A stretch of 64,000 nucleotides of DNA, from positions 1-64,000 of IMG/VR virus record IMGVR_UViG_3300037325_000137; one strand, written 5' to 3'. The first letter of the stretch is position 1. Each line of letters opens with the position of its first letter. The notes under the pieces were generated by a model that saw only the letters and a program-made list of their open reading frames with translations, did no database searches and was not told the origin of the DNA. A program made the position numbers and the translations under genes. This document shows, one piece after another, positions 1 through 64,000 of the stretch. The stretch comes from a virus.

Positions 1-120
1 TTACAACCGAAGACGGAATGATTTAAACTAAATACGGTATTAATTAAAATATATTTACAAAAACCTTACTATTTGTAAAATAATTGTAACTTTACAGAAT
101 ATTAGACTATTTAATAATAG

Positions 121-1323
121 ATGAAAGAAATACATAGGTCATATAAATTTAGGATTTACCCGACAAAGGAGCAAGAAACTCTTATGTCTAAACATTTTGG
201 GTGTTCAAGATTTGTATTTAACCATTTCTTAAATGTTCGCAAAGAACAGTACTTGAATGATAAGACTTCTTTGAATTATTATGATAATGCCAATAGCTTA
301 ACTCAATTAAAAAAAGAAGAAGACACAGAATGGTTAAAGGAAGTTAATTCACAATCTTTACAATCTGCTATTAGAAATTTAGATACTGCATATAAAAACT
401 TTTTTAATAAACAAAATCAATTTCCAAAGTTTAAATCAAAATATAATAAACAGAGTTTTAAAATACCTCAAAATGTATTCATTGAAGAAAATACTTTGGT
501 AATACCTAAATTTAAAAGTGGAATTAAAGTAAAGGTTCATAGAGGAATTAAAGGCAAGATACTATTTGCTACGATAAGTAAAAATACAACTGGTAAATAT
601 TATGTATCTGTTACTTGTGATGAAAACTATAAACCTTACTCTAAAACCAAAACATCTATTGGTATTGATGTTGGGATTAAAGATTTTGCAATACTGTCTG
701 ATGGAAAGGTATATGAAAATATTAAACCACTTAAAACTAAATTAAAGAAGTTAAAATATAACCAAAGACAACTATCTAAAAAAGTAAAAGGCAGTGAATC
801 AAGAAATAAACAAAAGCAAAAACTTGGAGTTATATATGAAAATATAACAAATATAAGAACAGATTATTTACATAAAATATCTACTGAAATTGTCAAAAAC
901 CACGACATAATAGTAGTAGAAGATTTGAATGTAAAGGGTATGATGAAGAATCACAAATTAGCACAAGCAATATCAGATGTTAGTTGGGGTACATTTTACA
1001 CTATGTTAGAATATAAATCTAAATGGAACGACAAAGAATATGTTAAAATAGATAGATGGTTTCCATCATCTAAGACGTGTTCTTCTTGTGGTTGGATTAA
1101 ACAAGATTTAGAATTGAAACATAGAGAATGGACTTGTGATAGTTGCAATGAAACTCACGATAGAGATTTGAATGCAGGTAAAAACATACTTAAACAAGGA
1201 TTAAATATAATATCTGGTTGTGGAATACAGTCGGATAAAAAACAAAAACGGAGTAAGGCGTTGCCATTAGGTGAGTCTGTGACCTCCGAAGCCCATCACA
1301 TCGGCTCTGCCGTGGGTGGGTAG
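121..1323 (+). CDS. tnpB: TnpB-family RNA-guided endonuclease
   Basis: TnpB proteins are RNA-guided nucleases of IS200/IS605 elements and relatives of Cas12. The 400 residues fit the usual length. The RuvC-like active site looks intact: Asp183 in GIDVGIKDFA, Glu267 in VVEDLN, and Asp347/Asp349 in THDRDLNAGKNI. A zinc ribbon is formed by Cys320/Cys323 and Cys339/Cys342. The N-terminal segment (SYKFRIYPTKEQE) is the standard helix-turn-helix start. The ATG at 121 follows an AT-rich leader. The last codons overlap the predicted guide RNA scaffold. It faces opposite to the phage genes, so it was inserted independently. Confidence 0.93.
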   Translation: MKEIHRSYKFRIYPTKEQETLMSKHFGCSRFVFNHFLNVRKEQYLNDKTSLNYYDNANSLTQLKKEEDTEWLKEVNSQSLQSAIRNLDTAYKNFFNKQNQFPKFKSKYNKQSFKIPQNVFIEENTLVIPKFKSGIKVKVHRGIKGKILFATISKNTTGKYYVSVTCDENYKPYSKTKTSIGIDVGIKDFAILSDGKVYENIKPLKTKLKKLKYNQRQLSKKVKGSESRNKQKQKLGVIYENITNIRTDYLHKISTEIVKNHDIIVVEDLNVKGMMKNHKLAQAISDVSWGTFYTMLEYKSKWNDKEYVKIDRWFPSSKTCSSCGWIKQDLELKHREWTCDSCNETHDRDLNAGKNILKQGLNIISGCGIQSDKKQKRSKALPLGESVTSEAHHIGSAVGG

Positions 1324-1328
1324 TTCAC
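1240..1328 (+). ncRNA. Candidate omega (guide) RNA scaffold at the tnpB 3' end
   Basis: In IS200/IS605 elements the guide RNA scaffold overlaps the 3' end of tnpB, with the guide copied from flanking DNA. A nested hairpin is visible: CCCA (1292-1295) with TGGG (1313-1316) enclosing CGGC-TCT-GCCG (1302-1312), then GTGGGTAGTTCAC at the element edge. The putative guide would begin near 1329. The 5' boundary is a guess. Confidence 0.5.
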
Positions 1329-1507
1329 ATTGTAAAGCCGTTTTGATTTACGGTACTAACTATTATTCTATTAGGTGTATGAACTTTTCTCATGAATACA
1401 GGCATACCAATTATGTTTACGTGTATCTGCATCCAACTCAATAAATAGATTCTGTTTCTAAACGATTCAAACTTTGTTGACCTTCGTTCACCTCTTGTTT
1501 TTTTCAT
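1325..1507 (-). CDS. Hypothetical protein, probably truncated by the tnpB element
   Basis: A 60-residue basic protein with no recognised family. Its stop codon (TGA at 1325-1327) lies inside the right end of the tnpB element, so its natural C-terminus may have been replaced when the element inserted. Its ATG overlaps the stop of the upstream gene in an ATGA arrangement, which supports it being a real gene. Confidence 0.45.
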   Translation of the reverse strand: MKKTRGERRSTKFESFRNRIYLLSWMQIHVNIIGMPVFMRKVHTPNRIIVSTVNQNGFTM

Positions 1508-1698
1508 TTTAATAGTTGATTAGGTTCATGACTTATTTCCCATCCAGAAACTATACACATACTGTCTATAAAAGAAACTTCGTATTCTAAATGATTTTTT
1601 CTTTTTATTTCAGCGGATATTAATCTCTTGTGTTGTGATGGGTCTGTGAGTAGGTAAACTGTGTCACCTATTTCAAAAATAGGTTTATTATTTAACAT
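1504..1698 (-). CDS. Small SH3-barrel-like phage protein
   Basis: This 64-residue protein has the pattern GDTVYLLTDPSQHKRLISAEI near its start and YEVSF...GWEISHE near its end. The pattern resembles small phage proteins predicted to fold as an SH3-like or KOW-like barrel. It overlaps both neighbours by a few bases, as in a translationally coupled operon. Function is unknown. Confidence 0.6.
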   Translation of the reverse strand: MLNNKPIFEIGDTVYLLTDPSQHKRLISAEIKRKNHLEYEVSFIDSMCIVSGWEISHEPNQLLK

Positions 1699-2005
1699 GA
1701 GACAAGAGCATTGTTTTTTTGATTAGCAAATAAATAATATTGTCGTCTATTTTTTCGTGAACTTGTTTAGCGTTAACTTCTAAGCCCTGCACCTTATCAA
1801 AAGTAATATCACGTATAGAAACCTCGTGTTTTAGTAAAAAGCCGTCTAAGACTTCTAATGGGTGTCTGCCACTTATATCTGAACCAGATTCAAAGTTGTG
1901 CAAAGGATTGTTGTTGCGCCTATACTCTTTTCCTTTTACTAAAATTAATTCTTCTAGGTTAATTAAAGTCTCTTCTACTATTTGATCAAAATCTTTTTCA
2001 GTCAT
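1688..2005 (-). CDS. DUF1599/Nmad1-like phage protein
   Basis: Of 105 residues, the central block KGKEYRRNNNPLHNF...HPLEVLDGFLLKHEVSI resembles the DUF1599 (nucleotide modification associated domain 1) pattern of phage proteins. Members often sit beside nucleotide metabolism genes, and a dUTPase lies about 3 kb upstream in the same transcription direction. The role in this phage is not known. Confidence 0.55.
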   Translation of the reverse strand: MTEKDFDQIVEETLINLEELILVKGKEYRRNNNPLHNFESGSDISGRHPLEVLDGFLLKHEVSIRDITFDKVQGLEVNAKQVHEKIDDNIIYLLIKKTMLLSHVK

Positions 2006-2023
2006 TTTAATGTTTTTTTTAGC

Positions 2024-2099
2024 TCCCTATAAGTGAGTTGAACACCTATCTATTCATAAAGAAACGCATTACCAACAATGCTAATAGGGAAAGGTTTTT
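2024..2099. other. Intergenic hairpin between two minus-strand genes
   Basis: TCCCTAT (2024-2030) can pair with ATAGGGA (2084-2090), enclosing a second possible stem, GCATT with AATGC. A run of T follows on the plus strand, so it could stop plus-strand transcription. On the minus strand it would be part of the leader of the gene starting at 2005. No function is established. Confidence 0.3.
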
Positions 2100-2840
2100 T
2101 TAGTGATAGAGAACGGTTACTTTGTCCTCTATTTTTTTTACCTCTTCATTAATAAGCTTTTCTCTTTGATTCTCCATTAAATCAGCAGCGTCTACACTCT
2201 CTAAAGAACATAATATGCCAGAACCATTTGCATTAAAAAAGATAAAAACCTCTATTTTTTGAGTTTCTTGACCTTCAAATAAAGGTATGTTTAAAACAAA
2301 CTTTTCTGGAATGGAGCTTTTAACTACTATGTCTACAGCCGTACTTGTATTACCCCTCATATCGTCGTTGTCTTTGATAACAGCGTCTACACTAGCGGTA
2401 AAGTTTCTAAGTGATGAAACTAACTTAGAGTGATCACTAGGGCTTTCAAATAAAGTTCTAAGTAATCTAAACTTTTGAGAAAGCATCTTAGGTTCTAAAG
2501 AAACGTCAGGATTGTTAATACCTAACTGCTTAAATCTTTTAGACTCGTGAATAGCTCCGCTTATAGTATATTTAGCGACTGTATTTTTTTCATTAATAAC
2601 TAATTTAATAGTGCCATCAAATACAGAAACTAAAGCGTGGGAACTCAAAGGATCTATAATGGCTTTTCTCTTTTCAACAAATATTGAAGGAGCTGTAATA
2701 GTTCCGTTAATTGTTAAAGGTTCTGGATTGTGCTGTTGTACCGCTTGACCTTCAAGCCATACAACCTCTACGCTACTATTTTGATCAAGGATATTTTGAC
2801 CAAATCTATTTTTTACTTCTTGTTTATTATTGTTTTCCAT
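2100..2840 (-). CDS. Hypothetical phage protein
   Basis: A 246-residue soluble protein, rich in beta-type sequence in the middle and charged at the end. No family is recognised. It ends LINEEVKKIEDKVTVLYH. It sits in an accessory operon with nucleases, an SSB-like protein and dUTPase, so a DNA-metabolism role is possible but only by association. Confidence 0.75.
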   Translation of the reverse strand: MENNNKQEVKNRFGQNILDQNSSVEVVWLEGQAVQQHNPEPLTINGTITAPSIFVEKRKAIIDPLSSHALVSVFDGTIKLVINEKNTVAKYTISGAIHESKRFKQLGINNPDVSLEPKMLSQKFRLLRTLFESPSDHSKLVSSLRNFTASVDAVIKDNDDMRGNTSTAVDIVVKSSIPEKFVLNIPLFEGQETQKIEVFIFFNANGSGILCSLESVDAADLMENQREKLINEEVKKIEDKVTVLYH

Positions 2841-2861
2841 CTTGTGTTTTTAATAGATTAA

Positions 2862-3326
2862 TTATTCTGCTCTTCTTAACTTCATGTCTTCACGAAGTTT
2901 TTGTTGACGCTCTTCTGGTGTAATAGGTCTTTGATCTACGCATACGCCAGAATCGTCAAACTTATACATCATACCTTTTGATGTATCGTCAAATAAGAAT
3001 AAACGACCACTTTTACTTACTGACTTAGATTTGATGACTTCAATAAGACATTGCAAATCTTTTTTAACAGGATCTAGACGACCTTTCATTTCGTCCATTA
3101 GGTCTTTTTTCTCTTGCTCTAGCTTTGAGATATGAATACTCACATCTGCAAGTCTTGATTTTCTCTCTGCTATTTCATCTGAATTTAGACGCTTTGTGTA
3201 GTCACCTTCTTCTATCCCATAACAGATAGCTTCTAGGTGTCTAGCCATTTCAATTTTAGACATTCCATCTATAGAATCGTCTAACTTTCTTCCCAACTCA
3301 TATGGGTCTTGATTTTTTGTACTCAT
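2862..3326 (-). CDS. Hypothetical coiled-coil protein
   Basis: The chosen start gives a protein beginning MSTKNQDPYELGRKLDDSI. A longer frame to 3359 exists but its extra residues overlap the preceding small gene. The middle (IAERKSRLADVSIHISKLEQ and onward) has strong heptad character, predicting a coiled coil. The C-terminal RPITPEERQQKLREDMKLRR is charged. No function is recognised. Confidence 0.7.
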   Translation of the reverse strand: MSTKNQDPYELGRKLDDSIDGMSKIEMARHLEAICYGIEEGDYTKRLNSDEIAERKSRLADVSIHISKLEQEKKDLMDEMKGRLDPVKKDLQCLIEVIKSKSVSKSGRLFLFDDTSKGMMYKFDDSGVCVDQRPITPEERQQKLREDMKLRRAE

Positions 3327-3342
3327 AATTACAGTTTTAAAA

Positions 3343-3507
3343 TTAATCTTTATTACCAAAAGCGTCTACACGCTTGTAAATATTATTGTTTTCTATAATG
3401 TATTTATCTTCTTTGAACTGACATCTTGGACAAGTATCTGTTACTCTTAGTTCACGTAGAAACTTTCCGTAAACTAATCCATTCGGGTATTTTAAATCAC
3501 TAGCCAT
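3343..3507 (-). CDS. Small protein with a CPRC motif
   Basis: A 54-residue frame starts MASDLKYPNGLVYGKFLREL and carries one CPRC pair that might bind metal. It overlaps the stop of the upstream VRR-NUC gene by 8 bases and fills what would otherwise be a gap, which supports translation. Function is unknown. Confidence 0.6.
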   Translation of the reverse strand: MASDLKYPNGLVYGKFLRELRVTDTCPRCQFKEDKYIIENNNIYKRVDAFGNKD

Positions 3508-3886
3508 GATATGTGTTTATGTGAGACAAATGTTTTTTAATTACTTCTTGTGCCATTTCTAAAGTCCAAACGAATTGAGCATGATAGCCTTTACCTTTTA
3601 GTGCAATGTGCATTTGATCCTGTTCTTCGTAATGCTCGTTCTTTTTTAAATCTCCATTAACTTTATAAGGAGATTCTTTTTTAACTTCTAAAAAAAGTAT
3701 AGATCCTAAATCTCCGTCTTCATAAATAGTAATGTCTGGGAATCCATTAGAGCTACGAAGTTTTTTCATTTGACCAGCTTGACCAGCGTTTAGCTTTATA
3801 CCGCTAGAGTCCGTGTTAAATATAACTGTAGGGTATGTTTCTTTTATCCAATCAGTTATTAAATTATGTATCTCTGATTCTTTCAT
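3500..3886 (-). CDS. VRR-NUC domain nuclease
   Basis: The 128 residues contain the VRR-NUC (virus-type replication-repair nuclease) fold signature: an N-terminal SEIHNLITDWIKE helix, a Gly-rich RSSNGFPDITIY segment carrying the catalytic Asp, and FLEVKKES with the conserved Glu-x-Lys. Such phage nucleases are thought to act on branched or recombining DNA. It overlaps the upstream HNH gene by four bases, suggesting coupled translation. Confidence 0.75.
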   Translation of the reverse strand: MKESEIHNLITDWIKETYPTVIFNTDSSGIKLNAGQAGQMKKLRSSNGFPDITIYEDGDLGSILFLEVKKESPYKVNGDLKKNEHYEEQDQMHIALKGKGYHAQFVWTLEMAQEVIKKHLSHINTYHG

Positions 3887-4179
3887 GAGTAAATTTTTAT
3901 TTTTTCTTCAAACCTACTATTCTTAAATTTAACTCCGTTATCGACAAGGAACTGTCTATGGGTTTCAAGTTGATAAACCATGGTGCTATTGTTTTCTCCA
4001 TGAAAATCATGCTCTTCACGTGTTAAAGCCATAAGGTTTTCTATATGGTCTTTACCTCCACGACCCCTTCCTATTATGTGGCAAACGTCAATTGCTTTAG
4101 CACCGCTAATCTCTGACGGAACAAAGTCCGTTATGTCATAGCCTAAAGCAGTAAAATAAACCTTTGTGTGATTTTTCAT
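3883..4179 (-). CDS. HNH endonuclease-like protein
   Basis: A 98-residue protein with CHIIGRGRGGKDHIENLMAL...EEHDFHG, the His...Asn...His core of the HNH nuclease fold (first His in CHII, Asn in ENLMAL, final His in DFHG). Small HNH proteins occur in phage DNA-processing modules and sometimes assist packaging. This one is far from the terminase and is coupled to a VRR-NUC gene, so a recombination or repair role is more likely. Confidence 0.75.
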   Translation of the reverse strand: MKNHTKVYFTALGYDITDFVPSEISGAKAIDVCHIIGRGRGGKDHIENLMALTREEHDFHGENNSTMVYQLETHRQFLVDNGVKFKNSRFEEKIKIYS

Positions 4180-4193
4180 AAAATGTCCATTCT

Positions 4194-4535
4194 TTATTCT
4201 TTAATCACATATTTATCTAAACTTACATCTAACCAATTTGATATAGATAAAAAGGTTTCAATATCTATTGCTTTTCCTTTTGACATTCTCCAAAAAGTAG
4301 CTCTTGAAAACCCTAGTTTTTCGGTTATATACCTCTGAGGTTTTTTTATTAAACACAACTTTATTATTATGTCATGGTGCATTTTCTTAGTGTCTAAACT
4401 GATCCTCTTTTCAATTTGAGGTTTAATGCTACGCCAACACATTTTACATTTATTAGCGTAGCCATCTTTATTACTTTTGCTTTTGTAGAATAAAGTCACC
4501 TCTTTAGCTCTGTCACAAAAATTACATACCTTCAA
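4194..4535 (-). CDS. Zinc-finger plus helix-turn-helix DNA-binding protein
   Basis: Residues 1-35 have two Cys pairs (CNFCDRAKEV... and CKMCW), forming a likely zinc ribbon. Residues 65-113 read as a helix-turn-helix (ITEKLGFSRATFWRMSKGKA), like Cro or resolvase-tail domains. It is probably a small regulator or DNA-binding accessory of the neighbouring nucleases. The fused layout is suggestive but not matched to a named family. Confidence 0.6.
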   Translation of the reverse strand: MKVCNFCDRAKEVTLFYKSKSNKDGYANKCKMCWRSIKPQIEKRISLDTKKMHHDIIIKLCLIKKPQRYITEKLGFSRATFWRMSKGKAIDIETFLSISNWLDVSLDKYVIKE

Positions 4536-4904
4536 TTATGGGAAAGGTGGTGCTTGTGGCTGTGCTTGTTGAGTTTGTTGACCAGCTAGCTTTTCAACTT
4601 TCCATGCTGAATTTTTGTAAAACTTTCCTGCCGTTCCGTCTTTTTTTGTGTACTCTGTTTTCTTTAAGTTAAAAGAAACAGTTACTTGCGTTCCTAAAGG
4701 ATTGTTTACTGCAAAGTCTCTAGCATTACCTATATACTCTCCGTTTTTAAAAAAATCAAAGAAACCTATTTGTGGATATTCTGGATTAGCAGCTCCTATT
4801 TCAGTAACTTCAAATTCTGCGTTTGCCCAATCTCCTTTAGCTCCTGCACCTGTTCTAATCTCTCCGATTTCTGTAATTGATCCTGTAAATGTAAGTTCAC
4901 TCAT
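4536..4904 (-). CDS. SSB-like single-stranded DNA-binding protein (DUF3127-like)
   Basis: Starting at MSELTFTGSI gives 122 residues. A longer start at 4964 would overlap the dUTPase gene and adds a low-complexity tail. The body is a predicted OB fold resembling the Bacteroidota DUF3127 group. The C-terminus is Gln/Pro-rich and ends APPFP, comparable to the short acidic or Pro-Phe tip that SSBs use to recruit partners. It probably coats ssDNA during phage replication or recombination. Confidence 0.7.
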   Translation of the reverse strand: MSELTFTGSITEIGEIRTGAGAKGDWANAEFEVTEIGAANPEYPQIGFFDFFKNGEYIGNARDFAVNNPLGTQVTVSFNLKKTEYTKKDGTAGKFYKNSAWKVEKLAGQQTQQAQPQAPPFP

Positions 4905-4929
4905 TTTATTTGTTTTTATGTTATTTGTT

Positions 4930-5370
4930 TTATTTATCTCCGCTTGATCCGTAAGATCCGTCACCTCTATTGGTTTCGCTTAATTCCTCTACTTGCACAA
5001 AAGTTACAGAAGGAATAGGAATAATTACTAATTGCGCTACTCTTTCTCCTACTTGGTATCTTAGGTCATTATTTAAACCTATAGTCATTACTGCGGATAA
5101 CTCACCACGATAATTACTATCAATTACACCTACTGAATTTGTAAGTATTTGCTTTTTCTTGTAGATGCTTGATCTAGGAAATATTAGTCCTACATATCCT
5201 TTTGGGATTTCAACTGCAATACCGAAATTGTATTTTACAGTATCGTTGTCATCCTCAAAATCAACTACTTCAATAGCTGTTAAGTCTGCGCCAGCATCAC
5301 CTTCTCTACCAAACTTAGGCATTACAGCTCTGCGAGAAAGCCTTTTAAAATTAATATTTAGTTCACTCAT
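4930..5370 (-). CDS. dut: dUTP pyrophosphatase (dUTPase)
   Basis: It hydrolyses dUTP to dUMP and pyrophosphate, keeping uracil out of DNA and supplying dUMP for thymidylate synthesis. All five trimeric-dUTPase motifs are visible: GDAGADLTA (1), PRSSIYKK (2), NSVGVIDSNYRGEL (3), GERVAQLVI (4) and RGDGSYGSSG (5). At 146 residues it has the normal length. It lies in a small accessory operon with the SSB-like gene. Confidence 0.95.
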   Translation of the reverse strand: MSELNINFKRLSRRAVMPKFGREGDAGADLTAIEVVDFEDDNDTVKYNFGIAVEIPKGYVGLIFPRSSIYKKKQILTNSVGVIDSNYRGELSAVMTIGLNNDLRYQVGERVAQLVIIPIPSVTFVQVEELSETNRGDGSYGSSGDK

Positions 5371-5371
5371 G

Positions 5372-5701
5372 TTATCTATATATTTTTAATGTTGATACAA
5401 TGTTGGGTTCTACAGCTAGTGGTTGTCCACAAATTAATAAAGCTGTCCAATCTTCTTCTCTTTCTACAAAAAGTTTAATTCCGTTTTTTGTAACTAAAAT
5501 ATCTTGGGGTTTTAGCCTTGCTTGACCTTTGTATTTAATCTGGAAAGCAAAAATGTATTTGTCATCATTTTTAGCACCTATAGCTTTTTCAATCACTTTT
5601 TTTAAACCAATACTACTTTTCTTTTTTTGACTTAATACGCATTTGCATTTAGTCACAGTAGCTATACCTATAGGTTTTACAATATCTTTTTCTTCACTCA
5701 T
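5372..5701 (-). CDS. Hypothetical phage protein
   Basis: A 109-residue protein with no recognised family. It is Lys-rich in the first half and ends in a predicted beta-strand region (ALLICGQPLAVEPNIVSTLK). It is packed one base from the dUTPase gene, so it is co-transcribed with it. Confidence 0.65.
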   Translation of the reverse strand: MSEEKDIVKPIGIATVTKCKCVLSQKKKSSIGLKKVIEKAIGAKNDDKYIFAFQIKYKGQARLKPQDILVTKNGIKLFVEREEDWTALLICGQPLAVEPNIVSTLKIYR

Positions 5702-5720
5702 TTTACTTTTTTTTTAAAAA

Positions 5721-5936
5721 TTACCACTCTATAATAAGTGCGTTAGTAATTATACCATCCCAATCACCTCTGTAAACCTTATATCCATTCTCAATTAATT
5801 CTGATTTTACTTGTTCACTCACATATACAAAATGAGGTATAAAGTGTTTAAAATTTCCATTTTGATTCTCCCTACTTATAGATTGATATATATTTTCAAT
5901 AACTTCGCTTTGTTTTTTTAAATGAGATGCTTTCAT
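5721..5936 (-). CDS. Hypothetical small phage protein
   Basis: The start MKASHLKKQSEVIEN gives 71 residues. An upstream start at 5993 would overlap the regulator gene next door. The C-terminal half (FVYVSEQVKSELIENGYKVY...WDGIITNALIIEW) resembles small orphan proteins of many phages. No function is known. Confidence 0.65.
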   Translation of the reverse strand: MKASHLKKQSEVIENIYQSISRENQNGNFKHFIPHFVYVSEQVKSELIENGYKVYRGDWDGIITNALIIEW

Positions 5937-5940
5937 GGTT

Positions 5941-6156
5941 TTATTTGCTTTTAAACTTTGATTTTTTAAACATAATTTCTTCGGTAGAAACATCTAAAGT
6001 TTTTGCAATAAGCTCTACAGTATTCATGCTTATGTTGCCATTTAATCTTTGAGACATGGATGGAGTACTTATGCCTATCATTTCGGCTAATGATTTATCA
6101 GTCTTAATGCCTTTACTTGACATTACATCATCTATATTTGATTCCTCTCTTGTCAT
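5941..6156 (-). CDS. Cro/C1-type (XRE) helix-turn-helix regulator
   Basis: From MTREESNID the protein has 71 residues. The helix-turn-helix is SLAEMIGISTPSMSQRLNG, followed by the usual MNTVELIAKTLDVSTEEI helices. It is divergent from two plus-strand genes starting at 6241, the layout of a phage regulatory switch. It may control the accessory operon below it. No repressor dimerisation domain is present. Confidence 0.75.
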   Translation of the reverse strand: MTREESNIDDVMSSKGIKTDKSLAEMIGISTPSMSQRLNGNISMNTVELIAKTLDVSTEEIMFKKSKFKSK

Positions 6157-6228
6157 TACTTTAATTATATTACATGGCAAATATAGTATTATAATTCGTA
6201 ATATTACTAATAATAATTAAAAAAAGAT

Positions 6229-6236
6229 TAAATTTG
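6229..6236 (+). promoter_or_regulatory. Bacteroidota-type -7 box for the plus-strand pair
   Basis: TAAATTTG matches TAnnTTTG and lies 4 bases before the ATG at 6241, so the transcript would be nearly leaderless. The same arrangement precedes the other plus-strand phage gene at 43015. No clear -33 TTG is visible. Confidence 0.5.
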
Positions 6237-6240
6237 TGAT

Positions 6241-6606
6241 ATGATAAAATATGGTTTTCAAATAGTAGGAGGTAAGATATTTGATAGGTATATTGACGTT
6301 TATTCAAAAAAAGTTACTTCTACTGAAAACAATTTAATATACACTATGTCTTGTGTCTCTTATAAGAGACTTTACATGTTTGAAGTATTATTAGAAAAGT
6401 ATAGCGATGCAGAAGTTTTTGAAATACTTAGAATTAACTTGTATCTAAAAAAGCAAAGGAATAATTCTGAAAATGGAGTGAGAGATAAGTATCATTATAT
6501 GTCTAATTCAATGATGGTTTACAATTACCCTATAAAGTACCTAACTCCTAGAATGTTTGAAATGTATAAAACTTGTCAAAAATTAAAACAGAAGATAGAT
6601 GAATAG
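6241..6606 (+). CDS. Hypothetical protein, divergent from the XRE regulator
   Basis: A 121-residue protein (MIKYGFQIVGGKIFDRYIDV...) with no recognised family. It overlaps the following gene by eight bases. A -7 box lies immediately upstream. Its position opposite a Cro-like regulator suggests a lysogeny or moron function, by context only. Confidence 0.65.
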   Translation: MIKYGFQIVGGKIFDRYIDVYSKKVTSTENNLIYTMSCVSYKRLYMFEVLLEKYSDAEVFEILRINLYLKKQRNNSENGVRDKYHYMSNSMMVYNYPIKYLTPRMFEMYKTCQKLKQKIDE

Positions 6607-6955
6607 TATAATACCTCTAATAGCAACCGATATAATATTTACAAAACATTCAATATGTTATAAAGTAAAAACAGACTCTAAGATACCTGTAAGGTTTGAA
6701 TATAGTTATTTTGGATTCTATTCTGGAAATGATATAAATGACAAAGATTTAATACCTAAATCCTCTTTATTGTGTTTTAACGCATCTTCATTTAATAAAT
6801 TTAATGATATAGTGGTATTTAAGCCACATAATGTTACACCTCAATTTTACGAAAGTCTTTACAAAAAAATAGAACCTAATACTAGTGAATATTCTAGCGA
6901 ATTAGATTCTATTTATGCAATTGGTGATGTAGTAGGATATATACTAATGGATTAA
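6599..6955 (+). CDS. Hypothetical protein
   Basis: A 118-residue protein with no recognised family (MNSIIPLIATDIIFTKHSIC...). It is translationally coupled to the gene at 6241 through an 8-base overlap and converges with the tail-fibre gene, overlapping its end by four bases. Confidence 0.6.
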   Translation: MNSIIPLIATDIIFTKHSICYKVKTDSKIPVRFEYSYFGFYSGNDINDKDLIPKSSLLCFNASSFNKFNDIVVFKPHNVTPQFYESLYKKIEPNTSEYSSELDSIYAIGDVVGYILMD

Positions 6956-8157
6956 GTTATTTGTATTATAGCAGCGTCTTCTCCTACAAATCCATTGCTA
7001 TTGGTAACTGTTAGTCTAAAGATATAAACCCCTGTAGTTAGATCATTTATGGTAACGTTTTGTATGTTCTCATTTACTATTGTATGAGTTGTTCCTGTAC
7101 TTCCTATTTGTTGAAAAGTCCATTGAAATTGAGGATTAGTTAACGATTGTGGGTCGGTATAACTTCCGTTTATAGTAACGCTAGATAAAGTAGTGTTTTG
7201 ATCTGATAATGTAACTATTGGATTATCTGAAACCGAGTTCTCCCTCCTAAGAACCTTAACAGTATCAGATGTAGTAACTCCACTTATATTATCAGTCATT
7301 GTTATCTTAAACTCAAAATCACTACCGTTATCTAGAGAAACTATAGTTTCTTTTAAGTTAGAATTAGATATTGTTACTGATTGATTACTTATTTGTTCCC
7401 ATAAATATGTTACGTTGGTATTTCTAGAAATAGCACTTAAAGTAGTTTGATTATCTCCCATACCAATATATCTATTATATCCAGCATCTATTCTTAGAGA
7501 TTGATTTTCTATTACGGTTACATCAATACTTAAATTATCACCAACTGTTACAGTGTCAGACTGATCGGATGATATAGATGTAATTGTATTTGTTATAGTT
7601 TGACCTACAGTCACATCATTTGCTAAAGTTACCGATATATTAAGAGTAAGCGTTGTTCCTGCATTCACATTACCTACAGTCCATAATCCATTTGTAGGGT
7701 TGTAAGCGTTAGTATTTGACGAGACGAATACTAAGCCACTAGGTAGTAGATCGTTTAAGAGAACACCTGTAGCGTTTATATTACCTCTGTTTTGAACTGT
7801 TATAGTGTAAATAAAAGTTTCTCCTAGTAATGGACTTGAATTACTAACGGTTTTATTTGTAAGTAAGTCAAAAACAGGTATTTCTTGAATGTTACATATT
7901 GCGTTAATAATAGACTGTAAAACATCTAAAGGCTGAATAGGTAGTGTCGTTACTACTCCTTCACAATCTGTAATAGTTCTTCTTACAACCGATAAGCAAT
8001 GTAAATCAAGATTATCTAAGTTATAGTCTTGATTTATTAATTGACCTAAAGTAAAATTTTTAGTTTTTCCTGTTAATGCGTCAGTACCTATTACGTAATC
8101 ATTTGGATGTAAAGGATTTTTTAATGGATATATTGGTATTTTTTTTATCTTAGCCAT
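6952..8157 (-). CDS. Tail fibre/decoration protein with DUF11 and Ig/PKD-like domains
   Basis: Residues 1-45 (MAKIKKIPIYP...NDYVIGTDALTGKTKNFT) match the N-terminus of the fibre at 11957-12985 and probably dock both to the virion. Residues about 100-200 resemble DUF11 (GETFIYTITVQNRGNINATG...LNDLLPSGLVF). The C-terminal half has two Ig/PKD-like stretches (YLWEQISNQSVTIS, FQWTFQQIG). Such domains bind surface glycans or proteins. It is the last virion gene in the direction of transcription. Confidence 0.75.
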   Translation of the reverse strand: MAKIKKIPIYPLKNPLHPNDYVIGTDALTGKTKNFTLGQLINQDYNLDNLDLHCLSVVRRTITDCEGVVTTLPIQPLDVLQSIINAICNIQEIPVFDLLTNKTVSNSSPLLGETFIYTITVQNRGNINATGVLLNDLLPSGLVFVSSNTNAYNPTNGLWTVGNVNAGTTLTLNISVTLANDVTVGQTITNTITSISSDQSDTVTVGDNLSIDVTVIENQSLRIDAGYNRYIGMGDNQTTLSAISRNTNVTYLWEQISNQSVTISNSNLKETIVSLDNGSDFEFKITMTDNISGVTTSDTVKVLRRENSVSDNPIVTLSDQNTTLSSVTINGSYTDPQSLTNPQFQWTFQQIGSTGTTHTIVNENIQNVTINDLTTGVYIFRLTVTNSNGFVGEDAAIIQIT

Positions 8158-8167
8158 TGTGAAGTAT

Positions 8168-8308
8168 TTACTTTTTAATTATCTTTTTAATCTTTACATT
8201 TTCTGTTCTAGCAAATGTAGCTTTAGAAGTTTCCTTAGATTTAATTTCTGTTCCTGAGTATTTTTTACCTCCGTACATCCAACTTACTTTTTTACCTTTG
8301 CTTTCCAT
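8168..8308 (-). CDS. Small basic hypothetical protein
   Basis: A 46-residue Lys-rich frame (MESKGKKVSWMYGGKKYSGT...) fills the gap between the fibre and a membrane protein gene. No family is recognised. Support is position and absence of any other gene. Confidence 0.45.
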   Translation of the reverse strand: MESKGKKVSWMYGGKKYSGTEIKSKETSKATFARTENVKIKKIIKK

Positions 8309-8310
8309 GA

Positions 8311-8538
8311 TTACTTTTTATGAGTTGATTTATATTGTTTTACAGTCATACCTGATTGTTCTTTAAAAGTAGTTTTTATATCTTCCTTAGTAATCCATTG
8401 ATATACAGACATTAAAGCACCACCTAGTCCTAACAACGTTCCTATCAATATTTCTAAACTTATTTGATCGTGATAGAATATAACTATAATAGATATAACT
8501 ACTGCGACTACTATTGCGTAAATTAATTTTGTGTTCAT
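8311..8538 (-). CDS. Small membrane protein, holin-like
   Basis: Of 75 residues, two hydrophobic segments are predicted (about 5-22 and 31-48), followed by a charged tail KTTFKEQSGMTVKQYKSTHKK. The topology fits a class II holin but also many small phage membrane proteins. The main lysis genes lie at 13-15.8 kb, so its role is uncertain. Confidence 0.5.
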   Translation of the reverse strand: MNTKLIYAIVVAVVISIIVIFYHDQISLEILIGTLLGLGGALMSVYQWITKEDIKTTFKEQSGMTVKQYKSTHKK

Positions 8539-8579
8539 GATTGTATTTTTATCAAATTTAATCTTTTTAATAGGTTTTA

Positions 8580-8981
8580 TTATTTTTTTAAAAATCCTTT
8601 TATTTGCTCGGGAGTTTGAATTGAGGCGATGCAGTGTCCTGATTTAAACCACTTTGTAAAATCTACTATGTTTATTATTACTAAAATTATCCAACCTAAA
8701 AGTGTTAGGGTTTTTTCTAGTTGTTTTTTACCAAGCGCGCTACTTATTGTTTCTCCAAAAACTCCAAAAGAATAACCGCCATTACCTAACGCATTATTCC
8801 AAAAATGCCGAAATAAATAATTTGCTGCTACGTCAATTTCAAAAGCCATTACAAATGATCTCTTATCTATTAATTGATACCACTTTCGACCTTTAACATC
8901 TGTGAAAAGAAACAGAATTAAGGACGCTAAACCAACGATAATAAAAAGTACCAAAGCGATTAATGAAAGTAATAAACTCAT
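8580..8981 (-). CDS. Membrane protein of unknown function
   Basis: A 133-residue protein with an N-terminal membrane helix (LIALVLFIIVGLASLILFLF) and another near residues 92-108 (LTLLGWIILVIINIVDF). The first codons overlap the small gene upstream in an ATGA junction. No family is recognised. Confidence 0.6.
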   Translation of the reverse strand: MSLLLSLIALVLFIIVGLASLILFLFTDVKGRKWYQLIDKRSFVMAFEIDVAANYLFRHFWNNALGNGGYSFGVFGETISSALGKKQLEKTLTLLGWIILVIINIVDFTKWFKSGHCIASIQTPEQIKGFLKK

Positions 8982-9097
8982 AATTGCATTTTTTTAACGT
9001 TAAATAAAACCTCTTCTATCCATTTAATGCCTTTACATTGCTTTAACATAAAGCTATAAATTGGATTCTTTATGTCTTTTATTTTGTAGTAGGTCAT
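8978..9097 (-). CDS. Small hypothetical protein
   Basis: A 39-residue frame (MTYYKIKDIKNPIYSFMLKQ...) overlaps its neighbours by one base upstream (TAATG) and four bases downstream (ATGA). Such tight junctions on both sides make it likely to be translated. Function is unknown. Confidence 0.55.
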   Translation of the reverse strand: MTYYKIKDIKNPIYSFMLKQCKGIKWIEEVLFNVKKMQL

Positions 9098-9630
9098 TAT
9101 TCAAAAATTGTAAATCCTAACTCTTTTGCGGTTTTTTCATCAAAATTAATGCTAGACAAAACAACTTCTTTTGCAATTCTGATTAATGATAAAGGGAGTT
9201 CATCGTTAAAAAGAATCTCTCCGTTTACTTTCTTAAAATACTGTTGGACGTCCATATAATCGGCATAACCATAATCTACAATATCGATAGTTTCTAAATC
9301 CCCACCGCTTAAAAGGTATGTAACTAGATTTTTTACAACTAACTTATCCTCTAACATTTCGGTGTCAGTATATGCACTCATTCTATTAGAGCTTGTTTCT
9401 GTGGTGTTGTGGTGTCCGAAAAAATTAAGAGTAAACTCTTCGATAAGCCTAGCTCTTACATAAAATTTATGAGCTACCTGAACACCTGACAAATCATCTT
9501 TAAATAATTTAAAAGAGATATCCCTAGTTAAATCAAGATCGCTATCGTTATCTCTGCAAGATACTATCGTTGCATTTCTCATTATTTGATTATCGATCCA
9601 AACTTCTGAATTTGTGTTTTTTATTTTCAT
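9097..9630 (-). CDS. Hypothetical protein of the tail-fibre cluster
   Basis: A 177-residue protein with no recognised family. It follows the YadA-like fibre gene after ten bases, so it may be a fibre chaperone or assembly factor. That is context only. Confidence 0.6.
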   Translation of the reverse strand: MKIKNTNSEVWIDNQIMRNATIVSCRDNDSDLDLTRDISFKLFKDDLSGVQVAHKFYVRARLIEEFTLNFFGHHNTTETSSNRMSAYTDTEMLEDKLVVKNLVTYLLSGGDLETIDIVDYGYADYMDVQQYFKKVNGEILFNDELPLSLIRIAKEVVLSSINFDEKTAKELGFTIFE

Positions 9631-9640
9631 AGCTGCTTAT

Positions 9641-11344
9641 TTATTGTTTACTTATTATTTGCCAGTACGTTCCCGTATTTATAACTGTATAAATATCCCC
9701 AGATCCTAAAGTTAACGAGGTTGCATTGTCTGTCTTTACTTGTCTTATTTGCTGAGAACTAGAAGTTGCTATGGTAATAGTATTAGTAGCGTCGTAAGCT
9801 ATTACAGTATATTTTTTACCTACTGGCACACTTGCTAAAGTTGGCAAAATTACTGATACCGCCTGACTAGCTGCATCTATAATTACCTCACTATTTGATA
9901 ATGTTAAAGTTATGTCTTCTATTATTGTTATTAACGGAGATAAAAATGAGTTTGCTTTAATATTTCCAACCACTTCAATTTTTTCCGTTGCCACTGTAAT
10001 TCCTAACCCAATATTCCCACTTGGGGATATAGTCATGTTATTAGTGCTTGCGTGTGATAAATTAAATCCTATATAAGCGTAACTGTAAACTGTTCCGTTT
10101 CCAAATATTCCAATATTAAAAGGGTCATCTAAAGAATTTGTGTTAACCCCTTGAATAACATTTCTAGCATAACCACCAGACGGAAAAGATATAATTTTTC
10201 TAAACCCATTATTTCCTGATGAATTATTGGCAATATCCAAAATACTTGTAAAAGAAGTGTTTGCAGATACTGTTTGTCCCGCACCTGATTTTTGTACTGA
10301 ATTATCTGCTAAAACACCTTGCGCTTCTGTTGCTACTTCCGAAATAAATGCAACCTCTTTAAATGCGCTACCATCGTGTATATGCATTGCTGCGTTTTCG
10401 TCTAGCATTACCGAGCCTTTAACCGCATTGGTAATAGTAGATAATGCAGCGGTGAAGAACTTTTGCATACCGTTTTTAAATAGCGTGTAGGCGTCTGATC
10501 TTGCTCCTGCGTTAGTTCCTCTCCCATAATTAACAAGTCTGTCCAAAGCGTTAAATGAAAAGGCACTTTGTGGCGTGTAATCAGTGCCAAAGGATCCTGC
10601 TGAATGTTCACTATATGACCTTGCACGATTTCCATATCCCTGTGCGTGTGATTGGTTTCCGCTTGCTATAGTGTCATATCCCTCTGCGTGTGACATATCT
10701 CCACTTGCTAAAGTGTTAAATCCTTCTGCGTGAGACCTTAGACCACTTGCCACTGTTTCTTGTCCTTCGGCATGTGAAATAGAGCCACTTGCCAGCGTAG
10801 TTTGACCTTCTGCGTGAGAGTTTAGACCACTTGCCCTGCTTCCTAATCCTTGTGCGTGTGAATATTCGCCAGTTGCCTTACTTCCTGATCCCTCTGCATG
10901 TGATGCTATACCGCTTGCGGTTGTGTTTACTCCTTCTGCGTGCGAATTATTTCCATTTGCGCCTTTAGTGGTGCTTGCTTGCGTTTGAATACTTAAATCA
11001 ACTGCATTATCACCTATGTCACCATGGTTTGAAGGATTTTCACTTTTTAATCTAAAACCAGTATTACCGCCTTCGGTTACTTCAATAAGCTGTCCTCTAG
11101 ACCCTAACTCATTTTCACTAATAAAAGGATTGACTCCATCTTCTCCATCGTTTGTAAACTCTGACGTTGCTGTTGGTATCGTTACATCTTCTGGTTGCAA
11201 AGCGGTGTCTGCTATTGCACCTTGTGCTGCGGTTGCATAGTCACTACTATTAAATGGACAACATACAGGATATAGGTTTGCTGTAGTTATGTTTAAAATA
11301 CCCTTACCTACGTCTACTAGCCTATATTTTTTTTTCACTTCCAT
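9641..11344 (-). CDS. Tail fibre with YadA-head-like SHAEG repeats
   Basis: Of 567 residues, about 133-244 form eight 14-residue repeats of the type SHAEGxxTxASGxx, the pattern of YadA-like left-handed beta-rolls, usually trimeric. The C-terminal part (ITLTLSNSEVIIDAASQAVS...) looks like a beta-rich tip. It probably binds the host surface. The gene lies between other fibre genes. No trace of diversity-generating repeats or a reverse transcriptase is seen. Confidence 0.8.
   Translation of the reverse strand: MEVKKKYRLVDVGKGILNITTANLYPVCCPFNSSDYATAAQGAIADTALQPEDVTIPTATSEFTNDGEDGVNPFISENELGSRGQLIEVTEGGNTGFRLKSENPSNHGDIGDNAVDLSIQTQASTTKGANGNNSHAEGVNTTASGIASHAEGSGSKATGEYSHAQGLGSRASGLNSHAEGQTTLASGSISHAEGQETVASGLRSHAEGFNTLASGDMSHAEGYDTIASGNQSHAQGYGNRARSYSEHSAGSFGTDYTPQSAFSFNALDRLVNYGRGTNAGARSDAYTLFKNGMQKFFTAALSTITNAVKGSVMLDENAAMHIHDGSAFKEVAFISEVATEAQGVLADNSVQKSGAGQTVSANTSFTSILDIANNSSGNNGFRKIISFPSGGYARNVIQGVNTNSLDDPFNIGIFGNGTVYSYAYIGFNLSHASTNNMTISPSGNIGLGITVATEKIEVVGNIKANSFLSPLITIIEDITLTLSNSEVIIDAASQAVSVILPTLASVPVGKKYTVIAYDATNTITIATSSSQQIRQVKTDNATSLTLGSGDIYTVINTGTYWQIISKQ
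10613..10948 (-). repeat. Eight tandem 42-bp coding repeats
   Basis: This stretch encodes the SHAEGxxTxASG beta-roll repeats. Unit length is constant while variable positions differ, so copy number could change by slippage or recombination and alter fibre length. Confidence 0.8.
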
Positions 11345-11346
11345 AA

Positions 11347-11946
11347 CTACGCTTTAGTATATTGTACCACTATTCTGTAAGGTGGTACAGGTTCTAGGTT
11401 TGTAACTATACCATTCTCGTCTAAAATTATATCTAAATCTTTGTTTAAATCACCTCTTTCTAAACTGATGGTTGTAAATGTTTGAATTTCTAAGCTATTT
11501 ATTGTGAATGAAAATGCAGGTATAACTTGTGTAGTGTTGTCTACAAATTTAATTAGAGAAACCCCAGTATCAATTATATCTACAACATCACCATCGACAA
11601 GCCCGTTTAAAATAGATGATTGACCATCATTGTTAATAGCAAATGTGCCTGAACCATCTGCTCCACCGTTTATAGAGTATTGTAAAACAACCTGTAAACT
11701 CCTAAAAACTCTAGGAAACTTTAGAGTTGTATAGTTCAGTATTATATTATAATCTGTTACTTGTTTAGGAGAGGTATTAATCTTTGTTTTAGCTCTATCT
11801 AAGTTTGTAAAGAAAGGTGCTATTGATCTAGTTGAAAACGGAGCTGATACTGCTGTCATTTCTTTTTCTACTTGGTAAACTTGTTGACCATCCCATGTTA
11901 ATCCTGTTATAAGAGTTTCTACTCCTTCTAATATATCTAATGCCAT
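11347..11946 (-). CDS. Virion/tail-associated protein
   Basis: A 199-residue protein with no named family. It is rich in beta-strand sequence and placed between two fibre genes with gaps of 2 and 10 bases. A role as baseplate-adjacent or fibre-linked protein is inferred from position. Confidence 0.6.
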   Translation of the reverse strand: MALDILEGVETLITGLTWDGQQVYQVEKEMTAVSAPFSTRSIAPFFTNLDRAKTKINTSPKQVTDYNIILNYTTLKFPRVFRSLQVVLQYSINGGADGSGTFAINNDGQSSILNGLVDGDVVDIIDTGVSLIKFVDNTTQVIPAFSFTINSLEIQTFTTISLERGDLNKDLDIILDENGIVTNLEPVPPYRIVVQYTKA

Positions 11947-11956
11947 AATATTTTTT

Positions 11957-12985
11957 TTAACTAATTGTTATTATTCCTCCGAACGCATTTATTGTTTCTG
12001 GTGCTGCTACCTCTGAATAATCAATCCAAACTTCCGAATCTTGTGTTTGTTTATCGTAATTTAATTGATTAACATAGTTTACTATCTGATCTTCTATTGT
12101 AGCTCCTGCTACGCCATCTAAATCTAAATTATTTATATAAATAGTTCTAGAAAAATTATCATCCCTTTCACTTAATTGTTGCAATGCTTCTTGAACATTA
12201 ACTGCTGTAAGGTCGGTTATAGAGTCTAACAAAATATTTACTGCTCTAGGTGTAGTAGTATTTGAAGGGTTAGATTCATCTTCAACTAGTAAAAAATCTC
12301 CTTCAACGGTTGTTAAACCTCCTTGACCATAAGTTCCAACGTCTCCTATAAACCTATAAGTTCTACTAGGTGTTACGCTACCTTGTGAAGGATCTATAAA
12401 TCTACTCCTTATAACAAAATAAGTGTCTCTGTTGTTTATAATTTCGTAGCTCGAAGATGAAGAGTTAACAGCTATTGAAGGAAATGCTATATCTGTAATT
12501 GTTGTAATAAACTCTACCTTTGGAGGTAAGTTAGATGTAGTAAGTAATTGCGCTCTTTGTTGCGCTCTTAAAAAAAAGAAGTCACTTGATGTTGTGGTAG
12601 TTCCAGAATTTAAACCATAAGTTCCTTTACCTGATTTAAGCATCCACCATTCAACTCTAAAAGCAAATGAACCTGCGCTTTCTTGAACCGTATAAGTGTT
12701 AGATATTACATATATTTCAGAAGATGAAACGGTAAAAATTGTAGAGTTATTTACTGCATCTTGTATGTTAGAAAATACTGAGTTTAAACCTTGTAAAGCT
12801 TGAAGTTCTACAATTTTATTATTTTGATCTAAGTCTTTTATTGTTGAAAAAACATATTCCGCTATAGCTGAAACAGGGAAGTTTTTAGTCCTGTTATTTT
12901 GATCACCGTCAGTACCTATAACAAAATCATTCTCTGTTATTAAAACATCTTTAGGGTATCTTTCTGTATTTTTTATTTTAGCCAT
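11957..12985 (-). CDS. Tail fibre protein with shared N-terminal anchor
   Basis: The 342 residues begin MAKIKNTERYPKDVLITEND then FVIGTDGDQNNRTKNFP. The VIGTD...TKNF core is shared with the protein at 6952-8157, consistent with a common virion docking module carrying different distal domains. The rest is beta-rich and unrecognised. It follows the lysis genes. Confidence 0.7.
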   Translation of the reverse strand: MAKIKNTERYPKDVLITENDFVIGTDGDQNNRTKNFPVSAIAEYVFSTIKDLDQNNKIVELQALQGLNSVFSNIQDAVNNSTIFTVSSSEIYVISNTYTVQESAGSFAFRVEWWMLKSGKGTYGLNSGTTTTSSDFFFLRAQQRAQLLTTSNLPPKVEFITTITDIAFPSIAVNSSSSSYEIINNRDTYFVIRSRFIDPSQGSVTPSRTYRFIGDVGTYGQGGLTTVEGDFLLVEDESNPSNTTTPRAVNILLDSITDLTAVNVQEALQQLSERDDNFSRTIYINNLDLDGVAGATIEDQIVNYVNQLNYDKQTQDSEVWIDYSEVAAPETINAFGGIITIS

Positions 12986-13011
12986 TACGGTTTATTGTTG
13001 TGTAAATTTAA

Positions 13012-13551
13012 TTAAAAGAAACTATAATTTATTCCTATTAGGTAAACAGGTTTTTCTAAAGGAGCAAAAGTTGGTCTAGCTATTAAATTGAATTTACCTG
13101 TTATTGGAATCCTTAAATTAACCTCAAATCTGTAAAGACTAAATTCTTTTACATCGCTAATTAATGATCCAGACAAGTGGCTATTGTTTGATAAGTCTTT
13201 CCAATATTCAGTAATGAAATCATTTGCTTCTGCTAAATCATCTGTTGCTTGGTTTTGATCTTCTATAGCTTCTGATTGGTTAGATAATGCGTCAGCTTGT
13301 CTTTCGGCTATCTTAAATATCCTATCTACTAATTTTTTGTTTCTACTGTTTAAAGAGTCTATAGCAATTCTTAATAATAGGTTGTTGTCTAGCAATGAAT
13401 CTCTTTCAATAATTAAGAAATGATGTGCTTGTGCTGCATCATTTGATATTTTGAAGCTGTCTTTGTTTAGTCTCTCTATATCTGTTTGCGGATTTTGTGA
13501 TAGACTTAATAACGGTAGCATCATCAGCATTAATAAATACAAGTGTCTCAT
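13012..13551 (-). CDS. Exported coiled-coil protein, outer-spanin-like candidate
   Basis: Residues 1-18 form a signal peptide (MRHLYLLMLMMLPLLSLSQ); there is no lipobox Cys. Residues 20-115 are strongly coiled-coil. The end (LRIPITGKFNLIARPTF...VYLIGINYSFF) looks like outer-membrane beta strands closing with a terminal Phe. Its start lies inside the gene for a membrane-anchored coiled-coil protein, the Rz/Rz1 arrangement. It may be the outer half of a spanin pair with an unusual beta-type anchor. Confidence 0.55.
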   Translation of the reverse strand: MRHLYLLMLMMLPLLSLSQNPQTDIERLNKDSFKISNDAAQAHHFLIIERDSLLDNNLLLRIAIDSLNSRNKKLVDRIFKIAERQADALSNQSEAIEDQNQATDDLAEANDFITEYWKDLSNNSHLSGSLISDVKEFSLYRFEVNLRIPITGKFNLIARPTFAPLEKPVYLIGINYSFF

Positions 13552-13834
13552 AATATATAGGTATTTTAACAGGTGGTTTTTTTTGCTCTTTAGATAGTAA
13601 ACTGTAAAGTTCTTTTGTTAACCTACTTAGAGAATCGTTTTCTGATTTTATTTTTAGATTACTTTCTTTTTGTAACTCTAAAGCAACTTCCTTATTTGCT
13701 TTAGCTTGTTTAAGCATATCTTCATTATTGTTTGAATTATTCCACCTTGTAAATAAATAAAACAACAAGATAAGCAATACTATAAATGCTACTCCATATA
13801 CTATTATCTTGTTTTCCTTAAAGTTGAAAGTCAT
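13439..13834 (-). CDS. Inner-membrane coiled-coil protein, inner-spanin-like
   Basis: Of 131 residues, about 10-29 form a membrane helix (IIVYGVAFIVLLILLFYLF), followed by a long charged heptad region to about residue 85. This is the N-in, C-out layout of an i-spanin such as Rz. It shares one base with the amidase gene and its 3' end overlaps the start of the exported coiled-coil gene in another frame. It should act at the last lysis step, joining the two membranes. Confidence 0.65.
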   Translation of the reverse strand: MTFNFKENKIIVYGVAFIVLLILLFYLFTRWNNSNNNEDMLKQAKANKEVALELQKESNLKIKSENDSLSRLTKELYSLLSKEQKKPPVKIPIYYETLVFINADDATVIKSITKSANRYRETKQRQLQNIK

Positions 13835-14550
13835 TATATAGATTTTAGCATTTGTATTAATTCTGGTTGTGGAAAAACATCGTCTTTGTCTTGTCTGTAA
13901 CTACCATGAGTCCACAGACCACTTTCTCCTTCTAAAGCATCTTTAGATACTTCAAATATTCTATCTCCTTTGTAAGATGTGTCTATTCCGTATTCTTCAT
14001 TCCAATGAATCAAAAGTTTTCTAGTTACTTCTAATTGCTTATCTGTATATGATTCAAAGTAATATTGACCTTTATATGGTTTGTCTAGTTTAGTTACTAA
14101 ACCATTATCTATTTTTTCATTAGTCCATGAGTAGAAACTATTTCCTTTTTTAGTCAATCTTCCCCATGAATCTAATTCACATTGTACTGCTTGCTCGTTT
14201 AAAATTTCGTTATTAGCAACATATATTTTACCATTATCATATTTTCTAAATATTCTTTTCACACCTAAATTATCAAAATCTTTAATTTTAACACCTAGAG
14301 CATGCGCCCAATACTTACTATCAAATATGGTTGATATATCTCCATTTCTTTGAGTTGCAATACATGTAGCAACCCTTTGTTTGTTTGACTTCCACCAGTT
14401 AATATCGCCTTTAGCTGATTGACCACTAGCCATGTGATGAAGTATAACAGTTTTCTTTTCTGTTTGTATTTTATAGTATTGATCATCTGGAAAGTTATAA
14501 TCTATAACTTTATGACCTTTCCATTCCCATTCCCTTTTTATAGTACTCAT
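13834..14550 (-). CDS. N-acetylmuramoyl-L-alanine amidase (endolysin)
   Basis: It cleaves the amide bond between N-acetylmuramic acid and L-Ala in peptidoglycan. The Amidase_2/PGRP fold is recognisable by ILHHMASG (zinc His near 38/39), a Gly-rich core, KYWAHALG (second His near 83) and the closing DKDDVFPQPELIQML. At 238 residues it has typical endolysin size. No signal peptide is seen, so it needs a holin, and holin-like genes lie immediately upstream. Confidence 0.85.
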   Translation of the reverse strand: MSTIKREWEWKGHKVIDYNFPDDQYYKIQTEKKTVILHHMASGQSAKGDINWWKSNKQRVATCIATQRNGDISTIFDSKYWAHALGVKIKDFDNLGVKRIFRKYDNGKIYVANNEILNEQAVQCELDSWGRLTKKGNSFYSWTNEKIDNGLVTKLDKPYKGQYYFESYTDKQLEVTRKLLIHWNEEYGIDTSYKGDRIFEVSKDALEGESGLWTHGSYRQDKDDVFPQPELIQMLKSI

Positions 14551-14554
14551 ATTA

Positions 14555-15268
14555 TTAAACTTTAGTTATATAAACACTCAATGAGCTATACTCGTAAATA
14601 CCTTCAAAAGAATGTATTTCATTTGCTTTAATTCTTATAACATCACCTTCGATATATATTTTATTTGTCACTAAGCATTTTATTTTCCCTGAATCAACAC
14701 GTATGTATTCATCTGCGTTACTATGAAATTGTGGTGTAAAAACACCTCCCATTTTCAGATACGCATTAAAGAAATGTGTTAAATTAAAAGGGCATGATCT
14801 TTTAATAATAGCTTCTTTTCCGTTCTTGCTTACATATAGTCTGTTTATATTAAAAACACTAAAATCATCCCAAGAAACATTTTCAGCTTCGTCCAAAGGT
14901 TTTTTTTTGCTAAATGCTAAAATATTTAAAGTTTTTTCTTCTTTTTTTGAAAAAGTTAATTCTTTTTTAATTAGCCTATGTAAACTAAATACATTCTCTT
15001 TTTTTTCTTTTGCTAACATGTAAAAAGCATTTGCTGCTCCCATTAAAAATATGATCATAAAAGGAAATCTTTTTGACATTGATTCTAAATTAGAAGTCTG
15101 CTCAATCAAAAAACCTATACCTGCTATTAAAGGAATTATCATGATCCAAAAGTTTTTTTTGTCCATTCCTTTTTTTGCTTTTATTAAAAAAAATACACTT
15201 CTTAATAATAATGCCACTACTAAAAAATGTGGTATTAAGTATATCATTTCGTTGTTAATCCAGTCCAT
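14555..15268 (-). CDS. Membrane-anchored cupin-domain protein in the lysis module
   Basis: The N-terminal third has about three membrane helices (residues 8-29, 41-55 and 68-86). The C-terminal 75 residues match a cupin barrel: FTPQFHSNADEYIRVDSGKI is motif 1, GDVIRIKANEIHSFEG is motif 2. Cupins bind metals or small ligands. Fusion to a holin-like membrane part, next to holin and amidase genes, is unusual. It could be a lysis-timing protein sensing a ligand, but that is speculation. Confidence 0.6.
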   Translation of the reverse strand: MDWINNEMIYLIPHFLVVALLLRSVFFLIKAKKGMDKKNFWIMIIPLIAGIGFLIEQTSNLESMSKRFPFMIIFLMGAANAFYMLAKEKKENVFSLHRLIKKELTFSKKEEKTLNILAFSKKKPLDEAENVSWDDFSVFNINRLYVSKNGKEAIIKRSCPFNLTHFFNAYLKMGGVFTPQFHSNADEYIRVDSGKIKCLVTNKIYIEGDVIRIKANEIHSFEGIYEYSSLSVYITKV

Positions 15269-15569
15269 TTTCCTTTATCTTTTTAGTTAATTTGTTTTTT
15301 ATAATTTCTGGCAACTTTTCAATAATTAATGTTACCAAGTCAACACTTATTAGACCTCCTAATATTCCAGAAAAACCTAACCAATTCTCTTTGTCGTAGT
15401 TAATAGCTAATTCATAGCATAAATAACCTATAGCTAGAGAACATGCGTATATTAAAAAGATCTTTCTGTTTTTGATTCTTTCTTTTTCGTTTTCATGTAG
15501 TATTCTTACTATTGCACCTATACTAGATGTGATTAAAACTATCAAGATTGAATTTATATTTATTTCCAT
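15255..15569 (-). CDS. Holin-like membrane protein
   Basis: Of 104 residues, three hydrophobic segments are predicted (about 6-22, 37-54 and 65-82) followed by a charged tail ending IIKNKLTKKIKENGLD. GFSGILGGLISVDLVTLI resembles the C-terminal helix of LydA/superfamily III holins. Position beside the amidase supports a holin role. Confidence 0.65.
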   Translation of the reverse strand: MEININSILIVLITSSIGAIVRILHENEKERIKNRKIFLIYACSLAIGYLCYELAINYDKENWLGFSGILGGLISVDLVTLIIEKLPEIIKNKLTKKIKENGLD

Positions 15570-15773
15570 TTAATTTTGGTTCTTTCTTTTTTTTAAAAAT
15601 GACTCTTTTAATTTTATTAAAGATACAGTCATTATAACTCCGCTAATTGTTATGAGTAATAAATCTAATATATTCAATGCGTGAGCTTCTTTTACTGTTA
15701 AATTTACGTTCCATCCCATTATACCAGAACTTATTATAAGTATAACTATGTTTTTTATAATAGATATTATCAT
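15570..15773 (-). CDS. Small two-helix membrane protein, holin or antiholin candidate
   Basis: The 67 residues hold two membrane helices (about 4-22 and 36-53) and a Lys-rich tail (KESFLKKRKNQN). It lies immediately upstream of the larger holin-like gene. The pair could be holin and antiholin. Confidence 0.55.
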   Translation of the reverse strand: MIISIIKNIVILIISSGIMGWNVNLTVKEAHALNILDLLLITISGVIMTVSLIKLKESFLKKRKNQN

Positions 15774-15779
15774 TTTAAA

Positions 15780-18185
15780 TTATTGTACTTGTTGTTGATT
15801 TGAAAATATATTATTAATTGATTTATCAAAATTAGGGTCAGTGCCACTTTTTCTCTGCTCTATTAACTTAGATTGGTTTCCTGCTCTTTGATCTTCTCTA
15901 TCGTCTTTTTTACCTTCTTGGTATGTAAGTTTGTTGGCGATTATTTGAGATTCTAATTCTATTTGCTCTAACTTTCTAATATGCTGCTCTTGTGCTAAAG
16001 CGTTTTCAGTCAAAGATTTTTTTCTAAAATGATTGTCATCTAGTTCGCTTTTTAATCTTGCTAAAGTCATTTCAGCATCTAACTCAATGGCTCTAGTTTG
16101 CTGTTTTGCTTGTTCGCTTTTAACACTAGTTTCAGCTTGCGCTTGTGCTTGTGCTTGTGTAAACCTTATTTGTGACTGTTCTTTTTTTATAGAGTTTTCT
16201 TCTACAACTATTTCCATATACTTAATAGCGTTTTTAACGTTTCGTATATTTCTAGTTTTAATATATTGAGGTGCTGTTATTTCTCCTTTACTATAAGAGT
16301 CTATTAAAGCTTGCTCAAAATCTAATCTTTGCTTGTCGTCTGGCTCAAAGTCAAAGTATATACCGAATCTACGCATAGAGAGGTTTTTGATTTCTTCTAA
16401 AACCTCTACATTACCTCTTCCGATAATGCTCATGTACATATCTTTTAATGCAGGAGTAGAAAGTACATCGTAAAGTCTGTGCGAAATGGCTGTTGCAAAC
16501 TTTAAAGAGATAGCAAAACTTGCTTTTACAAGATGATTGGTAGCGTTGTTTGAACTAGCTAGTAGTATTTTACGGACTGCAACTGCGGTTCTGTCTGATT
16601 TAGCTGTGCCATCACGCACTTCATTAATTCCTAATAATTGTCTTAGACGACCTAAATTATTAGATATTTCAACCGATAAGAAATTAAGGCTTGTATTGTT
16701 AACACCTCCGTTATTTTCTGTAATAGCTCTATTCATAGCGTCACCATCATCGTTTGTTCCTCTCTTTAAAAGAAGTCCACGACCAAAAAACATATTAAGC
16801 AAGTCTTGTGGCGTAACTTTATCAGCTCCTAACATAACATCATTAAGAGCGTCTGCATCTATTTCTACTGTGTTTGGTCTGAGTTCTCTTTTTAATTGTT
16901 GGAACTTAAACCAATCTGTTTGCAAGTCGTCTAATATAGGAATTGCTCTAGCGATCATAGAATCAAACCTTACGTTTCCTGTTTCTGAGTTTCTTTTTAC
17001 TTTAGGTGCGTAAATAATGAATGGCGACATAGCATTATTTATACCTTCGTCAACTTGGTTTTCTATAACACTCCATTGCACACATTCTTCTGCTTTAGGA
17101 ACGTATATACCTTCAAACCAAACATTATAAGGAATTTCTAACTTCTTGTTGGGGTTATTAGGTTTGTATTCTGTGTCTCTACCTTCATCATCTGTCCTAT
17201 CAATAAGTATTGTAGACTTATTGACTCTTTGCTTTTTATAAGCCCTACTTAAAGATGTTTTATAGGCGTAAGAAACCCATTCATATAACCTCTCTTCGTC
17301 TTCTTGATTGGTGTATTGCTCGTTAATTCTTGTTTTATGAGTATTGTCTAGCTTCTTAGCTTTCTCTATTATCCTTTGCTTTTGATCTTCTGGCAAGCCA
17401 CCGCATTCAGCTTCTAACTCTGCTAAAGTTCCTTCATTCCAAATTCCATGATAACGTATATCTCTACCGTCATCATACTCAAAAGTACTGTTAACATAAT
17501 CATAAGCGTCTACGTATTTAGTGATTATACCTTCGTTTTTAGAAGTAAAATGTCTTCCTACACCAAAACCTAAATCAAATAAATCTTCGTTTATTTTATC
17601 TTTAACTTTTTCAAAGTCTTGATGTTTTATAACTTCTTCGATAGCCAGCTCTTGTGCCAACTCTATCATAGGCTTATACTCTAGTTTTTTTATGCTTAAA
17701 TCGTCTTGGGTATTAGGGGTGTTTGGATCTGTTAAATCAAGACCTATATTTTTACTTACTTGCGCTGTAATGTCTTTAGTTAAAAATGCTTTCTCTAGTT
17801 TTTTGAAATAGTTTTTCTTTTCATCTACACCTAATTCATCTATTGCTTCTGCTCTAGGTTTAAACAAAGTTTCATCTATTGGATTAATAACTAAATCTTT
17901 AAAAGTAGACATCACTTTAAGAATCTTATCATACTCAATTTTGTGAGTCTTTACATCTTTTTTATAATTCTTACCTTCAATTACAAGTCTGTAATCTGTT
18001 TTTTGCTCACCTCTAGAATAAGAACGCATTTTTTGAATCCATTCTCTTCTAAAGGATAAAGCTCCGTTGTTTCCCCATTGGGAATAAATAGCTTCACCAA
18101 CTTCTTTTCCAAAATCACGGTCTAATTTTTCAGCATTGGACTGATTATCATTTGGGAAATTATTATTTTCAAGTAGGTTTGCCAT
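15780..18185 (-). CDS. Portal protein
   Basis: Portals form the dodecameric ring through which DNA enters and leaves the capsid. This 801-residue protein lies directly after the large terminase, as usual. Its size, the early WIQKMRSYSRGEQ region, the QLLGINEVRDGTAKSDRTAVAV segment and the long Gln/Glu-rich C-terminal coil (FTQAQAQAQAETSVKSEQAK) resemble portals of Bacteroidota podoviruses, including crAss-like ones. The residue-level match is by eye only. Confidence 0.75.
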   Translation of the reverse strand: MANLLENNNFPNDNQSNAEKLDRDFGKEVGEAIYSQWGNNGALSFRREWIQKMRSYSRGEQKTDYRLVIEGKNYKKDVKTHKIEYDKILKVMSTFKDLVINPIDETLFKPRAEAIDELGVDEKKNYFKKLEKAFLTKDITAQVSKNIGLDLTDPNTPNTQDDLSIKKLEYKPMIELAQELAIEEVIKHQDFEKVKDKINEDLFDLGFGVGRHFTSKNEGIITKYVDAYDYVNSTFEYDDGRDIRYHGIWNEGTLAELEAECGGLPEDQKQRIIEKAKKLDNTHKTRINEQYTNQEDEERLYEWVSYAYKTSLSRAYKKQRVNKSTILIDRTDDEGRDTEYKPNNPNKKLEIPYNVWFEGIYVPKAEECVQWSVIENQVDEGINNAMSPFIIYAPKVKRNSETGNVRFDSMIARAIPILDDLQTDWFKFQQLKRELRPNTVEIDADALNDVMLGADKVTPQDLLNMFFGRGLLLKRGTNDDGDAMNRAITENNGGVNNTSLNFLSVEISNNLGRLRQLLGINEVRDGTAKSDRTAVAVRKILLASSNNATNHLVKASFAISLKFATAISHRLYDVLSTPALKDMYMSIIGRGNVEVLEEIKNLSMRRFGIYFDFEPDDKQRLDFEQALIDSYSKGEITAPQYIKTRNIRNVKNAIKYMEIVVEENSIKKEQSQIRFTQAQAQAQAETSVKSEQAKQQTRAIELDAEMTLARLKSELDDNHFRKKSLTENALAQEQHIRKLEQIELESQIIANKLTYQEGKKDDREDQRAGNQSKLIEQRKSGTDPNFDKSINNIFSNQQQVQ

Positions 18186-18202
18186 TGTTTATATTCTAAT
18201 AT

Positions 18203-18226
18203 GTAAAAATAGCAATTGCTATTCTG
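18203..18226 (-). terminator. Palindrome and T-run after the terminase gene
   Basis: The 16-bp perfect palindrome AATAGCAATTGCTATT is followed on the minus strand by a short T-run, between the terminase and portal genes. It may be a weak terminator or an RNA processing site. Confidence 0.45.
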
Positions 18227-18251
18227 TATTGTTGTTAATTTAGGTAATCAA

Positions 18252-20591
18252 TTAAGCTTCAAAAAACTTGATAGTCATTCCTGTGTTTTGACCTATACCA
18301 ACTACCTTTCTTTGCTTTGCCATATATTGACAACCTAGTAAAGCTAATTGATCTGCTACTGCGAGGTCAAACTTAGTACGTTTGTTTACATCAAAGCGTA
18401 TCCATTCTTTAATACGAGTTTTTGAATATACTTTACAATCTTGATCTAAGTTAACACCTATGTTATCAAATATATAGTTTTTAAGAAGCATTGCTTGGTC
18501 GTTATTACCTTGCTTTGATGAAGGAACACCACCACAATCTTTTTCAAATTGAGATAAGTCTTTCCATTTTTTATCTGGTCTAGTCATAGAATAACCTCTG
18601 TAACCGTTATCATTCATGTAATGAAGTAGTCTAGGTTTGTTATTTTCAATTAACGCAAGCATTCCAAAAAACTCACAAGCCATAATTACGCTATCGTAAA
18701 AATCTTCTACTTTGTCTGGTCGTTCACAGTATTCTAAAAAGAAAGCTCTGCTAGGCGCACCTGCCATATTCGTTTTGGTATGACCGCTTATTGTTCCGTT
18801 AGATCCGTTTTTATTTACGGTAGTTGATATATCATAACTATCTACTCCTAACGCACCGAGATCATTATTATCTGGCATTCTCAACTTACGTCCATGAAAT
18901 TCTCTGATGCTTGATTTATTACTTTGCTCTTGTGTAGGAATCCATGTTGTTTTAAACTTACCTTTTGGATTAGGTCTCCATCTTACTTTAGATTTAAACT
19001 TTTCTCCTTCGTATTCTAAATCTCCTGTATAGACTATTTCTTTTAGGTCATGGTCTAGTATTCCTTCTAAGTGGTCTAAGTGATTGTTTAAATTTTCTAT
19101 GTCAAAGTCATTGTTTTTACCACCTTCATTACGAAACATATGTTGCGTATTTCTTGGGCTATCACGTAAAAAACCGTTTATCGCTTTTTTTTCGCCTATT
19201 TCTTTAAGTTGTTCATATGTTGCATTCCAATAGGTTTCAGCACCCATTTCTAACCATTTACCTTCTTGACTTAGAATAGGCTCTTCTGGATCGTAAACAA
19301 CTGAATAACCCCATTCGTCAAAGAAACCATAAGGCTGCGTCATAGATTGGCAATAGTCTATAAAAAAAGATATAAGACCATTTGCTGTTCTTCCTGTTAA
19401 TTCGTTTCTTTCTTTTGCATTTGCGTTTTTAAACTCTGCTTCAAACTCTTTACCACCACCTTTAAAATATTCTCCTGCTGTACTTCCAAACTTTGCTTTA
19501 CCACCACCTTGCGTATGACATTTAGAGTGCCTAGATATAAATGCTGTTAAAGAACACTCTTCCCATTTACCTATTTCGTCATTAATAGAAAAAGGTTTTA
19601 CTTTAGTACTGTCGTAAGCCGTTTCTTTTGTTGGGTAAGGTGTAATGCTTCCGCTTTCTTTTCTGTCGCTCTCGTGTCTTATTTCAAGAGTAGACTTAGC
19701 TTCTACGTTAGGTAATTCAATGAGTGGTTTAAAGTATATGGGGAAATACTCCCATGACTTAACAATTTTACCGCTAAATAACTTTTCTGCTAAATCTTTA
19801 CGTTCTGAAACTATAGGTATTTCTGCGTATTTTACAATAGAAAACATATCAAGAGCTAAACTAGCTGCTTCTACTGACCAACTTGATCTACGACCTTTAC
19901 CTCTTATTTCTCCCCAACATCTACTATCTGCTACGCAAGCTTCCCAATGCCAATAAGCTTCTGTCTGAACCATTCTAAAGTCTGGGTACATATCACTTTC
20001 CGTAAGGTAGTAATGCTGTAAGAACATCCAATTTGATCCAGTTATGTAGTGAGTTTCTTGATCTATCTTTACAAAGATCCCATGTTCTCTACGTTCAAAC
20101 TCGCTATCTACAAATTCTTTATGTTTGTGTAATGAGTTATTTCGTTCTAATATAAACTTATTACGAACCTGTTGACGCTTGCTACCAGCTTTTTCCTTTG
20201 CCATTCTAGCTTTGTACCTAAACCATATATCGTCAAATTCTTTAAGGTTTGTTTCATCACGTTTCCATTTTGCATTTTTACCTTTTTTATTGTTGTTAAC
20301 TACTGTCTTAATATATTGTTTCTTAATAACTTGACTATCTTCATCTAAATCATTAATAGATCCGCTAATTGATAAGCTAGGTAGTGCTATTATTAAATCT
20401 TCTACTTGATATATTTCTCCTATTGTACCGTCTTTACTAATGCATACAAAGTTTATATCAAATTCTGGGTACTCCTTGTATTCCCATGACTTTTCTTTAT
20501 TTTTCTTATCGTATATTTTCTTAGGCACATAATCGTAAGGATTTAATTTTGTACTTATTCTGCCACGATAATTTTTAGAAACCTCTATCAT
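18252..20591 (-). CDS. terL: Terminase large subunit
   Basis: The motor packages DNA and cuts concatemers. An ATPase P-loop variant is visible at residues 230-239 (RGKGRRSSWS, the R-K-R-x-x-G/S type of large terminases). A Walker B-like INDEIGKWE carries the acidic pair at 338-339. The C-terminal half holds nuclease-type acidic motifs (GVDSYDIS and DLAVADQLA). At 779 residues it is large but usual for Bacteroidota podoviruses. The neighbours are the portal and a small coiled-coil gene. Confidence 0.88.
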   Translation of the reverse strand: MIEVSKNYRGRISTKLNPYDYVPKKIYDKKNKEKSWEYKEYPEFDINFVCISKDGTIGEIYQVEDLIIALPSLSISGSINDLDEDSQVIKKQYIKTVVNNNKKGKNAKWKRDETNLKEFDDIWFRYKARMAKEKAGSKRQQVRNKFILERNNSLHKHKEFVDSEFERREHGIFVKIDQETHYITGSNWMFLQHYYLTESDMYPDFRMVQTEAYWHWEACVADSRCWGEIRGKGRRSSWSVEAASLALDMFSIVKYAEIPIVSERKDLAEKLFSGKIVKSWEYFPIYFKPLIELPNVEAKSTLEIRHESDRKESGSITPYPTKETAYDSTKVKPFSINDEIGKWEECSLTAFISRHSKCHTQGGGKAKFGSTAGEYFKGGGKEFEAEFKNANAKERNELTGRTANGLISFFIDYCQSMTQPYGFFDEWGYSVVYDPEEPILSQEGKWLEMGAETYWNATYEQLKEIGEKKAINGFLRDSPRNTQHMFRNEGGKNNDFDIENLNNHLDHLEGILDHDLKEIVYTGDLEYEGEKFKSKVRWRPNPKGKFKTTWIPTQEQSNKSSIREFHGRKLRMPDNNDLGALGVDSYDISTTVNKNGSNGTISGHTKTNMAGAPSRAFFLEYCERPDKVEDFYDSVIMACEFFGMLALIENNKPRLLHYMNDNGYRGYSMTRPDKKWKDLSQFEKDCGGVPSSKQGNNDQAMLLKNYIFDNIGVNLDQDCKVYSKTRIKEWIRFDVNKRTKFDLAVADQLALLGCQYMAKQRKVVGIGQNTGMTIKFFEA

Positions 20592-20872
20592 TATCTTGTT
20601 CTTTGAGCTAGGCTGTTATTACTAGAAGTCTCTTCTTTGACTTTAGCATTTGGATTTTTAAGCTTTTCTAGCTCTTGCTCTTTTTCTTTAAGCTGAGTTA
20701 AAAGCATGTCAGCAACATCCTGTGCTTTCCCTTTACCATCAGCTACCGCTTTCCATTTGTCTTCATTTATATTTTCAAGGTCAATAGATTCTTTTAAAAT
20801 ATCCATCATTTGAGTGTGGGCTATACCTATGGCTTCAATGTTTTCTGTTAATCTATCTTGATATGTTTTCAT
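20591..20872 (-). CDS. Small coiled-coil protein, possible small terminase
   Basis: A 93-residue, highly charged helical protein (MKTYQDRLTENIEAIGIAHT...), sharing one base with the large terminase gene. A small terminase subunit would be expected here, but no DNA-binding motif is recognised. Confidence 0.55.
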   Translation of the reverse strand: MKTYQDRLTENIEAIGIAHTQMMDILKESIDLENINEDKWKAVADGKGKAQDVADMLLTQLKEKEQELEKLKNPNAKVKEETSSNNSLAQRTR

Positions 20873-21606
20873 ATTAAATTTGCTTTTAACGCTTCTTCTT
20901 TTGTTTTATACTGCCCACAATACTTATATTTATTATCAACTAATATCCTAGAAACGTACATAATTCTTCTTTTACAAAAATAAACGCTTTTATATTGTTT
21001 AATTCTTATTTTTTTATTAGGTCTATATGTTTTAATATCCGTTCCTTGTTTTATGCTTTCTAAGGCGTTTTGATAATATAAATGAGCTTCAATTTCAGAT
21101 TTAAAATAACCTAATAATATTCTATTTTTTTTAAATAGAATTCTTGAAATCCATTTTTTACAACGTTTATTATAAGTTACTCCAACATATTTGCTTTTAG
21201 AGTATAAATGTTTTCTATCTGAATTTTTTCTTATTGTAACTATTTCTAAATTTTCAAGTCTATTATCTGACCTATCAAAATTAATATGGTTAACAACAAG
21301 CTTTGTTTCCTTTGGTTTATGATTTAAAAAAGCTATAGCAACTAATTGATGAACTTTTAAATATTTTGCTTTATTATTTATTTTCGGATTGACTAATAGG
21401 TAGCCTTTACAGTAGGATTGTTTAAGTATTCTTGTTTTAACAAGCCTATTAGATTTGTTTTTTGAATTAACATACCTTGACAATGACTTAACCCTACCTA
21501 AGTTACTTATTTGGTATCTGTTCTCATAATTAGGAATATCTATCCATTGTTCGTTTTTTAAGTCTTGTAAAGAAGTGTTTTTATGTAAGTTTGCATTGTT
21601 TTTCAT
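20869..21606 (-). CDS. HNH homing endonuclease with NUMOD4 and AP2 domains
   Basis: The domains in order are: NUMOD4 (EQWIDIPNYENRYQISNLGR), an HNH core (LVVNHINFDRSDNRLENLEI), and two AP2-like DNA-binding repeats (YVGVTYNKRCKKWISRILF and YKSVYFCKRRIMYVSRILV). This is the layout of free-standing phage homing endonucleases that copy themselves into cognate sites. It overlaps the small gene before the terminase by four bases. Confidence 0.9.
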   Translation of the reverse strand: MKNNANLHKNTSLQDLKNEQWIDIPNYENRYQISNLGRVKSLSRYVNSKNKSNRLVKTRILKQSYCKGYLLVNPKINNKAKYLKVHQLVAIAFLNHKPKETKLVVNHINFDRSDNRLENLEIVTIRKNSDRKHLYSKSKYVGVTYNKRCKKWISRILFKKNRILLGYFKSEIEAHLYYQNALESIKQGTDIKTYRPNKKIRIKQYKSVYFCKRRIMYVSRILVDNKYKYCGQYKTKEEALKANLI

Positions 21607-21634
21607 ATAAGTTAGATTTATGTGATTAATGTTT

Positions 21635-21662
21635 AATACCGATAGTTGTAGCTATCGGTATT
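21635..21662 (+). terminator. Strong hairpin with T-run on the plus strand
   Basis: ATACCGATAG (21636-21645) pairs with CTATCGGTAT (21652-21661), followed on the plus strand by TTTTATTT. On the minus strand the hairpin has no T-run, so it may block antisense transcription or protect the 3' end of the transcript of the small gene upstream. Confidence 0.6.
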
Positions 21663-21667
21663 TTTAT

Positions 21668-21847
21668 TTACAAATATAGTAATTTTAATACTTGACCGTC
21701 TTTTAAGGAAACAGATGTGTTACCGTCATCGTCTGTTGTTGTGTCCATTTCCTTTTTAAGTATATCAATCATTTTCTCATAACTGCTGTATAAAGCTTCT
21801 ATATGATTTTTTAGTATTTCTATTTGCTTTTGTTTTAAAGTGTCCAT
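21668..21847 (-). CDS. Small coiled-coil protein
   Basis: A 59-residue frame (MDTLKQKQIEILKNHIEALY...) with a helical first half and an acidic middle (TTTDDDGN). It starts nine bases after the 3,044-residue gene. Its stop codon overlaps a TATATTTG element. Function is unknown; it may be a virion accessory. Confidence 0.5.
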   Translation of the reverse strand: MDTLKQKQIEILKNHIEALYSSYEKMIDILKKEMDTTTDDDGNTSVSLKDGQVLKLLYL

Positions 21848-21856
21848 TCTTTATTT

Positions 21857-24800
21857 TTATTTAGGTAGCGAAGGTAGTTTATTCATTGACGTACTAGGTA
21901 GTGGGGGTAGGTTATTACTACTTGACTTTCTAGGGTTCTCTTTGTAAAAGTCATCTTTGTAGTCTTGATCTAAATTACGCTCTATTATTTTCTGTAATGT
22001 AACTCCTGTTCTTTCTTCTCTAACCTTATCTACTCCAAAAAAAGATGCTCCTGCGTATATTCTAGCCCTTTCCGAAGCTGTAAATCCACCTCTATTTTCG
22101 TCATGCAACTCTTCATTAAATAAAGCTATTGTCATTGCGTGTTTTGGTAAACCTAGACCCATTCCAGTCATTTGTGTAATTAATAGTTTGGTGTATTTTT
22201 CTTTAGTTTCTGGGGTTTTAGAGTTTTGTCTTCTTTCAAAGTAGCTTTCTAACTTTTCTATTTCTTGTAAGGCAAAAACATTTCCTATTCCTCCAAAAGT
22301 AAATTCTTTTCTTAAAATTTCTTTGTCTAAATAATACTTAAAAGCATTTCCGAGTATAGGGTCGTCTAGTAATTGACCAGTCAATAACACCCTTGCTATA
22401 TCTTTTTGCTCTTCTGACATTTTATCTAATTCATCATCATCACCAGACATTAAATATCCTAATGTTTGAACAGCTCCATAAATAGCTGCTGGTGCTGCTG
22501 CTACACCGCTAATTTTAACTACGCCCCATAATGCATAGAATAACGGTTGACTAAATCCGTAATTGACAAAACCTCTTATGTTTTTACCAACTGTGTTTGA
22601 TGGCTCTAGGTGTTTGAAATCATTAACGTCATAGCCTAGTTTATCATATATAACACCTATGTTTTCATTATTAGAAGCCATTTTATTTATATGCCTTTTT
22701 AAATCTTTATATCTTAAACTACTTTCTCGCATGTCTAATATTATTGTCGATCCAAAACTTACTAATAGCCTTGCAAAAGCATCTCTTTGAACAACTGTTT
22801 TAGAGCCTTTTGTTTGACCTTGTTGAGTATTGTTAGCTATGTTTTCAAAAACTAACATAGACTCGTCTAAAACTTGTTGCTCTGTAAAGTTTGGGTTTTC
22901 TTTTCTAATTCTTGCTTTTGCAGCTGTATAAACAGGTACAACTCCCATTATCCCCATAGCGTCACCTGCTTTTATCGCATACATTCCTGTATCTAAAGCT
23001 TGATCATAAACTTCGGTTAATATATCTGTTACCATTTTAGACCTATCTCCCAAAAATTGAAAATCTTTTAATTGTCTATTTGTGTCTACCGAAGCTAAAA
23101 CCTTGACCATTTGTTCTGCACTATATCTTATTTTAAGAAATTCTGAATTTTTAAATAAATAAGCTGCTTCTGAAATGATGTTTTTATGTGCATCTAACCA
23201 TTCTTTAGCTGTTAAGTTGTTAGGTAAAGAGCTTTGTCCGTTTAGTGCTGACATCATTTGAATAGGAAGGTTAAATAATTTAGCTCCTAACGTGTATTTT
23301 GCGAAGCTACCTGTTATCGTATTAACAACTCTTTCTGCTGCTGATCTTTTACCGTCTTCGTATATCTCTGTTTTTTGAAACTTTTTAAGGTAATCTATCA
23401 TCATACCACCTTCAAGCCCAATATTTAATAAAGCTAGTTTTTCAAAAGTTTCATCTTTAACTATGTTGTTAAATTCTTTCTCTACTTCTGCGTAAGCTAT
23501 AAACCTAGACATTTCATTTATGTATTGATTTGTACTCATATCTACGGGTTGTACTATTATGGCGTGGTCGTGTTCTTTTTTAGCTTTTGAGCTTCCAGAA
23601 TGAACAGATCCATTTGAAACAATTCCGCTAAATAAATCTTGTGAAAAATCTTTTGCTGAATTAGGCTTGTCTACATTTAATTTACCAGAATAAAATTCAT
23701 CAAAAGGCATGTCTCTATAAAATATTTTTTTATAAACCTCGTTAACTTGATCGTACTTGCTTTGATAAAACTCCATTATTTTGTTTCCGTAGTCCTTTAC
23801 TTCATCTGATAGTTTGTCATTAATTTCATTTATTGCTTTTTCATCAAAACCTTGTTTAGCCAACCTAATTAAGTTTTTAGGATCTTTAGCTTTTAAAATA
23901 ACATCTAGTAAAGTGCTTACTGAAAACTTTGTTACGTCTACAGTTCCGTCTGGGTATGTTCTGTTTATGTTTTCTTGTGCTGATAAAGCCCAATCTGCTT
24001 TTGCTCTTTTAAATTTAGACCTAGATATAAATCCTAAAGACTTTTTAATTACATTAATATCTGAATCTGCAAATGATCCAAAAGCTAATTCTTTAATTTC
24101 GGTTATCTCTTTATTCCATTCAATTATTATTGAATCTCTAGTATTTTCAGACAAGTCGTATTTTGCTAGAACCTTGTCAAGACCTAGTAATGCACTTCCT
24201 TTATCCCCTGTTCTTTTAAATGCTTCTGATATGCTTCTAAAATTTTGGTAAAAACCTCTTGAATATCCTTTTAAAAACTGAATCGATATTTTAATTGCTG
24301 AACGACTTTTAGAAACATTGTCTTTTATATTAGATAATGGCTTGTCAATTTCTTTAGAGCCTAGTTGTTTTTTAGAGTCTATTGCATCGTAAGCTTCTTG
24401 ACGTTGTTGATCTAATATAGCTTTATCTGCTGCTTTTTTTGATTTTAAAATTGAACGACCTTCTGCTTTTAATTCTAAAATATAATCTAAGGAAGCATTA
24501 ATAAGCTTGTTAGCATATTTGTTGTTTTTGATTAGGGAATCTAAAAAGTCTTTAGCAACTTGAAGGTTTTTTAGGTCTTCTGCTTCCTTTTCTGTCAGTT
24601 CTATTTTAGCTACTAATTCAGTTTCCCCACTTTCTGAATTAGGAATTTCTCTTTCTGTGTAAAGTATGTCATCAATTAGCTCGTCTAATTTATTTACAAT
24701 GTCTTTTGCGTTTTGTTGTTTTTCAGTTCCTCTTTTCCCTTTTTTAGCTAATCCGTTTTTAGAAAACAATTCTTCGTATTTTGATTCAAAATCAAAGTTG

Positions 24801-27800
24801 CCATTTATTAATTTTTCAATCGTATCTATAGACCTTTCTGCTGTAAAGTAATCTATAGACCCTGCGACAATTCTACCAGATTGCTTTTTAGATCTTCCTT
24901 TAGACAGCTCTAAAATAAACTTACCTCTTAATCTTTTATTTTCAACTCCTAAAGCTATGTCTTCTGCTTTGTCAAGTACTTCTTTAAGTTTAGCTTTTTG
25001 CTGTTGCTCTAAACTTCTATTATCTCCTTTTGTTTTTGATTTTTTACCTTCAAATTTGGTTAACTCTATAAGTGAATTAAAGTCACTTAGTTTCATAAAG
25101 CCAAACATTCTATTTTCAAAGCTGTCTTTTATGTAGTCTCTTACTGCTTTTTGTGTGTCTCTAACAGAATTTGTTTTGTCTCTTATTTTTTCATCAGCTA
25201 TACGTTTTTTCTCTTCATTACGAGATTTGGATTCGTTATATTTAGTTTCTAAATCAACTGCTAAAGCGTCAATAGCACTTAAAGCGGAATCTATATTTTC
25301 ATTTGTTGATTGCTCTATAATGCTTTCAATAGATTTTATGTTATTAAAAGTAATGTTTGAAAACCACTTGCCTTTTATAACTTCGTTTAAGTATTTTTGA
25401 ATTATGATTCTTCTGCTTTTTTTATCAGTTTTTTCTCCCTGTTCTATTTTTTTAGCATTTTCTCTAGCTTGCTGTAGTTCTGTTTTATTATTATTGTACT
25501 TAGTATCTAGTTTAGCAATTAAAGCGTCTATCTCCTTAATCGCTTTTAAGCCGTTAATATCTGTTTTAGCGTCTGCTACTATTTTTACAAGTTTTTTGGT
25601 ATCTGCATCATTTGCCTGTAGAGCTTGTGCTTTAGTCAGGTTAGCATCTATATAATCTTGTAATGCTTTCTTAACACCTTTTTCTGTTTTGTTTTTTTCG
25701 TTGGTCTTTTCTATTAGCTTTTGCTTAGTTGATCTTACGGCTTCCTCTTGTTCTATAACCGACTGCATAGTTGTATTGGGAGTTGCTGCGTCTTTTCTTT
25801 TTGCTGCATCACGACTAGCTTTTGTCTCTCTTCCAGTTATGTCTTTACCGCTTAGTATTTCGGCTGCTGCAAGGTCTGTAAACTGTTTTAGGTTAAGGTC
25901 AGCTAATTTGTCAGGTTTAATGTTTGATAGCCTTAAACCTGCTGCTATTCTCTTGAATAAAACTTTAAACCATTCTTTAAACCCACCGCTTTTAGCTTCA
26001 TCTAATATTTTAACTCCTTTTTCTCCTATCGCTATTGCAAGAGCTTCTTCTAGTTTTTGCTCTGGCGTAAGGTTATCATAAGCAGTATTATTTATAACAG
26101 CGTCATGATATTCCGTACCTTCAACTAGTTTAAGTCCTTTATCGTAAACGGCTTTATGATTTGCTTTCATGTAAGTATTCCACAAGTGACCAAACTCATG
26201 AACAAGTGTGGAAGAGTTTACTTTGTCGGAGTTTATATAAACTTTTCCTTGATAAACAAAACCATTAGGCGTTCTTACAAAGTCAGCTTGTGCTTGTACG
26301 TTTTCGTAGCCTATTTCTTTTAAAAACTCTACTATCTGCTCGTCTGTAAGAATAACTACATCATCAGCAAGGTTAGTCGGTATAAGTGTTCGTATTTGAT
26401 CTGCCACTTCTTGACTATCAATAACCTCTTGTGGTATTTCATTTTGACCATCTACTTGAAATGGTAGTTCGTCCATTTCCTCACCTACTTCCTGATCTAC
26501 TTGATCTAATTCTTGATTCGCCACGTTTGCTACTGCGTCTATATTAGAGTCAGTAGATTCAAGACCTGTTAGTTCTGTAAACTTATCTTTAAGACTAGAG
26601 ACTTCTGAACTTTCTGATTTTCTTTCTGATTTAGCTTGATTTATATAATCTGTTCCAGAAGTATATTCGTTTACAAAGCCTCTAACATCATCTTCACTAA
26701 CAACATTGTCGCTACCTTGAAATCCTGTTGACTGAACATCAATTGCATCTGTTTCTTGTTGAGTGTTTTCGTCTAATTTACGTTGTGCTGCTTCTATAAT
26801 AGCACCTAAAGTTGATGCTTTTTTGTTACCTCCTTTAAATCCTTGTGATAGATCTACTATTTCATATCCTTTAGTACCGTCTCGTTTATCTACTTTTTTA
26901 AATCTAAGCTCTTTAAAGGTTTCGGCAATAGAGTTTTTCTTAGCTTCATTACTTACTTCGTCTGTATTGACTTGACCGCTTTGCTCTGCTTCTTGTTGGA
27001 TTCTTATTTGACTAGCTACTTCCGATGGATTAGTGGAATTTACTGCTATTTCTTGTGAGTTTATAGATGGGTTGTCACTAGATTCTTGCGGTGTAAATTC
27101 ATTGTTGTCAAAATTATTATTTTCAACATAAGCGTCTATAGCAGCTTTCTCATTCTGTTTAGATACTTTCTTTTCTTTATTAAATGAATTTGTTACAACT
27201 ACCTTTCCATCTTGTAAGCTAACATCTAAAACATCATTGCCAAACCTTTGTCTAATAATAGGTTTAGGAGCTATGTCTATACTTGTGTTTACTTCAACCT
27301 CTCCTTGACTTGCTGTAGGTTCAGCGGTGGGTTGTACTGCGTTATCTTTCCCTTGCTCTGTGTCTGTGTCAGATGTAGGTCGAACGTCTGCATCAGCAGT
27401 AGTATCTCCTTGCGTTTGTGTTTCATCTACTCTTGTTTCATTTCTTCCTTGTAAACCTCTCTCGCTATCTCTATTTGCTTCGATTTCGGAAGACCTCTGA
27501 ATTTCTTCATCAACTCTTTGTTCAACAATTCTTTTTGCTTTTTCATCTGTGTTTATTTTAGTTTCTAATCCTCCTTCTTTTTGTAATGCAAAGTCTAAAA
27601 GCATACCGTTAGCAAGCTCTACAGCTTCTTCTCCTTTAACACTTATAGTATCACCATTAGAGTGTGTTACAACAACTCTTTTTACATTACCATCTTTATC
27701 TGTCTTTATACTTTTAAGACCTTTTTGCTGTGTTGTTATTGTTCCTTTTTCAAAAGAATCACCATTATATTGAAAAGAACCATCTTGATTAACTTCAAAT

Positions 27801-30800
27801 TTAATTACTGTTGGTGTAATAGGCAGTGATTTTTGCTGTAAAGCATCTTGTACTGTTCCTAAAGAAAACTCTTGTTTGCCATCTGTAAAAACAATTTCGT
27901 TACCATCAAAAAACACATCACCAACAAGTTTTTCTTTGTTTATTGGATTAACATATTCTTGTTGTGATTTCTGTATTCTTTCTAAGAATGTTCCTTTTGC
28001 ATCTTGTGGTACGTTATTCGGTAGAGCAAGACTTCTTTTAACTTTATCTTTAAATATTTCAATAGAATCAGCGTTTTCAACGTCTTCGTTCTCTTCTAAG
28101 TATGCTTTGTAACTTTCTGTATGTTCTTCTGCTATACGATTAACTTCTTCATCACGATCTTTTTTAGGATCAATTTCTCCTTCAAGTCTAGTTACGGCAT
28201 CTTCTTCATTCTCTAACTCGTCAAAGTAAGTTTGATTGGAATCTGACGCTTGTGCTATTGCTGTTTGAGTATCTGTGCTTTCAGACTGTGTTTGCTCAAC
28301 TATATCTGTTCCTTCTGTATTTTCTTGTGTAGGGTTTTTAAAGTCTTCCACTCTTTCACTTAAAACTCTGCTTGCTTCTTCATTGTTTTTTATGTCTATA
28401 GATATAGTTCCGTTTGCTACTCCTTCGACAAAATTATCATCTGCTATTTTTTTATAAAGATCAGAACTGTTTGTGATAATTTCTTCTTGACCATCTATCG
28501 TAATAGTTGTTTTTACCTCTGCGGATTCTATTAACTTAGCTTTTTCAGCTTCTAAAGAAGCAAGCCTTTGTTCTAAGAAAACTGTTTCTGATACACTATC
28601 AAGAGTAAGTTCTGTTTTACTTAAAGGATTTGTAGCAGCAGATTTAATATTGGTAATTGTCAACTCTATAGCACTTGCTTGCTCACTTATTTCAACTACT
28701 CTTTTCTTATCTTGAACAGTTAAGTTATCGTAAGCTTCAAAAGTTCTTTTTATCAACTTACCATTCTCTGTGTTTATTTCTCTTATTCTACTTTGATAGG
28801 ACTGAATTATAGTTGTTTTATCTTCTTCGCTTGTTGATTCGCTTTCTGAAACCTCTTCTATTTTTCTTAGCAAAGTATTTGTTTCCTTTACGTTTTTTAC
28901 TATTGTTTTTCTAGAGTTTCTATCTCCTACTATATTACCTACAATTCCTGTTAAAGATGCAGTTCCAGACATCGCTCCACCAGCAGACATCCCTCCTATT
29001 GTTGCTTCCCATGTATTATCAAGAACGCTCTTTTTAGATCCGTCTTCGTTAAAGTTTTCTCCAAAAACATATTTATCAGTAAGGTTTGTAAAAAGTGTAA
29101 TACCTAATTCTTCACCTCCCTCACCAATAGTTCCTTTTCCAAATTCAATACCGCTATTTAAAGTTTTTTTTCTAAAGCTTTCAACCATTGCTGTTTGAAG
29201 TTTTGGCTTACCTATAGATAGTGTCGTTCTTTTTAAGGCTTTTAAGTTTCTTATTTTACCAAATTGAGCTAAAAAAAGTTCTACTCCTGCTGACGCATAA
29301 GAAACAGCCATTATTTCTGTTTCGCTAGGCTCTTGTATAGACTCTAATTGAGATTTACGTTTGTTTAATGCTGGTCTGTTTTGGATTGGTAAATTTTCTT
29401 TTAAAAGATCTTTATTTATTTGGTTTAAATCTTTTTGGTTATCAATCGTTCTTTGTCTAGTAGCTAATTCGGCACTAGCTTGTTGTGAAGCGAAAAAAGA
29501 AGCTTGACCTACGTAAGGTATCGATAATTGAACTAATGTTGGTGTTGTATCTAGAAGAGTATTTTTTACAAATTCCCCAAAATCAGCTATGCCATCTACT
29601 TGGTCTAAGGATATTTTTTCTGTTAATACGTTTTTTCTGTATTCATTAATAGTAGCTACTCTTGATAAAGCTTCTTCTCTTATTCTTATAGTGTTAGCAT
29701 CACCAGTCTCCATTTTACCAGTCTCTTCATTAAAAACAGGTATGTTAACGTTAAATAATTTTTCACCAGAATACAATAGTCCAGATCCTATTTCTGCAAA
29801 ACCAGTGCTTAAAGTTGCTTTTGTTTGAGTAGCAAAATCATAAGTTTTTTTAAGTAGTTCTTTTTCTTCTTCAAATGTCCCTAAAGAGTTTTCACTCTCC
29901 ATAGATTCATCTAAAACAGTTTGAGATTGTGCTGCTAATTCTTGACGCTGCACGACTAAACTTTCTAATTCTATTTTTTTATTTTCAAAGTCTTCTTTAA
30001 AAAGCTGTTGATCCTCTATCGTAAGATCAGGGTTATCCTTTATCGATTTGTTTATTTCGTCAAGACCGTTTGACAAAGACTCAATATTAAGGTCTATATC
30101 TGCAAATTCTTTGTTGGCTTTCGATATTGTTTTGTTTGCCTTGAATATTATGTTTTGATTTACTTGCTCTTCAATAGCAACTAACTCTAATACTTTTTTT
30201 CTTTTTTCTGGATCTAGGTCATTTAAAAACTCTGTCTTCTTTCTTTTGGTAAAAGCTGTTTCAGCACTACCACTATCTAGTTCTTGTTGTCTTTGTCTAT
30301 TTAGCTCTTTAATTTCTTTTAATCTCTCTTTTTCAAAGTTTTTGTCACTTCCGAAAATTTTTGAGAAAGAAAAGTTTTTTAAGTCATTTTCTACACTTCC
30401 TAAAAAGCCTAGTTTTTCTCTTCTATTATCTAAGGTAATTTCGCTTTTAGATTCGGTTATAGTAGACCTTTCTTCGTCACTAATATTCCTTAAATTAATA
30501 AACTCTTGATAAGAGTTCTTAGTTTCTTGATCAGTTTTAGATATTACTTCATTATATTTTTTAGCAACTAAACTTTCAGAAAAATCAGCGTCAAACTCTA
30601 TAGGTCGAAAATCTAAAGGTTGACTTTTAGGTATTGCTGTTTGTGACACCGAAGACAAAGACTCCACCTCGTTTGATATATCCGATACGCCACTTTCCAC
30701 ACTTGAAGTAACAGTCGTAGTTTCTTTTTTTTTTACTTCATCAACTTTTACAGGCTCTTGTGTTGGCTGTTCTACAAGTTCTTGATTTAAGTCACCAAAG

Positions 30801-30991
30801 TATTCACTATAAAATTTATTTGAATCTAAATCAGTTAGTTTATTTTCTTTAAGATAACTATATATTTCATTGCTTTTTTCTTCACTAGAATATTTTGTAG
30901 AAAAAGTTTCAAAATCTAAATCTGTAAGACTTTCTGATTTTAAATAGTCATAAAGCTCTTTTCTTTTAATTGGATCAGTATTGTTTTCCAT
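21857..30991 (-). CDS. Giant (3,044-residue) internal virion protein with a zinc-protease motif
   Basis: Giant multi-domain proteins at this place in Bacteroidota podoviruses are internal proteins thought to be ejected into the host. Visible features: two tandem N-terminal repeats (LYDYLKSESLTDLDFETFS and IYSYLKENKLTDLDSNKFY), long charged coiled-coil regions, a HEFGH motif at residues 1598-1602 (VHEFGHLWNTYMKANH, HExxH metalloprotease type), and a hydrophobic segment near residue 2780 (ALWGVVKISGVAAAPAAIYG) that could cross a membrane. The rest resembles polyvalent phage proteins. The protease may act in maturation or after entry. Confidence 0.8.
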   Translation of the reverse strand: MENNTDPIKRKELYDYLKSESLTDLDFETFSTKYSSEEKSNEIYSYLKENKLTDLDSNKFYSEYFGDLNQELVEQPTQEPVKVDEVKKKETTTVTSSVESGVSDISNEVESLSSVSQTAIPKSQPLDFRPIEFDADFSESLVAKKYNEVISKTDQETKNSYQEFINLRNISDEERSTITESKSEITLDNRREKLGFLGSVENDLKNFSFSKIFGSDKNFEKERLKEIKELNRQRQQELDSGSAETAFTKRKKTEFLNDLDPEKRKKVLELVAIEEQVNQNIIFKANKTISKANKEFADIDLNIESLSNGLDEINKSIKDNPDLTIEDQQLFKEDFENKKIELESLVVQRQELAAQSQTVLDESMESENSLGTFEEEKELLKKTYDFATQTKATLSTGFAEIGSGLLYSGEKLFNVNIPVFNEETGKMETGDANTIRIREEALSRVATINEYRKNVLTEKISLDQVDGIADFGEFVKNTLLDTTPTLVQLSIPYVGQASFFASQQASAELATRQRTIDNQKDLNQINKDLLKENLPIQNRPALNKRKSQLESIQEPSETEIMAVSYASAGVELFLAQFGKIRNLKALKRTTLSIGKPKLQTAMVESFRKKTLNSGIEFGKGTIGEGGEELGITLFTNLTDKYVFGENFNEDGSKKSVLDNTWEATIGGMSAGGAMSGTASLTGIVGNIVGDRNSRKTIVKNVKETNTLLRKIEEVSESESTSEEDKTTIIQSYQSRIREINTENGKLIKRTFEAYDNLTVQDKKRVVEISEQASAIELTITNIKSAATNPLSKTELTLDSVSETVFLEQRLASLEAEKAKLIESAEVKTTITIDGQEEIITNSSDLYKKIADDNFVEGVANGTISIDIKNNEEASRVLSERVEDFKNPTQENTEGTDIVEQTQSESTDTQTAIAQASDSNQTYFDELENEEDAVTRLEGEIDPKKDRDEEVNRIAEEHTESYKAYLEENEDVENADSIEIFKDKVKRSLALPNNVPQDAKGTFLERIQKSQQEYVNPINKEKLVGDVFFDGNEIVFTDGKQEFSLGTVQDALQQKSLPITPTVIKFEVNQDGSFQYNGDSFEKGTITTQQKGLKSIKTDKDGNVKRVVVTHSNGDTISVKGEEAVELANGMLLDFALQKEGGLETKINTDEKAKRIVEQRVDEEIQRSSEIEANRDSERGLQGRNETRVDETQTQGDTTADADVRPTSDTDTEQGKDNAVQPTAEPTASQGEVEVNTSIDIAPKPIIRQRFGNDVLDVSLQDGKVVVTNSFNKEKKVSKQNEKAAIDAYVENNNFDNNEFTPQESSDNPSINSQEIAVNSTNPSEVASQIRIQQEAEQSGQVNTDEVSNEAKKNSIAETFKELRFKKVDKRDGTKGYEIVDLSQGFKGGNKKASTLGAIIEAAQRKLDENTQQETDAIDVQSTGFQGSDNVVSEDDVRGFVNEYTSGTDYINQAKSERKSESSEVSSLKDKFTELTGLESTDSNIDAVANVANQELDQVDQEVGEEMDELPFQVDGQNEIPQEVIDSQEVADQIRTLIPTNLADDVVILTDEQIVEFLKEIGYENVQAQADFVRTPNGFVYQGKVYINSDKVNSSTLVHEFGHLWNTYMKANHKAVYDKGLKLVEGTEYHDAVINNTAYDNLTPEQKLEEALAIAIGEKGVKILDEAKSGGFKEWFKVLFKRIAAGLRLSNIKPDKLADLNLKQFTDLAAAEILSGKDITGRETKASRDAAKRKDAATPNTTMQSVIEQEEAVRSTKQKLIEKTNEKNKTEKGVKKALQDYIDANLTKAQALQANDADTKKLVKIVADAKTDINGLKAIKEIDALIAKLDTKYNNNKTELQQARENAKKIEQGEKTDKKSRRIIIQKYLNEVIKGKWFSNITFNNIKSIESIIEQSTNENIDSALSAIDALAVDLETKYNESKSRNEEKKRIADEKIRDKTNSVRDTQKAVRDYIKDSFENRMFGFMKLSDFNSLIELTKFEGKKSKTKGDNRSLEQQQKAKLKEVLDKAEDIALGVENKRLRGKFILELSKGRSKKQSGRIVAGSIDYFTAERSIDTIEKLINGNFDFESKYEELFSKNGLAKKGKRGTEKQQNAKDIVNKLDELIDDILYTEREIPNSESGETELVAKIELTEKEAEDLKNLQVAKDFLDSLIKNNKYANKLINASLDYILELKAEGRSILKSKKAADKAILDQQRQEAYDAIDSKKQLGSKEIDKPLSNIKDNVSKSRSAIKISIQFLKGYSRGFYQNFRSISEAFKRTGDKGSALLGLDKVLAKYDLSENTRDSIIIEWNKEITEIKELAFGSFADSDINVIKKSLGFISRSKFKRAKADWALSAQENINRTYPDGTVDVTKFSVSTLLDVILKAKDPKNLIRLAKQGFDEKAINEINDKLSDEVKDYGNKIMEFYQSKYDQVNEVYKKIFYRDMPFDEFYSGKLNVDKPNSAKDFSQDLFSGIVSNGSVHSGSSKAKKEHDHAIIVQPVDMSTNQYINEMSRFIAYAEVEKEFNNIVKDETFEKLALLNIGLEGGMMIDYLKKFQKTEIYEDGKRSAAERVVNTITGSFAKYTLGAKLFNLPIQMMSALNGQSSLPNNLTAKEWLDAHKNIISEAAYLFKNSEFLKIRYSAEQMVKVLASVDTNRQLKDFQFLGDRSKMVTDILTEVYDQALDTGMYAIKAGDAMGIMGVVPVYTAAKARIRKENPNFTEQQVLDESMLVFENIANNTQQGQTKGSKTVVQRDAFARLLVSFGSTIILDMRESSLRYKDLKRHINKMASNNENIGVIYDKLGYDVNDFKHLEPSNTVGKNIRGFVNYGFSQPLFYALWGVVKISGVAAAPAAIYGAVQTLGYLMSGDDDELDKMSEEQKDIARVLLTGQLLDDPILGNAFKYYLDKEILRKEFTFGGIGNVFALQEIEKLESYFERRQNSKTPETKEKYTKLLITQMTGMGLGLPKHAMTIALFNEELHDENRGGFTASERARIYAGASFFGVDKVREERTGVTLQKIIERNLDQDYKDDFYKENPRKSSSNNLPPLPSTSMNKLPSLPK

Positions 30992-30993
30992 TT

Positions 30994-32508
30994 TTAGTTG
31001 AATTTCTTTTGTTGATTATTCCTATCTCCAAATGTTTCATTTCGCTTTTTTTGATAAGACTTAGCTGTTTCGGTTGGGTTTGTTGACTTACCTCCTGTTG
31101 CATTATTTATAGTTCCGAAAAGAGATGTTAATGTAGTTTGGTTTTGAGTTTCTATAACTTCTTCTATAATTTTTTCTTCGGTTTTTGGTACTTCTTGAAA
31201 CGATGATTTAAAAATAGGGTTTTTACCATCGAACTCACCAGTTGGTATAGGTTGATTATTTTCGTCTAAATCAAAAATACGCTTTTGTTCTACAACTTGC
31301 TTTCCATCAGTGTTTAAGACTGGAACTTGCTCTGTTCTACTTATTACACCAAATACTCTAATTGTACCGTCTGGTTGAACGGAGTGAGCTGCATATACTG
31401 CGTCTTCACCATCAATGCTAAGGCTAACTTTTTTAGCATTTTCTTTTGGTACAAAAGCAAGTTCTCCCTCTTTAAGAGAATATATTTTTCCATTAATATC
31501 TACTTTGTTGGGAACTGTGCCATCTGTACTTATTTGGGCGTTAACAACGATTTCTTCTTCATTAAGTTTTTTGCGATCAAGAGCATTTCTAAGACTTTTA
31601 CCTTCATCTCTTTCATCTTTAAAACCACTTTCTATATATATATTACTTGCTTTTAATGCTAGTTCTTCAAAATCATCATCATCGAATGTCTCATATGCTT
31701 TTCTATCTTTATCGTACTCCTTAAAACTAAGTTCATCTGCTAATATTCTAGCGTAAATAGGGTTTTGAACCCATCCTCTAGCTCTGTCTCTAGCTGCTTC
31801 TATGTTTGCTGGTGAAGCTTTTATTCTTCCGTTATTATCTGGCTCAGATATACTTAATAATATTTCAGTTCCTAATTCTGTAAAGTTTACTGATTCTGTG
31901 TATGTTATACCTCTAACTGCTCCATTAAATTCACTAGGTGTTAATTGTATCTTTTCTCCAAAATAATCGTCAAATATATAATTACCATTTTGAGGGTCAA
32001 TATCATAACTACCTGTTTGATAAATGTTTTTAAGATGTGTATCTTGAAAGTCTACAGCATCTACAGGGCTTTTATCTTGTAATTCGACACCTTTAGCTGC
32101 TGTTGCGTCATTCGTTTTTGACATCTCCATAAGGTATTGTAGGTTTGAATTATTTCTAATACGAGCAGCAGTTTTTTCTTCTTCTGTTCCGCTTTCTATA
32201 ATTTTAAAATTATTTACATATTCTTCTGTAACAAAGTTATGAGCTTTAGCTACTAATGAATTTTGATAACCGTCACTTTCAACTATAGGGGTGTTTGCGA
32301 AATAATCGTCTCTTCTTTTATTGTAATCAAATTCTTTTTTGTACTTAAATTGAGCTTCCCTTGCAGCAGCAGCTTTTTTAGCTGCATCCTCTTTACGATC
32401 TACTGAGTTCCAATACCTAATATTTTCCTCTACTATAGCACCTATATTAGAATTTTCTAAAGGTCTAAGCTGTTGAGCTGCTTGTCCTATTACTGTTATA
32501 TCTGCCAT
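30994..32508 (-). CDS. Internal virion protein
   Basis: A 504-residue, mostly helical and charged protein. It begins MADITVIGQAAQQLRPLENS and ends in a Gln/Asn/Lys-rich tail. It lies between the giant protein and a small Ala/Gly-rich protein, the usual place for core or ejected proteins of podoviruses. No enzymatic motif is recognised. Confidence 0.65.
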   Translation of the reverse strand: MADITVIGQAAQQLRPLENSNIGAIVEENIRYWNSVDRKEDAAKKAAAAREAQFKYKKEFDYNKRRDDYFANTPIVESDGYQNSLVAKAHNFVTEEYVNNFKIIESGTEEEKTAARIRNNSNLQYLMEMSKTNDATAAKGVELQDKSPVDAVDFQDTHLKNIYQTGSYDIDPQNGNYIFDDYFGEKIQLTPSEFNGAVRGITYTESVNFTELGTEILLSISEPDNNGRIKASPANIEAARDRARGWVQNPIYARILADELSFKEYDKDRKAYETFDDDDFEELALKASNIYIESGFKDERDEGKSLRNALDRKKLNEEEIVVNAQISTDGTVPNKVDINGKIYSLKEGELAFVPKENAKKVSLSIDGEDAVYAAHSVQPDGTIRVFGVISRTEQVPVLNTDGKQVVEQKRIFDLDENNQPIPTGEFDGKNPIFKSSFQEVPKTEEKIIEEVIETQNQTTLTSLFGTINNATGGKSTNPTETAKSYQKKRNETFGDRNNQQKKFN

Positions 32509-32509
32509 A

Positions 32510-33109
32510 TTAGAAGTTTCTACCTGTTCTACCGTCTACACCATCACCAACCCTTGTTCCGTTTATTGTAAGTGGGTTTGGGTCTATTTCTGTTCCATTA
32601 GCAATATCTATTGATCTACCTCCTGCTAATAGGCTGTTTGTAAAACCTCCTAAAGCACTTACTGAATCTTGTCTACCTACTTGTCTTTGCTGACCAAGAC
32701 CCATTATAGCACCCAACTCACGTTGTTCTCTAATGCTTTGAATCCTATCTTCTCCTTGCGCTATTGCAAAACTTCTGTTAACGTCTTGTTCCTCTACATT
32801 TTCGAGTATAGTATTACGTGTAAGAATATTACCATCAGAAATAGAAGGGAAAGCTCCAAGTATTCCTCTAGCTCCTAAACGTCTTGTAGCATCTATGGTG
32901 TTAGCATTTGATGACAAACTAGAATCTAATAGCCTATCTGTTCTTTCTGTAGATATTTTTATGTCTCTTTGGTTATTTACAAGCTCTTGTCTTCTTAGAT
33001 TGTTTAAAGCTTCTTCCGCATCTTTCTTTTCTTTTTGAGCTTGAAAAAATTGAATCCCGCTACTTACTAAGCCTACTGCTGCTCCTATTCCTGCAAATGG
33101 TATTGGCAT
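32510..33109 (-). CDS. Internal virion protein with hydrophobic N-terminus
   Basis: The 199 residues start MPIPFAGIGAAVGLVSSGIQ, a Gly/Ala-rich amphipathic or membrane-active segment, then a coiled coil and a Gly-rich tail. Similar small proteins accompany ejected proteins in podoviruses. It is the first gene after a terminator, so it may open a late transcript. Confidence 0.6.
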   Translation of the reverse strand: MPIPFAGIGAAVGLVSSGIQFFQAQKEKKDAEEALNNLRRQELVNNQRDIKISTERTDRLLDSSLSSNANTIDATRRLGARGILGAFPSISDGNILTRNTILENVEEQDVNRSFAIAQGEDRIQSIREQRELGAIMGLGQQRQVGRQDSVSALGGFTNSLLAGGRSIDIANGTEIDPNPLTINGTRVGDGVDGRTGRNF

Positions 33110-33175
33110 GATATTAAATTTAATTAATCAAAGATAATCAATTTAACTCTTTTTTTAATCAAACTTTAGTAAACC

Positions 33176-33205
33176 AAAAAACCTTGCCGAACTAGACAAG
33201 GTTTT
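33176..33205 (-). terminator. Rho-independent terminator after the 1,324-residue tail gene
   Basis: AAAACCTTG (33178-33186) and CAAGGTTTT (33197-33205) form a 9-bp stem with a 10-nt loop. On the minus strand a run of T follows. It ends transcription from the tail gene. Confidence 0.85.
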
Positions 33206-33236
33206 AGGTTCAAGATCAATTGAAAAGATTAAAACG

Positions 33237-33253
33237 AGTTCAAATATAGTCTA
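33237..33253 (-). repeat. 17-bp element with a TATATTTG box, copy A
   Basis: The 17-bp sequence AGTTCAAATATAGTCTA overlaps the TAG stop of the tail gene and is identical to 38875-38891. On the minus strand it contains TATATTTG, a perfect -7 box, and a terminator follows some 30 bases on. A very short RNA could arise here. Confidence 0.5.
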
Positions 33254-36200
33254 AATTTTAGACTCTATTGCTTCTACGTCTACTGCTCTTATTTCTACAT
33301 ATTCCGAACCGATATAAGTTAGTTCTATATCTAAAACATCACCTCTGATGCTTTGACCTTCAATTGATTGGTTTTTATTGTACTTTAAAAAACTTATTGA
33401 TTCATTTAAAGATGTGTTTGCTATTGTTATTTGATTATTAATAACACTCGTGATTACTGACGCTGCAAAACCTAATGATATACTAGATACTGTGTCTCCT
33501 ACGGATAAAGAGCTAGGAACTCCTTGTGAACAATTTATTAAACCGTTTACTATCTCATATGATCCTAGACCAAAAGAGCTATTAGATAGCGGTTCTGAAT
33601 TAGTATTACCCATTATTGCAGCATAAAAATAATCTTCATACTTTTCAAAATGCTCTTTAGGTATTAAAACAGAAGTTAACCTAGTTTTTATAAAAGCATC
33701 CCACGGCTTGTTACTCTGTATAGCCATAGAATTGCATATTTTAACGGTGGATGGTTCGGTGTTTTCAAAGAAATTAATCTTGCTCATAGACTGTACTCCA
33801 AAGAACTCATTATAATTCTCTGTAGCATTCATACGGTACATAACACCATTTTTCCATGCGTAGAACTCATTATTTGCGTTTAGCATAAAATCTGGCTCAA
33901 ACATGAAGTAGTTCGGAAAACCATTTCTAGTTAATTTATATGCCAAGCAAGATTGTTTGTTAGGTATATGTACCACATATTCTTTATGCTTAAAATCATA
34001 TCCAGCAACTAATTTCGTAGACTTATTGTTCGCCATAGCGTTAGAGATTTCATACTCTAAACCATATTGATTTATAGTAGTGACTCCATCGTTAGCGAGT
34101 TGTATAATGTTTCCTCTTTGCTGATCTGTAAAATATTTTCTTCCTTCTATTTTTACATAGCTTTCTGGGTGTAAAGATATTCCGTGTTCCCCACCAGCGT
34201 AAGGTCGCCAACTTCTTTCATCCAAAACATTATTTACAACACCAATAGTTTGATTTCCACTAGCATCATATATGACTTGTTTATTGTAAGGCATAGTACC
34301 AATAGCACTTTCTTGCAATATCAATAGGTTTCCGTTATCGTTATCTATTAGCTGAATACTTCCGTTTTCTTTATCTAATAAAACATAGTTAGGTGCTGAT
34401 AAATTAAACCAATTTAATCCGTTAAAATCTGAATCATCATTGTAAATATCAGACCATTGAACATCTGCGACTCTTGTTATTTCTCTATATCTATCTTTAG
34501 TATTAGATAAAACCCTTATACCAACATCTAAACCTTTTTTGTTAAATTCATCTTTAATCTTGTAGCTTTCTACTCCATTACCATAAGACCAAGCGTTAAA
34601 CCAATCTAGGGTTATAACCAAGGGCTGTGAAGGTAATGATTGTGAAATATCAGTTGAGATATTTTCTATGTCGGTTTCGTAATCGTCAGTTATTTTGCTA
34701 TGTAAATTATCTATAACCCTATATGTTTTTCCAATTTCAAAAAATATTTCTGGTGATTGATCTTTAGGCTCTGTTTCAAATATAGGAATGTTTCTGATTT
34801 GTCTGATTTCAGAAAACACATCAGAATATATGTTTCTTGTGTTTTCTTTTCTTCTATCAGAAGCTATTATTAATGAGTGAGAAATACCTTGTGGATTAAC
34901 GTCAATAAACAACTTATCTCTGTTAGCAGAATTTCCTGTTGAGTATCTTAAATCAACTTCTCTAAACCAAAAGTTTTGTTCTGACCAGTCAAAATTAGGT
35001 TGGCTTTGGATAAGAGAAAATATTTCATCACCATAAAACCATTCTTCAATATTATCATATTTTTGATTTGATTTTACCTCTATTAAAAAACTTCTGCTTG
35101 TATTACTTCTTTCTTTTGCTGAAAAATACTTTAACTTTATAGTACTTCCTGCATTTATAAAATTAGGAACGCTAAATATTGCGTGTGATCTATTGTCTTG
35201 ATCTAATAAAAAAGCTATACTTTTTTTTAGAAGCCACTTGTCGTTTAAAGAGTTTCCTGTTGTTGCAGCAAACCTTACTGAAACGTCTGAATCTAGAACA
35301 ACGTCCGAAGTATCTGTGTCTAATTCTGTCCAAACACTTGGAGGTGTTACTCCGTTTGTCTGTTGTGTTCTAAACCTAAATACGTTAGGGGTTGTAGATA
35401 CATCATGAATTTCTATTTCATACCTTAAATCTTCTGTTCCATTAAAAGTCACAGTTGGGGTTAGCGTGTCTACACCAGAATTTTTAAATTTTATTTTATA
35501 GAATGATTGGTTGTTTTGTGTTACAGGGCCTAGTCCACCACCACTTGCATCGTAATGGTCATATTTTGTAAAACTATAGTTACTTTCGTCGAAAGTTACA
35601 TCTGAATCTATTAATGATATTTTCATATACCAACCACTAGGTTGACCACCATCTTGATCGTTCAAAAAATCTTTATCTTTTCTTTCAAACTCTAATACTT
35701 TTATTTTTTCCAAAGTATTTAAAATACCTTCTCCATCTGCCTTTACTATAACGAAATCTCCCTCTTTAAATTTATCAATATCTGACTGCTCAACTTTAAT
35801 ATACCTATATACACCTTCTTGATAAAATAATGTAGGCAAGAATTGATCATACCCTTTTTTATTCTGAGTAACAAAAAATCTATAATACTTAGCCCAAAAA
35901 GGTGGTTTGTGTCTTAACTCTACTTTTATTTTATTTTCAGTATCACTAGCACTAGCAGGAATCATAATTGTATTAGTCTTACTTACTAACACTGTTGTTG
36001 ACCTTCCATGCTCGTCAGAATACACTAATCCAATCTCTACATCTCTATTTGATCTAACTGTTTTTTTAGGTTCAAGGCTAGGTTTTTGTACGGTAGTTTG
36101 ATTTCCAGTAGGATCTCCATCTGCGTCTAATTCATCTTCTTGAACGTCTATGGTATTCTCTAAAGACTCTAATATTAGATTGTAATCTATGTTTATATTA

Positions 36201-37225
36201 ACGCCATCAATATTTTTAAGGTCATATTGCTCTTTGTAATGAGCATATATAAGCCTACCTTCTATCATTGTTTGAGCTTTAACCTCTCTTGGTACGTTGT
36301 CGAAATAAGATTTTAAAACATTATCTGGTAAAGCTCTATATACTTTTGAGTTGTCAAAAAGAAATGTCTCAATGTCATTATCTTCATATTCTAAATCCTC
36401 TTTATTAAAGTCATCTATAATCCATTCAGTACTACTTTGGCTTTCTTTGTATATGAGCTGTATTTCGGTAACGTTTTTATTACCTGTAAAAAACTCTATT
36501 TGAACTTGGTTAAATTTATTAACCATCGACTTATTTGACTGCTCTGTGAAGTCATAATCAAAAGACTTAGGTTGAAAAGCAGCATTAGTAAAAGGTGCTA
36601 ATGCGCTATACTCACCATCTAAATATCTGTATCTATAAGAGAATGAAAGGAATTTTTCCTCTATATTGTTTTCTACACCTTGACCTGTTACAGTATCATT
36701 AAGAGAAATTCTAAGTTTTTGGTGTGGAGGAATAACAGCCACCATAATGTCTTCTTCCGTAAATCCGTTAAGACCGTATTCTTTTGCTCTTTCTATATTT
36801 ATGCGTCTAGGATTATTAGTCCATTCGCTAATTAATAACAATCCATTTAGTTCATTTACACCTGTTACATATCCATTGTAGTTAAACCTTAGAATGCTTA
36901 TATCGTCTTCTATTATAACCGTTGAAATATTGTTTATAACATCATACTCAACTATTTTAGATGAAACTCTATTAAATGTTGCTAATAAATAATAAACCAA
37001 ATTTTTACTTTCATCAAAATAACCGCCAACACATTTAAAATTCGCTCCTTTTGTTTCGTCGCTTACTATTAACGTACCTTTTATATTTGTGCCAATACCG
37101 TCTTTACCATCGTTTATGTGAAACCTAAGATTTTCTACGTTTCTAGTAGAACCATTTGGAACTAAAGATCTGTCTAAATCTTTTTCCATTACGCCATTAG
37201 TAAATAAACTTCTTAATTTTGCCAT
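33251..37225 (-). CDS. Large tail/stabilisation protein
   Basis: The 1,324-residue protein begins MAKLRSLFTNGVMEKDLDRS followed by LVPNGSTRNVENLRF. This N-terminal pattern (KDLDxxLxPNGxxRxxxN) is characteristic of a family of large tail proteins in crAss-like and related Bacteroidota podoviruses. The rest is beta-rich, consistent with a tail-hub or muzzle protein. It abuts the ring-protein-like gene upstream and is followed by a terminator. Confidence 0.8.
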   Translation of the reverse strand: MAKLRSLFTNGVMEKDLDRSLVPNGSTRNVENLRFHINDGKDGIGTNIKGTLIVSDETKGANFKCVGGYFDESKNLVYYLLATFNRVSSKIVEYDVINNISTVIIEDDISILRFNYNGYVTGVNELNGLLLISEWTNNPRRINIERAKEYGLNGFTEEDIMVAVIPPHQKLRISLNDTVTGQGVENNIEEKFLSFSYRYRYLDGEYSALAPFTNAAFQPKSFDYDFTEQSNKSMVNKFNQVQIEFFTGNKNVTEIQLIYKESQSSTEWIIDDFNKEDLEYEDNDIETFLFDNSKVYRALPDNVLKSYFDNVPREVKAQTMIEGRLIYAHYKEQYDLKNIDGVNINIDYNLILESLENTIDVQEDELDADGDPTGNQTTVQKPSLEPKKTVRSNRDVEIGLVYSDEHGRSTTVLVSKTNTIMIPASASDTENKIKVELRHKPPFWAKYYRFFVTQNKKGYDQFLPTLFYQEGVYRYIKVEQSDIDKFKEGDFVIVKADGEGILNTLEKIKVLEFERKDKDFLNDQDGGQPSGWYMKISLIDSDVTFDESNYSFTKYDHYDASGGGLGPVTQNNQSFYKIKFKNSGVDTLTPTVTFNGTEDLRYEIEIHDVSTTPNVFRFRTQQTNGVTPPSVWTELDTDTSDVVLDSDVSVRFAATTGNSLNDKWLLKKSIAFLLDQDNRSHAIFSVPNFINAGSTIKLKYFSAKERSNTSRSFLIEVKSNQKYDNIEEWFYGDEIFSLIQSQPNFDWSEQNFWFREVDLRYSTGNSANRDKLFIDVNPQGISHSLIIASDRRKENTRNIYSDVFSEIRQIRNIPIFETEPKDQSPEIFFEIGKTYRVIDNLHSKITDDYETDIENISTDISQSLPSQPLVITLDWFNAWSYGNGVESYKIKDEFNKKGLDVGIRVLSNTKDRYREITRVADVQWSDIYNDDSDFNGLNWFNLSAPNYVLLDKENGSIQLIDNDNGNLLILQESAIGTMPYNKQVIYDASGNQTIGVVNNVLDERSWRPYAGGEHGISLHPESYVKIEGRKYFTDQQRGNIIQLANDGVTTINQYGLEYEISNAMANNKSTKLVAGYDFKHKEYVVHIPNKQSCLAYKLTRNGFPNYFMFEPDFMLNANNEFYAWKNGVMYRMNATENYNEFFGVQSMSKINFFENTEPSTVKICNSMAIQSNKPWDAFIKTRLTSVLIPKEHFEKYEDYFYAAIMGNTNSEPLSNSSFGLGSYEIVNGLINCSQGVPSSLSVGDTVSSISLGFAASVITSVINNQITIANTSLNESISFLKYNKNQSIEGQSIRGDVLDIELTYIGSEYVEIRAVDVEAIESKI

Positions 37226-38055
37226 TATGCTATACCGCTATATCTTGTTCCTGTAAACTCTAATATTTCTTCTTTAGTAATCTTAGCTCCTAATAATCTA
37301 CTAGCTCTCTTAAAATATTTTTTCTTTTCTTTTTCATGAAACATTACGACATTCATTGGCACGTTTCTTTGACCTTGTAAGGAGTAATATTTTATATAGA
37401 ACTCTACAGCTCTTTCCATGTTATGATGTACTTTAATATCACAAGCTTTAGTTTCATTTAATCCAGCTGTTACAAATTCTATTACAACTTCTTTATCTTC
37501 TAAGTCTGTACTAAACTCAAAGTAATTAGCTTCTAAATTTTCTTTTACAAAGCTATTCTCATATGTTCTAGAGTCACTGCAAGGTGTTACTAATAGACTG
37601 CATTCTACCGCTATTCTACAGTGACCAATTTCTGCATTAAAAGAATTAGCTTCTAATATTTCTCCATCACAATCATAAAGCAGTTCAGCTTCGTTATCTT
37701 GTAAGTAATCACGTATAGTAGGGTTGTTATTTATATTAAGAGGTGTCAGTGTTCCACATTCATTTATAACAGAAATTCTAAACCAATCTGTCATAAATCT
37801 AGGGAATGGAAATGTAAGATTTGGGGGAACTGTAATTGATATAGCTTTCTTTTTAGATAATATATCTACATTAAATTCCTTTATAGCCATTTTGCCTAAT
37901 ATCTCTAGTGTGTAATTAGGAATATTTTTAAAATAACTGTCATCACCAGACATTAAGGATATGTTGTCTAGAATATTTTTAAGAGAAACAAATCTTCTTT
38001 CTCCAAAACGTTCTTCGTTTTCGTAGTACTGATCGTCTGTAGTAGCAAAACTCAT
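37225..38055 (-). CDS. Connector/ring protein
   Basis: A 276-residue protein placed between another small connector-like protein and the large tail protein, sharing one base with the latter. Podovirus head-tail connector (ring) proteins occupy this position. No sequence motif proves it. Confidence 0.6.
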   Translation of the reverse strand: MSFATTDDQYYENEERFGERRFVSLKNILDNISLMSGDDSYFKNIPNYTLEILGKMAIKEFNVDILSKKKAISITVPPNLTFPFPRFMTDWFRISVINECGTLTPLNINNNPTIRDYLQDNEAELLYDCDGEILEANSFNAEIGHCRIAVECSLLVTPCSDSRTYENSFVKENLEANYFEFSTDLEDKEVVIEFVTAGLNETKACDIKVHHNMERAVEFYIKYYSLQGQRNVPMNVVMFHEKEKKKYFKRASRLLGAKITKEEILEFTGTRYSGIA

Positions 38056-38057
38056 AA

Positions 38058-38753
38058 TTATTGGATATTAGATTCTTGTGTGTCTGTTTGTTGTTCTGCA
38101 TTAGCTAATTGAGCTGCTTGAATATCTCTAATGCTTAACGCTGCCATTTCAAATACTAAGGATATTATTTCGTCTCTAGATGTTTCTGGCATATCTACGT
38201 CTTCAAAATCTTGTGCGGTAGCTTCAAATAAAGGTTTTCCATTGTCTAATACGTAAGTCCACTTTGCGTTTTTAAACCTTCTTAGATATTGTATTTTAAA
38301 CTCTGATATTGATGGAGGGTGAATTTCTAGCTTTTCACCTATTTTAGAACACTTAGGGCTACAATCATCTGGTGATACATAAATGTTTCTTTGTAAGTCT
38401 ATAAGTACAGAATAAGGGACTTTATCTATCCTTATGTTTGACATCGTAAATACGTCTAATATAAACTCTGTGTCTGTAGGAAGGTTTGAAATTCCATTTG
38501 TAGCAGTCATTGGCTGTATTTTAGAGTAATACTCTAAGAGCTGTCTAAGATATTCAGAATACTTAGCCATATTCTTACCTTCTAGATGCGAGTTACTTCT
38601 CCTTACAGAAACCTTTAATTCTATAAGGTAATCATTATATACTTTTCTAATAGCGTTATTCAAATAAAGATTAAAGTCCATAGGTTTTAAATAACCTAGC
38701 TGATCTTTATTAAGCAAACCTTGGACGGTTTTATAAATTGTGTCTATTAACAT
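38058..38753 (-). CDS. Head-tail connector (adaptor) protein
   Basis: A 231-residue helical protein starting MLIDTIYKTVQGLLNKDQLG, resembling the short helical adaptor/ring proteins that attach the tail to the portal. A -7 box lies just upstream, so it begins a transcription unit with the ring and tail genes. Confidence 0.6.
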   Translation of the reverse strand: MLIDTIYKTVQGLLNKDQLGYLKPMDFNLYLNNAIRKVYNDYLIELKVSVRRSNSHLEGKNMAKYSEYLRQLLEYYSKIQPMTATNGISNLPTDTEFILDVFTMSNIRIDKVPYSVLIDLQRNIYVSPDDCSPKCSKIGEKLEIHPPSISEFKIQYLRRFKNAKWTYVLDNGKPLFEATAQDFEDVDMPETSRDEIISLVFEMAALSIRDIQAAQLANAEQQTDTQESNIQ

Positions 38754-38768
38754 TTTTAGAGTTTAAAA

Positions 38769-38776
38769 CAAATATA
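38769..38776 (-). promoter_or_regulatory. -7 box upstream of the connector operon
   Basis: On the minus strand TATATTTG lies about 15 bases before the ATG at 38753 and after a terminator. No TTG is visible at the -33 position, so activation may require a phage factor. Confidence 0.5.
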
Positions 38777-38814
38777 ATCAACTTGATCATCTTTATTATT
38801 TAATTTAAGTAAAC

Positions 38815-38850
38815 AAAAAAGCCCAATCAAATTAATGAGTGGGCTTTTCA
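38815..38850 (-). terminator. Rho-independent terminator
   Basis: AAAAGCCCA (38817-38825) pairs with TGGGCTTTT (38840-38848). A T-run follows on the minus strand. It separates the 38889-40060 unit from the connector operon. Confidence 0.88.
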
Positions 38851-38874
38851 GATAAAACCATATCTATGAAAACA

Positions 38875-38891
38875 AGTTCAAATATAGTCTA
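38875..38891 (-). repeat. 17-bp element with a TATATTTG box, copy B
   Basis: Identical to 33237-33253. It overlaps the TAG stop of the gene ending at 38889 and precedes a terminator by about 25 bases. Confidence 0.5.
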
Positions 38892-39275
38892 TTTTAGACT
38901 AATCCACTCTTCTAAAATAATTTTTCTTTTTTCGTTGTTGGTAGCTTCTGAATCATCTATTTCAAAATCATTAAAAAACTTAATATAGTCATCCTTTCTA
39001 TCTGTCGCTAAAACATTAACAGCACGTTCTAGGTCTTTATCAATAGATGAATCTATCTCTTTTGTTTTTTTAGATCTCTTCTCTAAGTCTTCACTTGTTA
39101 AAATTGTTTTACGATTATTTGAATAGACATCGTATTCAGTTCTTACATATTCAGTGCCTTCTTTGGTCTGAGTCTTCAATATGTGGTTTTGAGACACTAG
39201 TTTTTTGTCTCCACTGTCAAGAGTAAGCAATGTTTTACCGTTTGTTTGCGCTTGAATTTTTACAACTTTAGCCAT
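38889..39275 (-). CDS. Hypothetical protein of the capsid module
   Basis: A 128-residue, Lys/Glu-rich protein (MAKVVKIQAQTNGKTLLTLD...). The N-terminal half is beta-type, the rest helical. It lies between the major capsid gene and the connector genes; a head-associated role is possible. Confidence 0.6.
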   Translation of the reverse strand: MAKVVKIQAQTNGKTLLTLDSGDKKLVSQNHILKTQTKEGTEYVRTEYDVYSNNRKTILTSEDLEKRSKKTKEIDSSIDKDLERAVNVLATDRKDDYIKFFNDFEIDDSEATNNEKRKIILEEWISLK

Positions 39276-39280
39276 GATTT

Positions 39281-40060
39281 TTATTTTTTATGTTCTTTAA
39301 TTTTCTTAGCGACACTCGCTAATGTAGTCTGTCCTTCTTTGTCCGTTTTGAACCATGCAGCAACTTCATCCATTACACTACCTGCTTGTGTTCCTGCATA
39401 AATAGTTTCTCTTCCGTCTATCGCCCATCTAATGTTTTTACCATTATGGATTTCCAATATTGATAAGTTTAAAGCTATAGCCAAGGCTATTTTCTCATTA
39501 ATCATATTTGATTTAGAGAACTTCATAAACCTTTCTATAAATCCATCGGAATCAGCATCAATTAATGGGCGTATTGCCATTTTAATTTTATTGTTTGTGT
39601 AGCCTAAAGACATTGCACCAATAAATTCAACACCAAAAGCTCTTACTAAATTCTCTTCGGCTTCCATTAATACAGAACTAGCTTTCACTATTCTATTATA
39701 CCTCTCAATTTCAAATTTATCTTCTTCGTCAATAATATATTCTTTAAACATTTTACCTCCGTTAGCAATGTTGTGAGGTAAAGTTTCTATGTATTTAATT
39801 AACACATGGTCTTCTTCGTCAACTCTCAAAATACCTTTAATAAAAGCTTTGTTGGTTTGCTTTGCGTTTGGATCTACTTTGTCTTGTTCATCAACAAAAA
39901 TAGAATCTAGGGTCTCTACGTACCTAATGATTCTTCTTTTTTTGATTACACCCTTGACACCTTGTTTAGTCGTTTCGGTTGTAACCGTAACGTTTTGAGG
40001 TAAGTTACATGCTCTTGATTTTTTAAGAGTAACGTATGTTTTTCTATTTGTTCCGTCCAT
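39281..40060 (-). CDS. Hypothetical protein of the capsid module
   Basis: A 259-residue protein of unknown family. Its first codons (MDG) and leader resemble those of the scaffold-like gene at 42934: both have TATATTTG, then TAATCAATAACAACACA close to the start. It lies just downstream of the MCP gene and its terminator. Confidence 0.6.
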   Translation of the reverse strand: MDGTNRKTYVTLKKSRACNLPQNVTVTTETTKQGVKGVIKKRRIIRYVETLDSIFVDEQDKVDPNAKQTNKAFIKGILRVDEEDHVLIKYIETLPHNIANGGKMFKEYIIDEEDKFEIERYNRIVKASSVLMEAEENLVRAFGVEFIGAMSLGYTNNKIKMAIRPLIDADSDGFIERFMKFSKSNMINEKIALAIALNLSILEIHNGKNIRWAIDGRETIYAGTQAGSVMDEVAAWFKTDKEGQTTLASVAKKIKEHKK

Positions 40061-40092
40061 TATGTGTTGTTATTGATTAATAGTATTGAAAG

Positions 40093-40100
40093 CAAATATA
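40093..40100 (-). promoter_or_regulatory. -7 box before the 259-residue gene
   Basis: TATATTTG on the minus strand, about 33 bases before the ATG, followed by a leader nearly identical to that of the scaffold-like gene. No -33 TTG is visible at normal spacing. Confidence 0.5.
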
Positions 40101-40235
40101 ATACAAAAATCCCTACTTATTGAAAAGCAAGGATTTAAGATTTTAATCAACAATAAAGAATGGACTTCTTATACGTGCAATATAGAACTAAACTATTATT
40201 GACATATTGCTTTTAGGTAATCAATGATAATGAAT

Positions 40236-40270
40236 AAAAAACCCCGTAACAATTAAGTTACAGGGTTTTG
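40236..40270 (-). terminator. Rho-independent terminator of the capsid gene
   Basis: ACCCCGTAAC and GTTACAGGGTTTT form a strong stem around AATTAA. On the minus strand a run of T follows. It ends the highly expressed scaffold-MCP unit. Confidence 0.9.
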
Positions 40271-40293
40271 TTTGTTTTTATTAAACCTTTAAA

Positions 40294-41700
40294 TTACTCT
40301 GGGTTTACGATACAAATAAGTTCTGGACAAGGAACTCCGATACAAACGTCTACAGATTTTGTGATTTTAATGTTTTCACAATCATCAGTAGGTACGGCAG
40401 CAAGACCTCCTGTAATAAAGGTTCTAATCTTACCTTTTTTAAGAGCAAGTTCTTTGTATGCTGTGAACACATAAGGTACTTGTCTAGTCTCTCCGTTAAC
40501 TACAGTTTCGATAGTTCCCATTGGGATTATCATTGCATAAGGCATAGTTGCAGAAATACGATTCTTAGAGAAAGCTCCGTTACCTTCGGTTAACCTAACC
40601 TTGGTAAAGTAAAACGTGTGACCGTCTTTTTGGATTCCTCTGAAACCATACATAGCCATGTTGTCATTGTTGTTATTAACATCGTGACCCATATCAATAT
40701 TAAGAGTTCCACCAAGCAATGCTGCTATAGCTTCCATCTTTCTGTATTGGGTATTGTTAAAGCAATGAACTGTTAACTCCATGTTAGGCATTCCTAAACT
40801 ATCGTAATAGTCAGTTACCGCTTCTAAATCAGCCATTGTTTCAATGTAACCAACATGCTCTAAACCTTCACTTGTTGCTTTATCGAACAACCCTTTAGTT
40901 CCATATTTACCAGCAGCATAAGCGTCAGATCCAGTAGCAGACTCTTCTTCAATAAGAAGTGTTTTAGCTATTTTAGAATAAAGACGTTTATCAAGTTTTA
41001 ATTGATTATCGTCATACCAAAAGATTTCTTCATCATCACCAAAACAATATTGGTATTGATTAATAGAACCACTTGCTCCGATAGCATCTTTGATCTTTTG
41101 GAATTTAAGATTTATAGATTTTACCTTTCTTCTTTCAAGTAACCCTTCTGGACCACAAGTTCCTTTATCCCAATCACCACCATTTACATCAACTGTGATA
41201 TTTGTAAGAGCAGTAGTCCATCCACCGTCTAAACGAGAAAGCGCTGTAAATGTATTGGCTGACTTATCAATGGCAGTAATAACACCTAACTCTCTTTTAC
41301 CAGTGTTATCATAAACCGCTATCGTGTCGTTAAGTCTGAAAAAGAAATAATCTTCACCAGCTACATAACCTTGTATAGCTGTAGGGTCAATTGTAAACAC
41401 GTTTGCAGCACGTGCTACAGCACCGTCATCGTCAATTACAAAGTTAAAAGTTTCGTGTTCTACGAAAGTAATATAATCGGTTGTGAACATTAAGTCCATT
41501 TGGAACAATTCAAAAAAGATAATTAGGTTATCTTTTAACATGCCTAAACAGTCTGTTCTAACTAAGTCAAGAGCTTCTTTTGGAAGACCTCCCCTTTCGT
41601 TTTGCAACGCTGCCATTTCAACAGGCGTGCGGTAATTTTTTTGATCCAATAATACGGGTGCGGTATTATTAAAAGGATTCGTTGGAGCATTAACTGCCAT
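40294..41700 (-). CDS. Major capsid protein
   Basis: The 468-residue protein is preceded by a scaffold-like acidic protein and followed by a strong terminator, the usual setting of the MCP. Mixed alpha/beta sequence with an insertion-rich centre fits an HK97-type fold with a decorated domain. The start MAVNAPTNPFNNTAPVLLDQ has no membrane signal. Assignment rests on size, neighbours and general resemblance to MCPs of Cellulophaga podoviruses. Confidence 0.75.
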   Translation of the reverse strand: MAVNAPTNPFNNTAPVLLDQKNYRTPVEMAALQNERGGLPKEALDLVRTDCLGMLKDNLIIFFELFQMDLMFTTDYITFVEHETFNFVIDDDGAVARAANVFTIDPTAIQGYVAGEDYFFFRLNDTIAVYDNTGKRELGVITAIDKSANTFTALSRLDGGWTTALTNITVDVNGGDWDKGTCGPEGLLERRKVKSINLKFQKIKDAIGASGSINQYQYCFGDDEEIFWYDDNQLKLDKRLYSKIAKTLLIEEESATGSDAYAAGKYGTKGLFDKATSEGLEHVGYIETMADLEAVTDYYDSLGMPNMELTVHCFNNTQYRKMEAIAALLGGTLNIDMGHDVNNNNDNMAMYGFRGIQKDGHTFYFTKVRLTEGNGAFSKNRISATMPYAMIIPMGTIETVVNGETRQVPYVFTAYKELALKKGKIRTFITGGLAAVPTDDCENIKITKSVDVCIGVPCPELICIVNPE

Positions 41701-41719
41701 AATTTCTAGTTTTTAAATT

Positions 41720-42934
41720 TTAAATTAACGCTTTACCCATGTTTTTAGAGCTGCCAGATGTACTGCTTATAGTTACTCCTGCTTTACTATTTTGATTAGG
41801 TAAAACTTTTTGTTGTTTTCCTAAGTTTACATTCCTATTCTTCTTTGAAAATTCATCGATTGTAAGACTTTGTAATTGTTTAGAAAAATCAGCTAATAAT
41901 GTGTTTCTTATTGCTGGATTAGCCCATGCTTGATCTAGTAATAGCGAATCAGTATTAACACCTACTTCTCCTTCTTTTGCTTCTTGCACGTAAGATTGGA
42001 AAAGGGAATCTACTGTTTGCGTTTGTGTGGCAAGCATAGCCTTGTGTTCTTTTGAAATGGTTAAACTAATCTCATTGTCACCCAATTTCATTTTAATTTC
42101 GTTGAGTGATGCAAGTGACTTATCTCTTTTCTCCCAATAAGGTCTGTGAGCTTTTGCTGCATCCTCTTCTGTCATTGGTTTTGCATCAGCTTTCTTAGGA
42201 GTAGCAAATTCCTTTGATTTCTTTTGCATGAAGTCTAAAGCTTTGTTATAAACTTGGTTTATTTCAAGCTTCTTGCCTTTGAGATCCTTTGGACTCATTT
42301 CGTCTTCGTCTTCCTCTGTAAGTGTTAAAAGTTCGACACGAGTATCTAAATCTTCATCTGTAGAATTTGGATATTCGTATTTTAAAAACTCACGTAAAGT
42401 ATCTTCTTTACTTTCCTTACTCCAATCTTTCTGTGAGTTAAGGAAGTCTTCCATACCTCTTCCTGTTTGTTCTTCAAACTCTTTGAATTTTTGTACAGGT
42501 TCGGACAAAGTTTCTTTTCGAGAAAGTTGATCTAGGTTATCTACGTCTAGTCCTTTTGTTTTAAGATACTCCCTAACTGCTTCGTCAGTAATCACATTTT
42601 CAGTTTCCTTAGATGTATTTTCTGGACTTGCTTTTTCTTTAGGTTTTTCTTGGTTAAACGTAAGTTCTACAGGCTTATAACCTTCCTCTTCTTCTCTATC
42701 TTCACTAGGTTTTTTGTCATCAACTTTAGGAATAACCTTACCTTCTTCATCTTTAGTTTCCTTAGATGTATCAGGATTTTTAGGCTCTTCTGTTTTTTTA
42801 ATGTCATCAACCTTTACTTGTGATGGTTCTTTTTTTTCTACTGGTTTTGTTTCAGCAGGCTCTTGTTTTTGATCACCAAGAGACATAGGTTGACCCATTT
42901 GTCTATTTGGTAATACTTGTTCTTGTCCGTCCAT
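41720..42934 (-). CDS. Scaffolding-like protein
   Basis: This 404-residue protein is extremely acidic and low in complexity in its first 130 residues (runs of Glu, Lys, Asp, Pro), then helical. It lies immediately upstream of the MCP. Scaffolds of tailed phages are typically such elongated, Glu/Lys-rich proteins. No protease domain is seen. Confidence 0.7.
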   Translation of the reverse strand: MDGQEQVLPNRQMGQPMSLGDQKQEPAETKPVEKKEPSQVKVDDIKKTEEPKNPDTSKETKDEEGKVIPKVDDKKPSEDREEEEGYKPVELTFNQEKPKEKASPENTSKETENVITDEAVREYLKTKGLDVDNLDQLSRKETLSEPVQKFKEFEEQTGRGMEDFLNSQKDWSKESKEDTLREFLKYEYPNSTDEDLDTRVELLTLTEEDEDEMSPKDLKGKKLEINQVYNKALDFMQKKSKEFATPKKADAKPMTEEDAAKAHRPYWEKRDKSLASLNEIKMKLGDNEISLTISKEHKAMLATQTQTVDSLFQSYVQEAKEGEVGVNTDSLLLDQAWANPAIRNTLLADFSKQLQSLTIDEFSKKNRNVNLGKQQKVLPNQNSKAGVTISSTSGSSKNMGKALI

Positions 42935-42954
42935 TGTGTTGTTATTGATTAGGA

Positions 42955-42962
42955 CAAATATA
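42955..42962 (-). promoter_or_regulatory. -7 box of the capsid operon
   Basis: TATATTTG on the minus strand, 20 bases before the scaffold-like ATG. The leader TAATCAATAACAACACA is repeated before the gene at 40060. Confidence 0.55.
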
Positions 42963-43002
42963 GAGTGATGAAATAAAAACCATGTGTTATCTCGGTAATC
43001 GT

Positions 43003-43010
43003 TAAATTTG
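43003..43010 (+). promoter_or_regulatory. -7 box of the plus-strand regulator-like gene
   Basis: TAAATTTG ends four bases before the ATG at 43015, the same near-leaderless arrangement as at 6229-6236. Confidence 0.5.
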
Positions 43011-43014
43011 GGGT

Positions 43015-43479
43015 ATGAAAAAAATAGTTCCTTTTAATAAAAATCGTATTGTAGAAGTTGACTTTTCTGTAAATAAGAATATTGAACTAATAAAGGCTAA
43101 AGAGTTAATGACTAGTTTTTCTAGCAATGATTTTAGTTTTACAATATTTGTTCTAGAAGACTTAAGTAGCAAGTATTCATTGTCTTATGAAGACATACTT
43201 GTAATTTTGTATTTGTATGAAATTGTAGTTTTTGGTAGGAAAATTGATTTTAATGGTGGTTGGTATTTGTTAGGAAACCTAATAGATAAAGGTTTTGCTG
43301 ACAAGGATTATTCTATTAAACAAAAAGACCTATACCGATTGTCAGAAAGGGGTATAGGTCTGGTAAATGATTATTCAAAAGGTTTTGGCAATAAAGATAA
43401 ATGGATTAATGAGAATCGTAAAATACCTATTTCAGATCAAAGCATAGTTACAAGTGTAATATCTGATTACTTTAAGTAG
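43015..43479 (+). CDS. Possible winged-helix regulator
   Basis: A 154-residue protein. The section SLSYEDILVILYLYEI...GGWYLLGNLIDKGFADKDYSI followed by LYRLSERGIGLV resembles a MarR-type winged helix with wing and terminal Ser-Glu-Arg-Gly turn. It is the only plus-strand gene in the central phage region, divergent from the capsid operon, so it may control late genes. A 10-bp perfect inverted repeat lies within its coding sequence. Confidence 0.5.
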   Translation: MKKIVPFNKNRIVEVDFSVNKNIELIKAKELMTSFSSNDFSFTIFVLEDLSSKYSLSYEDILVILYLYEIVVFGRKIDFNGGWYLLGNLIDKGFADKDYSIKQKDLYRLSERGIGLVNDYSKGFGNKDKWINENRKIPISDQSIVTSVISDYFK

Positions 43480-43481
43480 TT

Positions 43482-43512
43482 CTTATTGCCTATATACAGC
43501 CGTTAGCACACA
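43482..43512 (-). repeat. attC-like arm (R'' side) inside the phage
   Basis: GCCTATATACAGCCGTTAGCACAC at the stop of the adjacent gene matches the right-arm pattern of the cassette array (GGC...TATAC...CGTTAGC). The partner arm is not present on the left. The TAA stop lies inside TGCTAAC, as in the first cassette of the array. Confidence 0.5.
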
Positions 43513-43724
43513 TTAAAACTATCTAATATATATTTCGCTAATTTTAAGGCTTGCTCTTTATTTAAGTAAGTATGTGCATCTCCTTGAAAATCTCCCTCTA
43601 TCTCAATCTCAAAGTCATTATCCTTGTCTACTGGGTTTATCACAAAATTATCAAGTGATAAACGTGTGCTAACACTTGGTATAGTGCATTGCTCGGTTTC
43701 GGTTTTTTTACTATCTGTATTCAT
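43503..43724 (-). CDS. Hypothetical cassette-type gene captured in the phage
   Basis: A 73-residue acidic protein (MNTDSKKTETEQCTIPSVST...) with no recognised family. It ends NVC-stop where TGC TAA forms part of an R''-like arm, the same ending as the array gene at 57794. A degraded attC lies immediately upstream. These features mark it as an integron cassette rather than an ordinary phage gene. Confidence 0.55.
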   Translation of the reverse strand: MNTDSKKTETEQCTIPSVSTRLSLDNFVINPVDKDNDFEIEIEGDFQGDAHTYLNKEQALKLAKYILDSFNVC

Positions 43725-43751
43725 AATTCAAAGTTTTTGTGTAATTAATTA

Positions 43752-43800
43752 AGTTCGTGCTATAAGGTCGCAACGACACCATACCATATCCGTTATTAAG
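43752..43800 (-). repeat. Degraded attC-like palindrome inside the phage
   Basis: CGTGCTATAAGGTCG and CGACACCATACCATATCCG can form an imperfect stem around CAA. Compared with array sites, the left arm seems to have lost about eight bases between TTATA and TAGCAC. The right arm ends CGTTATTAAG at the stop of the adjacent pseudogene. Confidence 0.45.
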
Positions 43801-44011
43801 TAAACTCCCACTCGTCGGGAATATGTACTTCAAAACATTCTTCGTTAGTGTCATTGATTTTGGTTTTTAAAAACGAATCTCCAATGTTTTCATCATCAGT
43901 ATATGTTGCTATCCCGAGATATTTACCATCACGCCAAAGGTGGTAATCTTTACCTTATATCAAAAGTTCTTGCCTTAATCCTAATACACCTAGTTTTAAT
44001 ATACGTTTCAT
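43796..44011 (-). pseudogene. Cassette-type gene with an in-frame stop
   Basis: Reading from ATG at 44011 gives MKRILKLGVLGLRQELLI, then TAA (43955-43957), then in the same frame GKDYHLWRDGKYLGIATYTD and on to EWEFT before a second TAA. A CAA to TAA change would explain it. The second part alone lacks a good start. It looks like a decayed integron cassette gene. Confidence 0.55.
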
Positions 44012-44022
44012 TATTTTGTCTT

Positions 44023-44334
44023 TTAAATATTAAACAGTTTGTTGAGGTCTTCTGTTGTGATTGAATCTTTTTGTCCAGAAGCTTCAATTATGTCTTTAAA
44101 CCCTTCTAGGTCTTCTTGCTTAATTGCAAATCTAGTAAGGCTGAAATATTCATACTGCAAGCATAGACTTATTAAGTTTATTTCCTCTATTTGCACTCCT
44201 AATGTGTTTCCTTGCATTGTTAGTCTAGCAACATCTTTTAAAGTATATAGCTTATCTTCTTCTACCCAATGTGTAAAAGGAATGTCCTCTGGCTTATTTG
44301 TATCGTCAATACAAAGTAGTTTTATTTGGCTCAT
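44023..44334 (-). CDS. Hypothetical early phage protein
   Basis: A 103-residue acidic protein (MSQIKLLCIDDTNKPEDIPF...). No family is recognised. It overlaps the upstream small zinc-protein gene by four bases. Confidence 0.6.
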   Translation of the reverse strand: MSQIKLLCIDDTNKPEDIPFTHWVEEDKLYTLKDVARLTMQGNTLGVQIEEINLISLCLQYEYFSLTRFAIKQEDLEGFKDIIEASGQKDSITTEDLNKLFNI

Positions 44335-44516
44335 AGTTCTTTAATTTCAAGTTTAATATCTCTACAATCTACACCACATACAGGACAAAATTGAACCCTT
44401 AGATTATCTTTATAGCTTATTTCTAAATGTGGCATAAGCCTTGACTTTTTATCCTCTGTAAGCATCCACTTAAAGGACTTTTGTATTTTTTCTATGTGTT
44501 CACATTTTGGTTTCAT
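44331..44516 (-). CDS. Small putative zinc-binding protein
   Basis: The 61 residues contain CEH near the start and CPVCGVDC near the end, a likely zinc site. Its stop overlaps the next gene. Function is unknown. Confidence 0.55.
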   Translation of the reverse strand: MKPKCEHIEKIQKSFKWMLTEDKKSRLMPHLEISYKDNLRVQFCPVCGVDCRDIKLEIKEL

Positions 44517-44520
44517 GGCT

Positions 44521-44817
44521 TTATTTTTTAATGAAAATATCTAAATAAGTTTGATTAAGTTCTTCAAGTATAACTTTAGCTTCTAATCTATTCTCTACAG
44601 GTGCGTCATTAACTTCTAACGCCATTAAGTATATTAAAGCTATTGGAATACCAATTACTTCACAAAAGCTATCTACATACTTAGACTTAATAAAATTAAC
44701 TCTGTTGTTTTCTAGTTGAGAAAGATAAGATGGTGAGCAATTAACTTGTTTAGCCATTTCGTTAAGGTTGTAACCTTTTTCTTTCCTAAGTTTTTTAATT
44801 GCTTTACCTAAGTTCAT
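44521..44817 (-). CDS. XRE-family helix-turn-helix regulator
   Basis: The 98 residues open with a classical Cro/C1 domain: IKKLRKEKGYNLNEMAKQVN then CSPSYLSQLENN (recognition helix). The second half is helical and may dimerise. It overlaps the gene upstream by 14 bases. It is probably a phage regulator of early transcription. Confidence 0.8.
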   Translation of the reverse strand: MNLGKAIKKLRKEKGYNLNEMAKQVNCSPSYLSQLENNRVNFIKSKYVDSFCEVIGIPIALIYLMALEVNDAPVENRLEAKVILEELNQTYLDIFIKK

Positions 44818-45454
44818 ATTTATTCTCTGATTCTCTGATTCTCTTGGACTCTTTTACTTTGTGTAAAGGCTTTAGATTAGGCATTGTTTTTAAAAATTCT
44901 TTTTTGCTTTTATAAAACCAATGTGATACAGTGTATCTTCTAAATCTACTATCATAACAAACATACTGCCATTCATAAACTGGCTCTGATTTTATTATCT
45001 CATCCCATACGCCATCCCTAAATATAAGATTCCATTTACCTATGTTTCCCATCCAAAGACTACCTCCTAAAACAAAGAAGTTATCTATAACTTTTTTATA
45101 AGAATTAAAATTACTCAAACACTCATGGTTACCACTCTTATACCCTCGTCTCTTCGCTTCTGCTATAAGAGCTGTCGATACTTCTTCGTCGGTTGCTGGT
45201 ATTAAAGAATCTCTATATCCTATGCCTAACAGGTTACTCCAATCACCCTCTGCATCAAACCCGTAGTTACTAAAATTAGCGTCTTTTTTAAAACACATTA
45301 AAAACTTATTGTGTTCCATACTCTTATACCACTTACCAACCTCTAGCGTTGGCTTAAACAAAGCGGGAAAGTCTTTCTCTATCCTAGTCTTTAATGATTC
45401 ACAAGCGTCTTTGTGGTAGCTCTTAATCGTTTCTTCTGTTACTTCTATTTTCAT
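44804..45454 (-). CDS. Hypothetical phage protein
   Basis: A 216-residue protein with many aromatic residues (VGKWYKS, FRDGVWDEI, EWQYVCYDSRFRRY). Similar proteins of unknown role are common in Bacteroidota phages. The C-terminus is Arg/Glu-rich and overlaps the regulator gene. Confidence 0.65.
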   Translation of the reverse strand: MKIEVTEETIKSYHKDACESLKTRIEKDFPALFKPTLEVGKWYKSMEHNKFLMCFKKDANFSNYGFDAEGDWSNLLGIGYRDSLIPATDEEVSTALIAEAKRRGYKSGNHECLSNFNSYKKVIDNFFVLGGSLWMGNIGKWNLIFRDGVWDEIIKSEPVYEWQYVCYDSRFRRYTVSHWFYKSKKEFLKTMPNLKPLHKVKESKRIRESENKYELR

Positions 45455-45458
45455 GGTT

Positions 45459-45587
45459 TTAGTTTTTAGTATTTTTTTTTATATTTTCTCTTAGTCTTTT
45501 AAATTCATTGAATTCTATAAAATCATTGTTAAATAAAAGACTTACTGCTTCTAACAAGTCTAATTGAATAGGTGTGTAATTTACCAT
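45459..45587 (-). CDS. Small hypothetical protein
   Basis: A 42-residue frame (MVNYTPIQLDLLEAVSLLFN...) fills the gap between two early genes. No family is recognised; support is position only. Confidence 0.4.
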   Translation of the reverse strand: MVNYTPIQLDLLEAVSLLFNNDFIEFNEFKRLRENIKKNTKN

Positions 45588-45598
45588 AATATTGTTTT

Positions 45599-45991
45599 TT
45601 AATAGTTGTCTCGGATTAGGTTGAGCATATATGATTTACTTATGTTAAAACTCTTTCCTTTAGACACCCATTTGATGAATTTTGTTTCAGATCTGTTTCC
45701 TTGGTTAGAAACAATTTTTTGTGGATTTGTTTGAACTTTAAAGAAACTAAGGTCTTTATGCTCTTCTGACGCCTTACCATCTATTTCTACAACTCCTATA
45801 TCCATGAGTTCAGATAGCCTTGCTGTAACTGTTTGATGCTTCATTTTAAGAACATCACATATAGAATCTTTGTTAGGGGAAGTTAAATATTTATTGTTTA
45901 CATCTATAAACTTATAGATTCTAATAGCATCTGTTTCTTTTTTACCGCTTTCAATTTGATTCTTAAAAGCTTTATATGATTTTTCACTCAT
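45599..45991 (-). CDS. Winged-helix DNA-binding protein
   Basis: Within 130 residues, ICDVLKMKHQTVTARLSELM followed by DIGVVEIDG reads as a winged helix (recognition helix and wing). It is likely a regulator or replication accessory. It is closely spaced with the gene upstream. Confidence 0.6.
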   Translation of the reverse strand: MSEKSYKAFKNQIESGKKETDAIRIYKFIDVNNKYLTSPNKDSICDVLKMKHQTVTARLSELMDIGVVEIDGKASEEHKDLSFFKVQTNPQKIVSNQGNRSETKFIKWVSKGKSFNISKSYMLNLIRDNY

Positions 45992-45994
45992 GGC

Positions 45995-46228
45995 TTATGG
46001 TTCTTTAGTTGTTTTCTTATATTCATTAACAAATCGTTGAGACTCAAATATAATTTCGTCCATTTCTTCGCAAGTCAATGTTAAACTATGTTCTTGACTC
46101 ATGAAGTTAAAAAAATTTTGATATTGACTTGAGTGCCTTTGCCTGTCCATTTCTTCATTATATTGAGCTTCTGCTTCTCCTTGTGCTTGATTGTAAGCGT
46201 TGTATTCATCTTCGCTGCTATGGTTCAT
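45995..46228 (-). CDS. Hypothetical acidic protein
   Basis: The 77 residues are rich in Glu, Gln and Tyr (MNHSSEDEYNAYNQAQGEAE...). No family is recognised. It is part of the early operon. Confidence 0.55.
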   Translation of the reverse strand: MNHSSEDEYNAYNQAQGEAEAQYNEEMDRQRHSSQYQNFFNFMSQEHSLTLTCEEMDEIIFESQRFVNEYKKTTKEP

Positions 46229-46237
46229 TGCTTATGG

Positions 46238-46417
46238 TTATTTAGTGAGTTTTATTAGTTCGTTTTTTAAATCCATTGCTGATCTTTTTAATGTTCCGCT
46301 TTCTTTGCATCCTTGAAAAGCATATTCGTCTTTGTTTGCTCTTTTTCTCATTTCACTTAATCTCTCTTGAAATCTATTGATCTCATTCTGTACTGTAATT
46401 AGGTCTTCGTATCTCAT
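46238..46417 (-). CDS. Small coiled-coil protein
   Basis: A 59-residue helical protein (MRYEDLITVQNEINRFQERL...). Its ATG overlaps the stop of the zinc-finger gene upstream (ATGA), so the two are coupled. Confidence 0.55.
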   Translation of the reverse strand: MRYEDLITVQNEINRFQERLSEMRKRANKDEYAFQGCKESGTLKRSAMDLKNELIKLTK

Positions 46418-46560
46418 AGTCTAGTTTTAATAATTTGTTTCATTTTTTGTTTACCTGAGCAATTAGCCCAATGATTACTTATTCCGAATATTCCAGAAGG
46501 TAATATAGCTTCACAAGTTGTGCATCTATATTTATTATCTTCGATTCTTTCAAATTCCAT
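46414..46560 (-). CDS. Small zinc-finger protein
   Basis: The 48 residues carry CTTC, then a His and Cys in NHWANC, a C2HC-like zinc finger, and a basic tail. It sits just after the helicase loader gene in the early operon. Confidence 0.55.
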   Translation of the reverse strand: MEFERIEDNKYRCTTCEAILPSGIFGISNHWANCSGKQKMKQIIKTRL

Positions 46561-46564
46561 ATTT

Positions 46565-47437
46565 TTATTTTCTAAAGGAGTTTCCTTTAAATTGAATTAT
46601 GTTGAACATAGAAAATAAACGATCATAAACTCTACCACCGTATCTATTTTCAAATTGTGCTAATCCAGAATCTAGATTACCAACTTCACCATCTATAAAA
46701 TTGCAGTTTATATGAGTGATTAATTTCTTGTCATATCTTCTTTCAATAATATCTTTAAACACATCGACCTTACCATAATTACTTGCTACCTTTTCTGTAA
46801 GTACATCATCAAAACACCTTTTACCTCTTAGGTATTTAGTGTCAAATTCTTCTTTTTCATCATTTTTAGTAGATTCAAACTCATGGACTACATCATTTGC
46901 TGAAAACAATTTAAAAGTGTTTGTAGTACCTATCAAGCATTTATCCAATGCTCTCATAATAGAACTCTTGCCATTACCGTACCCACCAATAATCAACATA
47001 CCTTTTTCTAAACTTGGTTGTGATAATTCCGTTAGGTTATCGCATAGTTTAAATTTTTCAAAATTATCGGATAGATAATAAAGCAAAGGTTCAATGTTTT
47101 TAACTGTGTCTTGATTGCTATAATTAAAATCGCAACCGTTCTGTTCTTTGTAAACCTTTAAAAAGTATTTCCATATTTGACTTGAAGTAGGTATTATCTC
47201 CTTAAGTTCCTCTTTCGGTTCTCTTACTGATTTCAGATACTCTATGCGTTTAGATTCTGCTTCTGGACTCAATGCCCTTGTTTCATCAAACTCTTCTATA
47301 GATTTTAATGCACTACCAACCGTTTCGTTAGGAAATTCCTTAGAGAACATGTCAAGCTGGTTTTCGCTAAGGTTTAATAGATCATACTTTTTTAAAGCAT
47401 TGTATTTATTAAAGCCTATTTTATTTATTTCCATCAT
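46565..47437 (-). CDS. DnaC-like helicase loader
   Basis: A 290-residue AAA+ ATPase. Walker A is GGYGNGKSS at residues 151-159 and Walker B is CFDDVL. Loader ATPases of this kind bring the host replicative helicase to the phage origin together with an O-type initiator, and the gene for such an initiator lies immediately upstream, overlapping by four bases. The N-terminal 80 residues may bind helicase or initiator. Confidence 0.78.
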   Translation of the reverse strand: MMEINKIGFNKYNALKKYDLLNLSENQLDMFSKEFPNETVGSALKSIEEFDETRALSPEAESKRIEYLKSVREPKEELKEIIPTSSQIWKYFLKVYKEQNGCDFNYSNQDTVKNIEPLLYYLSDNFEKFKLCDNLTELSQPSLEKGMLIIGGYGNGKSSIMRALDKCLIGTTNTFKLFSANDVVHEFESTKNDEKEEFDTKYLRGKRCFDDVLTEKVASNYGKVDVFKDIIERRYDKKLITHINCNFIDGEVGNLDSGLAQFENRYGGRVYDRLFSMFNIIQFKGNSFRK

Positions 47438-48267
47438 TGTGTTTGTCTTGGTGGTCGGTTTCCTAAAACTTTTTTAGTGGTACTATTTTTATCTGATCTA
47501 ACTATTATTTCATCTTCCCAAGATTTGTTATTAAAAAATGTTTGTGGGTCTTTTCTAAATTGCTTGTCGGGTTGACTTTTTATATAATCTAAAACGTAAG
47601 TCATTATATTTTCTTTATCACTTTGCTTTAATGTATTCCATTTCTTCTGTGCTTTTTCTTTACCTACTTTTTTGTCATAGGTTTCCCAAAAATTTTTAAA
47701 GGTTGGATAAACATTTTCCTCTACTTCATTATCAACTTCTACAGCATCAATTTTAGATTTTGATAAATCTTGCTCATTAAAAATTATTTCTAATTTTTTA
47801 TAAAGTTTGAATAAGAGTTTATTAGTTTGATTGTTTATTAGTTTACTAGTTTGATTGTTTATTAGTTTATATATGATCGCAGAACCTGACTCGATACCTA
47901 TACCACTACCTATACCACTACCTGTATCAGTACTTGTGTAGAACTCTGTCATCACATTGTCACTACCTGTATCAAATATGCACAGGTTAACAACACTCCC
48001 TATTAGTGGGTTGTAACTAGGTATATACTTTATCATACCGTTTTTATCTAACTCCTTCAAACACTTTAGATAGGTGTTGTTTGATCCTATTTTAGATAAC
48101 AGCATTACATCGTTTCTGTTGATTGAAAGCTCTAAAGGAAACCCAGCATTATTCCATAATAAAAAAAGTGCATTATATAAACTTATATGTGTAGGGTTTA
48201 ATTTTAATTTCCCCATTTCTATGTTTGCATTTTTATGCTGATTTATATAATTAACTTTCTGTTTCAT
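47434..48267 (-). CDS. Replication initiator (lambda O / DnaD-like)
   Basis: Residues 15-90 form a winged-helix domain (LNPTHISLYNALFLLWNNAG...GSNNTYLKCLKELDKNGMI) typical of phage initiators. The C-terminal 60 residues (FWETYDKKVGKEKAQKKWNT...) resemble a DnaD/DnaB2-type helicase-interaction segment. The linker is repetitive: SGIGSGIGIES and KLINNQT repeats, encoded by iteron-like DNA. It is coupled by ATGA to a ribbon-helix-helix gene upstream and to the loader downstream. Confidence 0.75.
   Translation of the reverse strand: MKQKVNYINQHKNANIEMGKLKLNPTHISLYNALFLLWNNAGFPLELSINRNDVMLLSKIGSNNTYLKCLKELDKNGMIKYIPSYNPLIGSVVNLCIFDTGSDNVMTEFYTSTDTGSGIGSGIGIESGSAIIYKLINNQTSKLINNQTNKLLFKLYKKLEIIFNEQDLSKSKIDAVEVDNEVEENVYPTFKNFWETYDKKVGKEKAQKKWNTLKQSDKENIMTYVLDYIKSQPDKQFRKDPQTFFNNKSWEDEIIVRSDKNSTTKKVLGNRPPRQTQ
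47818..47942. repeat. Iteron-like repeats, candidate phage replication origin
   Basis: Two repeat families lie inside the initiator gene: three copies starting TTTATTAGTTT (47818, 47834, 47858), and four 12-bp units based on TACCTATACCAC (47895, 47907, 47919, 47931). In lambdoid phages the origin consists of iterons plus an AT-rich stretch within gene O. The same layout is seen here. Confidence 0.6.
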
Positions 48268-48401
48268 TTTTTATCAATTTTCTCTTGTACGGCTAATCTG
48301 ATATATGCAGAAATAGATAGTTCTAATTTTTCAGAAGCAATATCTAAATCATCTTTTAAAGATTCAGACATCTTGAAAATTACTCTCTTAGTTTTTTTCA
48401 T
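48264..48401 (-). CDS. Ribbon-helix-helix regulator
   Basis: The 45 residues (MKKTKRVIFKMSESLKDDLD then IASEKLELSISAYIRLAVQE) fit the Arc/CopG fold: a short beta strand followed by two helices. Its stop overlaps the initiator start. A 7-bp inverted repeat lies 20 bases upstream next to a -7 box, suggesting it represses its own operon and so controls replication. Confidence 0.7.
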   Translation of the reverse strand: MKKTKRVIFKMSESLKDDLDIASEKLELSISAYIRLAVQEKIDKK

Positions 48402-48405
48402 TATT

Positions 48406-48440
48406 CAAATATATATAAACGTATGCAATAAAGGCATACG
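48406..48440 (-). promoter_or_regulatory. Promoter -7 box and operator of the replication operon
   Basis: On the minus strand TATATTTG (48406-48413) lies just before the regulator ATG. CGTATGC (48420-48426) and GCATACG (48434-48440) form a perfect 7-bp inverted repeat overlapping the expected promoter. This is a plausible binding site for the adjacent ribbon-helix-helix protein. Confidence 0.6.
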
Positions 48441-48554
48441 AAAGTTAATTATTATTAATTTATTTTTTAGGCTGGATCAATTTACTATGAGTCATTTGAT
48501 CAAGTATGTTTTACCAATCGCAGTAGGCTGTGAACGATTTTTTATTCAAAGCCA

Positions 48555-48758
48555 TTATTGTGAGTTTAGAATTTTAATGATAGCATCTATAACGTATTCT
48601 TCACGTAAGAATGATTCTTGATAATCATTTACTTCCCACCTATCTTCAATTACCTTTACTTTATATTGTGCATTTTGTGAAATAAAGCATCCTATTTTAC
48701 TTCTTTGGTCTGGTGTTGCGTTAATCCCTTCTGTTTCTAGATACTCTTTTAGTGTCAT
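48555..48758 (-). CDS. Small hypothetical early protein
   Basis: From MTLKEYLETEGINATPDQRS the frame has 67 residues; a longer frame to 48806 runs through a structured leader and is less likely. No family is recognised. It is preceded by a potential RNA hairpin and a -7 box. Confidence 0.55.
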   Translation of the reverse strand: MTLKEYLETEGINATPDQRSKIGCFISQNAQYKVKVIEDRWEVNDYQESFLREEYVIDAIIKILNSQ

Positions 48759-48792
48759 AATTTTACATAAAAAAACCCTTAAATAATCAGCT

Positions 48793-48856
48793 TTCGGGAG
48801 CATCATATTTAAAGGAATTTTTTAATGTGTTTCAATGCTATTAATCGTTTCCCGAA
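48793..48856 (-). ncRNA. Candidate structured leader RNA
   Basis: TTCGGGA (48793-48799) pairs with TCCCGAA (48850-48856), and AGCAT with ATGCT inside. The structure lies between a -7 box (48879-48886) and the small gene starting at 48758. It could be a regulatory leader; it does not match a riboswitch I know. Confidence 0.35.
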
Positions 48857-48878
48857 TCGAACCTTAATAACTTATAAG

Positions 48879-48886
48879 CAAATGTA
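48879..48886 (-). promoter_or_regulatory. -7 box upstream of the structured leader
   Basis: TACATTTG on the minus strand fits TAnnTTTG and lies just after the stop of the 123-residue gene. A -33 TTG is not visible. Confidence 0.35.
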
Positions 48887-48892
48887 ACGTAA

Positions 48893-49264
48893 TTATTTAT
48901 TATTAGAGTTGTTTTTATTGTGAATTTTATCGCTAATACCTTTAATGCTTTTAGGATCTATATCGTAAGCCATAATAATTTCTTGAATAACGGTAAAGTC
49001 ATTAAACAATTTTTTATGAATACAAGCTTCAATAAAAGATATAGAGTTATGAGATAGTTTATTGCTAACATCATTATCATCTATGTTTTCTATCTTATCG
49101 TAGTATTCTTTTTCTACTTTTTTAAGAGCTTCTATTGCACTCTTGACCTTGTACTTCAAGTCCTTTTTAAATATGCTTGTGTGGCTTACTTCTTCTAGGT
49201 AGTGTAAAGCTACAAAGGATGATATTATTGCACCAGAAGCTTGCTCTAAATCTTTTTTATTCAT
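48893..49264 (-). CDS. Hypothetical early protein
   Basis: A 123-residue helical protein (MNKKDLEQASGAIISSFVAL...). No family is recognised. It ends Asn/Lys-rich. It is part of the recombination and early operon. Confidence 0.6.
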   Translation of the reverse strand: MNKKDLEQASGAIISSFVALHYLEEVSHTSIFKKDLKYKVKSAIEALKKVEKEYYDKIENIDDNDVSNKLSHNSISFIEACIHKKLFNDFTVIQEIIMAYDIDPKSIKGISDKIHNKNNSNNK

Positions 49265-49296
49265 TTTTTTTATTTGTTCCGTTGTAAAATGTTATT

Positions 49297-49689
49297 TTAA
49301 ATATTAGTTTCATTCTCTATTTTATTAAATTTATCAATTCCCTTTTGGAGTTTTTTTATACTTTCTTTATGTGTAGAAATATCAGATTCATACTTTGTTC
49401 TTATTACTTTAAAGAAGTCCTCTAAAGCTTTTTGTTTTTGACTAACATCTATAATTAAACAGTAATTAAAAGCGCAGTAGTAGTTATCATTTTTACAGTA
49501 ATAAGTCCACGTTTCTTTTTTTATACTGTGAGTTCCTTTAAAAAATCTGCATTCATCAAAGTATTCTATATTAACACTAATATCAGGTTCTTTAGTAGTA
49601 TCAAATCTTTCGTATTTTAAGAAACTTACCGTTTGTTTAGTTGTAATAAGTATTACTTCTTTTTTTATTGTTTCAGCTTTTTTAGACAT
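49297..49689 (-). CDS. Hypothetical early protein
   Basis: A 130-residue protein. The first half is beta-type with aromatic residues (TWTYYCKNDNYYCAFNYCL), the second a charged coiled coil. No family is recognised. Confidence 0.6.
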   Translation of the reverse strand: MSKKAETIKKEVILITTKQTVSFLKYERFDTTKEPDISVNIEYFDECRFFKGTHSIKKETWTYYCKNDNYYCAFNYCLIIDVSQKQKALEDFFKVIRTKYESDISTHKESIKKLQKGIDKFNKIENETNI

Positions 49690-49707
49690 AATTTTTGTTT
49701 TTATTTA

Positions 49708-49941
49708 TTAATATGTTTTTATTTCTGTTCCTATTCTTTCAAAAGACTCTCTAATATTAGCTCTGTGTTGTCTTATCCACTTTCTTAGATAAAACTCTTC
49801 ATTTTCCGTTAATTGAGAAACCCCTACAATGCCTTTATTGGTTTTCTGTAAGGTTATCTCTTTATTGTCGGATCTGATTATGTAGAACGTTCTATTATCG
49901 CTTAAAGAATTGGTTATGTGAAATTCTAGTTGTTTAGCCAT
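49708..49941 (-). CDS. Hypothetical early protein
   Basis: A 77-residue basic protein ending IRQHRANIRESFERIGTEIK. It overlaps the upstream gene by eight bases. No family is recognised. Confidence 0.6.
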   Translation of the reverse strand: MAKQLEFHITNSLSDNRTFYIIRSDNKEITLQKTNKGIVGVSQLTENEEFYLRKWIRQHRANIRESFERIGTEIKTY

Positions 49942-50245
49942 TATTTAAGTTTTTGTAAAAAGAACAATTTATTCCCCCATTAATTATAGAGTAATCAAAA
50001 ATAGATTTTAAATGAAAAAATACAATTATTCTTTTTTCAATTTCTTCATATGTTGATTTTGGTTTTAAAAAACCACATGAAACTAGACCATCTATATCAA
50101 AGGACAAATCAATATACCGTTTTTTGTCTTTTGATTTTAAAGCATTGATCAAGTCGTACATGTCTTGACACCTTTCATAATGTTCTAATTGCTCTAATTT
50201 ATTTAGATGTTGTTCGCATTGAAGTATGTATTGATTTATTGTCAT
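49934..50245 (-). CDS. Hypothetical early protein
   Basis: A 103-residue protein (MTINQYILQCEQHLNKLEQL...) sharing one base with the NinB-like gene upstream. Several Tyr and Cys residues are present but no motif is recognised. Confidence 0.6.
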   Translation of the reverse strand: MTINQYILQCEQHLNKLEQLEHYERCQDMYDLINALKSKDKKRYIDLSFDIDGLVSCGFLKPKSTYEEIEKRIIVFFHLKSIFDYSIINGGINCSFYKNLNNG

Positions 50246-50691
50246 TATTCAAAACCTATTTTAACTTGTTTTTTTGGTAAAGGAACTTCTACGTTGAAGT
50301 ATTCCAAGATGAACTCTCTGCATCTTGTGTGGTAAGTTTCTTGTTGCTTAGTGTTGTTTGCACTAGACCTTCTTACTTTTCTAAGAATCTCGCCTGTAGC
50401 TTCATTTACTAACTCTTCGTAATTAAAGTTAGATAAAAGAAATTCATGAGTTTCTGATTTACTCCATATCTCTCCCCATTCATTTTTTATGCAATTCTGC
50501 ATGATTGGAATTATAACTGGAAAGTAATACCCTAACTGCTTATTGCTTTTTTCATTCCTTTTTTTATGAAATGTTATGTGTATTAAACAATCATCCCATG
50601 CGCTACAAAAGCCTTTGATAACATCTAAGTTAGTAGTAAACTTACCGTTTTTAAGCCATGTAGTTAACTCAATTTTATTTGGTGCTTTCAT
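50245..50691 (-). CDS. NinB-like recombination-associated protein
   Basis: Of 148 residues, IHITFHKKRNEKSNKQLGYY and the Trp-containing WSKSETHEFLLSNF block resemble NinB/Orf-type phage proteins, which bind ssDNA and assist recombinases. Neighbouring genes encode ERF annealing protein, nuclease and ATPase, consistent with this. The similarity is weak and judged by eye. Confidence 0.45.
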   Translation of the reverse strand: MKAPNKIELTTWLKNGKFTTNLDVIKGFCSAWDDCLIHITFHKKRNEKSNKQLGYYFPVIIPIMQNCIKNEWGEIWSKSETHEFLLSNFNYEELVNEATGEILRKVRRSSANNTKQQETYHTRCREFILEYFNVEVPLPKKQVKIGFE

Positions 50692-50950
50692 CTATAAATT
50701 TTTGATTAATTTCAAATAGATCACATATACCTTTGCATAGTTTTGATCTTCTCCAAGCGCACACAAATAAATACTCTTTTACAATTTTATCTTTAGAGTT
50801 TTCTTTTTTTATATCTCTTGTCATCGGATCATGCCCTTTACTACTAGGGCATTTATTACAACATGATTTGTGTATTTGTGTATTTCTATTAGGGAACAAA
50901 ACATCTAGCTCTTGCTCTTTTTGTAAAAAGCTTTCTATTTCAGTATTCAC
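50675..50950 (-). CDS. Cys-rich putative zinc-binding protein
   Basis: The 91 residues contain CCNKCPSS and CAWRRSKLCKGICDL, seven Cys in all, suggesting a metal site. It overlaps the next gene by 17 bases. Function is unknown. Confidence 0.6.
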   Translation of the reverse strand: MNTEIESFLQKEQELDVLFPNRNTQIHKSCCNKCPSSKGHDPMTRDIKKENSKDKIVKEYLFVCAWRRSKLCKGICDLFEINQKFIDESTK

Positions 50951-51306
50951 GACTCCAAAGTATTTACATCTATTGCTAGTCCTTTTTCTATTAATCCGAA
51001 GACGTCGAAGTGGTTTTTAAATAAAAGTTCAATTTTATAATATGCGTTTAGCTGAATTAATGATAATGATTTATATTCATAATCAATAGGCTCACCATGT
51101 TCATCTTTTACATTGGAATTTATCAAATCAGATAAAGGTCTTAGTATTGGTTTAAATATAGTTGCTGACTTTAAAAAATAATCTGAAAATAATTGATTAC
51201 TTAATTTTTTTATAGTATTTACTTTATAATTCCTGTTTGTATTTATGATCTTAATATTTACATCGTATGGTAAATAAGGCGCTAAGTGTTTTAATTCTAG
51301 TTTCAT
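50947..51306 (-). CDS. Hypothetical protein, paralogue of the upstream gene
   Basis: A 119-residue protein ending DVFGLIEKGLAIDVNTLES. The upstream protein ends DLFGLIEKGLATDIKQTL and has a similar LKPLSDL/LNPLSDF core, so the two arose by duplication. This family is widespread in Bacteroidota phages; its role is unknown. Confidence 0.65.
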   Translation of the reverse strand: MKLELKHLAPYLPYDVNIKIINTNRNYKVNTIKKLSNQLFSDYFLKSATIFKPILRPLSDLINSNVKDEHGEPIDYEYKSLSLIQLNAYYKIELLFKNHFDVFGLIEKGLAIDVNTLES

Positions 51307-51707
51307 AATGTTTGTTTTATATCTGTTGCTAAACCTTTTTCAATTAAGCCGAATAAGTCTGCGTGTTTAGATAATAATTTTATGTAATCGTGATGCAGTA
51401 GGTATCTTATATCAAAGTTTTCAGCATACCAAAATTCACTATGATAACCAGCACTAATCATATCTGAAAAGCTAACCCCATCTACATCTTCGTAAAAATC
51501 AGATAGAGGGTTTAATATTAGTTTAATTTCAGTAGTAGATTTACCTGTGCTACCACCTTCATATGTAAAATGTACCTTACCATTTAAAAAATAAAAACCA
51601 TTAAGTGTAGAGTATTCAATACCTACATAATCAGACTTGTGGTTTAATATTTTTACCTTTATTTTAAAAGGAAGGTATGTTATTATTTGTTTTTCTAGTT
51701 CTGTCAT
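51303..51707 (-). CDS. Hypothetical protein, paralogue of the downstream gene
   Basis: Starting at the ATG MTELEKQIITYLPFKIKV gives 134 residues; a TTG start at 51713 adds two. It shares the C-terminal FGLIEKGLAxD motif with the next gene and overlaps it by four bases. Confidence 0.65.
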   Translation of the reverse strand: MTELEKQIITYLPFKIKVKILNHKSDYVGIEYSTLNGFYFLNGKVHFTYEGGSTGKSTTEIKLILNPLSDFYEDVDGVSFSDMISAGYHSEFWYAENFDIRYLLHHDYIKLLSKHADLFGLIEKGLATDIKQTL

Positions 51708-51709
51708 GA

Positions 51710-51829
51710 TCAATTGTTTTTTTCATATCCATCACATACTTGACAATAGATAGGTGTTTTGTGATAAGGGCAATAATCCACTATTCCGTTATCGCAATGT
51801 GGATTATCACACTCTTGTTTTTTATTCAT
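51710..51829 (-). CDS. Small zinc-ribbon protein
   Basis: A 39-residue frame with C-x4-HC, CPYHK and CQVC motifs (MNKKQECDNPHCDNGIVDYC...). It overlaps the end of the ATPase gene by eight bases. A treble-clef or zinc-ribbon fold is likely. Confidence 0.6.
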   Translation of the reverse strand: MNKKQECDNPHCDNGIVDYCPYHKTPIYCQVCDGYEKNN

Positions 51830-53129
51830 TTATGATTTCGTAAGTAATATCACCACCTTCCCAATCTGGCTTTTCTACAAGTAGTTGATAGCCATTTTCA
51901 GTAGACCAAGACAAAACTTCATTTAAAGAGTTTTTATCTAAGAAGCTACAATCAAAATGCAAAGCTTTTATATCCCCAATAACTAAAGCTCCTAACTTTA
52001 ATGCTGCTATGTATTTAGAGCTTGTAGATATTTGGCTAGTAGATAATGGAAAGCCATTATATAGCAAGTTGTTATCTTCTGAAATAGTAAACTCCTTTGG
52101 CATATTAGCATTGGCAACTAGATTAGCTTTTTGCTCTAGTATTGATTTAAGATTATCCTCATGTAATTGAGTATTAGCTTTAGCTTGTAAACCTTCTTTT
52201 CTCCAATCATTAAATGTTTTAACGTCACTAGAGTAGACGTTATATTTTTCTAGTTTTTTATAAACATCTTCTATTTCTTGATCTATTTCTTGAAGACTAT
52301 TGTAAGCTGGTTGATCTAAACTGGTTAATTGCTTAGTAGGTTTAGGCTCTGGCACTTCTTTAAGTAAGTCCTCCATCCCTTTAAAATCTATAAAAGAACC
52401 TACAACACTTCCTTCATATTCTTTTAGATTCGAAATAGATTTGCTTATAAACTGAATTGATTTTCTAAGTTTTTCTTGAACATCGTTAAACTCTAATGTT
52501 TCTTTTTGATGCTCTTCATTTTCTTTAGTCCATTTGTCTTGTAAATCCTTATTAGACTTGATTAAAGCTTCTTTCTTTTCTTTAACACCATCTAAGTCGG
52601 GTTTGGATCTTTCGATTGGCTTGGTGTAATCGAAAGCTCTTAATCTTTTCAACTCTCTATTGGCATCTGCTCTTAAGTCGTATTGCTCTTTATAATCAGC
52701 ATCTAGTCTAGATGTGTCTACACCTAGAATCTCTAAAACTTTTTCGGTCTGTTTAGTGGACGAGCTGGCTATGAAGTCATCTATGCTAAATTTTTTACCA
52801 AAGTATCTTTCTCCGATAGCCTTTAGTACACCTGTGGTCATTTTGATACCTTCTTTTGTTGTAAAGGTAAAAGACTCTGTTTTTTCCGTAAAGCTCCACT
52901 TAATAACAGATCCGTCAGTAAGTTCCATTTCATTAAAGCCTTTGCTTTCTCCTTCTTTTACAATAACAGGAGGTTTAACAGATTGAAATCTATCTATTAA
53001 GCCTTTTAAAATACTTGACTTACCTTGATTATTTGCAGCAACCATCATTATTGATTGACCATCTAGGATAACTTCTTTTTGAGAAATCGCTTTAAAATTT
53101 TCGACTCTAATTGTTTTGATCTTTGACAT
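51822..53129 (-). CDS. RecF/SbcC-like AAA ATPase
   Basis: The N-terminal MSKIKTIRVENFKAISQKEV followed by MVAANNQGKSSILKGLI is the Walker A region of RecF/SMC-type ATPases. A central coiled coil (about residues 140-330) separates it from a C-terminal lobe with a signature-like STSQISTSSKYIAAL and a degenerate Walker B (ALHFDCSFLD). At 435 residues it is short. It lies directly downstream of a RecB-type nuclease gene and probably forms an end-processing unit with it. Confidence 0.8.
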   Translation of the reverse strand: MSKIKTIRVENFKAISQKEVILDGQSIMMVAANNQGKSSILKGLIDRFQSVKPPVIVKEGESKGFNEMELTDGSVIKWSFTEKTESFTFTTKEGIKMTTGVLKAIGERYFGKKFSIDDFIASSSTKQTEKVLEILGVDTSRLDADYKEQYDLRADANRELKRLRAFDYTKPIERSKPDLDGVKEKKEALIKSNKDLQDKWTKENEEHQKETLEFNDVQEKLRKSIQFISKSISNLKEYEGSVVGSFIDFKGMEDLLKEVPEPKPTKQLTSLDQPAYNSLQEIDQEIEDVYKKLEKYNVYSSDVKTFNDWRKEGLQAKANTQLHEDNLKSILEQKANLVANANMPKEFTISEDNNLLYNGFPLSTSQISTSSKYIAALKLGALVIGDIKALHFDCSFLDKNSLNEVLSWSTENGYQLLVEKPDWEGGDITYEIINE

Positions 53130-53130
53130 T

Positions 53131-53886
53131 TTATTTGTTTTTATAATTTCCGTTTAACATATCAAAACCTTTTAAGTCTTGAACCTCGTAGTGTTTCCAT
53201 TCTTCTTCTAAAACAATACTTATTTTTCTAGTTACAGTCCATCCAGATTTTTCTAGCATCTGTTCTTGAATGCGTAGTTGTAGAGCCAACTTAGATAGTT
53301 TACTAGTGGCAAGGGTTATTTCTTGTGGCAAGTTTTTGAAATTTGTAGTACCATGATCATCAAAATTTACATTTACCTTATAATCAACCAAAATACATTC
53401 TTTTCTATCTTGATCTGTGACAATTAAATTATCAACTAAGGCACAAACATCATTTTCTACATCAGAAACTAAAGATTCTGGAAAGGATTGACCTCTTAAG
53501 CCTAGATTTTTTGCGTAAATAAAAAAGTCTTTTACTATGGCTTTAATAATTGGGTGCTTTATATTAAAACACCTTTCTCCATTCTTTTTTAAGTTACGTC
53601 TATAAAGTAGTTCGTATTCAATTGCTTCATGAATAGCAGTTCCAAAACCTCTAGCAATGTTTCCGCTTAATTCCCAAGCTTTTTCAATAGTTTCTTTTGG
53701 TATTTGCCAATTTACCTCACACCTATCTGCAACCTCTTCTGAATCAAATTCTTCTATATATCGTTTTGAGAACGTAGTAGCACCGCTTAGTATTCTATCT
53801 TTATAAACGTATCTATGATCTATTGGATCAAAGTTTATAATCAAGTCCTCGTTAAAGGACTTGATGTTGTTTTTCTCTAGTAGCAT
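53131..53886 (-). CDS. PD-(D/E)XK nuclease (RecB/Cas4-like)
   Basis: Within 251 residues: FGTAIHEAIEYEL is the conserved His motif, and DNLIVTDQDRKECILVDYKV carries the catalytic Asp...Asp-x-Lys. The fold is that of phage exonucleases paired with annealing proteins. ERF lies a few genes upstream, so the two likely form the phage recombination system, with this enzyme making 3' overhangs. Confidence 0.78.
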   Translation of the reverse strand: MLLEKNNIKSFNEDLIINFDPIDHRYVYKDRILSGATTFSKRYIEEFDSEEVADRCEVNWQIPKETIEKAWELSGNIARGFGTAIHEAIEYELLYRRNLKKNGERCFNIKHPIIKAIVKDFFIYAKNLGLRGQSFPESLVSDVENDVCALVDNLIVTDQDRKECILVDYKVNVNFDDHGTTNFKNLPQEITLATSKLSKLALQLRIQEQMLEKSGWTVTRKISIVLEEEWKHYEVQDLKGFDMLNGNYKNK

Positions 53887-53889
53887 ATC

Positions 53890-54318
53890 TTAATCTTTAG
53901 AAGCACTTACTTTAAGATAACCTTTACCAAATTTTATTATTGGCATAGGTAATATTTCACCGTCTGTTGTTACATTACTATTTGTGTTTCCAGAAATAAA
54001 ACTGTCGTGCATTCGTTTATATTTTGTTTCCATGTCTTTCACGTAATCTTTAGCACTCATAACTTCTGGAACACCGCTATAATCGTAAGTTTTTCTACCA
54101 GAAACCAAAGTAACCTTGAAACCTCTGTAGCCGTTAGGGTGTTCGTTTGCTTGATTAGCTATATCTTCTGCGTTTTCTGTCTCAAACTGTTTAACAGCTC
54201 CTAGAATAAGGTCTGCTGTAGTTTTAAGTTCACGTAAATCGATAAGGGCATCAAGTTCAGATAACATACCGTCATCTACTTTTTGTACTGTGTCTTGTAA
54301 TTGTTGTAATAAATTCAT
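53890..54318 (-). CDS. Hypothetical protein of the recombination module
   Basis: The 142 residues begin with a helical section (MNLLQQLQDTVQKVDDGMLS), followed by a mixed region containing GYRGFKVTLVSGRKTYDYSG. It is packed against the nuclease gene. No family is assigned. Confidence 0.6.
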   Translation of the reverse strand: MNLLQQLQDTVQKVDDGMLSELDALIDLRELKTTADLILGAVKQFETENAEDIANQANEHPNGYRGFKVTLVSGRKTYDYSGVPEVMSAKDYVKDMETKYKRMHDSFISGNTNSNVTTDGEILPMPIIKFGKGYLKVSASKD

Positions 54319-54336
54319 AGTTTTTAGTTTTAAATT

Positions 54337-54486
54337 TTAGTCTCTGCAATTTTCTTTTAAATCTGCCTTGGCACATGAAGTAGAGCAAAAATCTTCTGCC
54401 GTTGGTGTACCACAATAGCTACAAGTATTATCGTGTTCAACTTCATCAAAATATTCTTGATCGTCTAAGTCTCTTGTTTCTGGCAT
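54337..54486 (-). CDS. Small zinc-finger protein
   Basis: The 49 residues contain CSYCG and CSTSCAK, a four-Cys zinc site, in an acidic context (MPETRDLDDQEYFDEVEHDN). It lies between recombination genes. Function is unknown. Confidence 0.55.
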   Translation of the reverse strand: MPETRDLDDQEYFDEVEHDNTCSYCGTPTAEDFCSTSCAKADLKENCRD

Positions 54487-54488
54487 AA

Positions 54489-54611
54489 TTAATCTTTTCT
54501 AAATGTTGGTCTTTCTTGCTCTTGAACCCAATCCAAATAAACTTCGTTATCATTTATTTGTGAGCTTTCAAACTCTCTTTGGTCATGGTGTAACTCTTTA
54601 CTTCCTTTCAT
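54489..54611 (-). CDS. Small hypothetical protein
   Basis: A 40-residue frame (MKGSKELHHDQREFESSQIN...) overlapping the end of the upstream gene by 14 bases and ending three bases before the next start. No family is recognised. Confidence 0.45.
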   Translation of the reverse strand: MKGSKELHHDQREFESSQINDNEVYLDWVQEQERPTFRKD

Positions 54612-54810
54612 GATCGTATAGTGATTTAAGCCTTAAATAAAAAGGCGTGAATGTTTTTTTACCGCTATTAGCTAAAAGTATTTCTAAATGAGAATCAACA
54701 AACTTTTTCTTGTTAACTACAACTGTTGCTTCGTTTAGATTAAATGGTTCTGAATCTAATTCATGAGTCTTAAAAAACTCTACCATTTCTTTGAAGTCAG
54801 TATTACTCAA
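54598..54810 (-). CDS. Hypothetical small phage protein (DUF6965-like)
   Basis: The 70 residues include VDSHLEILLANSGKKTFTPF then YLRLKSLYDH, a pattern seen in small Bacteroidota phage proteins of unknown role. It overlaps the ERF gene by eight bases. Confidence 0.55.
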   Translation of the reverse strand: MSNTDFKEMVEFFKTHELDSEPFNLNEATVVVNKKKFVDSHLEILLANSGKKTFTPFYLRLKSLYDHERK

Positions 54811-55456
54811 CTCCTTTTTTTAAATTATCAATTCTAATAGTTATTTGATTTCTTTGATCTTCTGTTAGATCATAATAAGATATAGAAGACTCTAATGCTT
54901 TAATATCTTTAGATACTATAACATTGTTTTGAAACGTAGTATCTGGAAGCTTTGGCTTATTAGCTACTAGTGTTGGTGCTTGTTTTGGTAGCTGGTGGTC
55001 GTTTGAGTGTGTAGCCTCTGTGTCGTCTATTTTCCCTACAGGCGTTAAGAAAGCATATAGCAAACAGTTCTTTAAAGCGTAAGTGGTTGCTTTTCCAGCT
55101 CCTTTATCTTGTGGGTCTACTCCATGTCCATATCCTGCTAAAACTTGACTCTCGCCAGAAGTGTGAAGTAATAAATACTTAGTTGTCACCTTAGTAAATA
55201 CTGATTGCTTTTGCTTAATACTAGTTACACCGTTCCAAACTTCTTCTTGATCCCATCTATCAATTTGAGTAGACTCTTCAATCCCGATTGGTAGAATACA
55301 AAGACCGTTTCTAACTAAAGCATCGTTAAAAATCTCTTTTACATCCGAGTCCTTAGTGCCATTATATGCTGAATTACCCTTTCCTACTTTACTGTTTTTC
55401 TCCATGCCCTTAACTTCTGACATTACCGCTACAATAGCTTCTGCTAAATTTTTCAT
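54803..55456 (-). CDS. erf: ERF-family single-strand annealing protein
   Basis: ERF proteins form rings that anneal complementary ssDNA in phage recombination. The 217 residues begin MKNLAEAIVAVMSEVKGMEK and carry the family hallmark DKGAGKATTYALKNCLLYAF preceded by VLAGYGHGVDPQ. The last 60 residues are variable, as usual. The neighbouring genes encode a RecB-like nuclease, an SbcC-like ATPase and a NinB-like protein. Confidence 0.88.
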   Translation of the reverse strand: MKNLAEAIVAVMSEVKGMEKNSKVGKGNSAYNGTKDSDVKEIFNDALVRNGLCILPIGIEESTQIDRWDQEEVWNGVTSIKQKQSVFTKVTTKYLLLHTSGESQVLAGYGHGVDPQDKGAGKATTYALKNCLLYAFLTPVGKIDDTEATHSNDHQLPKQAPTLVANKPKLPDTTFQNNVIVSKDIKALESSISYYDLTEDQRNQITIRIDNLKKGVE

Positions 55457-55458
55457 AT

Positions 55459-55668
55459 TTACTTTAGTTTTTTATAAGTTACAAATGATTCTAATTGTTG
55501 AGTAAACTTTTTACTCTCTATGACACCTTCCCAAAGATCATTAATTTGATCTGTTGTATATTCATTTCTGAATTTATCTATAAAACCTATTTTGTCGCTA
55601 TCATTTTTAGCTCCTATATTTTTTAATTCTAGCCTACAAGCTTTGACTCTATTTATTAGATCACTCAT
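55459..55668 (-). CDS. Small helical hypothetical protein
   Basis: Starting at MSDLINRVKACRLELKNIGA gives 69 residues; a start at 55701 overlaps the previous gene. The sequence is helical and charged. It is part of the recombination operon. Confidence 0.55.
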   Translation of the reverse strand: MSDLINRVKACRLELKNIGAKNDSDKIGFIDKFRNEYTTDQINDLWEGVIESKKFTQQLESFVTYKKLK

Positions 55669-55669
55669 T

Positions 55670-55924
55670 TTATATGTTGTTAATATTAAATCCATTATCA
55701 ATTAATAATTCCCCTGTAATCTTTGTGTAAAGCAACACGGATGCTTCTTTGAAAGCATTTTTTCTTACCTCATTATCCGTGTTATCTGCTTCATTAAGCA
55801 TTGAGTGAAATAAAAGTAAGTTACTTTCATAAGATATTGCGGTTACAATAAGATCTTGAATCCAAATATTAATGATTGGATATTTAGGAAGTGTTATATC
55901 AATGTAAGGTGTCCATTTAGTCAT
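55670..55924 (-). CDS. Hypothetical early protein
   Basis: An 84-residue protein (MTKWTPYIDITLPKYPIINI...). It is coupled to the ribbon-helix-helix gene upstream by an ATGA overlap. No family is recognised. Confidence 0.6.
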   Translation of the reverse strand: MTKWTPYIDITLPKYPIINIWIQDLIVTAISYESNLLLFHSMLNEADNTDNEVRKNAFKEASVLLYTKITGELLIDNGFNINNI

Positions 55925-56067
55925 GACTTTCTTATTATGTTGTTTAACTTAGTCTCAACAAGATTGTTGAACGATCTGTTTTCTTTATTAGCCATTGATT
56001 TAAGCTCTTCTATTAGAACCACATCAAGCCTAAGACTAACGTGTTTTTTTGTTGCTGATGTTTTCAT
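55921..56067 (-). CDS. Ribbon-helix-helix regulator
   Basis: The 48 residues (MKTSATKKHVSLRLDVVLIE then ELKSMANKENRSFNNLVETK) fit the Arc/MetJ fold. It is the first gene of the recombination operon, just downstream of a strong promoter, and is likely its repressor. Confidence 0.7.
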   Translation of the reverse strand: MKTSATKKHVSLRLDVVLIEELKSMANKENRSFNNLVETKLNNIIRKS

Positions 56068-56090
56068 ATCTTTTTTTTAAAGTGTTAGGT

Positions 56091-56122
56091 CAAATATACA
56101 TTGTATCTTTTTATCCCACAAA
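56091..56122 (-). promoter_or_regulatory. Strong Bacteroidota-type promoter of the recombination operon
   Basis: On the minus strand TTTG (56119-56122), a 20-base spacer and TATATTTG (56091-56098) match the consensus TTG-N(17-23)-TAnnTTTG very well. The first gene, a ribbon-helix-helix regulator, starts about 24 bases downstream. Confidence 0.8.
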
Positions 56123-56190
56123 TTTTTTACTGTTAAAATTAGTAATTACACTAATAAAAGTTGATATAATTTAAGTTATTTGTGTGCGGT

Positions 56191-56712
56191 TTACTTATCG
56201 TTAAGATGTTTTTCTAGGAATAAGCACATATCTTTTACGAGAATAGCTTTGTGATGTTTGTCTTTTATTTTTGACTTTTGCTTGTAGGGTATGTGAAAGT
56301 TGTAAAACTGTTCAGAATCTTTATCGTAGTAGATATGACACTTAGGTTCTATAAGTCTATTGATCTTAATAGATTTTTCGTCTTCAAATATTTTATGGGT
56401 TTTTAACTCCCAATTATTATTTAAAGTGATTTTTAGATTTGCAAACTGTATAATTCTAGAAATATCATCAACTATTGATTCAGAAAATATAATTTCTAGT
56501 AGATCCCTATTTACCTTTGTATTCTCTATGATTTCATCAAGGCTTATATTTTCGTCTTTAAATCGTTTCTTAGCCACTTCAAAAATAAACGACAAACTAG
56601 ACTCTCTTTGAATTTTTACTCTCGTGTTTGTCTTTCTGGACTTGTTTCTTGCTACTTCAAGCTTTCTGTAATATTCATCTTGAAAATTAATTTCATTTAT
56701 CTTGTTTTTCAT
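56191..56712 (-). CDS. Hypothetical protein of the integrase operon
   Basis: A 173-residue basic protein (MKNKINEINFQDEYYRKLEV...). The middle (ISLDEIIENTKVNRDLLEII) might be a helix-turn-helix. Its start overlaps the 82-residue gene by 20 bases, so it is the third gene of an integrase operon. It could be a directionality factor, without direct evidence. Confidence 0.6.
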   Translation of the reverse strand: MKNKINEINFQDEYYRKLEVARNKSRKTNTRVKIQRESSLSFIFEVAKKRFKDENISLDEIIENTKVNRDLLEIIFSESIVDDISRIIQFANLKITLNNNWELKTHKIFEDEKSIKINRLIEPKCHIYYDKDSEQFYNFHIPYKQKSKIKDKHHKAILVKDMCLFLEKHLNDK

Positions 56713-56941
56713 AAAAATCGATTATTGAATTGTGAGCCTTTAATATTTTAATTAGATTCATATAAGTGCTATTATCTTGTGTTTCTTTTATAAATATTTC
56801 TAAGAACTCTTTGTGAGTAATAGGCTTGTAATTTATAAAGAAATCATATTTAAGACTAGGATTAGATGTGATTATATTTCCTATTTCTTGAATATTGTAG
56901 GATTTAAACCTGTGACCTAAATTATTTCTAATTTTATACAT
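56693..56941 (-). CDS. Hypothetical protein of the integrase operon
   Basis: An 82-residue protein (MYKIRNNLGHRFKSYNIQEI...). Its ATG shares one base with the integrase stop (TAATG), so it is coupled to the integrase. No family is recognised. Confidence 0.6.
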   Translation of the reverse strand: MYKIRNNLGHRFKSYNIQEIGNIITSNPSLKYDFFINYKPITHKEFLEIFIKETQDNSTYMNLIKILKAHNSIIDFYEKQDK

Positions 56942-57750
56942 TAAATAGGCATTTGAATTTTGCTTAAATGATTTTTTGAAACGTGGGTGTAAATTTCAGT
57001 TGTCTTAGAGCTTTGATGCCCCGCAATAGATTGGATTATCCTTAAATCAGTACCTCCCTCTAGTAAGTGAGTGAAGCAACTATGCCTAAGCTGATGCATA
57101 TAAGCATCTTCTTTAATATACTTTTTAATTATTTTATTACAAGATGTGGCTGAATACTGTAAAGAAGACTGACCGTTAAAAAGATATTCTTTTGGTCTAT
57201 GTTTTTTAAAGTAATCCCTAAGTGTTTTTAGTAGCCCATTAGACAAAGGAACAACTCTATCTTTCTTGCCTTTAGCTTGAATTATATGAATCAATCCTCT
57301 ATTTGAATCAATGTTTTCTATTTTCAGATTTATTATTTCTGAAACCCTTAATCCGCAACTATATGCTGCGGATAAAATAGCTTTATGTTTCATGTTTTTT
57401 ATAGATAATATTTTTTCTGTAAGAATTTTTTTATCTATTATTTGGGGTAGCTTTTTTTCTTTTCTAGGTCTTGAAAAATCTACTTTATCGTATTTTTTAT
57501 TCAGAACTTTTTTGTAAAGAAACTTGATTGAGCTTATTATTTGATTTTGTTGCGATATAGAGCTGAAATTATAATTTTCTAAATAAGATTTAAAATCATT
57601 ACTATCTAGCTTAGAAGGAGACTTTTTATTGACTCTTAAAAATTCTTCAACGTAATAACTATATATTTTTACAGTATTTTTACTGTAGTTAAAATAGTTC
57701 AATTTTGAAATGAAATTCTGCAGAAAAGTGTGTTTAGTTTTGCTTAACAT
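56941..57750 (-). CDS. Tyrosine recombinase (phage-type integrase)
   Basis: The 269 residues contain an N-terminal SAM-like core-binding domain (about 1-90) and the catalytic domain. Active-site residues are Arg135 (GLRVSEI), Lys160/162 (KGKKDR), His219 and Arg222 (HQLRHS), His245 (GHQSS) and Tyr254 (IYTHV). Only about 57 residues separate Lys162 from His219, against about 106 in IntI1 and 72 in XerD, so the IntI-specific insertion is absent. It starts two operon-linked small genes and borders the cassette array. It most likely integrates the phage; action on attC is possible but unproven. Confidence 0.9.
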   Translation of the reverse strand: MLSKTKHTFLQNFISKLNYFNYSKNTVKIYSYYVEEFLRVNKKSPSKLDSNDFKSYLENYNFSSISQQNQIISSIKFLYKKVLNKKYDKVDFSRPRKEKKLPQIIDKKILTEKILSIKNMKHKAILSAAYSCGLRVSEIINLKIENIDSNRGLIHIIQAKGKKDRVVPLSNGLLKTLRDYFKKHRPKEYLFNGQSSLQYSATSCNKIIKKYIKEDAYMHQLRHSCFTHLLEGGTDLRIIQSIAGHQSSKTTEIYTHVSKNHLSKIQMPI

Positions 57751-57768
57751 ATTGATTTATATTGATTT
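57751..57768. repeat. Direct repeat beside the integrase start, possible att arm sites
   Basis: ATTGATTT occurs twice (57751-57758 and 57761-57768) between the integrase ATG and the first attC arm. Short direct repeats flanking a crossover core are typical of phage attP and of attI sites. Confidence 0.4.
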
Positions 57769-57777
57769 GTTAGTTAT

Positions 57778-57803
57778 GGTTGATATATAGTAGTTAGCAA
57801 ACA
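57778..57803 (-). repeat. attC half site (R'' arm) at the phage/array junction
   Basis: GGTTGATATATAGTAGTTAGC matches the right-arm pattern of array sites. The partner arm is missing; the integrase gene follows at once. This is expected if the phage integrated into this attC. Confidence 0.5.
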
Positions 57804-58084
57804 TTATTCAAATAATCACAGTACATTTTTGCCTGTTCTTCGCTATGTATAAAGAACACTACCTCTATACCTTTGCCATCGAGTACCGCTTTACCTTGTT
57901 TTCTGCCAACTCTAAAAGGTGGTGTATATTTATTAGCATCATAACGTTTGCTAACACCAGATAAAATTAATGCCTCGTCTACTGCATTTTTAATAAGTCC
58001 TATACATTCTTCTTTTGCTAATGAAGTTCCTACCCAACTTTTTAAATTTTGTGCATGTTTATCAATTATTTGCTCTTTAGTCAT
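57794..58084 (-). CDS. Cassette gene 1: hypothetical protein
   Basis: A 96-residue protein (MTKEQIIDKHAQNLKSWVGT...) of unknown family, with a mixed C-terminal half (GIEVVFFIHSEEQAKMYCDY). The TAA stop is part of the R'' core TGCTAAC. It is the cassette closest to the phage integrase. Confidence 0.65.
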   Translation of the reverse strand: MTKEQIIDKHAQNLKSWVGTSLAKEECIGLIKNAVDEALILSGVSKRYDANKYTPPFRVGRKQGKAVLDGKGIEVVFFIHSEEQAKMYCDYLNNVC

Positions 58085-58117
58085 TGTCTATTTATTTAAT
58101 TATTGTTATTATTTATC

Positions 58118-58158
58118 GGCACTAATCTTATCTGCGGTACGTTAGCTACAAGTGCTTA
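58118..58158 (-). repeat. attC half site of cassette 2
   Basis: GGCACTAATCTTATCTGCGG followed by TACGTTAGCTAC is an R'' arm. No partner arm precedes the start of cassette gene 1, so the site is truncated. Confidence 0.6.
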
Positions 58159-58875
58159 ATTTAGTTGATTAAACAAAGTTGGTGCTTCAATCTCTTTTTC
58201 TTTTTTTTTCCCCACCCTTTCACTCGCAATATCAAAATAATCCTGTTGCATTTCAATTCCAATAAATCTTCTATTTAGGTTTTTACAAGCAACTCCTGTT
58301 GTACCACTACCCATAAAAGGGTCTAATACTACTTCGTTTTCATTAGTTGAGTTGTTTATATAAAATTCCATTAATTCTATTGGTTTTTCTGTTGGGTGTA
58401 CTTTACTCCCAATTATATTATTAAAAGAATGTACTGTTTTGCTTCCGCCAATGTCATTTATGTATTTAGATTTTCCTTTTCTAAAAAATATAGTGTACTC
58501 GCAATTCTTCATATAAAATTGAGAAGGTGTGCAGTTGTTTTTTTGCCAAACTAAAAAGTTTTGTATTTTAAATCCTGCTTTTTCTATCTCGTTTGCCATT
58601 TTTAGTAAATTAGAAGAGTTTACCATCACATAGTTTTGAGTTCCATCTTTTAGTATTCTAAACATTTCTGGCAACCATTCACTAAATTTAGGAACACTCC
58701 TCATTAGTTCTCTATTTCCTTTCAATATACCTTTTGGTCTAATACTGTTTTTGCCATTACTATCACCTCCTGTTATTATTTTATAAGGAGGGTCAGTAAC
58801 TACACAATCAATACTTTCGCTTGGTAATGTTTTTAATATTTCAAGGGCATCACCCATTTTTAAATCTATATTCAT
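58156..58875 (-). CDS. Cassette gene 2: DNA methyltransferase (N6-adenine/N4-cytosine, beta class)
   Basis: It transfers methyl groups from S-adenosylmethionine to DNA. The catalytic motif DPPY is at residues 28-31 and the AdoMet-binding DPFMGSGTTG near the C-terminus. The order DPPY, target-recognition region, FxGxG defines the beta class. At 239 residues it is compact. No restriction endonuclease is adjacent, so it is an orphan methylase, possibly protecting DNA from host or competing restriction. The cassette ends pair imperfectly: GTTAGCTACAAGTGC with GCACCAGTAGGTAAC. Confidence 0.9.
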   Translation of the reverse strand: MNIDLKMGDALEILKTLPSESIDCVVTDPPYKIITGGDSNGKNSIRPKGILKGNRELMRSVPKFSEWLPEMFRILKDGTQNYVMVNSSNLLKMANEIEKAGFKIQNFLVWQKNNCTPSQFYMKNCEYTIFFRKGKSKYINDIGGSKTVHSFNNIIGSKVHPTEKPIELMEFYINNSTNENEVVLDPFMGSGTTGVACKNLNRRFIGIEMQQDYFDIASERVGKKKEKEIEAPTLFNQLN

Positions 58876-58967
58876 AATGTTTTAATTTTATCAAATTAAT
58901 TTGCCAACGCTCAAAAAAGAAAATAAAAAGGTTCAGTTCTATTAATTAAGTTTAGGTGTTTAAAGTC

Positions 58968-59036
58968 GCACCAGTAGGTAACACTGTATAAAAGCCATTG
59001 AAAATAACGGCTCTTATACCCATCCGTTAGCAACAA
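58968..59036 (-). repeat. attC site, cassette 3/2 junction
   Basis: AACACTGTATAAAAGCC and GGCTCTTATACCCATCCGTT form a clean stem with a 12-base loop. It is one of the shortest and clearest attC-type sites in the array. Confidence 0.85.
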
Positions 59037-59279
59037 TTAATTGCCCTGTAAGTAATTGTCTGCAATCCATTCTTTACTTACAAACCTATTTCCTCCACCT
59101 TTTTCAAGGCTTGTTAAAAGGTCAATTAACAGTTCCCTTCGGTTGCTAACATCGTTTAACCGTAATTGCTCGGTTACGTACTTATCTATGAAGTCTGTTA
59201 ACCATTCTACCTTTTCATTTCCAGTCATATCGTTTCTTGATACAAGTTGGTTTAATTTTTCAATCTCTGTTATTTTCAT
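59037..59279 (-). CDS. Cassette gene 3: hypothetical protein
   Basis: An 80-residue charged helical protein (MKITEIEKLNQLVSRNDMTG...) of unknown family, ending GGGNRFVSKEWIADNYLQGN. Its stop lies eight bases from the R'' core. Confidence 0.65.
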   Translation of the reverse strand: MKITEIEKLNQLVSRNDMTGNEKVEWLTDFIDKYVTEQLRLNDVSNRRELLIDLLTSLEKGGGNRFVSKEWIADNYLQGN

Positions 59280-59313
59280 CTGTTCTTATTTATTAAGTTT
59301 TGTTATTAATTCA

Positions 59314-59349
59314 CGCAACTACGGTTACACGTAGCCGTTGTAGTGCATT
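59314..59349 (-). repeat. attC site, cassette 4/3 junction (very short)
   Basis: GCAACTACGG and CCGTTGTAGTGC flank a nested CTACG...CGTAG stem. Two unpaired bases (CC) resemble the extrahelical bases of attC. Confidence 0.7.
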
Positions 59350-59645
59350 TACATTACGTTTCGCTCGATACTTATGTTTTTATCAGTAACAACTACTATA
59401 AAGCTTGTTCTTTGCACCGCCAAAGGGGCTTTTTTTTCAAGATGTTTAAGAACGTGGTTTGCACCATTATTTACTATATCACGTCTAGTTTTTAATTGAT
59501 GAAGTTTGTTTTGTACTTGCTCAATTTCGGCTTCCAATTCTTCTTTCTCTAAAGCTATATTCACTAATATATCAGCCCCTTTTATTTCCTCGCCTTGAAT
59601 AAGGTCAGTAATTCCAGAGAAACTTAGGTCGTCAATTTTTTTCAT
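59349..59645 (-). CDS. Cassette gene 4: coiled-coil protein
   Basis: From MKKIDDLSFSGITDLIQGEE the protein has 98 residues; a GTG start at 59660 is less likely. The centre (ALEKEELEAEIEQVQNKLHQ) is a clear coiled coil. Its cassette ends are perfectly complementary: GTTGTAGTGC (59337) with GCACTACAAC (59657). Function is unknown. Confidence 0.65.
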   Translation of the reverse strand: MKKIDDLSFSGITDLIQGEEIKGADILVNIALEKEELEAEIEQVQNKLHQLKTRRDIVNNGANHVLKHLEKKAPLAVQRTSFIVVVTDKNISIERNVM

Positions 59646-59656
59646 AGCAAAAAAAC

Positions 59657-59795
59657 GCACTACAACACTGTATAAAAATAATAGCCTGTTGTAGTGTCTT
59701 TTTAGTGGCTATTACTCACTTATTAATTAATTGTTTAACTTAAACTTTTCGCTTATTTATTCGGCTACTATTCTTATACTAAACGTTGTAAGTAA
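59657..59795 (-). repeat. attC site, cassette 5/4 junction (long, branched)
   Basis: The outer arms AACACTGTATAAAAATAATAGCC and GGCTACTATTCTTATACTAAACGTT enclose about 76 bases. A 10-bp perfect repeat CACTACAACA/TGTTGTAGTG and AATAGCC/GGCTATT offer alternative folds, comparable to long Vibrio repeat sites. Confidence 0.8.
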
Positions 59796-60029
59796 TTAAG
59801 GTTCGAGATACCTCAAAGGCACTTCTTTACTCCAAAAACCACCCTTATCAATGTTCTGTACTAACGCTCTTGGTTCGTCATAATATTCTTGTGTTTTACC
59901 ATCTTGAAATATTGGATAATACACCAACATCCATCTGTCTTTTTTACCATCCATTTTATAAACGCTTTCGTTACGCTTATGATTTTTCCAAATCGGGTGG
60001 TTTAAGGCTTTTTCTAAATCTATGTTCAT
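59796..60029 (-). CDS. Cassette gene 5: hypothetical protein
   Basis: A 77-residue protein with many aromatic residues (KDRWMLVYYPIFQDGKTQEY). No family is recognised. The cassette ends are perfectly complementary over 10 bp (GTTGTAAGTA/TACTTACAAC). Confidence 0.65.
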   Translation of the reverse strand: MNIDLEKALNHPIWKNHKRNESVYKMDGKKDRWMLVYYPIFQDGKTQEYYDEPRALVQNIDKGGFWSKEVPLRYLEP

Positions 60030-60046
60030 TTCTTATTTGCTTTAAC

Positions 60047-60256
60047 TACTTACAACACTATATATAATTAATATAAAAGGGGCGCAGTCCAACTATCCGT
60101 TATTCCTTTCGGGTCAAGCCTAAGCCCCCACGGAAGGAACGTTTTACAGGCTTTGGACACCTTCAATTTCACTATCTAAAACGCTGTTGGTAAACCCACT
60201 AATTTCTGCATTTTTAACCCCTTTTAAACTAATCATATATTTTACGTTATAAACAA
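60047..60256 (-). repeat. attC site, cassette 6/5 junction (about 200 bp)
   Basis: The left arm AACACTATATATAATTAATATAAAAGGGG and right arm CCCCTTTTAAACTAATCATATATTTTACGTT enclose a loop of about 135 bases without a gene. Confidence 0.75.
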
Positions 60257-60519
60257 TACTCTTTTTGTGTATATGGTTCAGAGTAGAAGCATTTATCAGT
60301 ACTATCAAATTTAATATTTCTATACCAAGTTATTTCTGTATTTGTTGTTTTTCCTGTTCTACTACTGCAATCACAATCTTTATGACATTGGCAACTACCA
60401 TTATCAATAGAAGTGTATTTTTTAGTAAATATTCTATAAGAAACACCATCTATAATTGTGATTTGCAATGCTTCCATTTCTATATTCAATCTTTTAGGGT
60501 TTAACAATCTTTCTCGCAT
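60247..60519 (-). CDS. Cassette gene 6: Cys-rich, lipoprotein-like protein
   Basis: The first ATG inside the cassette gives 90 residues (MRERLLNPKRLNIEMEALQI...) with a Cys/His cluster CQCHKDCDC. In the same frame the upstream attC encodes LTGLLFIACVINC, a hydrophobic stretch with a lipobox-like IAC, readable from TTG at 60567. A farther in-frame ATG (60612) is followed two codons later by TGA. Export through an attC-encoded signal is possible. The cassette ends pair as GTTATAAAC/GTTTATAAC. Confidence 0.55.
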   Translation of the reverse strand: MRERLLNPKRLNIEMEALQITIIDGVSYRIFTKKYTSIDNGSCQCHKDCDCSSRTGKTTNTEITWYRNIKFDSTDKCFYSEPYTQKEYCL

Positions 60520-60531
60520 AACTTCCGTACA

Positions 60532-60631
60532 GTTTATAACACAGGCTATAAATAAAAGCCCTGTCAAGGTTATTGTTGTGAATCGAACTTTGTGTTTAGG
60601 GCTTCAATTCATAGCCGAGCCGTTATCTTTA
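60532..60631 (-). repeat. attC site, cassette 6b/6 junction
   Basis: AACACAGGCTATAAATAAAAGCCC and GGGCTTCAATTCATAGCCGAGCCGTT pair almost fully, with extra unpaired bases on one side. The site also encodes the hydrophobic extension of cassette gene 6. Confidence 0.85.
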
Positions 60632-60799
60632 ATAATCAAACTCTTCCTCATTTAATACATCAAAGTGAATATCCTCATTTAATACATCAAAGTGAATATC
60701 CTCTATTTTGTTTTTAATAAACAGTCTTTTAATTCGATAGATAACTAAAGATAACAATGTATAAAATGCATAGCTTAATTTCGTTCTTAAATTTTTCAT
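60629..60799 (-). CDS. Cassette gene 6b: small protein with attC-encoded hydrophobic N-terminus
   Basis: The 56 residues (MKNLRTKLSYAFYTLLSLVI...) end with two copies of EDIHFDVLN from a 27-bp tandem duplication. No ATG exists inside the cassette itself, whose boundary is at 60746-60755, so translation must start in the upstream attC. The N-terminus looks like a membrane anchor. Function is unknown. Confidence 0.55.
   Translation of the reverse strand: MKNLRTKLSYAFYTLLSLVIYRIKRLFIKNKIEDIHFDVLNEDIHFDVLNEEEFDY
60646..60699 (-). repeat. 27-bp tandem duplication
   Basis: Two identical in-frame 27-bp units (60646-60672 and 60673-60699) within cassette gene 6b. Confidence 0.9.
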
Positions 60800-60895
60800 C
60801 TGTTCTGTTTTTAAAGTTTATAATTTATAATTAATTCAAAGTCTGTGGTGTTTAGGTCGCTACGCACCTTATACTAAACGTTGTGTGTAATACTT
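60746..60895 (-). repeat. attC site, cassette 7/6b junction
   Basis: AACAATGTATAAAATGCATAGC and GCTACGCACCTTATACTAAACGTT form the arms. The start codon of cassette gene 6b lies in the loop. TAAAGATAAC at its left edge pairs with GTTATCTTTA at 60622. Confidence 0.82.
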
Positions 60896-61137
60896 TATTT
60901 AGGTTCGTTTACAGCATTACTATCTACTTTTTTCCAAGGACGTTCTATCATATTACAACCTGCTTGATACCAAGTTTGTATTTGTAATTTATTACATTTT
61001 GTACACTTTCTAAAATGAGCATATCTATTATCTTCTTTTCTACCACCGTCCCAATACTTATAAGGATGATATAAATTAAAAAAACAAAGTAATTTTTGCA
61101 ATGCTTTAGGTTTGTCTATTCTTAAAACTTTTTCCAT
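60895..61137 (-). CDS. Cassette gene 7: putative zinc-binding protein
   Basis: The 80 residues include FRKCTKCNKLQIQTWYQAGC, a likely zinc knuckle. The cassette ends are perfectly complementary over 14 bp (GTTGTGTGTAATAC/GTATTACACACAAC), the longest match in the array. Function is unknown. Confidence 0.68.
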   Translation of the reverse strand: MEKVLRIDKPKALQKLLCFFNLYHPYKYWDGGRKEDNRYAHFRKCTKCNKLQIQTWYQAGCNMIERPWKKVDSNAVNEPK

Positions 61138-61164
61138 TTTAATAAAGTTTGTGGCTTAAATTCC

Positions 61165-61274
61165 GTATTACACACAACAATGTATATAGTTTATAAGCCA
61201 ATTAATATTTGTTTTTAATTTGTAAATTTCTGATATGGCTTACAAAACCATATACTCAACGTTAGGCACAATTA
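61165..61274 (-). repeat. attC site, cassette 8/7 junction
   Basis: AACAATGTATATAGTTTATAAGCCA and TGGCTTACAAAACCATATACTCAACGTT are well-matched arms around a loop of about 35 bases. Confidence 0.85.
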
Positions 61275-61577
61275 AGGTTTGCGTCCTAATAACTTACTTA
61301 GCTTCATCCCCAACCACTCAGGGCAAGGTATAGCTACTACCCATCTTAAATAAGGCAATATACCTACAAAACCAATCCCCCAATGCTCTGTTGCAACTAT
61401 TGAAACTTCAAAGCTAAATGCGTCTAAAGTCCAAAATGTAAATATTAGCCATCTAAAACTAAAACTACTTGTATTGTGTTCGTCTGCTTTCCTTATTTCT
61501 ATTAAGGGTATTAATGGAAATACATTTTTGTTGTACCATTTTTCTGTTCTCATTCTTCCTGATGCTGTTTGTGACAT
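61272..61577 (-). CDS. Cassette gene 8: predicted membrane-associated protein
   Basis: The 101 residues contain an aromatic hydrophobic centre (SFRWLIFTFWTLDAFSFEVS and GIGFVGILPYLRWVVAIP). The Ser-rich N-terminus has no signal peptide. The family is not named here. The ends pair as GTTAGGCAC/GTGCCTAAC. Confidence 0.65.
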   Translation of the reverse strand: MSQTASGRMRTEKWYNKNVFPLIPLIEIRKADEHNTSSFSFRWLIFTFWTLDAFSFEVSIVATEHWGIGFVGILPYLRWVVAIPCPEWLGMKLSKLLGRKP

Positions 61578-61585
61578 AATTAAAA

Positions 61586-61680
61586 GTGCCTAACAATAGC
61601 TAAAGTTAATAGCCTCAATAGGTCTTGTTATAATTTGATGGTTAGTATTAAAGGCTACTAACCTTAGCCTAGACGTTATG
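61586..61680 (-). repeat. attC site, cassette 9/8 junction
   Basis: AACAATAGCTAAAGTTAATAGCC and GGCTACTAACCTTAGCCTAGACGTT pair around a loop of about 35 bases. Confidence 0.83.
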
Positions 61681-61834
61681 ATGCAATTAAAATTTTAAGC
61701 ATCTCGTTTAACTTCCCTACACATTGAGCATAGTATCGTTCATTATCTTCCTGTTTCATTATTTTAGCTACTTCATAAAGGTCTGTATAAATACCAATTT
61801 TCTTTATTACAATACTTTTTAGTTCATCCATCAT
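61676..61834 (-). CDS. Cassette gene 9: small helical protein
   Basis: From MMDELKSIVIKKIGIYTDLY the protein has 52 residues. The extra residues of a longer frame come from the cassette boundary. The TAA stop overlaps the R'' core. No family is recognised. Confidence 0.6.
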   Translation of the reverse strand: MMDELKSIVIKKIGIYTDLYEVAKIMKQEDNERYYAQCVGKLNEMLKILIAS

Positions 61835-61847
61835 TAAAATTTTAAAA

Positions 61848-61950
61848 GCACATAACAATGTATAAAATTAATGCGCTATGATAATTAGTGTTAAATTTTT
61901 AAGTATGTGGTTAGCGCACTAATCTTATACTAACTGCAATGTTGCTATTT
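61848..61950 (-). repeat. attC site, cassette 10/9 junction
   Basis: AACAATGTATAAAATTAATGCGC and GCGCACTAATCTTATACTAACTGCAATGTT pair well. GCACATAAC at its edge pairs with GTTATGATGC at 61675 with one bulge. Confidence 0.83.
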
Positions 61951-62193
61951 AAAGTTTTGCCTAAACGGCTTGTTACATTTTGGACAAGAAGTGCCTAAAT
62001 ACAAGCCTTTGATTATCGGTTCGCAACACTGTTCGCTCTGCCTTACAACAACGGGTATAGAAAATAATTCAGAAGGCATCAGTCTTTCTATCACGTCTAT
62101 TGCACTCCATATTTCTCTTGATTCATAACTGTGATGTATTGAGTCAAAGTGTTCTGCTCTTTTTTCTAGTGTTTTAATAACGTCTGCTTTCAT
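61945..62193 (-). CDS. Cassette gene 10: putative zinc-ribbon protein
   Basis: The 82 residues have helical N-terminal sequence (MKADVIKTLEKRAEHFDSIH) and a C-terminal zinc site (QCCEP...TSCPKCNKPF). The TAG stop lies in the R'' arm. Function is unknown. Confidence 0.66.
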   Translation of the reverse strand: MKADVIKTLEKRAEHFDSIHHSYESREIWSAIDVIERLMPSELFSIPVVVRQSEQCCEPIIKGLYLGTSCPKCNKPFRQNFK

Positions 62194-62230
62194 CTTTTAA
62201 GTTTTTGCGTTTTAAATCCTCCTAAATTAA

Positions 62231-62256
62231 ATTCCATACCCAAACCGTTAGCATTA
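62231..62256 (-). repeat. attC half site of cassette 11
   Basis: CCATACCCAAACCGTTAGC is an R'' arm. The partner arm before cassette gene 10 is missing or unrecognisable. Confidence 0.45.
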
Positions 62257-62373
62257 ATACTCAGTACCTAAGTATTCTACTAAATAAGGGTAGTCCCAAC
62301 TTTTACTGCTACTGTAATACATTTTCCAGTAACCTCTATTATTCTTTATTATTTCAGTCCATTTACTTGTCAT
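62254..62373 (-). CDS. Cassette gene 11: 39-residue protein
   Basis: MTSKWTEIIKNNRGYWKMYY then SSSKSWDYPYLVEYLGTEY, rich in aromatic residues. The complete cassette is under 160 bp. Its ends pair over 14 positions with one mismatch (GTTAGCATTAATAC/GTACTAATGCTAAC), which strongly supports it as a mobile unit. Confidence 0.6.
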   Translation of the reverse strand: MTSKWTEIIKNNRGYWKMYYSSSKSWDYPYLVEYLGTEY

Positions 62374-62393
62374 AGTTTCTATTTTTTAAGTCC

Positions 62394-62455
62394 GTACTAA
62401 TGCTAACAATATGTAAAAAACATTAAAACGATGTGTTATACTAGACGTTAGCAAA
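62394..62455 (-). repeat. attC site, cassette 12/11 junction
   Basis: AACAATATGTAAAAAACA and TGTGTTATACTAGACGTT form a short stem with a loop of about nine bases. Confidence 0.8.
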
Positions 62456-62732
62456 CATTTATGTTGTTGCTATCTATAAAGCTTTTAGGATTTCCGCAAC
62501 CTATTAAAAACTCTGCTCCGTTACCTAATTTAAAGTAACATCTATCCCAATCATTGCTTCTATCGAAAGTAAAATTTTCACCTTTTTTTATGGTATAATA
62601 ACACCCTTTCCAACTCAAATTCTCCCTTCTATTGTTAGGTATATTACCCACATCAGTGGCTTCTATGGGTGTGCTACCATACCTACCTTTATCAATAAAA
62701 ACTCTAATATCTTCTGTTGCTTGTAAATTCAT
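62448..62732 (-). CDS. Cassette gene 12: hypothetical protein
   Basis: From MNLQATEDIRVFIDKGRYGS the protein has 94 residues; a longer frame includes the cassette boundary. It is beta-rich with several Cys/Trp (WKGCYYTIKKG, RCYFKLGNGAEFLIGCG). No family is named. The ends pair as GTTAGCAAA/TTTGCTAAC. Confidence 0.64.
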   Translation of the reverse strand: MNLQATEDIRVFIDKGRYGSTPIEATDVGNIPNNRRENLSWKGCYYTIKKGENFTFDRSNDWDRCYFKLGNGAEFLIGCGNPKSFIDSNNINVC

Positions 62733-62742
62733 AATTAAACGA

Positions 62743-62850
62743 TTTGCTAACACAACCTATACACCATAAAGCAATATAGTATTGTGCTAATATTAAACAT
62801 TGTGCTACGCTTTACGGTGCATAGCTTTACCGTTGGCGGTAATACTACAT
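62743..62850 (-). repeat. attC site, cassette 13/12 junction
   Basis: AACACAACCTATACACCATAAAGC and GCTTTACGGTGCATAGCTTTACCGTT pair closely around a loop of about 30 bases. Confidence 0.83.
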
Positions 62851-63195
62851 TAGTACCTTATCCATCATTTCATTTATGTTCTCCGCAATTTTTTCATCAT
62901 AACCTCTATTGTAAAATTCATCGCCAGTAGTCAAATGATAAGTACCTATGTTATCCAAATACTGTTTCATTTTTTCATAAGGTTCAGTATTTTCATACCC
63001 TATCAAATTAAGATAAGACCAATAACATTTAATAGAAAATTGCTCTGTGTTTGTTCCTCTATCTGTTCTTTTTTCGTTTTGTCTTTGTATCCATAAGGCT
63101 TGTTCTTTCTTGTAGTCTGTGTACTTTAAAGCCGTACTACTGCCAACAAAAAATATAGCAAATGCTTTTCGTAATCTTTGGGTAAATTGTTTCAT
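62845..63195 (-). CDS. Cassette gene 13: protein with attC-encoded hydrophobic N-terminus
   Basis: The 116 residues begin MKQFTQRLRKAFAIFFVGSS. The first 20 or so residues, a basic then hydrophobic signal-like stretch, are encoded by the left arm of the upstream attC. The cassette boundary (63134-63147) falls at VGSST, and no usable ATG occurs in the first 70 codons of the cassette. The soluble part has Tyr/Glu-rich helices. Function is unknown. Confidence 0.6.
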   Translation of the reverse strand: MKQFTQRLRKAFAIFFVGSSTALKYTDYKKEQALWIQRQNEKRTDRGTNTEQFSIKCYWSYLNLIGYENTEPYEKMKQYLDNIGTYHLTTGDEFYNRGYDEKIAENINEMMDKVLM

Positions 63196-63262
63196 ACTTC
63201 TAATTTTTAGTTCATTTAAGTTAGAGTGTTGTTGGCACTTGCCATCTTCAAACCGTTAGCCA
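63134..63262 (-). repeat. attC site, cassette 14/13 junction
   Basis: AACAAAAAATATAGCAAATGC and GGCACTTGCCATCTTCAAACCGTT are the arms. GTACTACTGCCAAC at its edge pairs with GTTGGCGGTAATAC at 62832 at 12 of 14 positions. Confidence 0.75.
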
Positions 63263-63522
63263 CCATTTGAAAAACCGCACTCATCCAAGAAGCTTTGTCC
63301 AACAGGAGAACCTAACCATTGAATTAAGTTTACGCAAATATCTTCTTCTTTTTCGGACAACCACTCTTTAGGTTGCGTTTGTCTATCATTAGACCACCCA
63401 TTCACAATAGCACTTAGGCTTTTTCTGGCAGAACCATCATGATTGAACATTTTAATAAATTTATCGTGAAATTCTTTTTCTTTAGGATTGTCATTAAATC
63501 TGTATTCTTTATTGCCTTTCAT
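63256..63522 (-). CDS. Cassette gene 14: hypothetical protein
   Basis: An 88-residue charged protein (MKGNKEYRFNDNPKEKEFHD...) with a Trp-containing C-terminal half. The TAA stop is part of the R'' core. The ends pair as GTTAGCCACC/GGTGGCTAAC. No family is recognised. Confidence 0.66.
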   Translation of the reverse strand: MKGNKEYRFNDNPKEKEFHDKFIKMFNHDGSARKSLSAIVNGWSNDRQTQPKEWLSEKEEDICVNLIQWLGSPVGQSFLDECGFSNGG

Positions 63523-63530
63523 AGTAAAAC

Positions 63531-63662
63531 GGTGGCTAACAATGTATATAGCAAATAGCCTTATTAGCCATTTTAGAAACTACTTGCTTGTTTATAATTT
63601 ATTTACTTTTTACTTAATTCTGTGATAGGCTACTTGCCATATACTAAACATTGTAGTGCATT
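63531..63662 (-). repeat. attC site beside cassette 14
   Basis: AACAATGTATATAGCAAATAGCC and GGCTACTTGCCATATACTAAACATTG pair around a loop of about 65 bases. Confidence 0.82.
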
Positions 63663-63700
63663 AAAACGTTCGATTCGCCACAACAACACGCTATATAAAT
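63650..63700 (-). other. Possible empty mini-cassette
   Basis: Between the R'' arm at 63650 and a left-arm-like CACAACAACACGCTATATAA at 63679 there are only about 30 bases and no gene. It may be a cassette that lost its gene. Confidence 0.35.
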
Positions 63701-63753
63701 AATGCTTGGTTTCGTGCTGTAATCAAAGTTTAGCGCTTTTAATGCCATAATTA
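63680..63753 (-). repeat. Poorly conserved attC-like site of the last cassette
   Basis: AACACGCTATATAAATAATGC looks like a left arm. The right arm (GCGCTTTTAATGCCATAATT) is weakly matched. Spacing fits the array. Confidence 0.35.
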
Positions 63754-63981
63754 AATATTTTTAAAAACCCATTCACCATTTAGTTTCCAAGTTTCTTTAT
63801 CATAGTAAACTTCTACTACTATATTTTGCATTTTATTATGGCAACGTAAATTTCCACAAGAGAAGTCTACTGCTTCAATACCTAATTCATCATTTACATC
63901 AATAAAATCTTGGTTTTTACTCGTTGCTATCAACCTTACTGGGTATTCTGCTTTCTTTTTTAATACTTCTTTTAAGTTCAT
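63751..63981 (-). CDS. Cassette gene 15: hypothetical protein
   Basis: A 76-residue protein (MNLKEVLKKKAEYPVRLIAT...) with VDFSCGNLRCHNKMQNIVVE, which could bind metal. No family is recognised. Its upstream boundary is beyond the window. Confidence 0.62.
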   Translation of the reverse strand: MNLKEVLKKKAEYPVRLIATSKNQDFIDVNDELGIEAVDFSCGNLRCHNKMQNIVVEVYYDKETWKLNGEWVFKNI

Positions 63982-64000
63982 TTTTAAAAATATTTAATTA

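Follow-up and report, generated by a model that had tools for sequence, protein, structure and literature searches.

A phage-borne, integron-like cassette array beside a Xer-like tyrosine recombinase

We describe 15 tandem gene cassettes that start at a fixed attI-like point directly 5' of a tyrosine recombinase gene, and which, together with that gene and the hairpin sites between the units, very probably form a phage-borne, integron-like platform for gene capture. The array lies in a window of 64,000 nucleotides, comprising positions 1 to 64,000 of the IMG/VR virus record IMGVR_UViG_3300037325_000137. We read the system as an integron variant with a Xer-like recombinase that bears on the origin of integrons. 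As far as comparison of sequences can establish them, we have demonstrated the anatomy of the array, the mobility of its units, the fixed insertion point, the absence of the IntI domain and the one-sided wobbles in the hairpin stems.

An array of small genes in a phage genome

The cassette array is real. Our finder, which looks for AAC-stem-GTT together with complementary unit ends, returned 11 links in the array and none in the rest of the 78-kb record, both strands considered, and 549 links across 160 loci compared with 2 in shuffled controls; the array therefore exceeds what chance would produce. Neither Rfam nor tRNA searches gave a match in the window.

A preliminary description had reported an integron-type array in a Bacteroidota genome, with units of 0.1-0.9 kb on a single strand, two-armed palindromes with conserved boxes, and gene stops in or near a palindrome arm. 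Its anatomical claims agree with our results. The boxes AACAATGTATA / TATACTAAACGTT are present as given, 15 two-armed sites occur within 57953-63652 (AAC...GTT on the plus strand), of which those at 62047-62249 and 62405-62449 are weak, and the units measure approximately 0.12 to 0.84 kb. All genes are on the minus strand, and each stop codon coincides with the G|TT junction or lies no more than about 10 nt from it (Table 1). The cassette behaviour was also borne out, but the assignment to a Bacteroidota genome in the strict sense was not, as the array is carried by the 78-kb contig of a phage that belongs to Bacteroidota hosts and not by a bacterial chromosome. Several of the window sites are degenerate, and several gene starts fall inside hairpins. 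The worn stretch of the array extends slightly past the window end, where it seems to run into L003, to about position 64130 of the record.

Table 1. Features of the recombinase and cassette region (window coordinates)
Feature	Coordinates	Strand	Remarks
Tyrosine recombinase, putative cassette integrase, 269 aa	56941-57750	-	Pfam Phage_integrase, SAM_4; Xer/IntI-like core
attI-like insertion point	57751-57795	-	5' of recombinase start; conserved motif; minus strand GTTTGCTAA|C then TACTATATATCAAC
Hairpin site 1	57953-58143	-	Fold, arms; loop ~140 nt, contains start of ORF 57794-58084
Hairpin site 2	58980-59028	-	R1 35.7 bits
Hairpin site 3, long	59148-59339	-	Gene start inside; finder score 13; own ends GTTAGCAACA/GTTAGCAACC
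Hairpin site 4	59664-59787	-	R1 54.3 bits
Hairpin site 5, long loop	60054-60248	-	Fold -22.7 on minus strand; finder
Hairpin site 6	60538-60624	-	R1 59.7 bits
Hairpin site 7	60753-60882	-	Gene start inside; fold; finder score 15
Hairpin site 8	61176-61263	-	R1 44.2 bits
Hairpin site 9	61592-61677	-	R1 64.3 bits
Hairpin site 10	61854-61943	-	R1 45.8 bits
Hairpin site 11, weak	62047-62249	-	Finder score 11; preceding unit has lost own-end match
Hairpin site 12, short, degenerate	62405-62449	-	R1 24.1 bits
Hairpin site 13	62749-62834	-	R1 53.1 bits
Hairpin site 14	63145-63257	-	R1 48.7 bits; contains start of ORF 62845-63195
Hairpin site 15	63538-63652	-	R1 53.2 bits
Cassette ORF nearest recombinase, 96 aa	57794-58084	-	No Pfam match
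Cassette ORF, DNA N4/N6 methyltransferase, 239 aa	58156-58875	-	PF01555 2e-41
Remaining cassette ORFs (span)	59037-63522	-	Function unknown
Cassette ORFs	59037-59279, 59349-59660, 59796-60029, 60247-60522	-	
Cassette ORFs	about 60640-60800, 60895-61137, 61272-61577, 61676-61858	-	
Cassette ORFs	61945-62193, 62448-62733, 62845-63195, 63256-63522	-	
Worn far end of array, with ORF 63751-63981	63653-64000	-	Sequence by eye

By tblastn, the terminase of the contig is 57% identical to Tenacibaculum phage Gundel_1 and 29% identical to Cellulophaga phages phi46:3 and phi18:3, and these matches led us to drop a first guess, made from gene sizes, of a crAss-like phage. Among the related records, four have strong matches to terminase phrog_6681 and ten have Terminase_6N above its cut-off; records with no terminase match are treated only as putative phages. 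Ribosomal protein S9, sought as a sign of bacterial contamination, was found in none of 34 phage records. The cargo of these arrays consists of small genes, mostly of unknown function, with some DNA methyltransferases. The methyltransferase apart, ten window ORFs were scanned against Pfam, with no match reported.

Recombinase, insertion point and exchange of units

The recombinase gene and the attI-like point beside it were absent from the preliminary description. The encoded protein (Pfam Phage_integrase, 3.6e-37) is the only tyrosine recombinase matched in the record, which has no IntI, and it scores 157.7 bits against NCBIfam TIGR02249, under the 265-bit cut-off. The spacing between its KDR and HxLRH motifs is 65 residues, compared with 112 in 13 IntI proteins including IntI1; phage recombinases have 64-66 and most bacterial relatives 70-71. 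The IntI-specific additional (I2) domain is absent from the predicted protein. Its fold is closest to XerA and IntI4, with 4a8e and 5hxy as the best PDB matches. It shares both this fold and the lack of the additional domain with XerA, XerC and XerD, but whereas Xer proteins resolve chromosome dimers at dif, the enzyme here adjoins cassette arrays and an attI-like point.

The additional domain of IntI is treated as the hallmark of integrons and is held to be necessary for the recombination of folded cassettes; its presence is a requirement in detection tools. If a cassette system whose recombinase has no such domain is widespread, it would escape these tools, and it offers direct experimental access to the question of how the recombination of single-stranded cassettes arose. 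Among simple tyrosine recombinases, the catalytic-domain insertion is incompletely conserved in an integron-like subgroup (Smyshlyaev et al. 2021, PMC8138268), although the portion of that paper considered here describes neither cassette arrays nor sites nor carriage by phages for the members without the insertion.

Array sites lie 5' of the recombinase in all 42 non-redundant loci that have at least 2.5 kb upstream, and linked sites around recombinases in non-redundant loci number 302 upstream versus 16 downstream. De novo searches beside the recombinases of Nitrospirota, Altarchaeota and Gemmatimonadota (L091, L107 and L128) found no linked sites. All of 31 loci have the motif AAC-N3/4-(A/T)TATAT at a distance of 35-55 nt on the 5' side of the recombinase, compared with 2% of random stretches, and the sequence to the left of the motif is variable. 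Like attI, this site adjoins the integrase gene and is where new cassettes enter.

Units move between arrays; their boundaries are G|TTRRRY, and their R boxes are complementary. Together with own-end complementarity, hairpins and attI, this exchange strongly supports integron-type cassette behaviour. Near-identical units (99-100%) occur in unrelated arrays with boundaries at RYYYAA|C, for example a 495-bp unit common to L018 and L078 (99.4%) and a 315-bp unit common to L041 and L075 (100%), both ending at RYYYAAC. Of 16 boundary events, 13 place the unit end on the 5' R box; in the other three the boundary is the opposite side of the hairpin, which counts against our reading. Furthermore, in the cultured Polaribacter phage Freya, isolates whose flanks are identical vary in the whole units they carry at a single position, located 49 bp 5' of a relative of the recombinase. 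Insertions of 307, 842 and 1374 bp are found at this attI point, and an internal 902-bp unit is precisely missing from Freya_8. The Freya recombinase is only 37% identical to the 56941-57750 enzyme, which also counts against our reading. The shared units also led us to reject the assignment of each hairpin to the gene whose stop precedes it, as in classical cassettes, since in these units the hairpin moves together with the gene that follows it on the gene strand.

Hairpin sites, strand choice and competing explanations

The units are separated by 17-bp hairpins with gapless stems of 15-20 bp that need no extrahelical bases, and the ends of each unit are mutually complementary. Across 10 of the window sites, pairing holds in 96% of stem cells and 13 pairs are doubly changed, a degree of covariation reached by none of 500 shuffles. 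Sites that fail to fold and a gene order that never varies had been named in the preliminary description as evidence against its reading; the minus strand forms a hairpin at almost every site, and relatives differ in their gene order.

Extrahelical bases of the attC type are not found, and wobbles take the place of bulges. The stems carry G.T wobbles on one side only, with A.C on the other strand, and these are conserved at stem positions 7 and 12. The G.T at position 12 occurs in 75 of the 78 model-aligned sites with letters there, and a model-independent count in phages gave 194 A.C to 8 C.A. Among recombinase-linked viral loci, all 108 cmsearch sites are on the recombinase strand. Both unit boundaries and wobble polarity are consistent with recombination of the bottom strand only.

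An alternative we consider unlikely is that the recombinase acts on duplex sites in the style of XerC/D or a phage integrase, with inverted cores and an incidental hairpin. The enzyme is indeed Xer-like, without the domain by which IntI binds extrahelical bases, and Xer can use a phage stem that mimics a duplex (CTXphi, discussed in PMC4792948). However, this alternative is opposed by 17-bp stems that co-vary while loops range from very short to approximately 150 nt, by one-sided wobbles that let one strand fold perfectly and not the other, and by the predominance of unit ends on the 5' R box.

It is more improbable still that a host IntI acts in trans on the sites and that the adjoining recombinase merely integrates the phage. 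IntI-type integrases are above the cut-off in 70 of 247 genomes sampled from the phylum group of G057, and PMC9892861 reports that attC2 from Polaribacter phage P12002L is recombined by IntI1 through its bottom strand; the P12002L cassette region gives weak R1 matches that are not necessarily the same site as attC2. Against this stand the invariable association with the recombinase, the conserved attI that immediately precedes its gene, and the position of every Freya insertion beside that gene; in addition, the record has no IntI, and no R1 match or linked sites were found for a class 1 integron or beside 12 other IntI genes. The remaining idea is that these AT-rich, intergenic hairpins serve as terminators or in regulation and that the accessory genes between them turn over by homologous recombination, as phage accessory regions do turn over via recombination. 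It is scarcely credible given complementary ends within each unit that terminators do not need, exchange boundaries at single points (RYYYAA|C), gene starts that fall within a hairpin for 71 of 187 genes, and a single fixed insertion point adjoining the recombinase.

Under our preferred reading of single-strand cassette recombination, the 56941-57750 enzyme would join one-strand hairpin sites to the short, double-stranded attI-like point. A cassette would read C-[hairpin]-G-TTRRRY-gene-RYYYAA on the gene strand, excision and insertion would join RYYYAA|C, and new units would enter beside the recombinase while older ones are pushed outward. It is most likely the gene strand (minus here) that folds as the presumably single-stranded substrate, because G.T wobbles pair there whereas the other strand has A.C mismatches. 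Such wobbles might mark the strand as extrahelical bases do in attC. Since the genes point at the recombinase, a Pc at attI would be unable to transcribe them, and they are probably read by the leftward operon of the phage and not by an attI-side promoter. The Bacteroidetes promoter motif TAnnTTTG is weakly enriched upstream of cassette genes (10% versus 4% in shuffles), a signal so faint that it counts against our reading more than for it.

Relation to known integrons

Integrons are known for reassorting antibiotic-resistance genes. Classical integrons, such as class 1 and the Vibrio superintegron, likewise have a tyrosine recombinase beside attI, tandem units that mostly hold one small ORF of unknown function, a RYYYAAC...GTTRRRY core, complementary unit ends, hairpin sites, and exchange between arrays. 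In contrast, their IntI has the I2 domain and their attC sites have extrahelical bases, whereas the recombinase here is without the domain and the stems align without such bases and carry one-sided G.T/A.C wobbles. Phage cassette genes also differ in lying on the recombining strand: 187 of 191 are on the strand opposite to the classical one, a departure from top-strand genes read away from attI, whereas 40 of 44 in related bacterial arrays have the classical orientation, including arrays in Bacteroidota contigs. The integron type proposed in the preliminary description is upheld for own-end complementarity, hairpins, attI and unit exchange, but not for an IntI with the additional domain, and a definition based on that protein would not include this array.

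Cassettes and attC-like sites in phages, including P12002L, with DNA methyltransferase cargo as here, were reported by Qi et al. 2023 (PMC9892861), who used IntI-based software to find three complete integrons and one In0, the other arrays having no integrase. The part of that report considered here does not describe I2-less recombinases or inverted cassettes. Our literature search, whose scope excluded preprints and most subscription journals, found no report of such a system.

It is possible, and we suggest it tentatively, that a separate integron class exists in many Bacteroidota phages and genomes, without I2 or extrahelical bases, and that it surrounds IntI in the recombinase tree; cassette arrays would therefore predate the I2 domain. 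Escudero et al. 2016 (PMC4792948) asked how single-strand cassette recombination arose, speculated on a viral origin, and posed a 'chicken-egg paradox' that calls for a functional intermediate. Such a class, if true, would be this intermediate and would support a role for phages in integron origin. Phages may also gain or lose accessory genes cassette by cassette in this manner, and methyltransferase cassettes could guard against host restriction. The cultured phages Freya, Gundel_1 and P12002L render the system testable.

Array anatomy and the phage that carries it

The 78,375-base virus record, of which the window covers bases 1-64000, encodes a terminase, a portal and structural proteins. 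The terminase shares 57% identity with its counterpart in Tenacibaculum phage Gundel_1 (78.8 kb, Pachyviridae) and 29% with those in Cellulophaga phages phi46:3 and phi18:3. The array is therefore located on a Bacteroidota phage and not on a bacterial chromosome. One end of the record has a TnpB-like ORF and the other a TnpA (IS200)-like ORF, both recognized by eye; this placement suggests that an IS605-type element spans the junction of the two contig ends.

Positions of the features discussed (L numbers denote loci; L003 belongs to the same virus record as the window)
Feature	Position	Strand	Remark
Tyrosine recombinase, 269 aa	window 56941-57750	-	left of array
Putative attI-like point	window 57751-57795
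TnpB-like ORF	window 121-1323
TnpA (IS200)-like ORF	L003:13993-14325
Second small array	L003:10541-11000 (record ~74440-74900)	opposite	genes +
Full hairpin of second small array	record 74698-74890
Repeated stretch	L026:6165-7419		three copies
Terminase frame of a related phage	L028 record (G012), 35987-38014		one in-frame TGA; recoding or sequence error
Flavobacterium terrisoli array	L126:12997-17883		nine linked sites beside XerA-like recombinase

On the + strand, each unit (cassette) starts with G|TTRRRY and finishes with RYYYAAC, and both ends of one unit are mutually complementary over approximately 9-14 bases (for example, GTTGTGTGTAATAC...GTATTACACACAAC). Between units lies a hairpin site that reads AAC, spacer, 17-bp stem, loop, stem, spacer and GTT. 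The stem covaries strongly, and loops can be very short or as long as about 150 nt. The window array has 15 such sites, two of them weak. Outside the array, no linked sites (AAC-stem-GTT sites with complementary unit ends, located by a model-independent finder) were present in the remainder of the record as scanned. The second small array includes a truncated site that shares 90% identity with window site 9 over 63 bp, and no recombinase was seen beside it.

The stems are asymmetric between the strands. Each of the 11 well-formed window sites has G.T pairs at stem positions 7 and 12 on the - strand, which leaves A.C mismatches on the + strand. Relatives yielded 93 distinct model-aligned sites, 78 of which have letters at position 12; 75 of these show G.T there. 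At the corresponding position, a model-independent search counted 194 A.C against 8 C.A among phage sites, and 46 against 0 among bacterial ones. Folding energy favours the - strand at 11 of 14 window sites. In classical attC sites, strand choice is set by extrahelical bases (PMC2727003), whereas the stems described here align without any bulges.

The recombinase and its linkage to array sites

Relatives of the recombinase with 52-67% identity occur in 80 viral loci. All 42 non-redundant loci whose upstream sequence reaches 2.5 kb or more have array sites 5' of the recombinase, and linked sites number 302 upstream versus 16 downstream. An AAC-N3/4-(A/T)TATAT element, present in 2% of random stretches, is conserved 35-55 nt 5' of the recombinase start codon in 31 of 31 loci, and the sequence on its far side varies among loci. 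From this pattern, we consider the element to be an attI-like point.

NCBIfam places the protein near XerA, XerD and integron integrase (IntI), under every cut-off, and IntI profiles hit it as two pieces with a gap between them. In a joint alignment, the spacing between the KDR and HxLRH motifs is 64-66 residues in the phage group, 70-71 in most bacterial relatives, 78 in XerD and 112 in 13 IntI proteins including IntI1. This short spacing indicates that the additional domain of IntI (I2) is absent. Modelled with AlphaFold2 (mean pLDDT 84.6, pTM 0.61), the protein matches XerA first and then IntI4. In the recombinase tree, whose root is insecure and in which XerD is a long branch, IntI forms a single clade (100/100), and a branch with 97/100 support has the phage recombinases, a set of bacterial array-linked recombinases and IntI on one side and XerA-like Bacteroidota enzymes on the other. 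Linked sites also occur beside XerA-like Bacteroidota enzymes, such as that of L126, and at L147, a locus outside the tree. The L126 array has the classical gene orientation and a recombinase lacking the IntI domain, and similar arrays are found in L104, L153 and L154.

Unit mobility, gene orientation and cargo

The best evidence for unit mobility comes from the genomes of cultured Polaribacter phages. Freya_1, 2, 6, 8, 9 and 10, listed under one host strain, share 99.8-100% identity where this region aligns between them. They differ by whole units inserted at a point 49 bp 5' of the recombinase gene, with Freya_2 equal to Freya_1 plus 842 bp, Freya_6 to Freya_2 plus 1374 bp and Freya_10 to Freya_9 plus 307 bp. 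Moreover, Freya_8 precisely lacks a 902-bp unit that is internal in Freya_9. The Freya recombinase, from which the original paper took the phage to be potentially temperate (PMC8776804), is 37% identical to the window recombinase, and two Freya units have the same stem pattern by eye. Polaribacter phages Danklef_1 to _5 likewise differ in genome length; their relative of the Freya integrase aligns over residues 96-271 only, carries two gene annotations and is probably a broken or split gene.

Otherwise different arrays also hold common units, one of 495 bp (L018 and L078, 99.4% identical) and one of 315 bp (L041 and L075, 100% identical). Base-by-base alignment of the L018/L078 pair gives a match from the hairpin before the gene to the next RYYYAAC. 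Boundary events break at the gene-strand 5' R box (the conserved unit end) in 13 sites and at the other side in three, which implies that a hairpin moves with the gene downstream of it. Within one array, L026 carries a 133-136 bp stretch three times (99-100% identical), with copies ending at unit ends, which points to recent duplication.

If the gene strand is cut at RYYYAA|C, then it would correspond to the classical attC bottom strand. Of 191 phage units, 187 have their cassette gene on this strand, and 71 of these 187 genes start within the hairpin. Related arrays of Bacteroidota, such as those of Aequorivita (L125) and Flavobacterium terrisoli (L126), instead have 40 of 44 genes on the top strand, the classical integron arrangement; at the loci inspected, the recombinase lies upstream and points the same way. 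These opposite gene strands imply that the phage form has its cassette content inverted relative to the site. Pfam matches are found in at most about 10 of 82 scanned cassette proteins, and comprise DNA methyltransferases (N6_N4_Mtase in three, D12 class in two), RNA ligase, exoribonuclease, acetyltransferase and a PARP-like domain.

Relationship to known integrons

Judging from these sequence features, the phage array would function like an integron, yet it falls outside the integron definition, and we regard it as a variant of the integron. IntegronFinder-type searches require the IntI-specific domain (PMC9024848; PMC9668308). Thirteen IntI loci, one of them a class 1 integron, gave no sites of this type with either our hairpin-site model (R1) or the linked-site finder. 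Among the phage cases that Qi et al. (2023; PMC9892861) describe are IntI integrons and integrase-less attC clusters, including that of Polaribacter phage P12002L, where IntI1 recombined the bottom strand of one site. The P12002L cassette region gives weak R1 matches, not necessarily at the same site. Escudero et al. (2016; PMC4792948) saw a chicken-egg paradox in how the I2 domain and extrahelical bases co-evolved, and speculated that the origin was viral; an array that works with neither of them would fill a gap in their argument. Separately, of 247 genomes taken from the phylum group of genome G057, 70 have an IntI above the NCBIfam cut-off, more than the literature would suggest.
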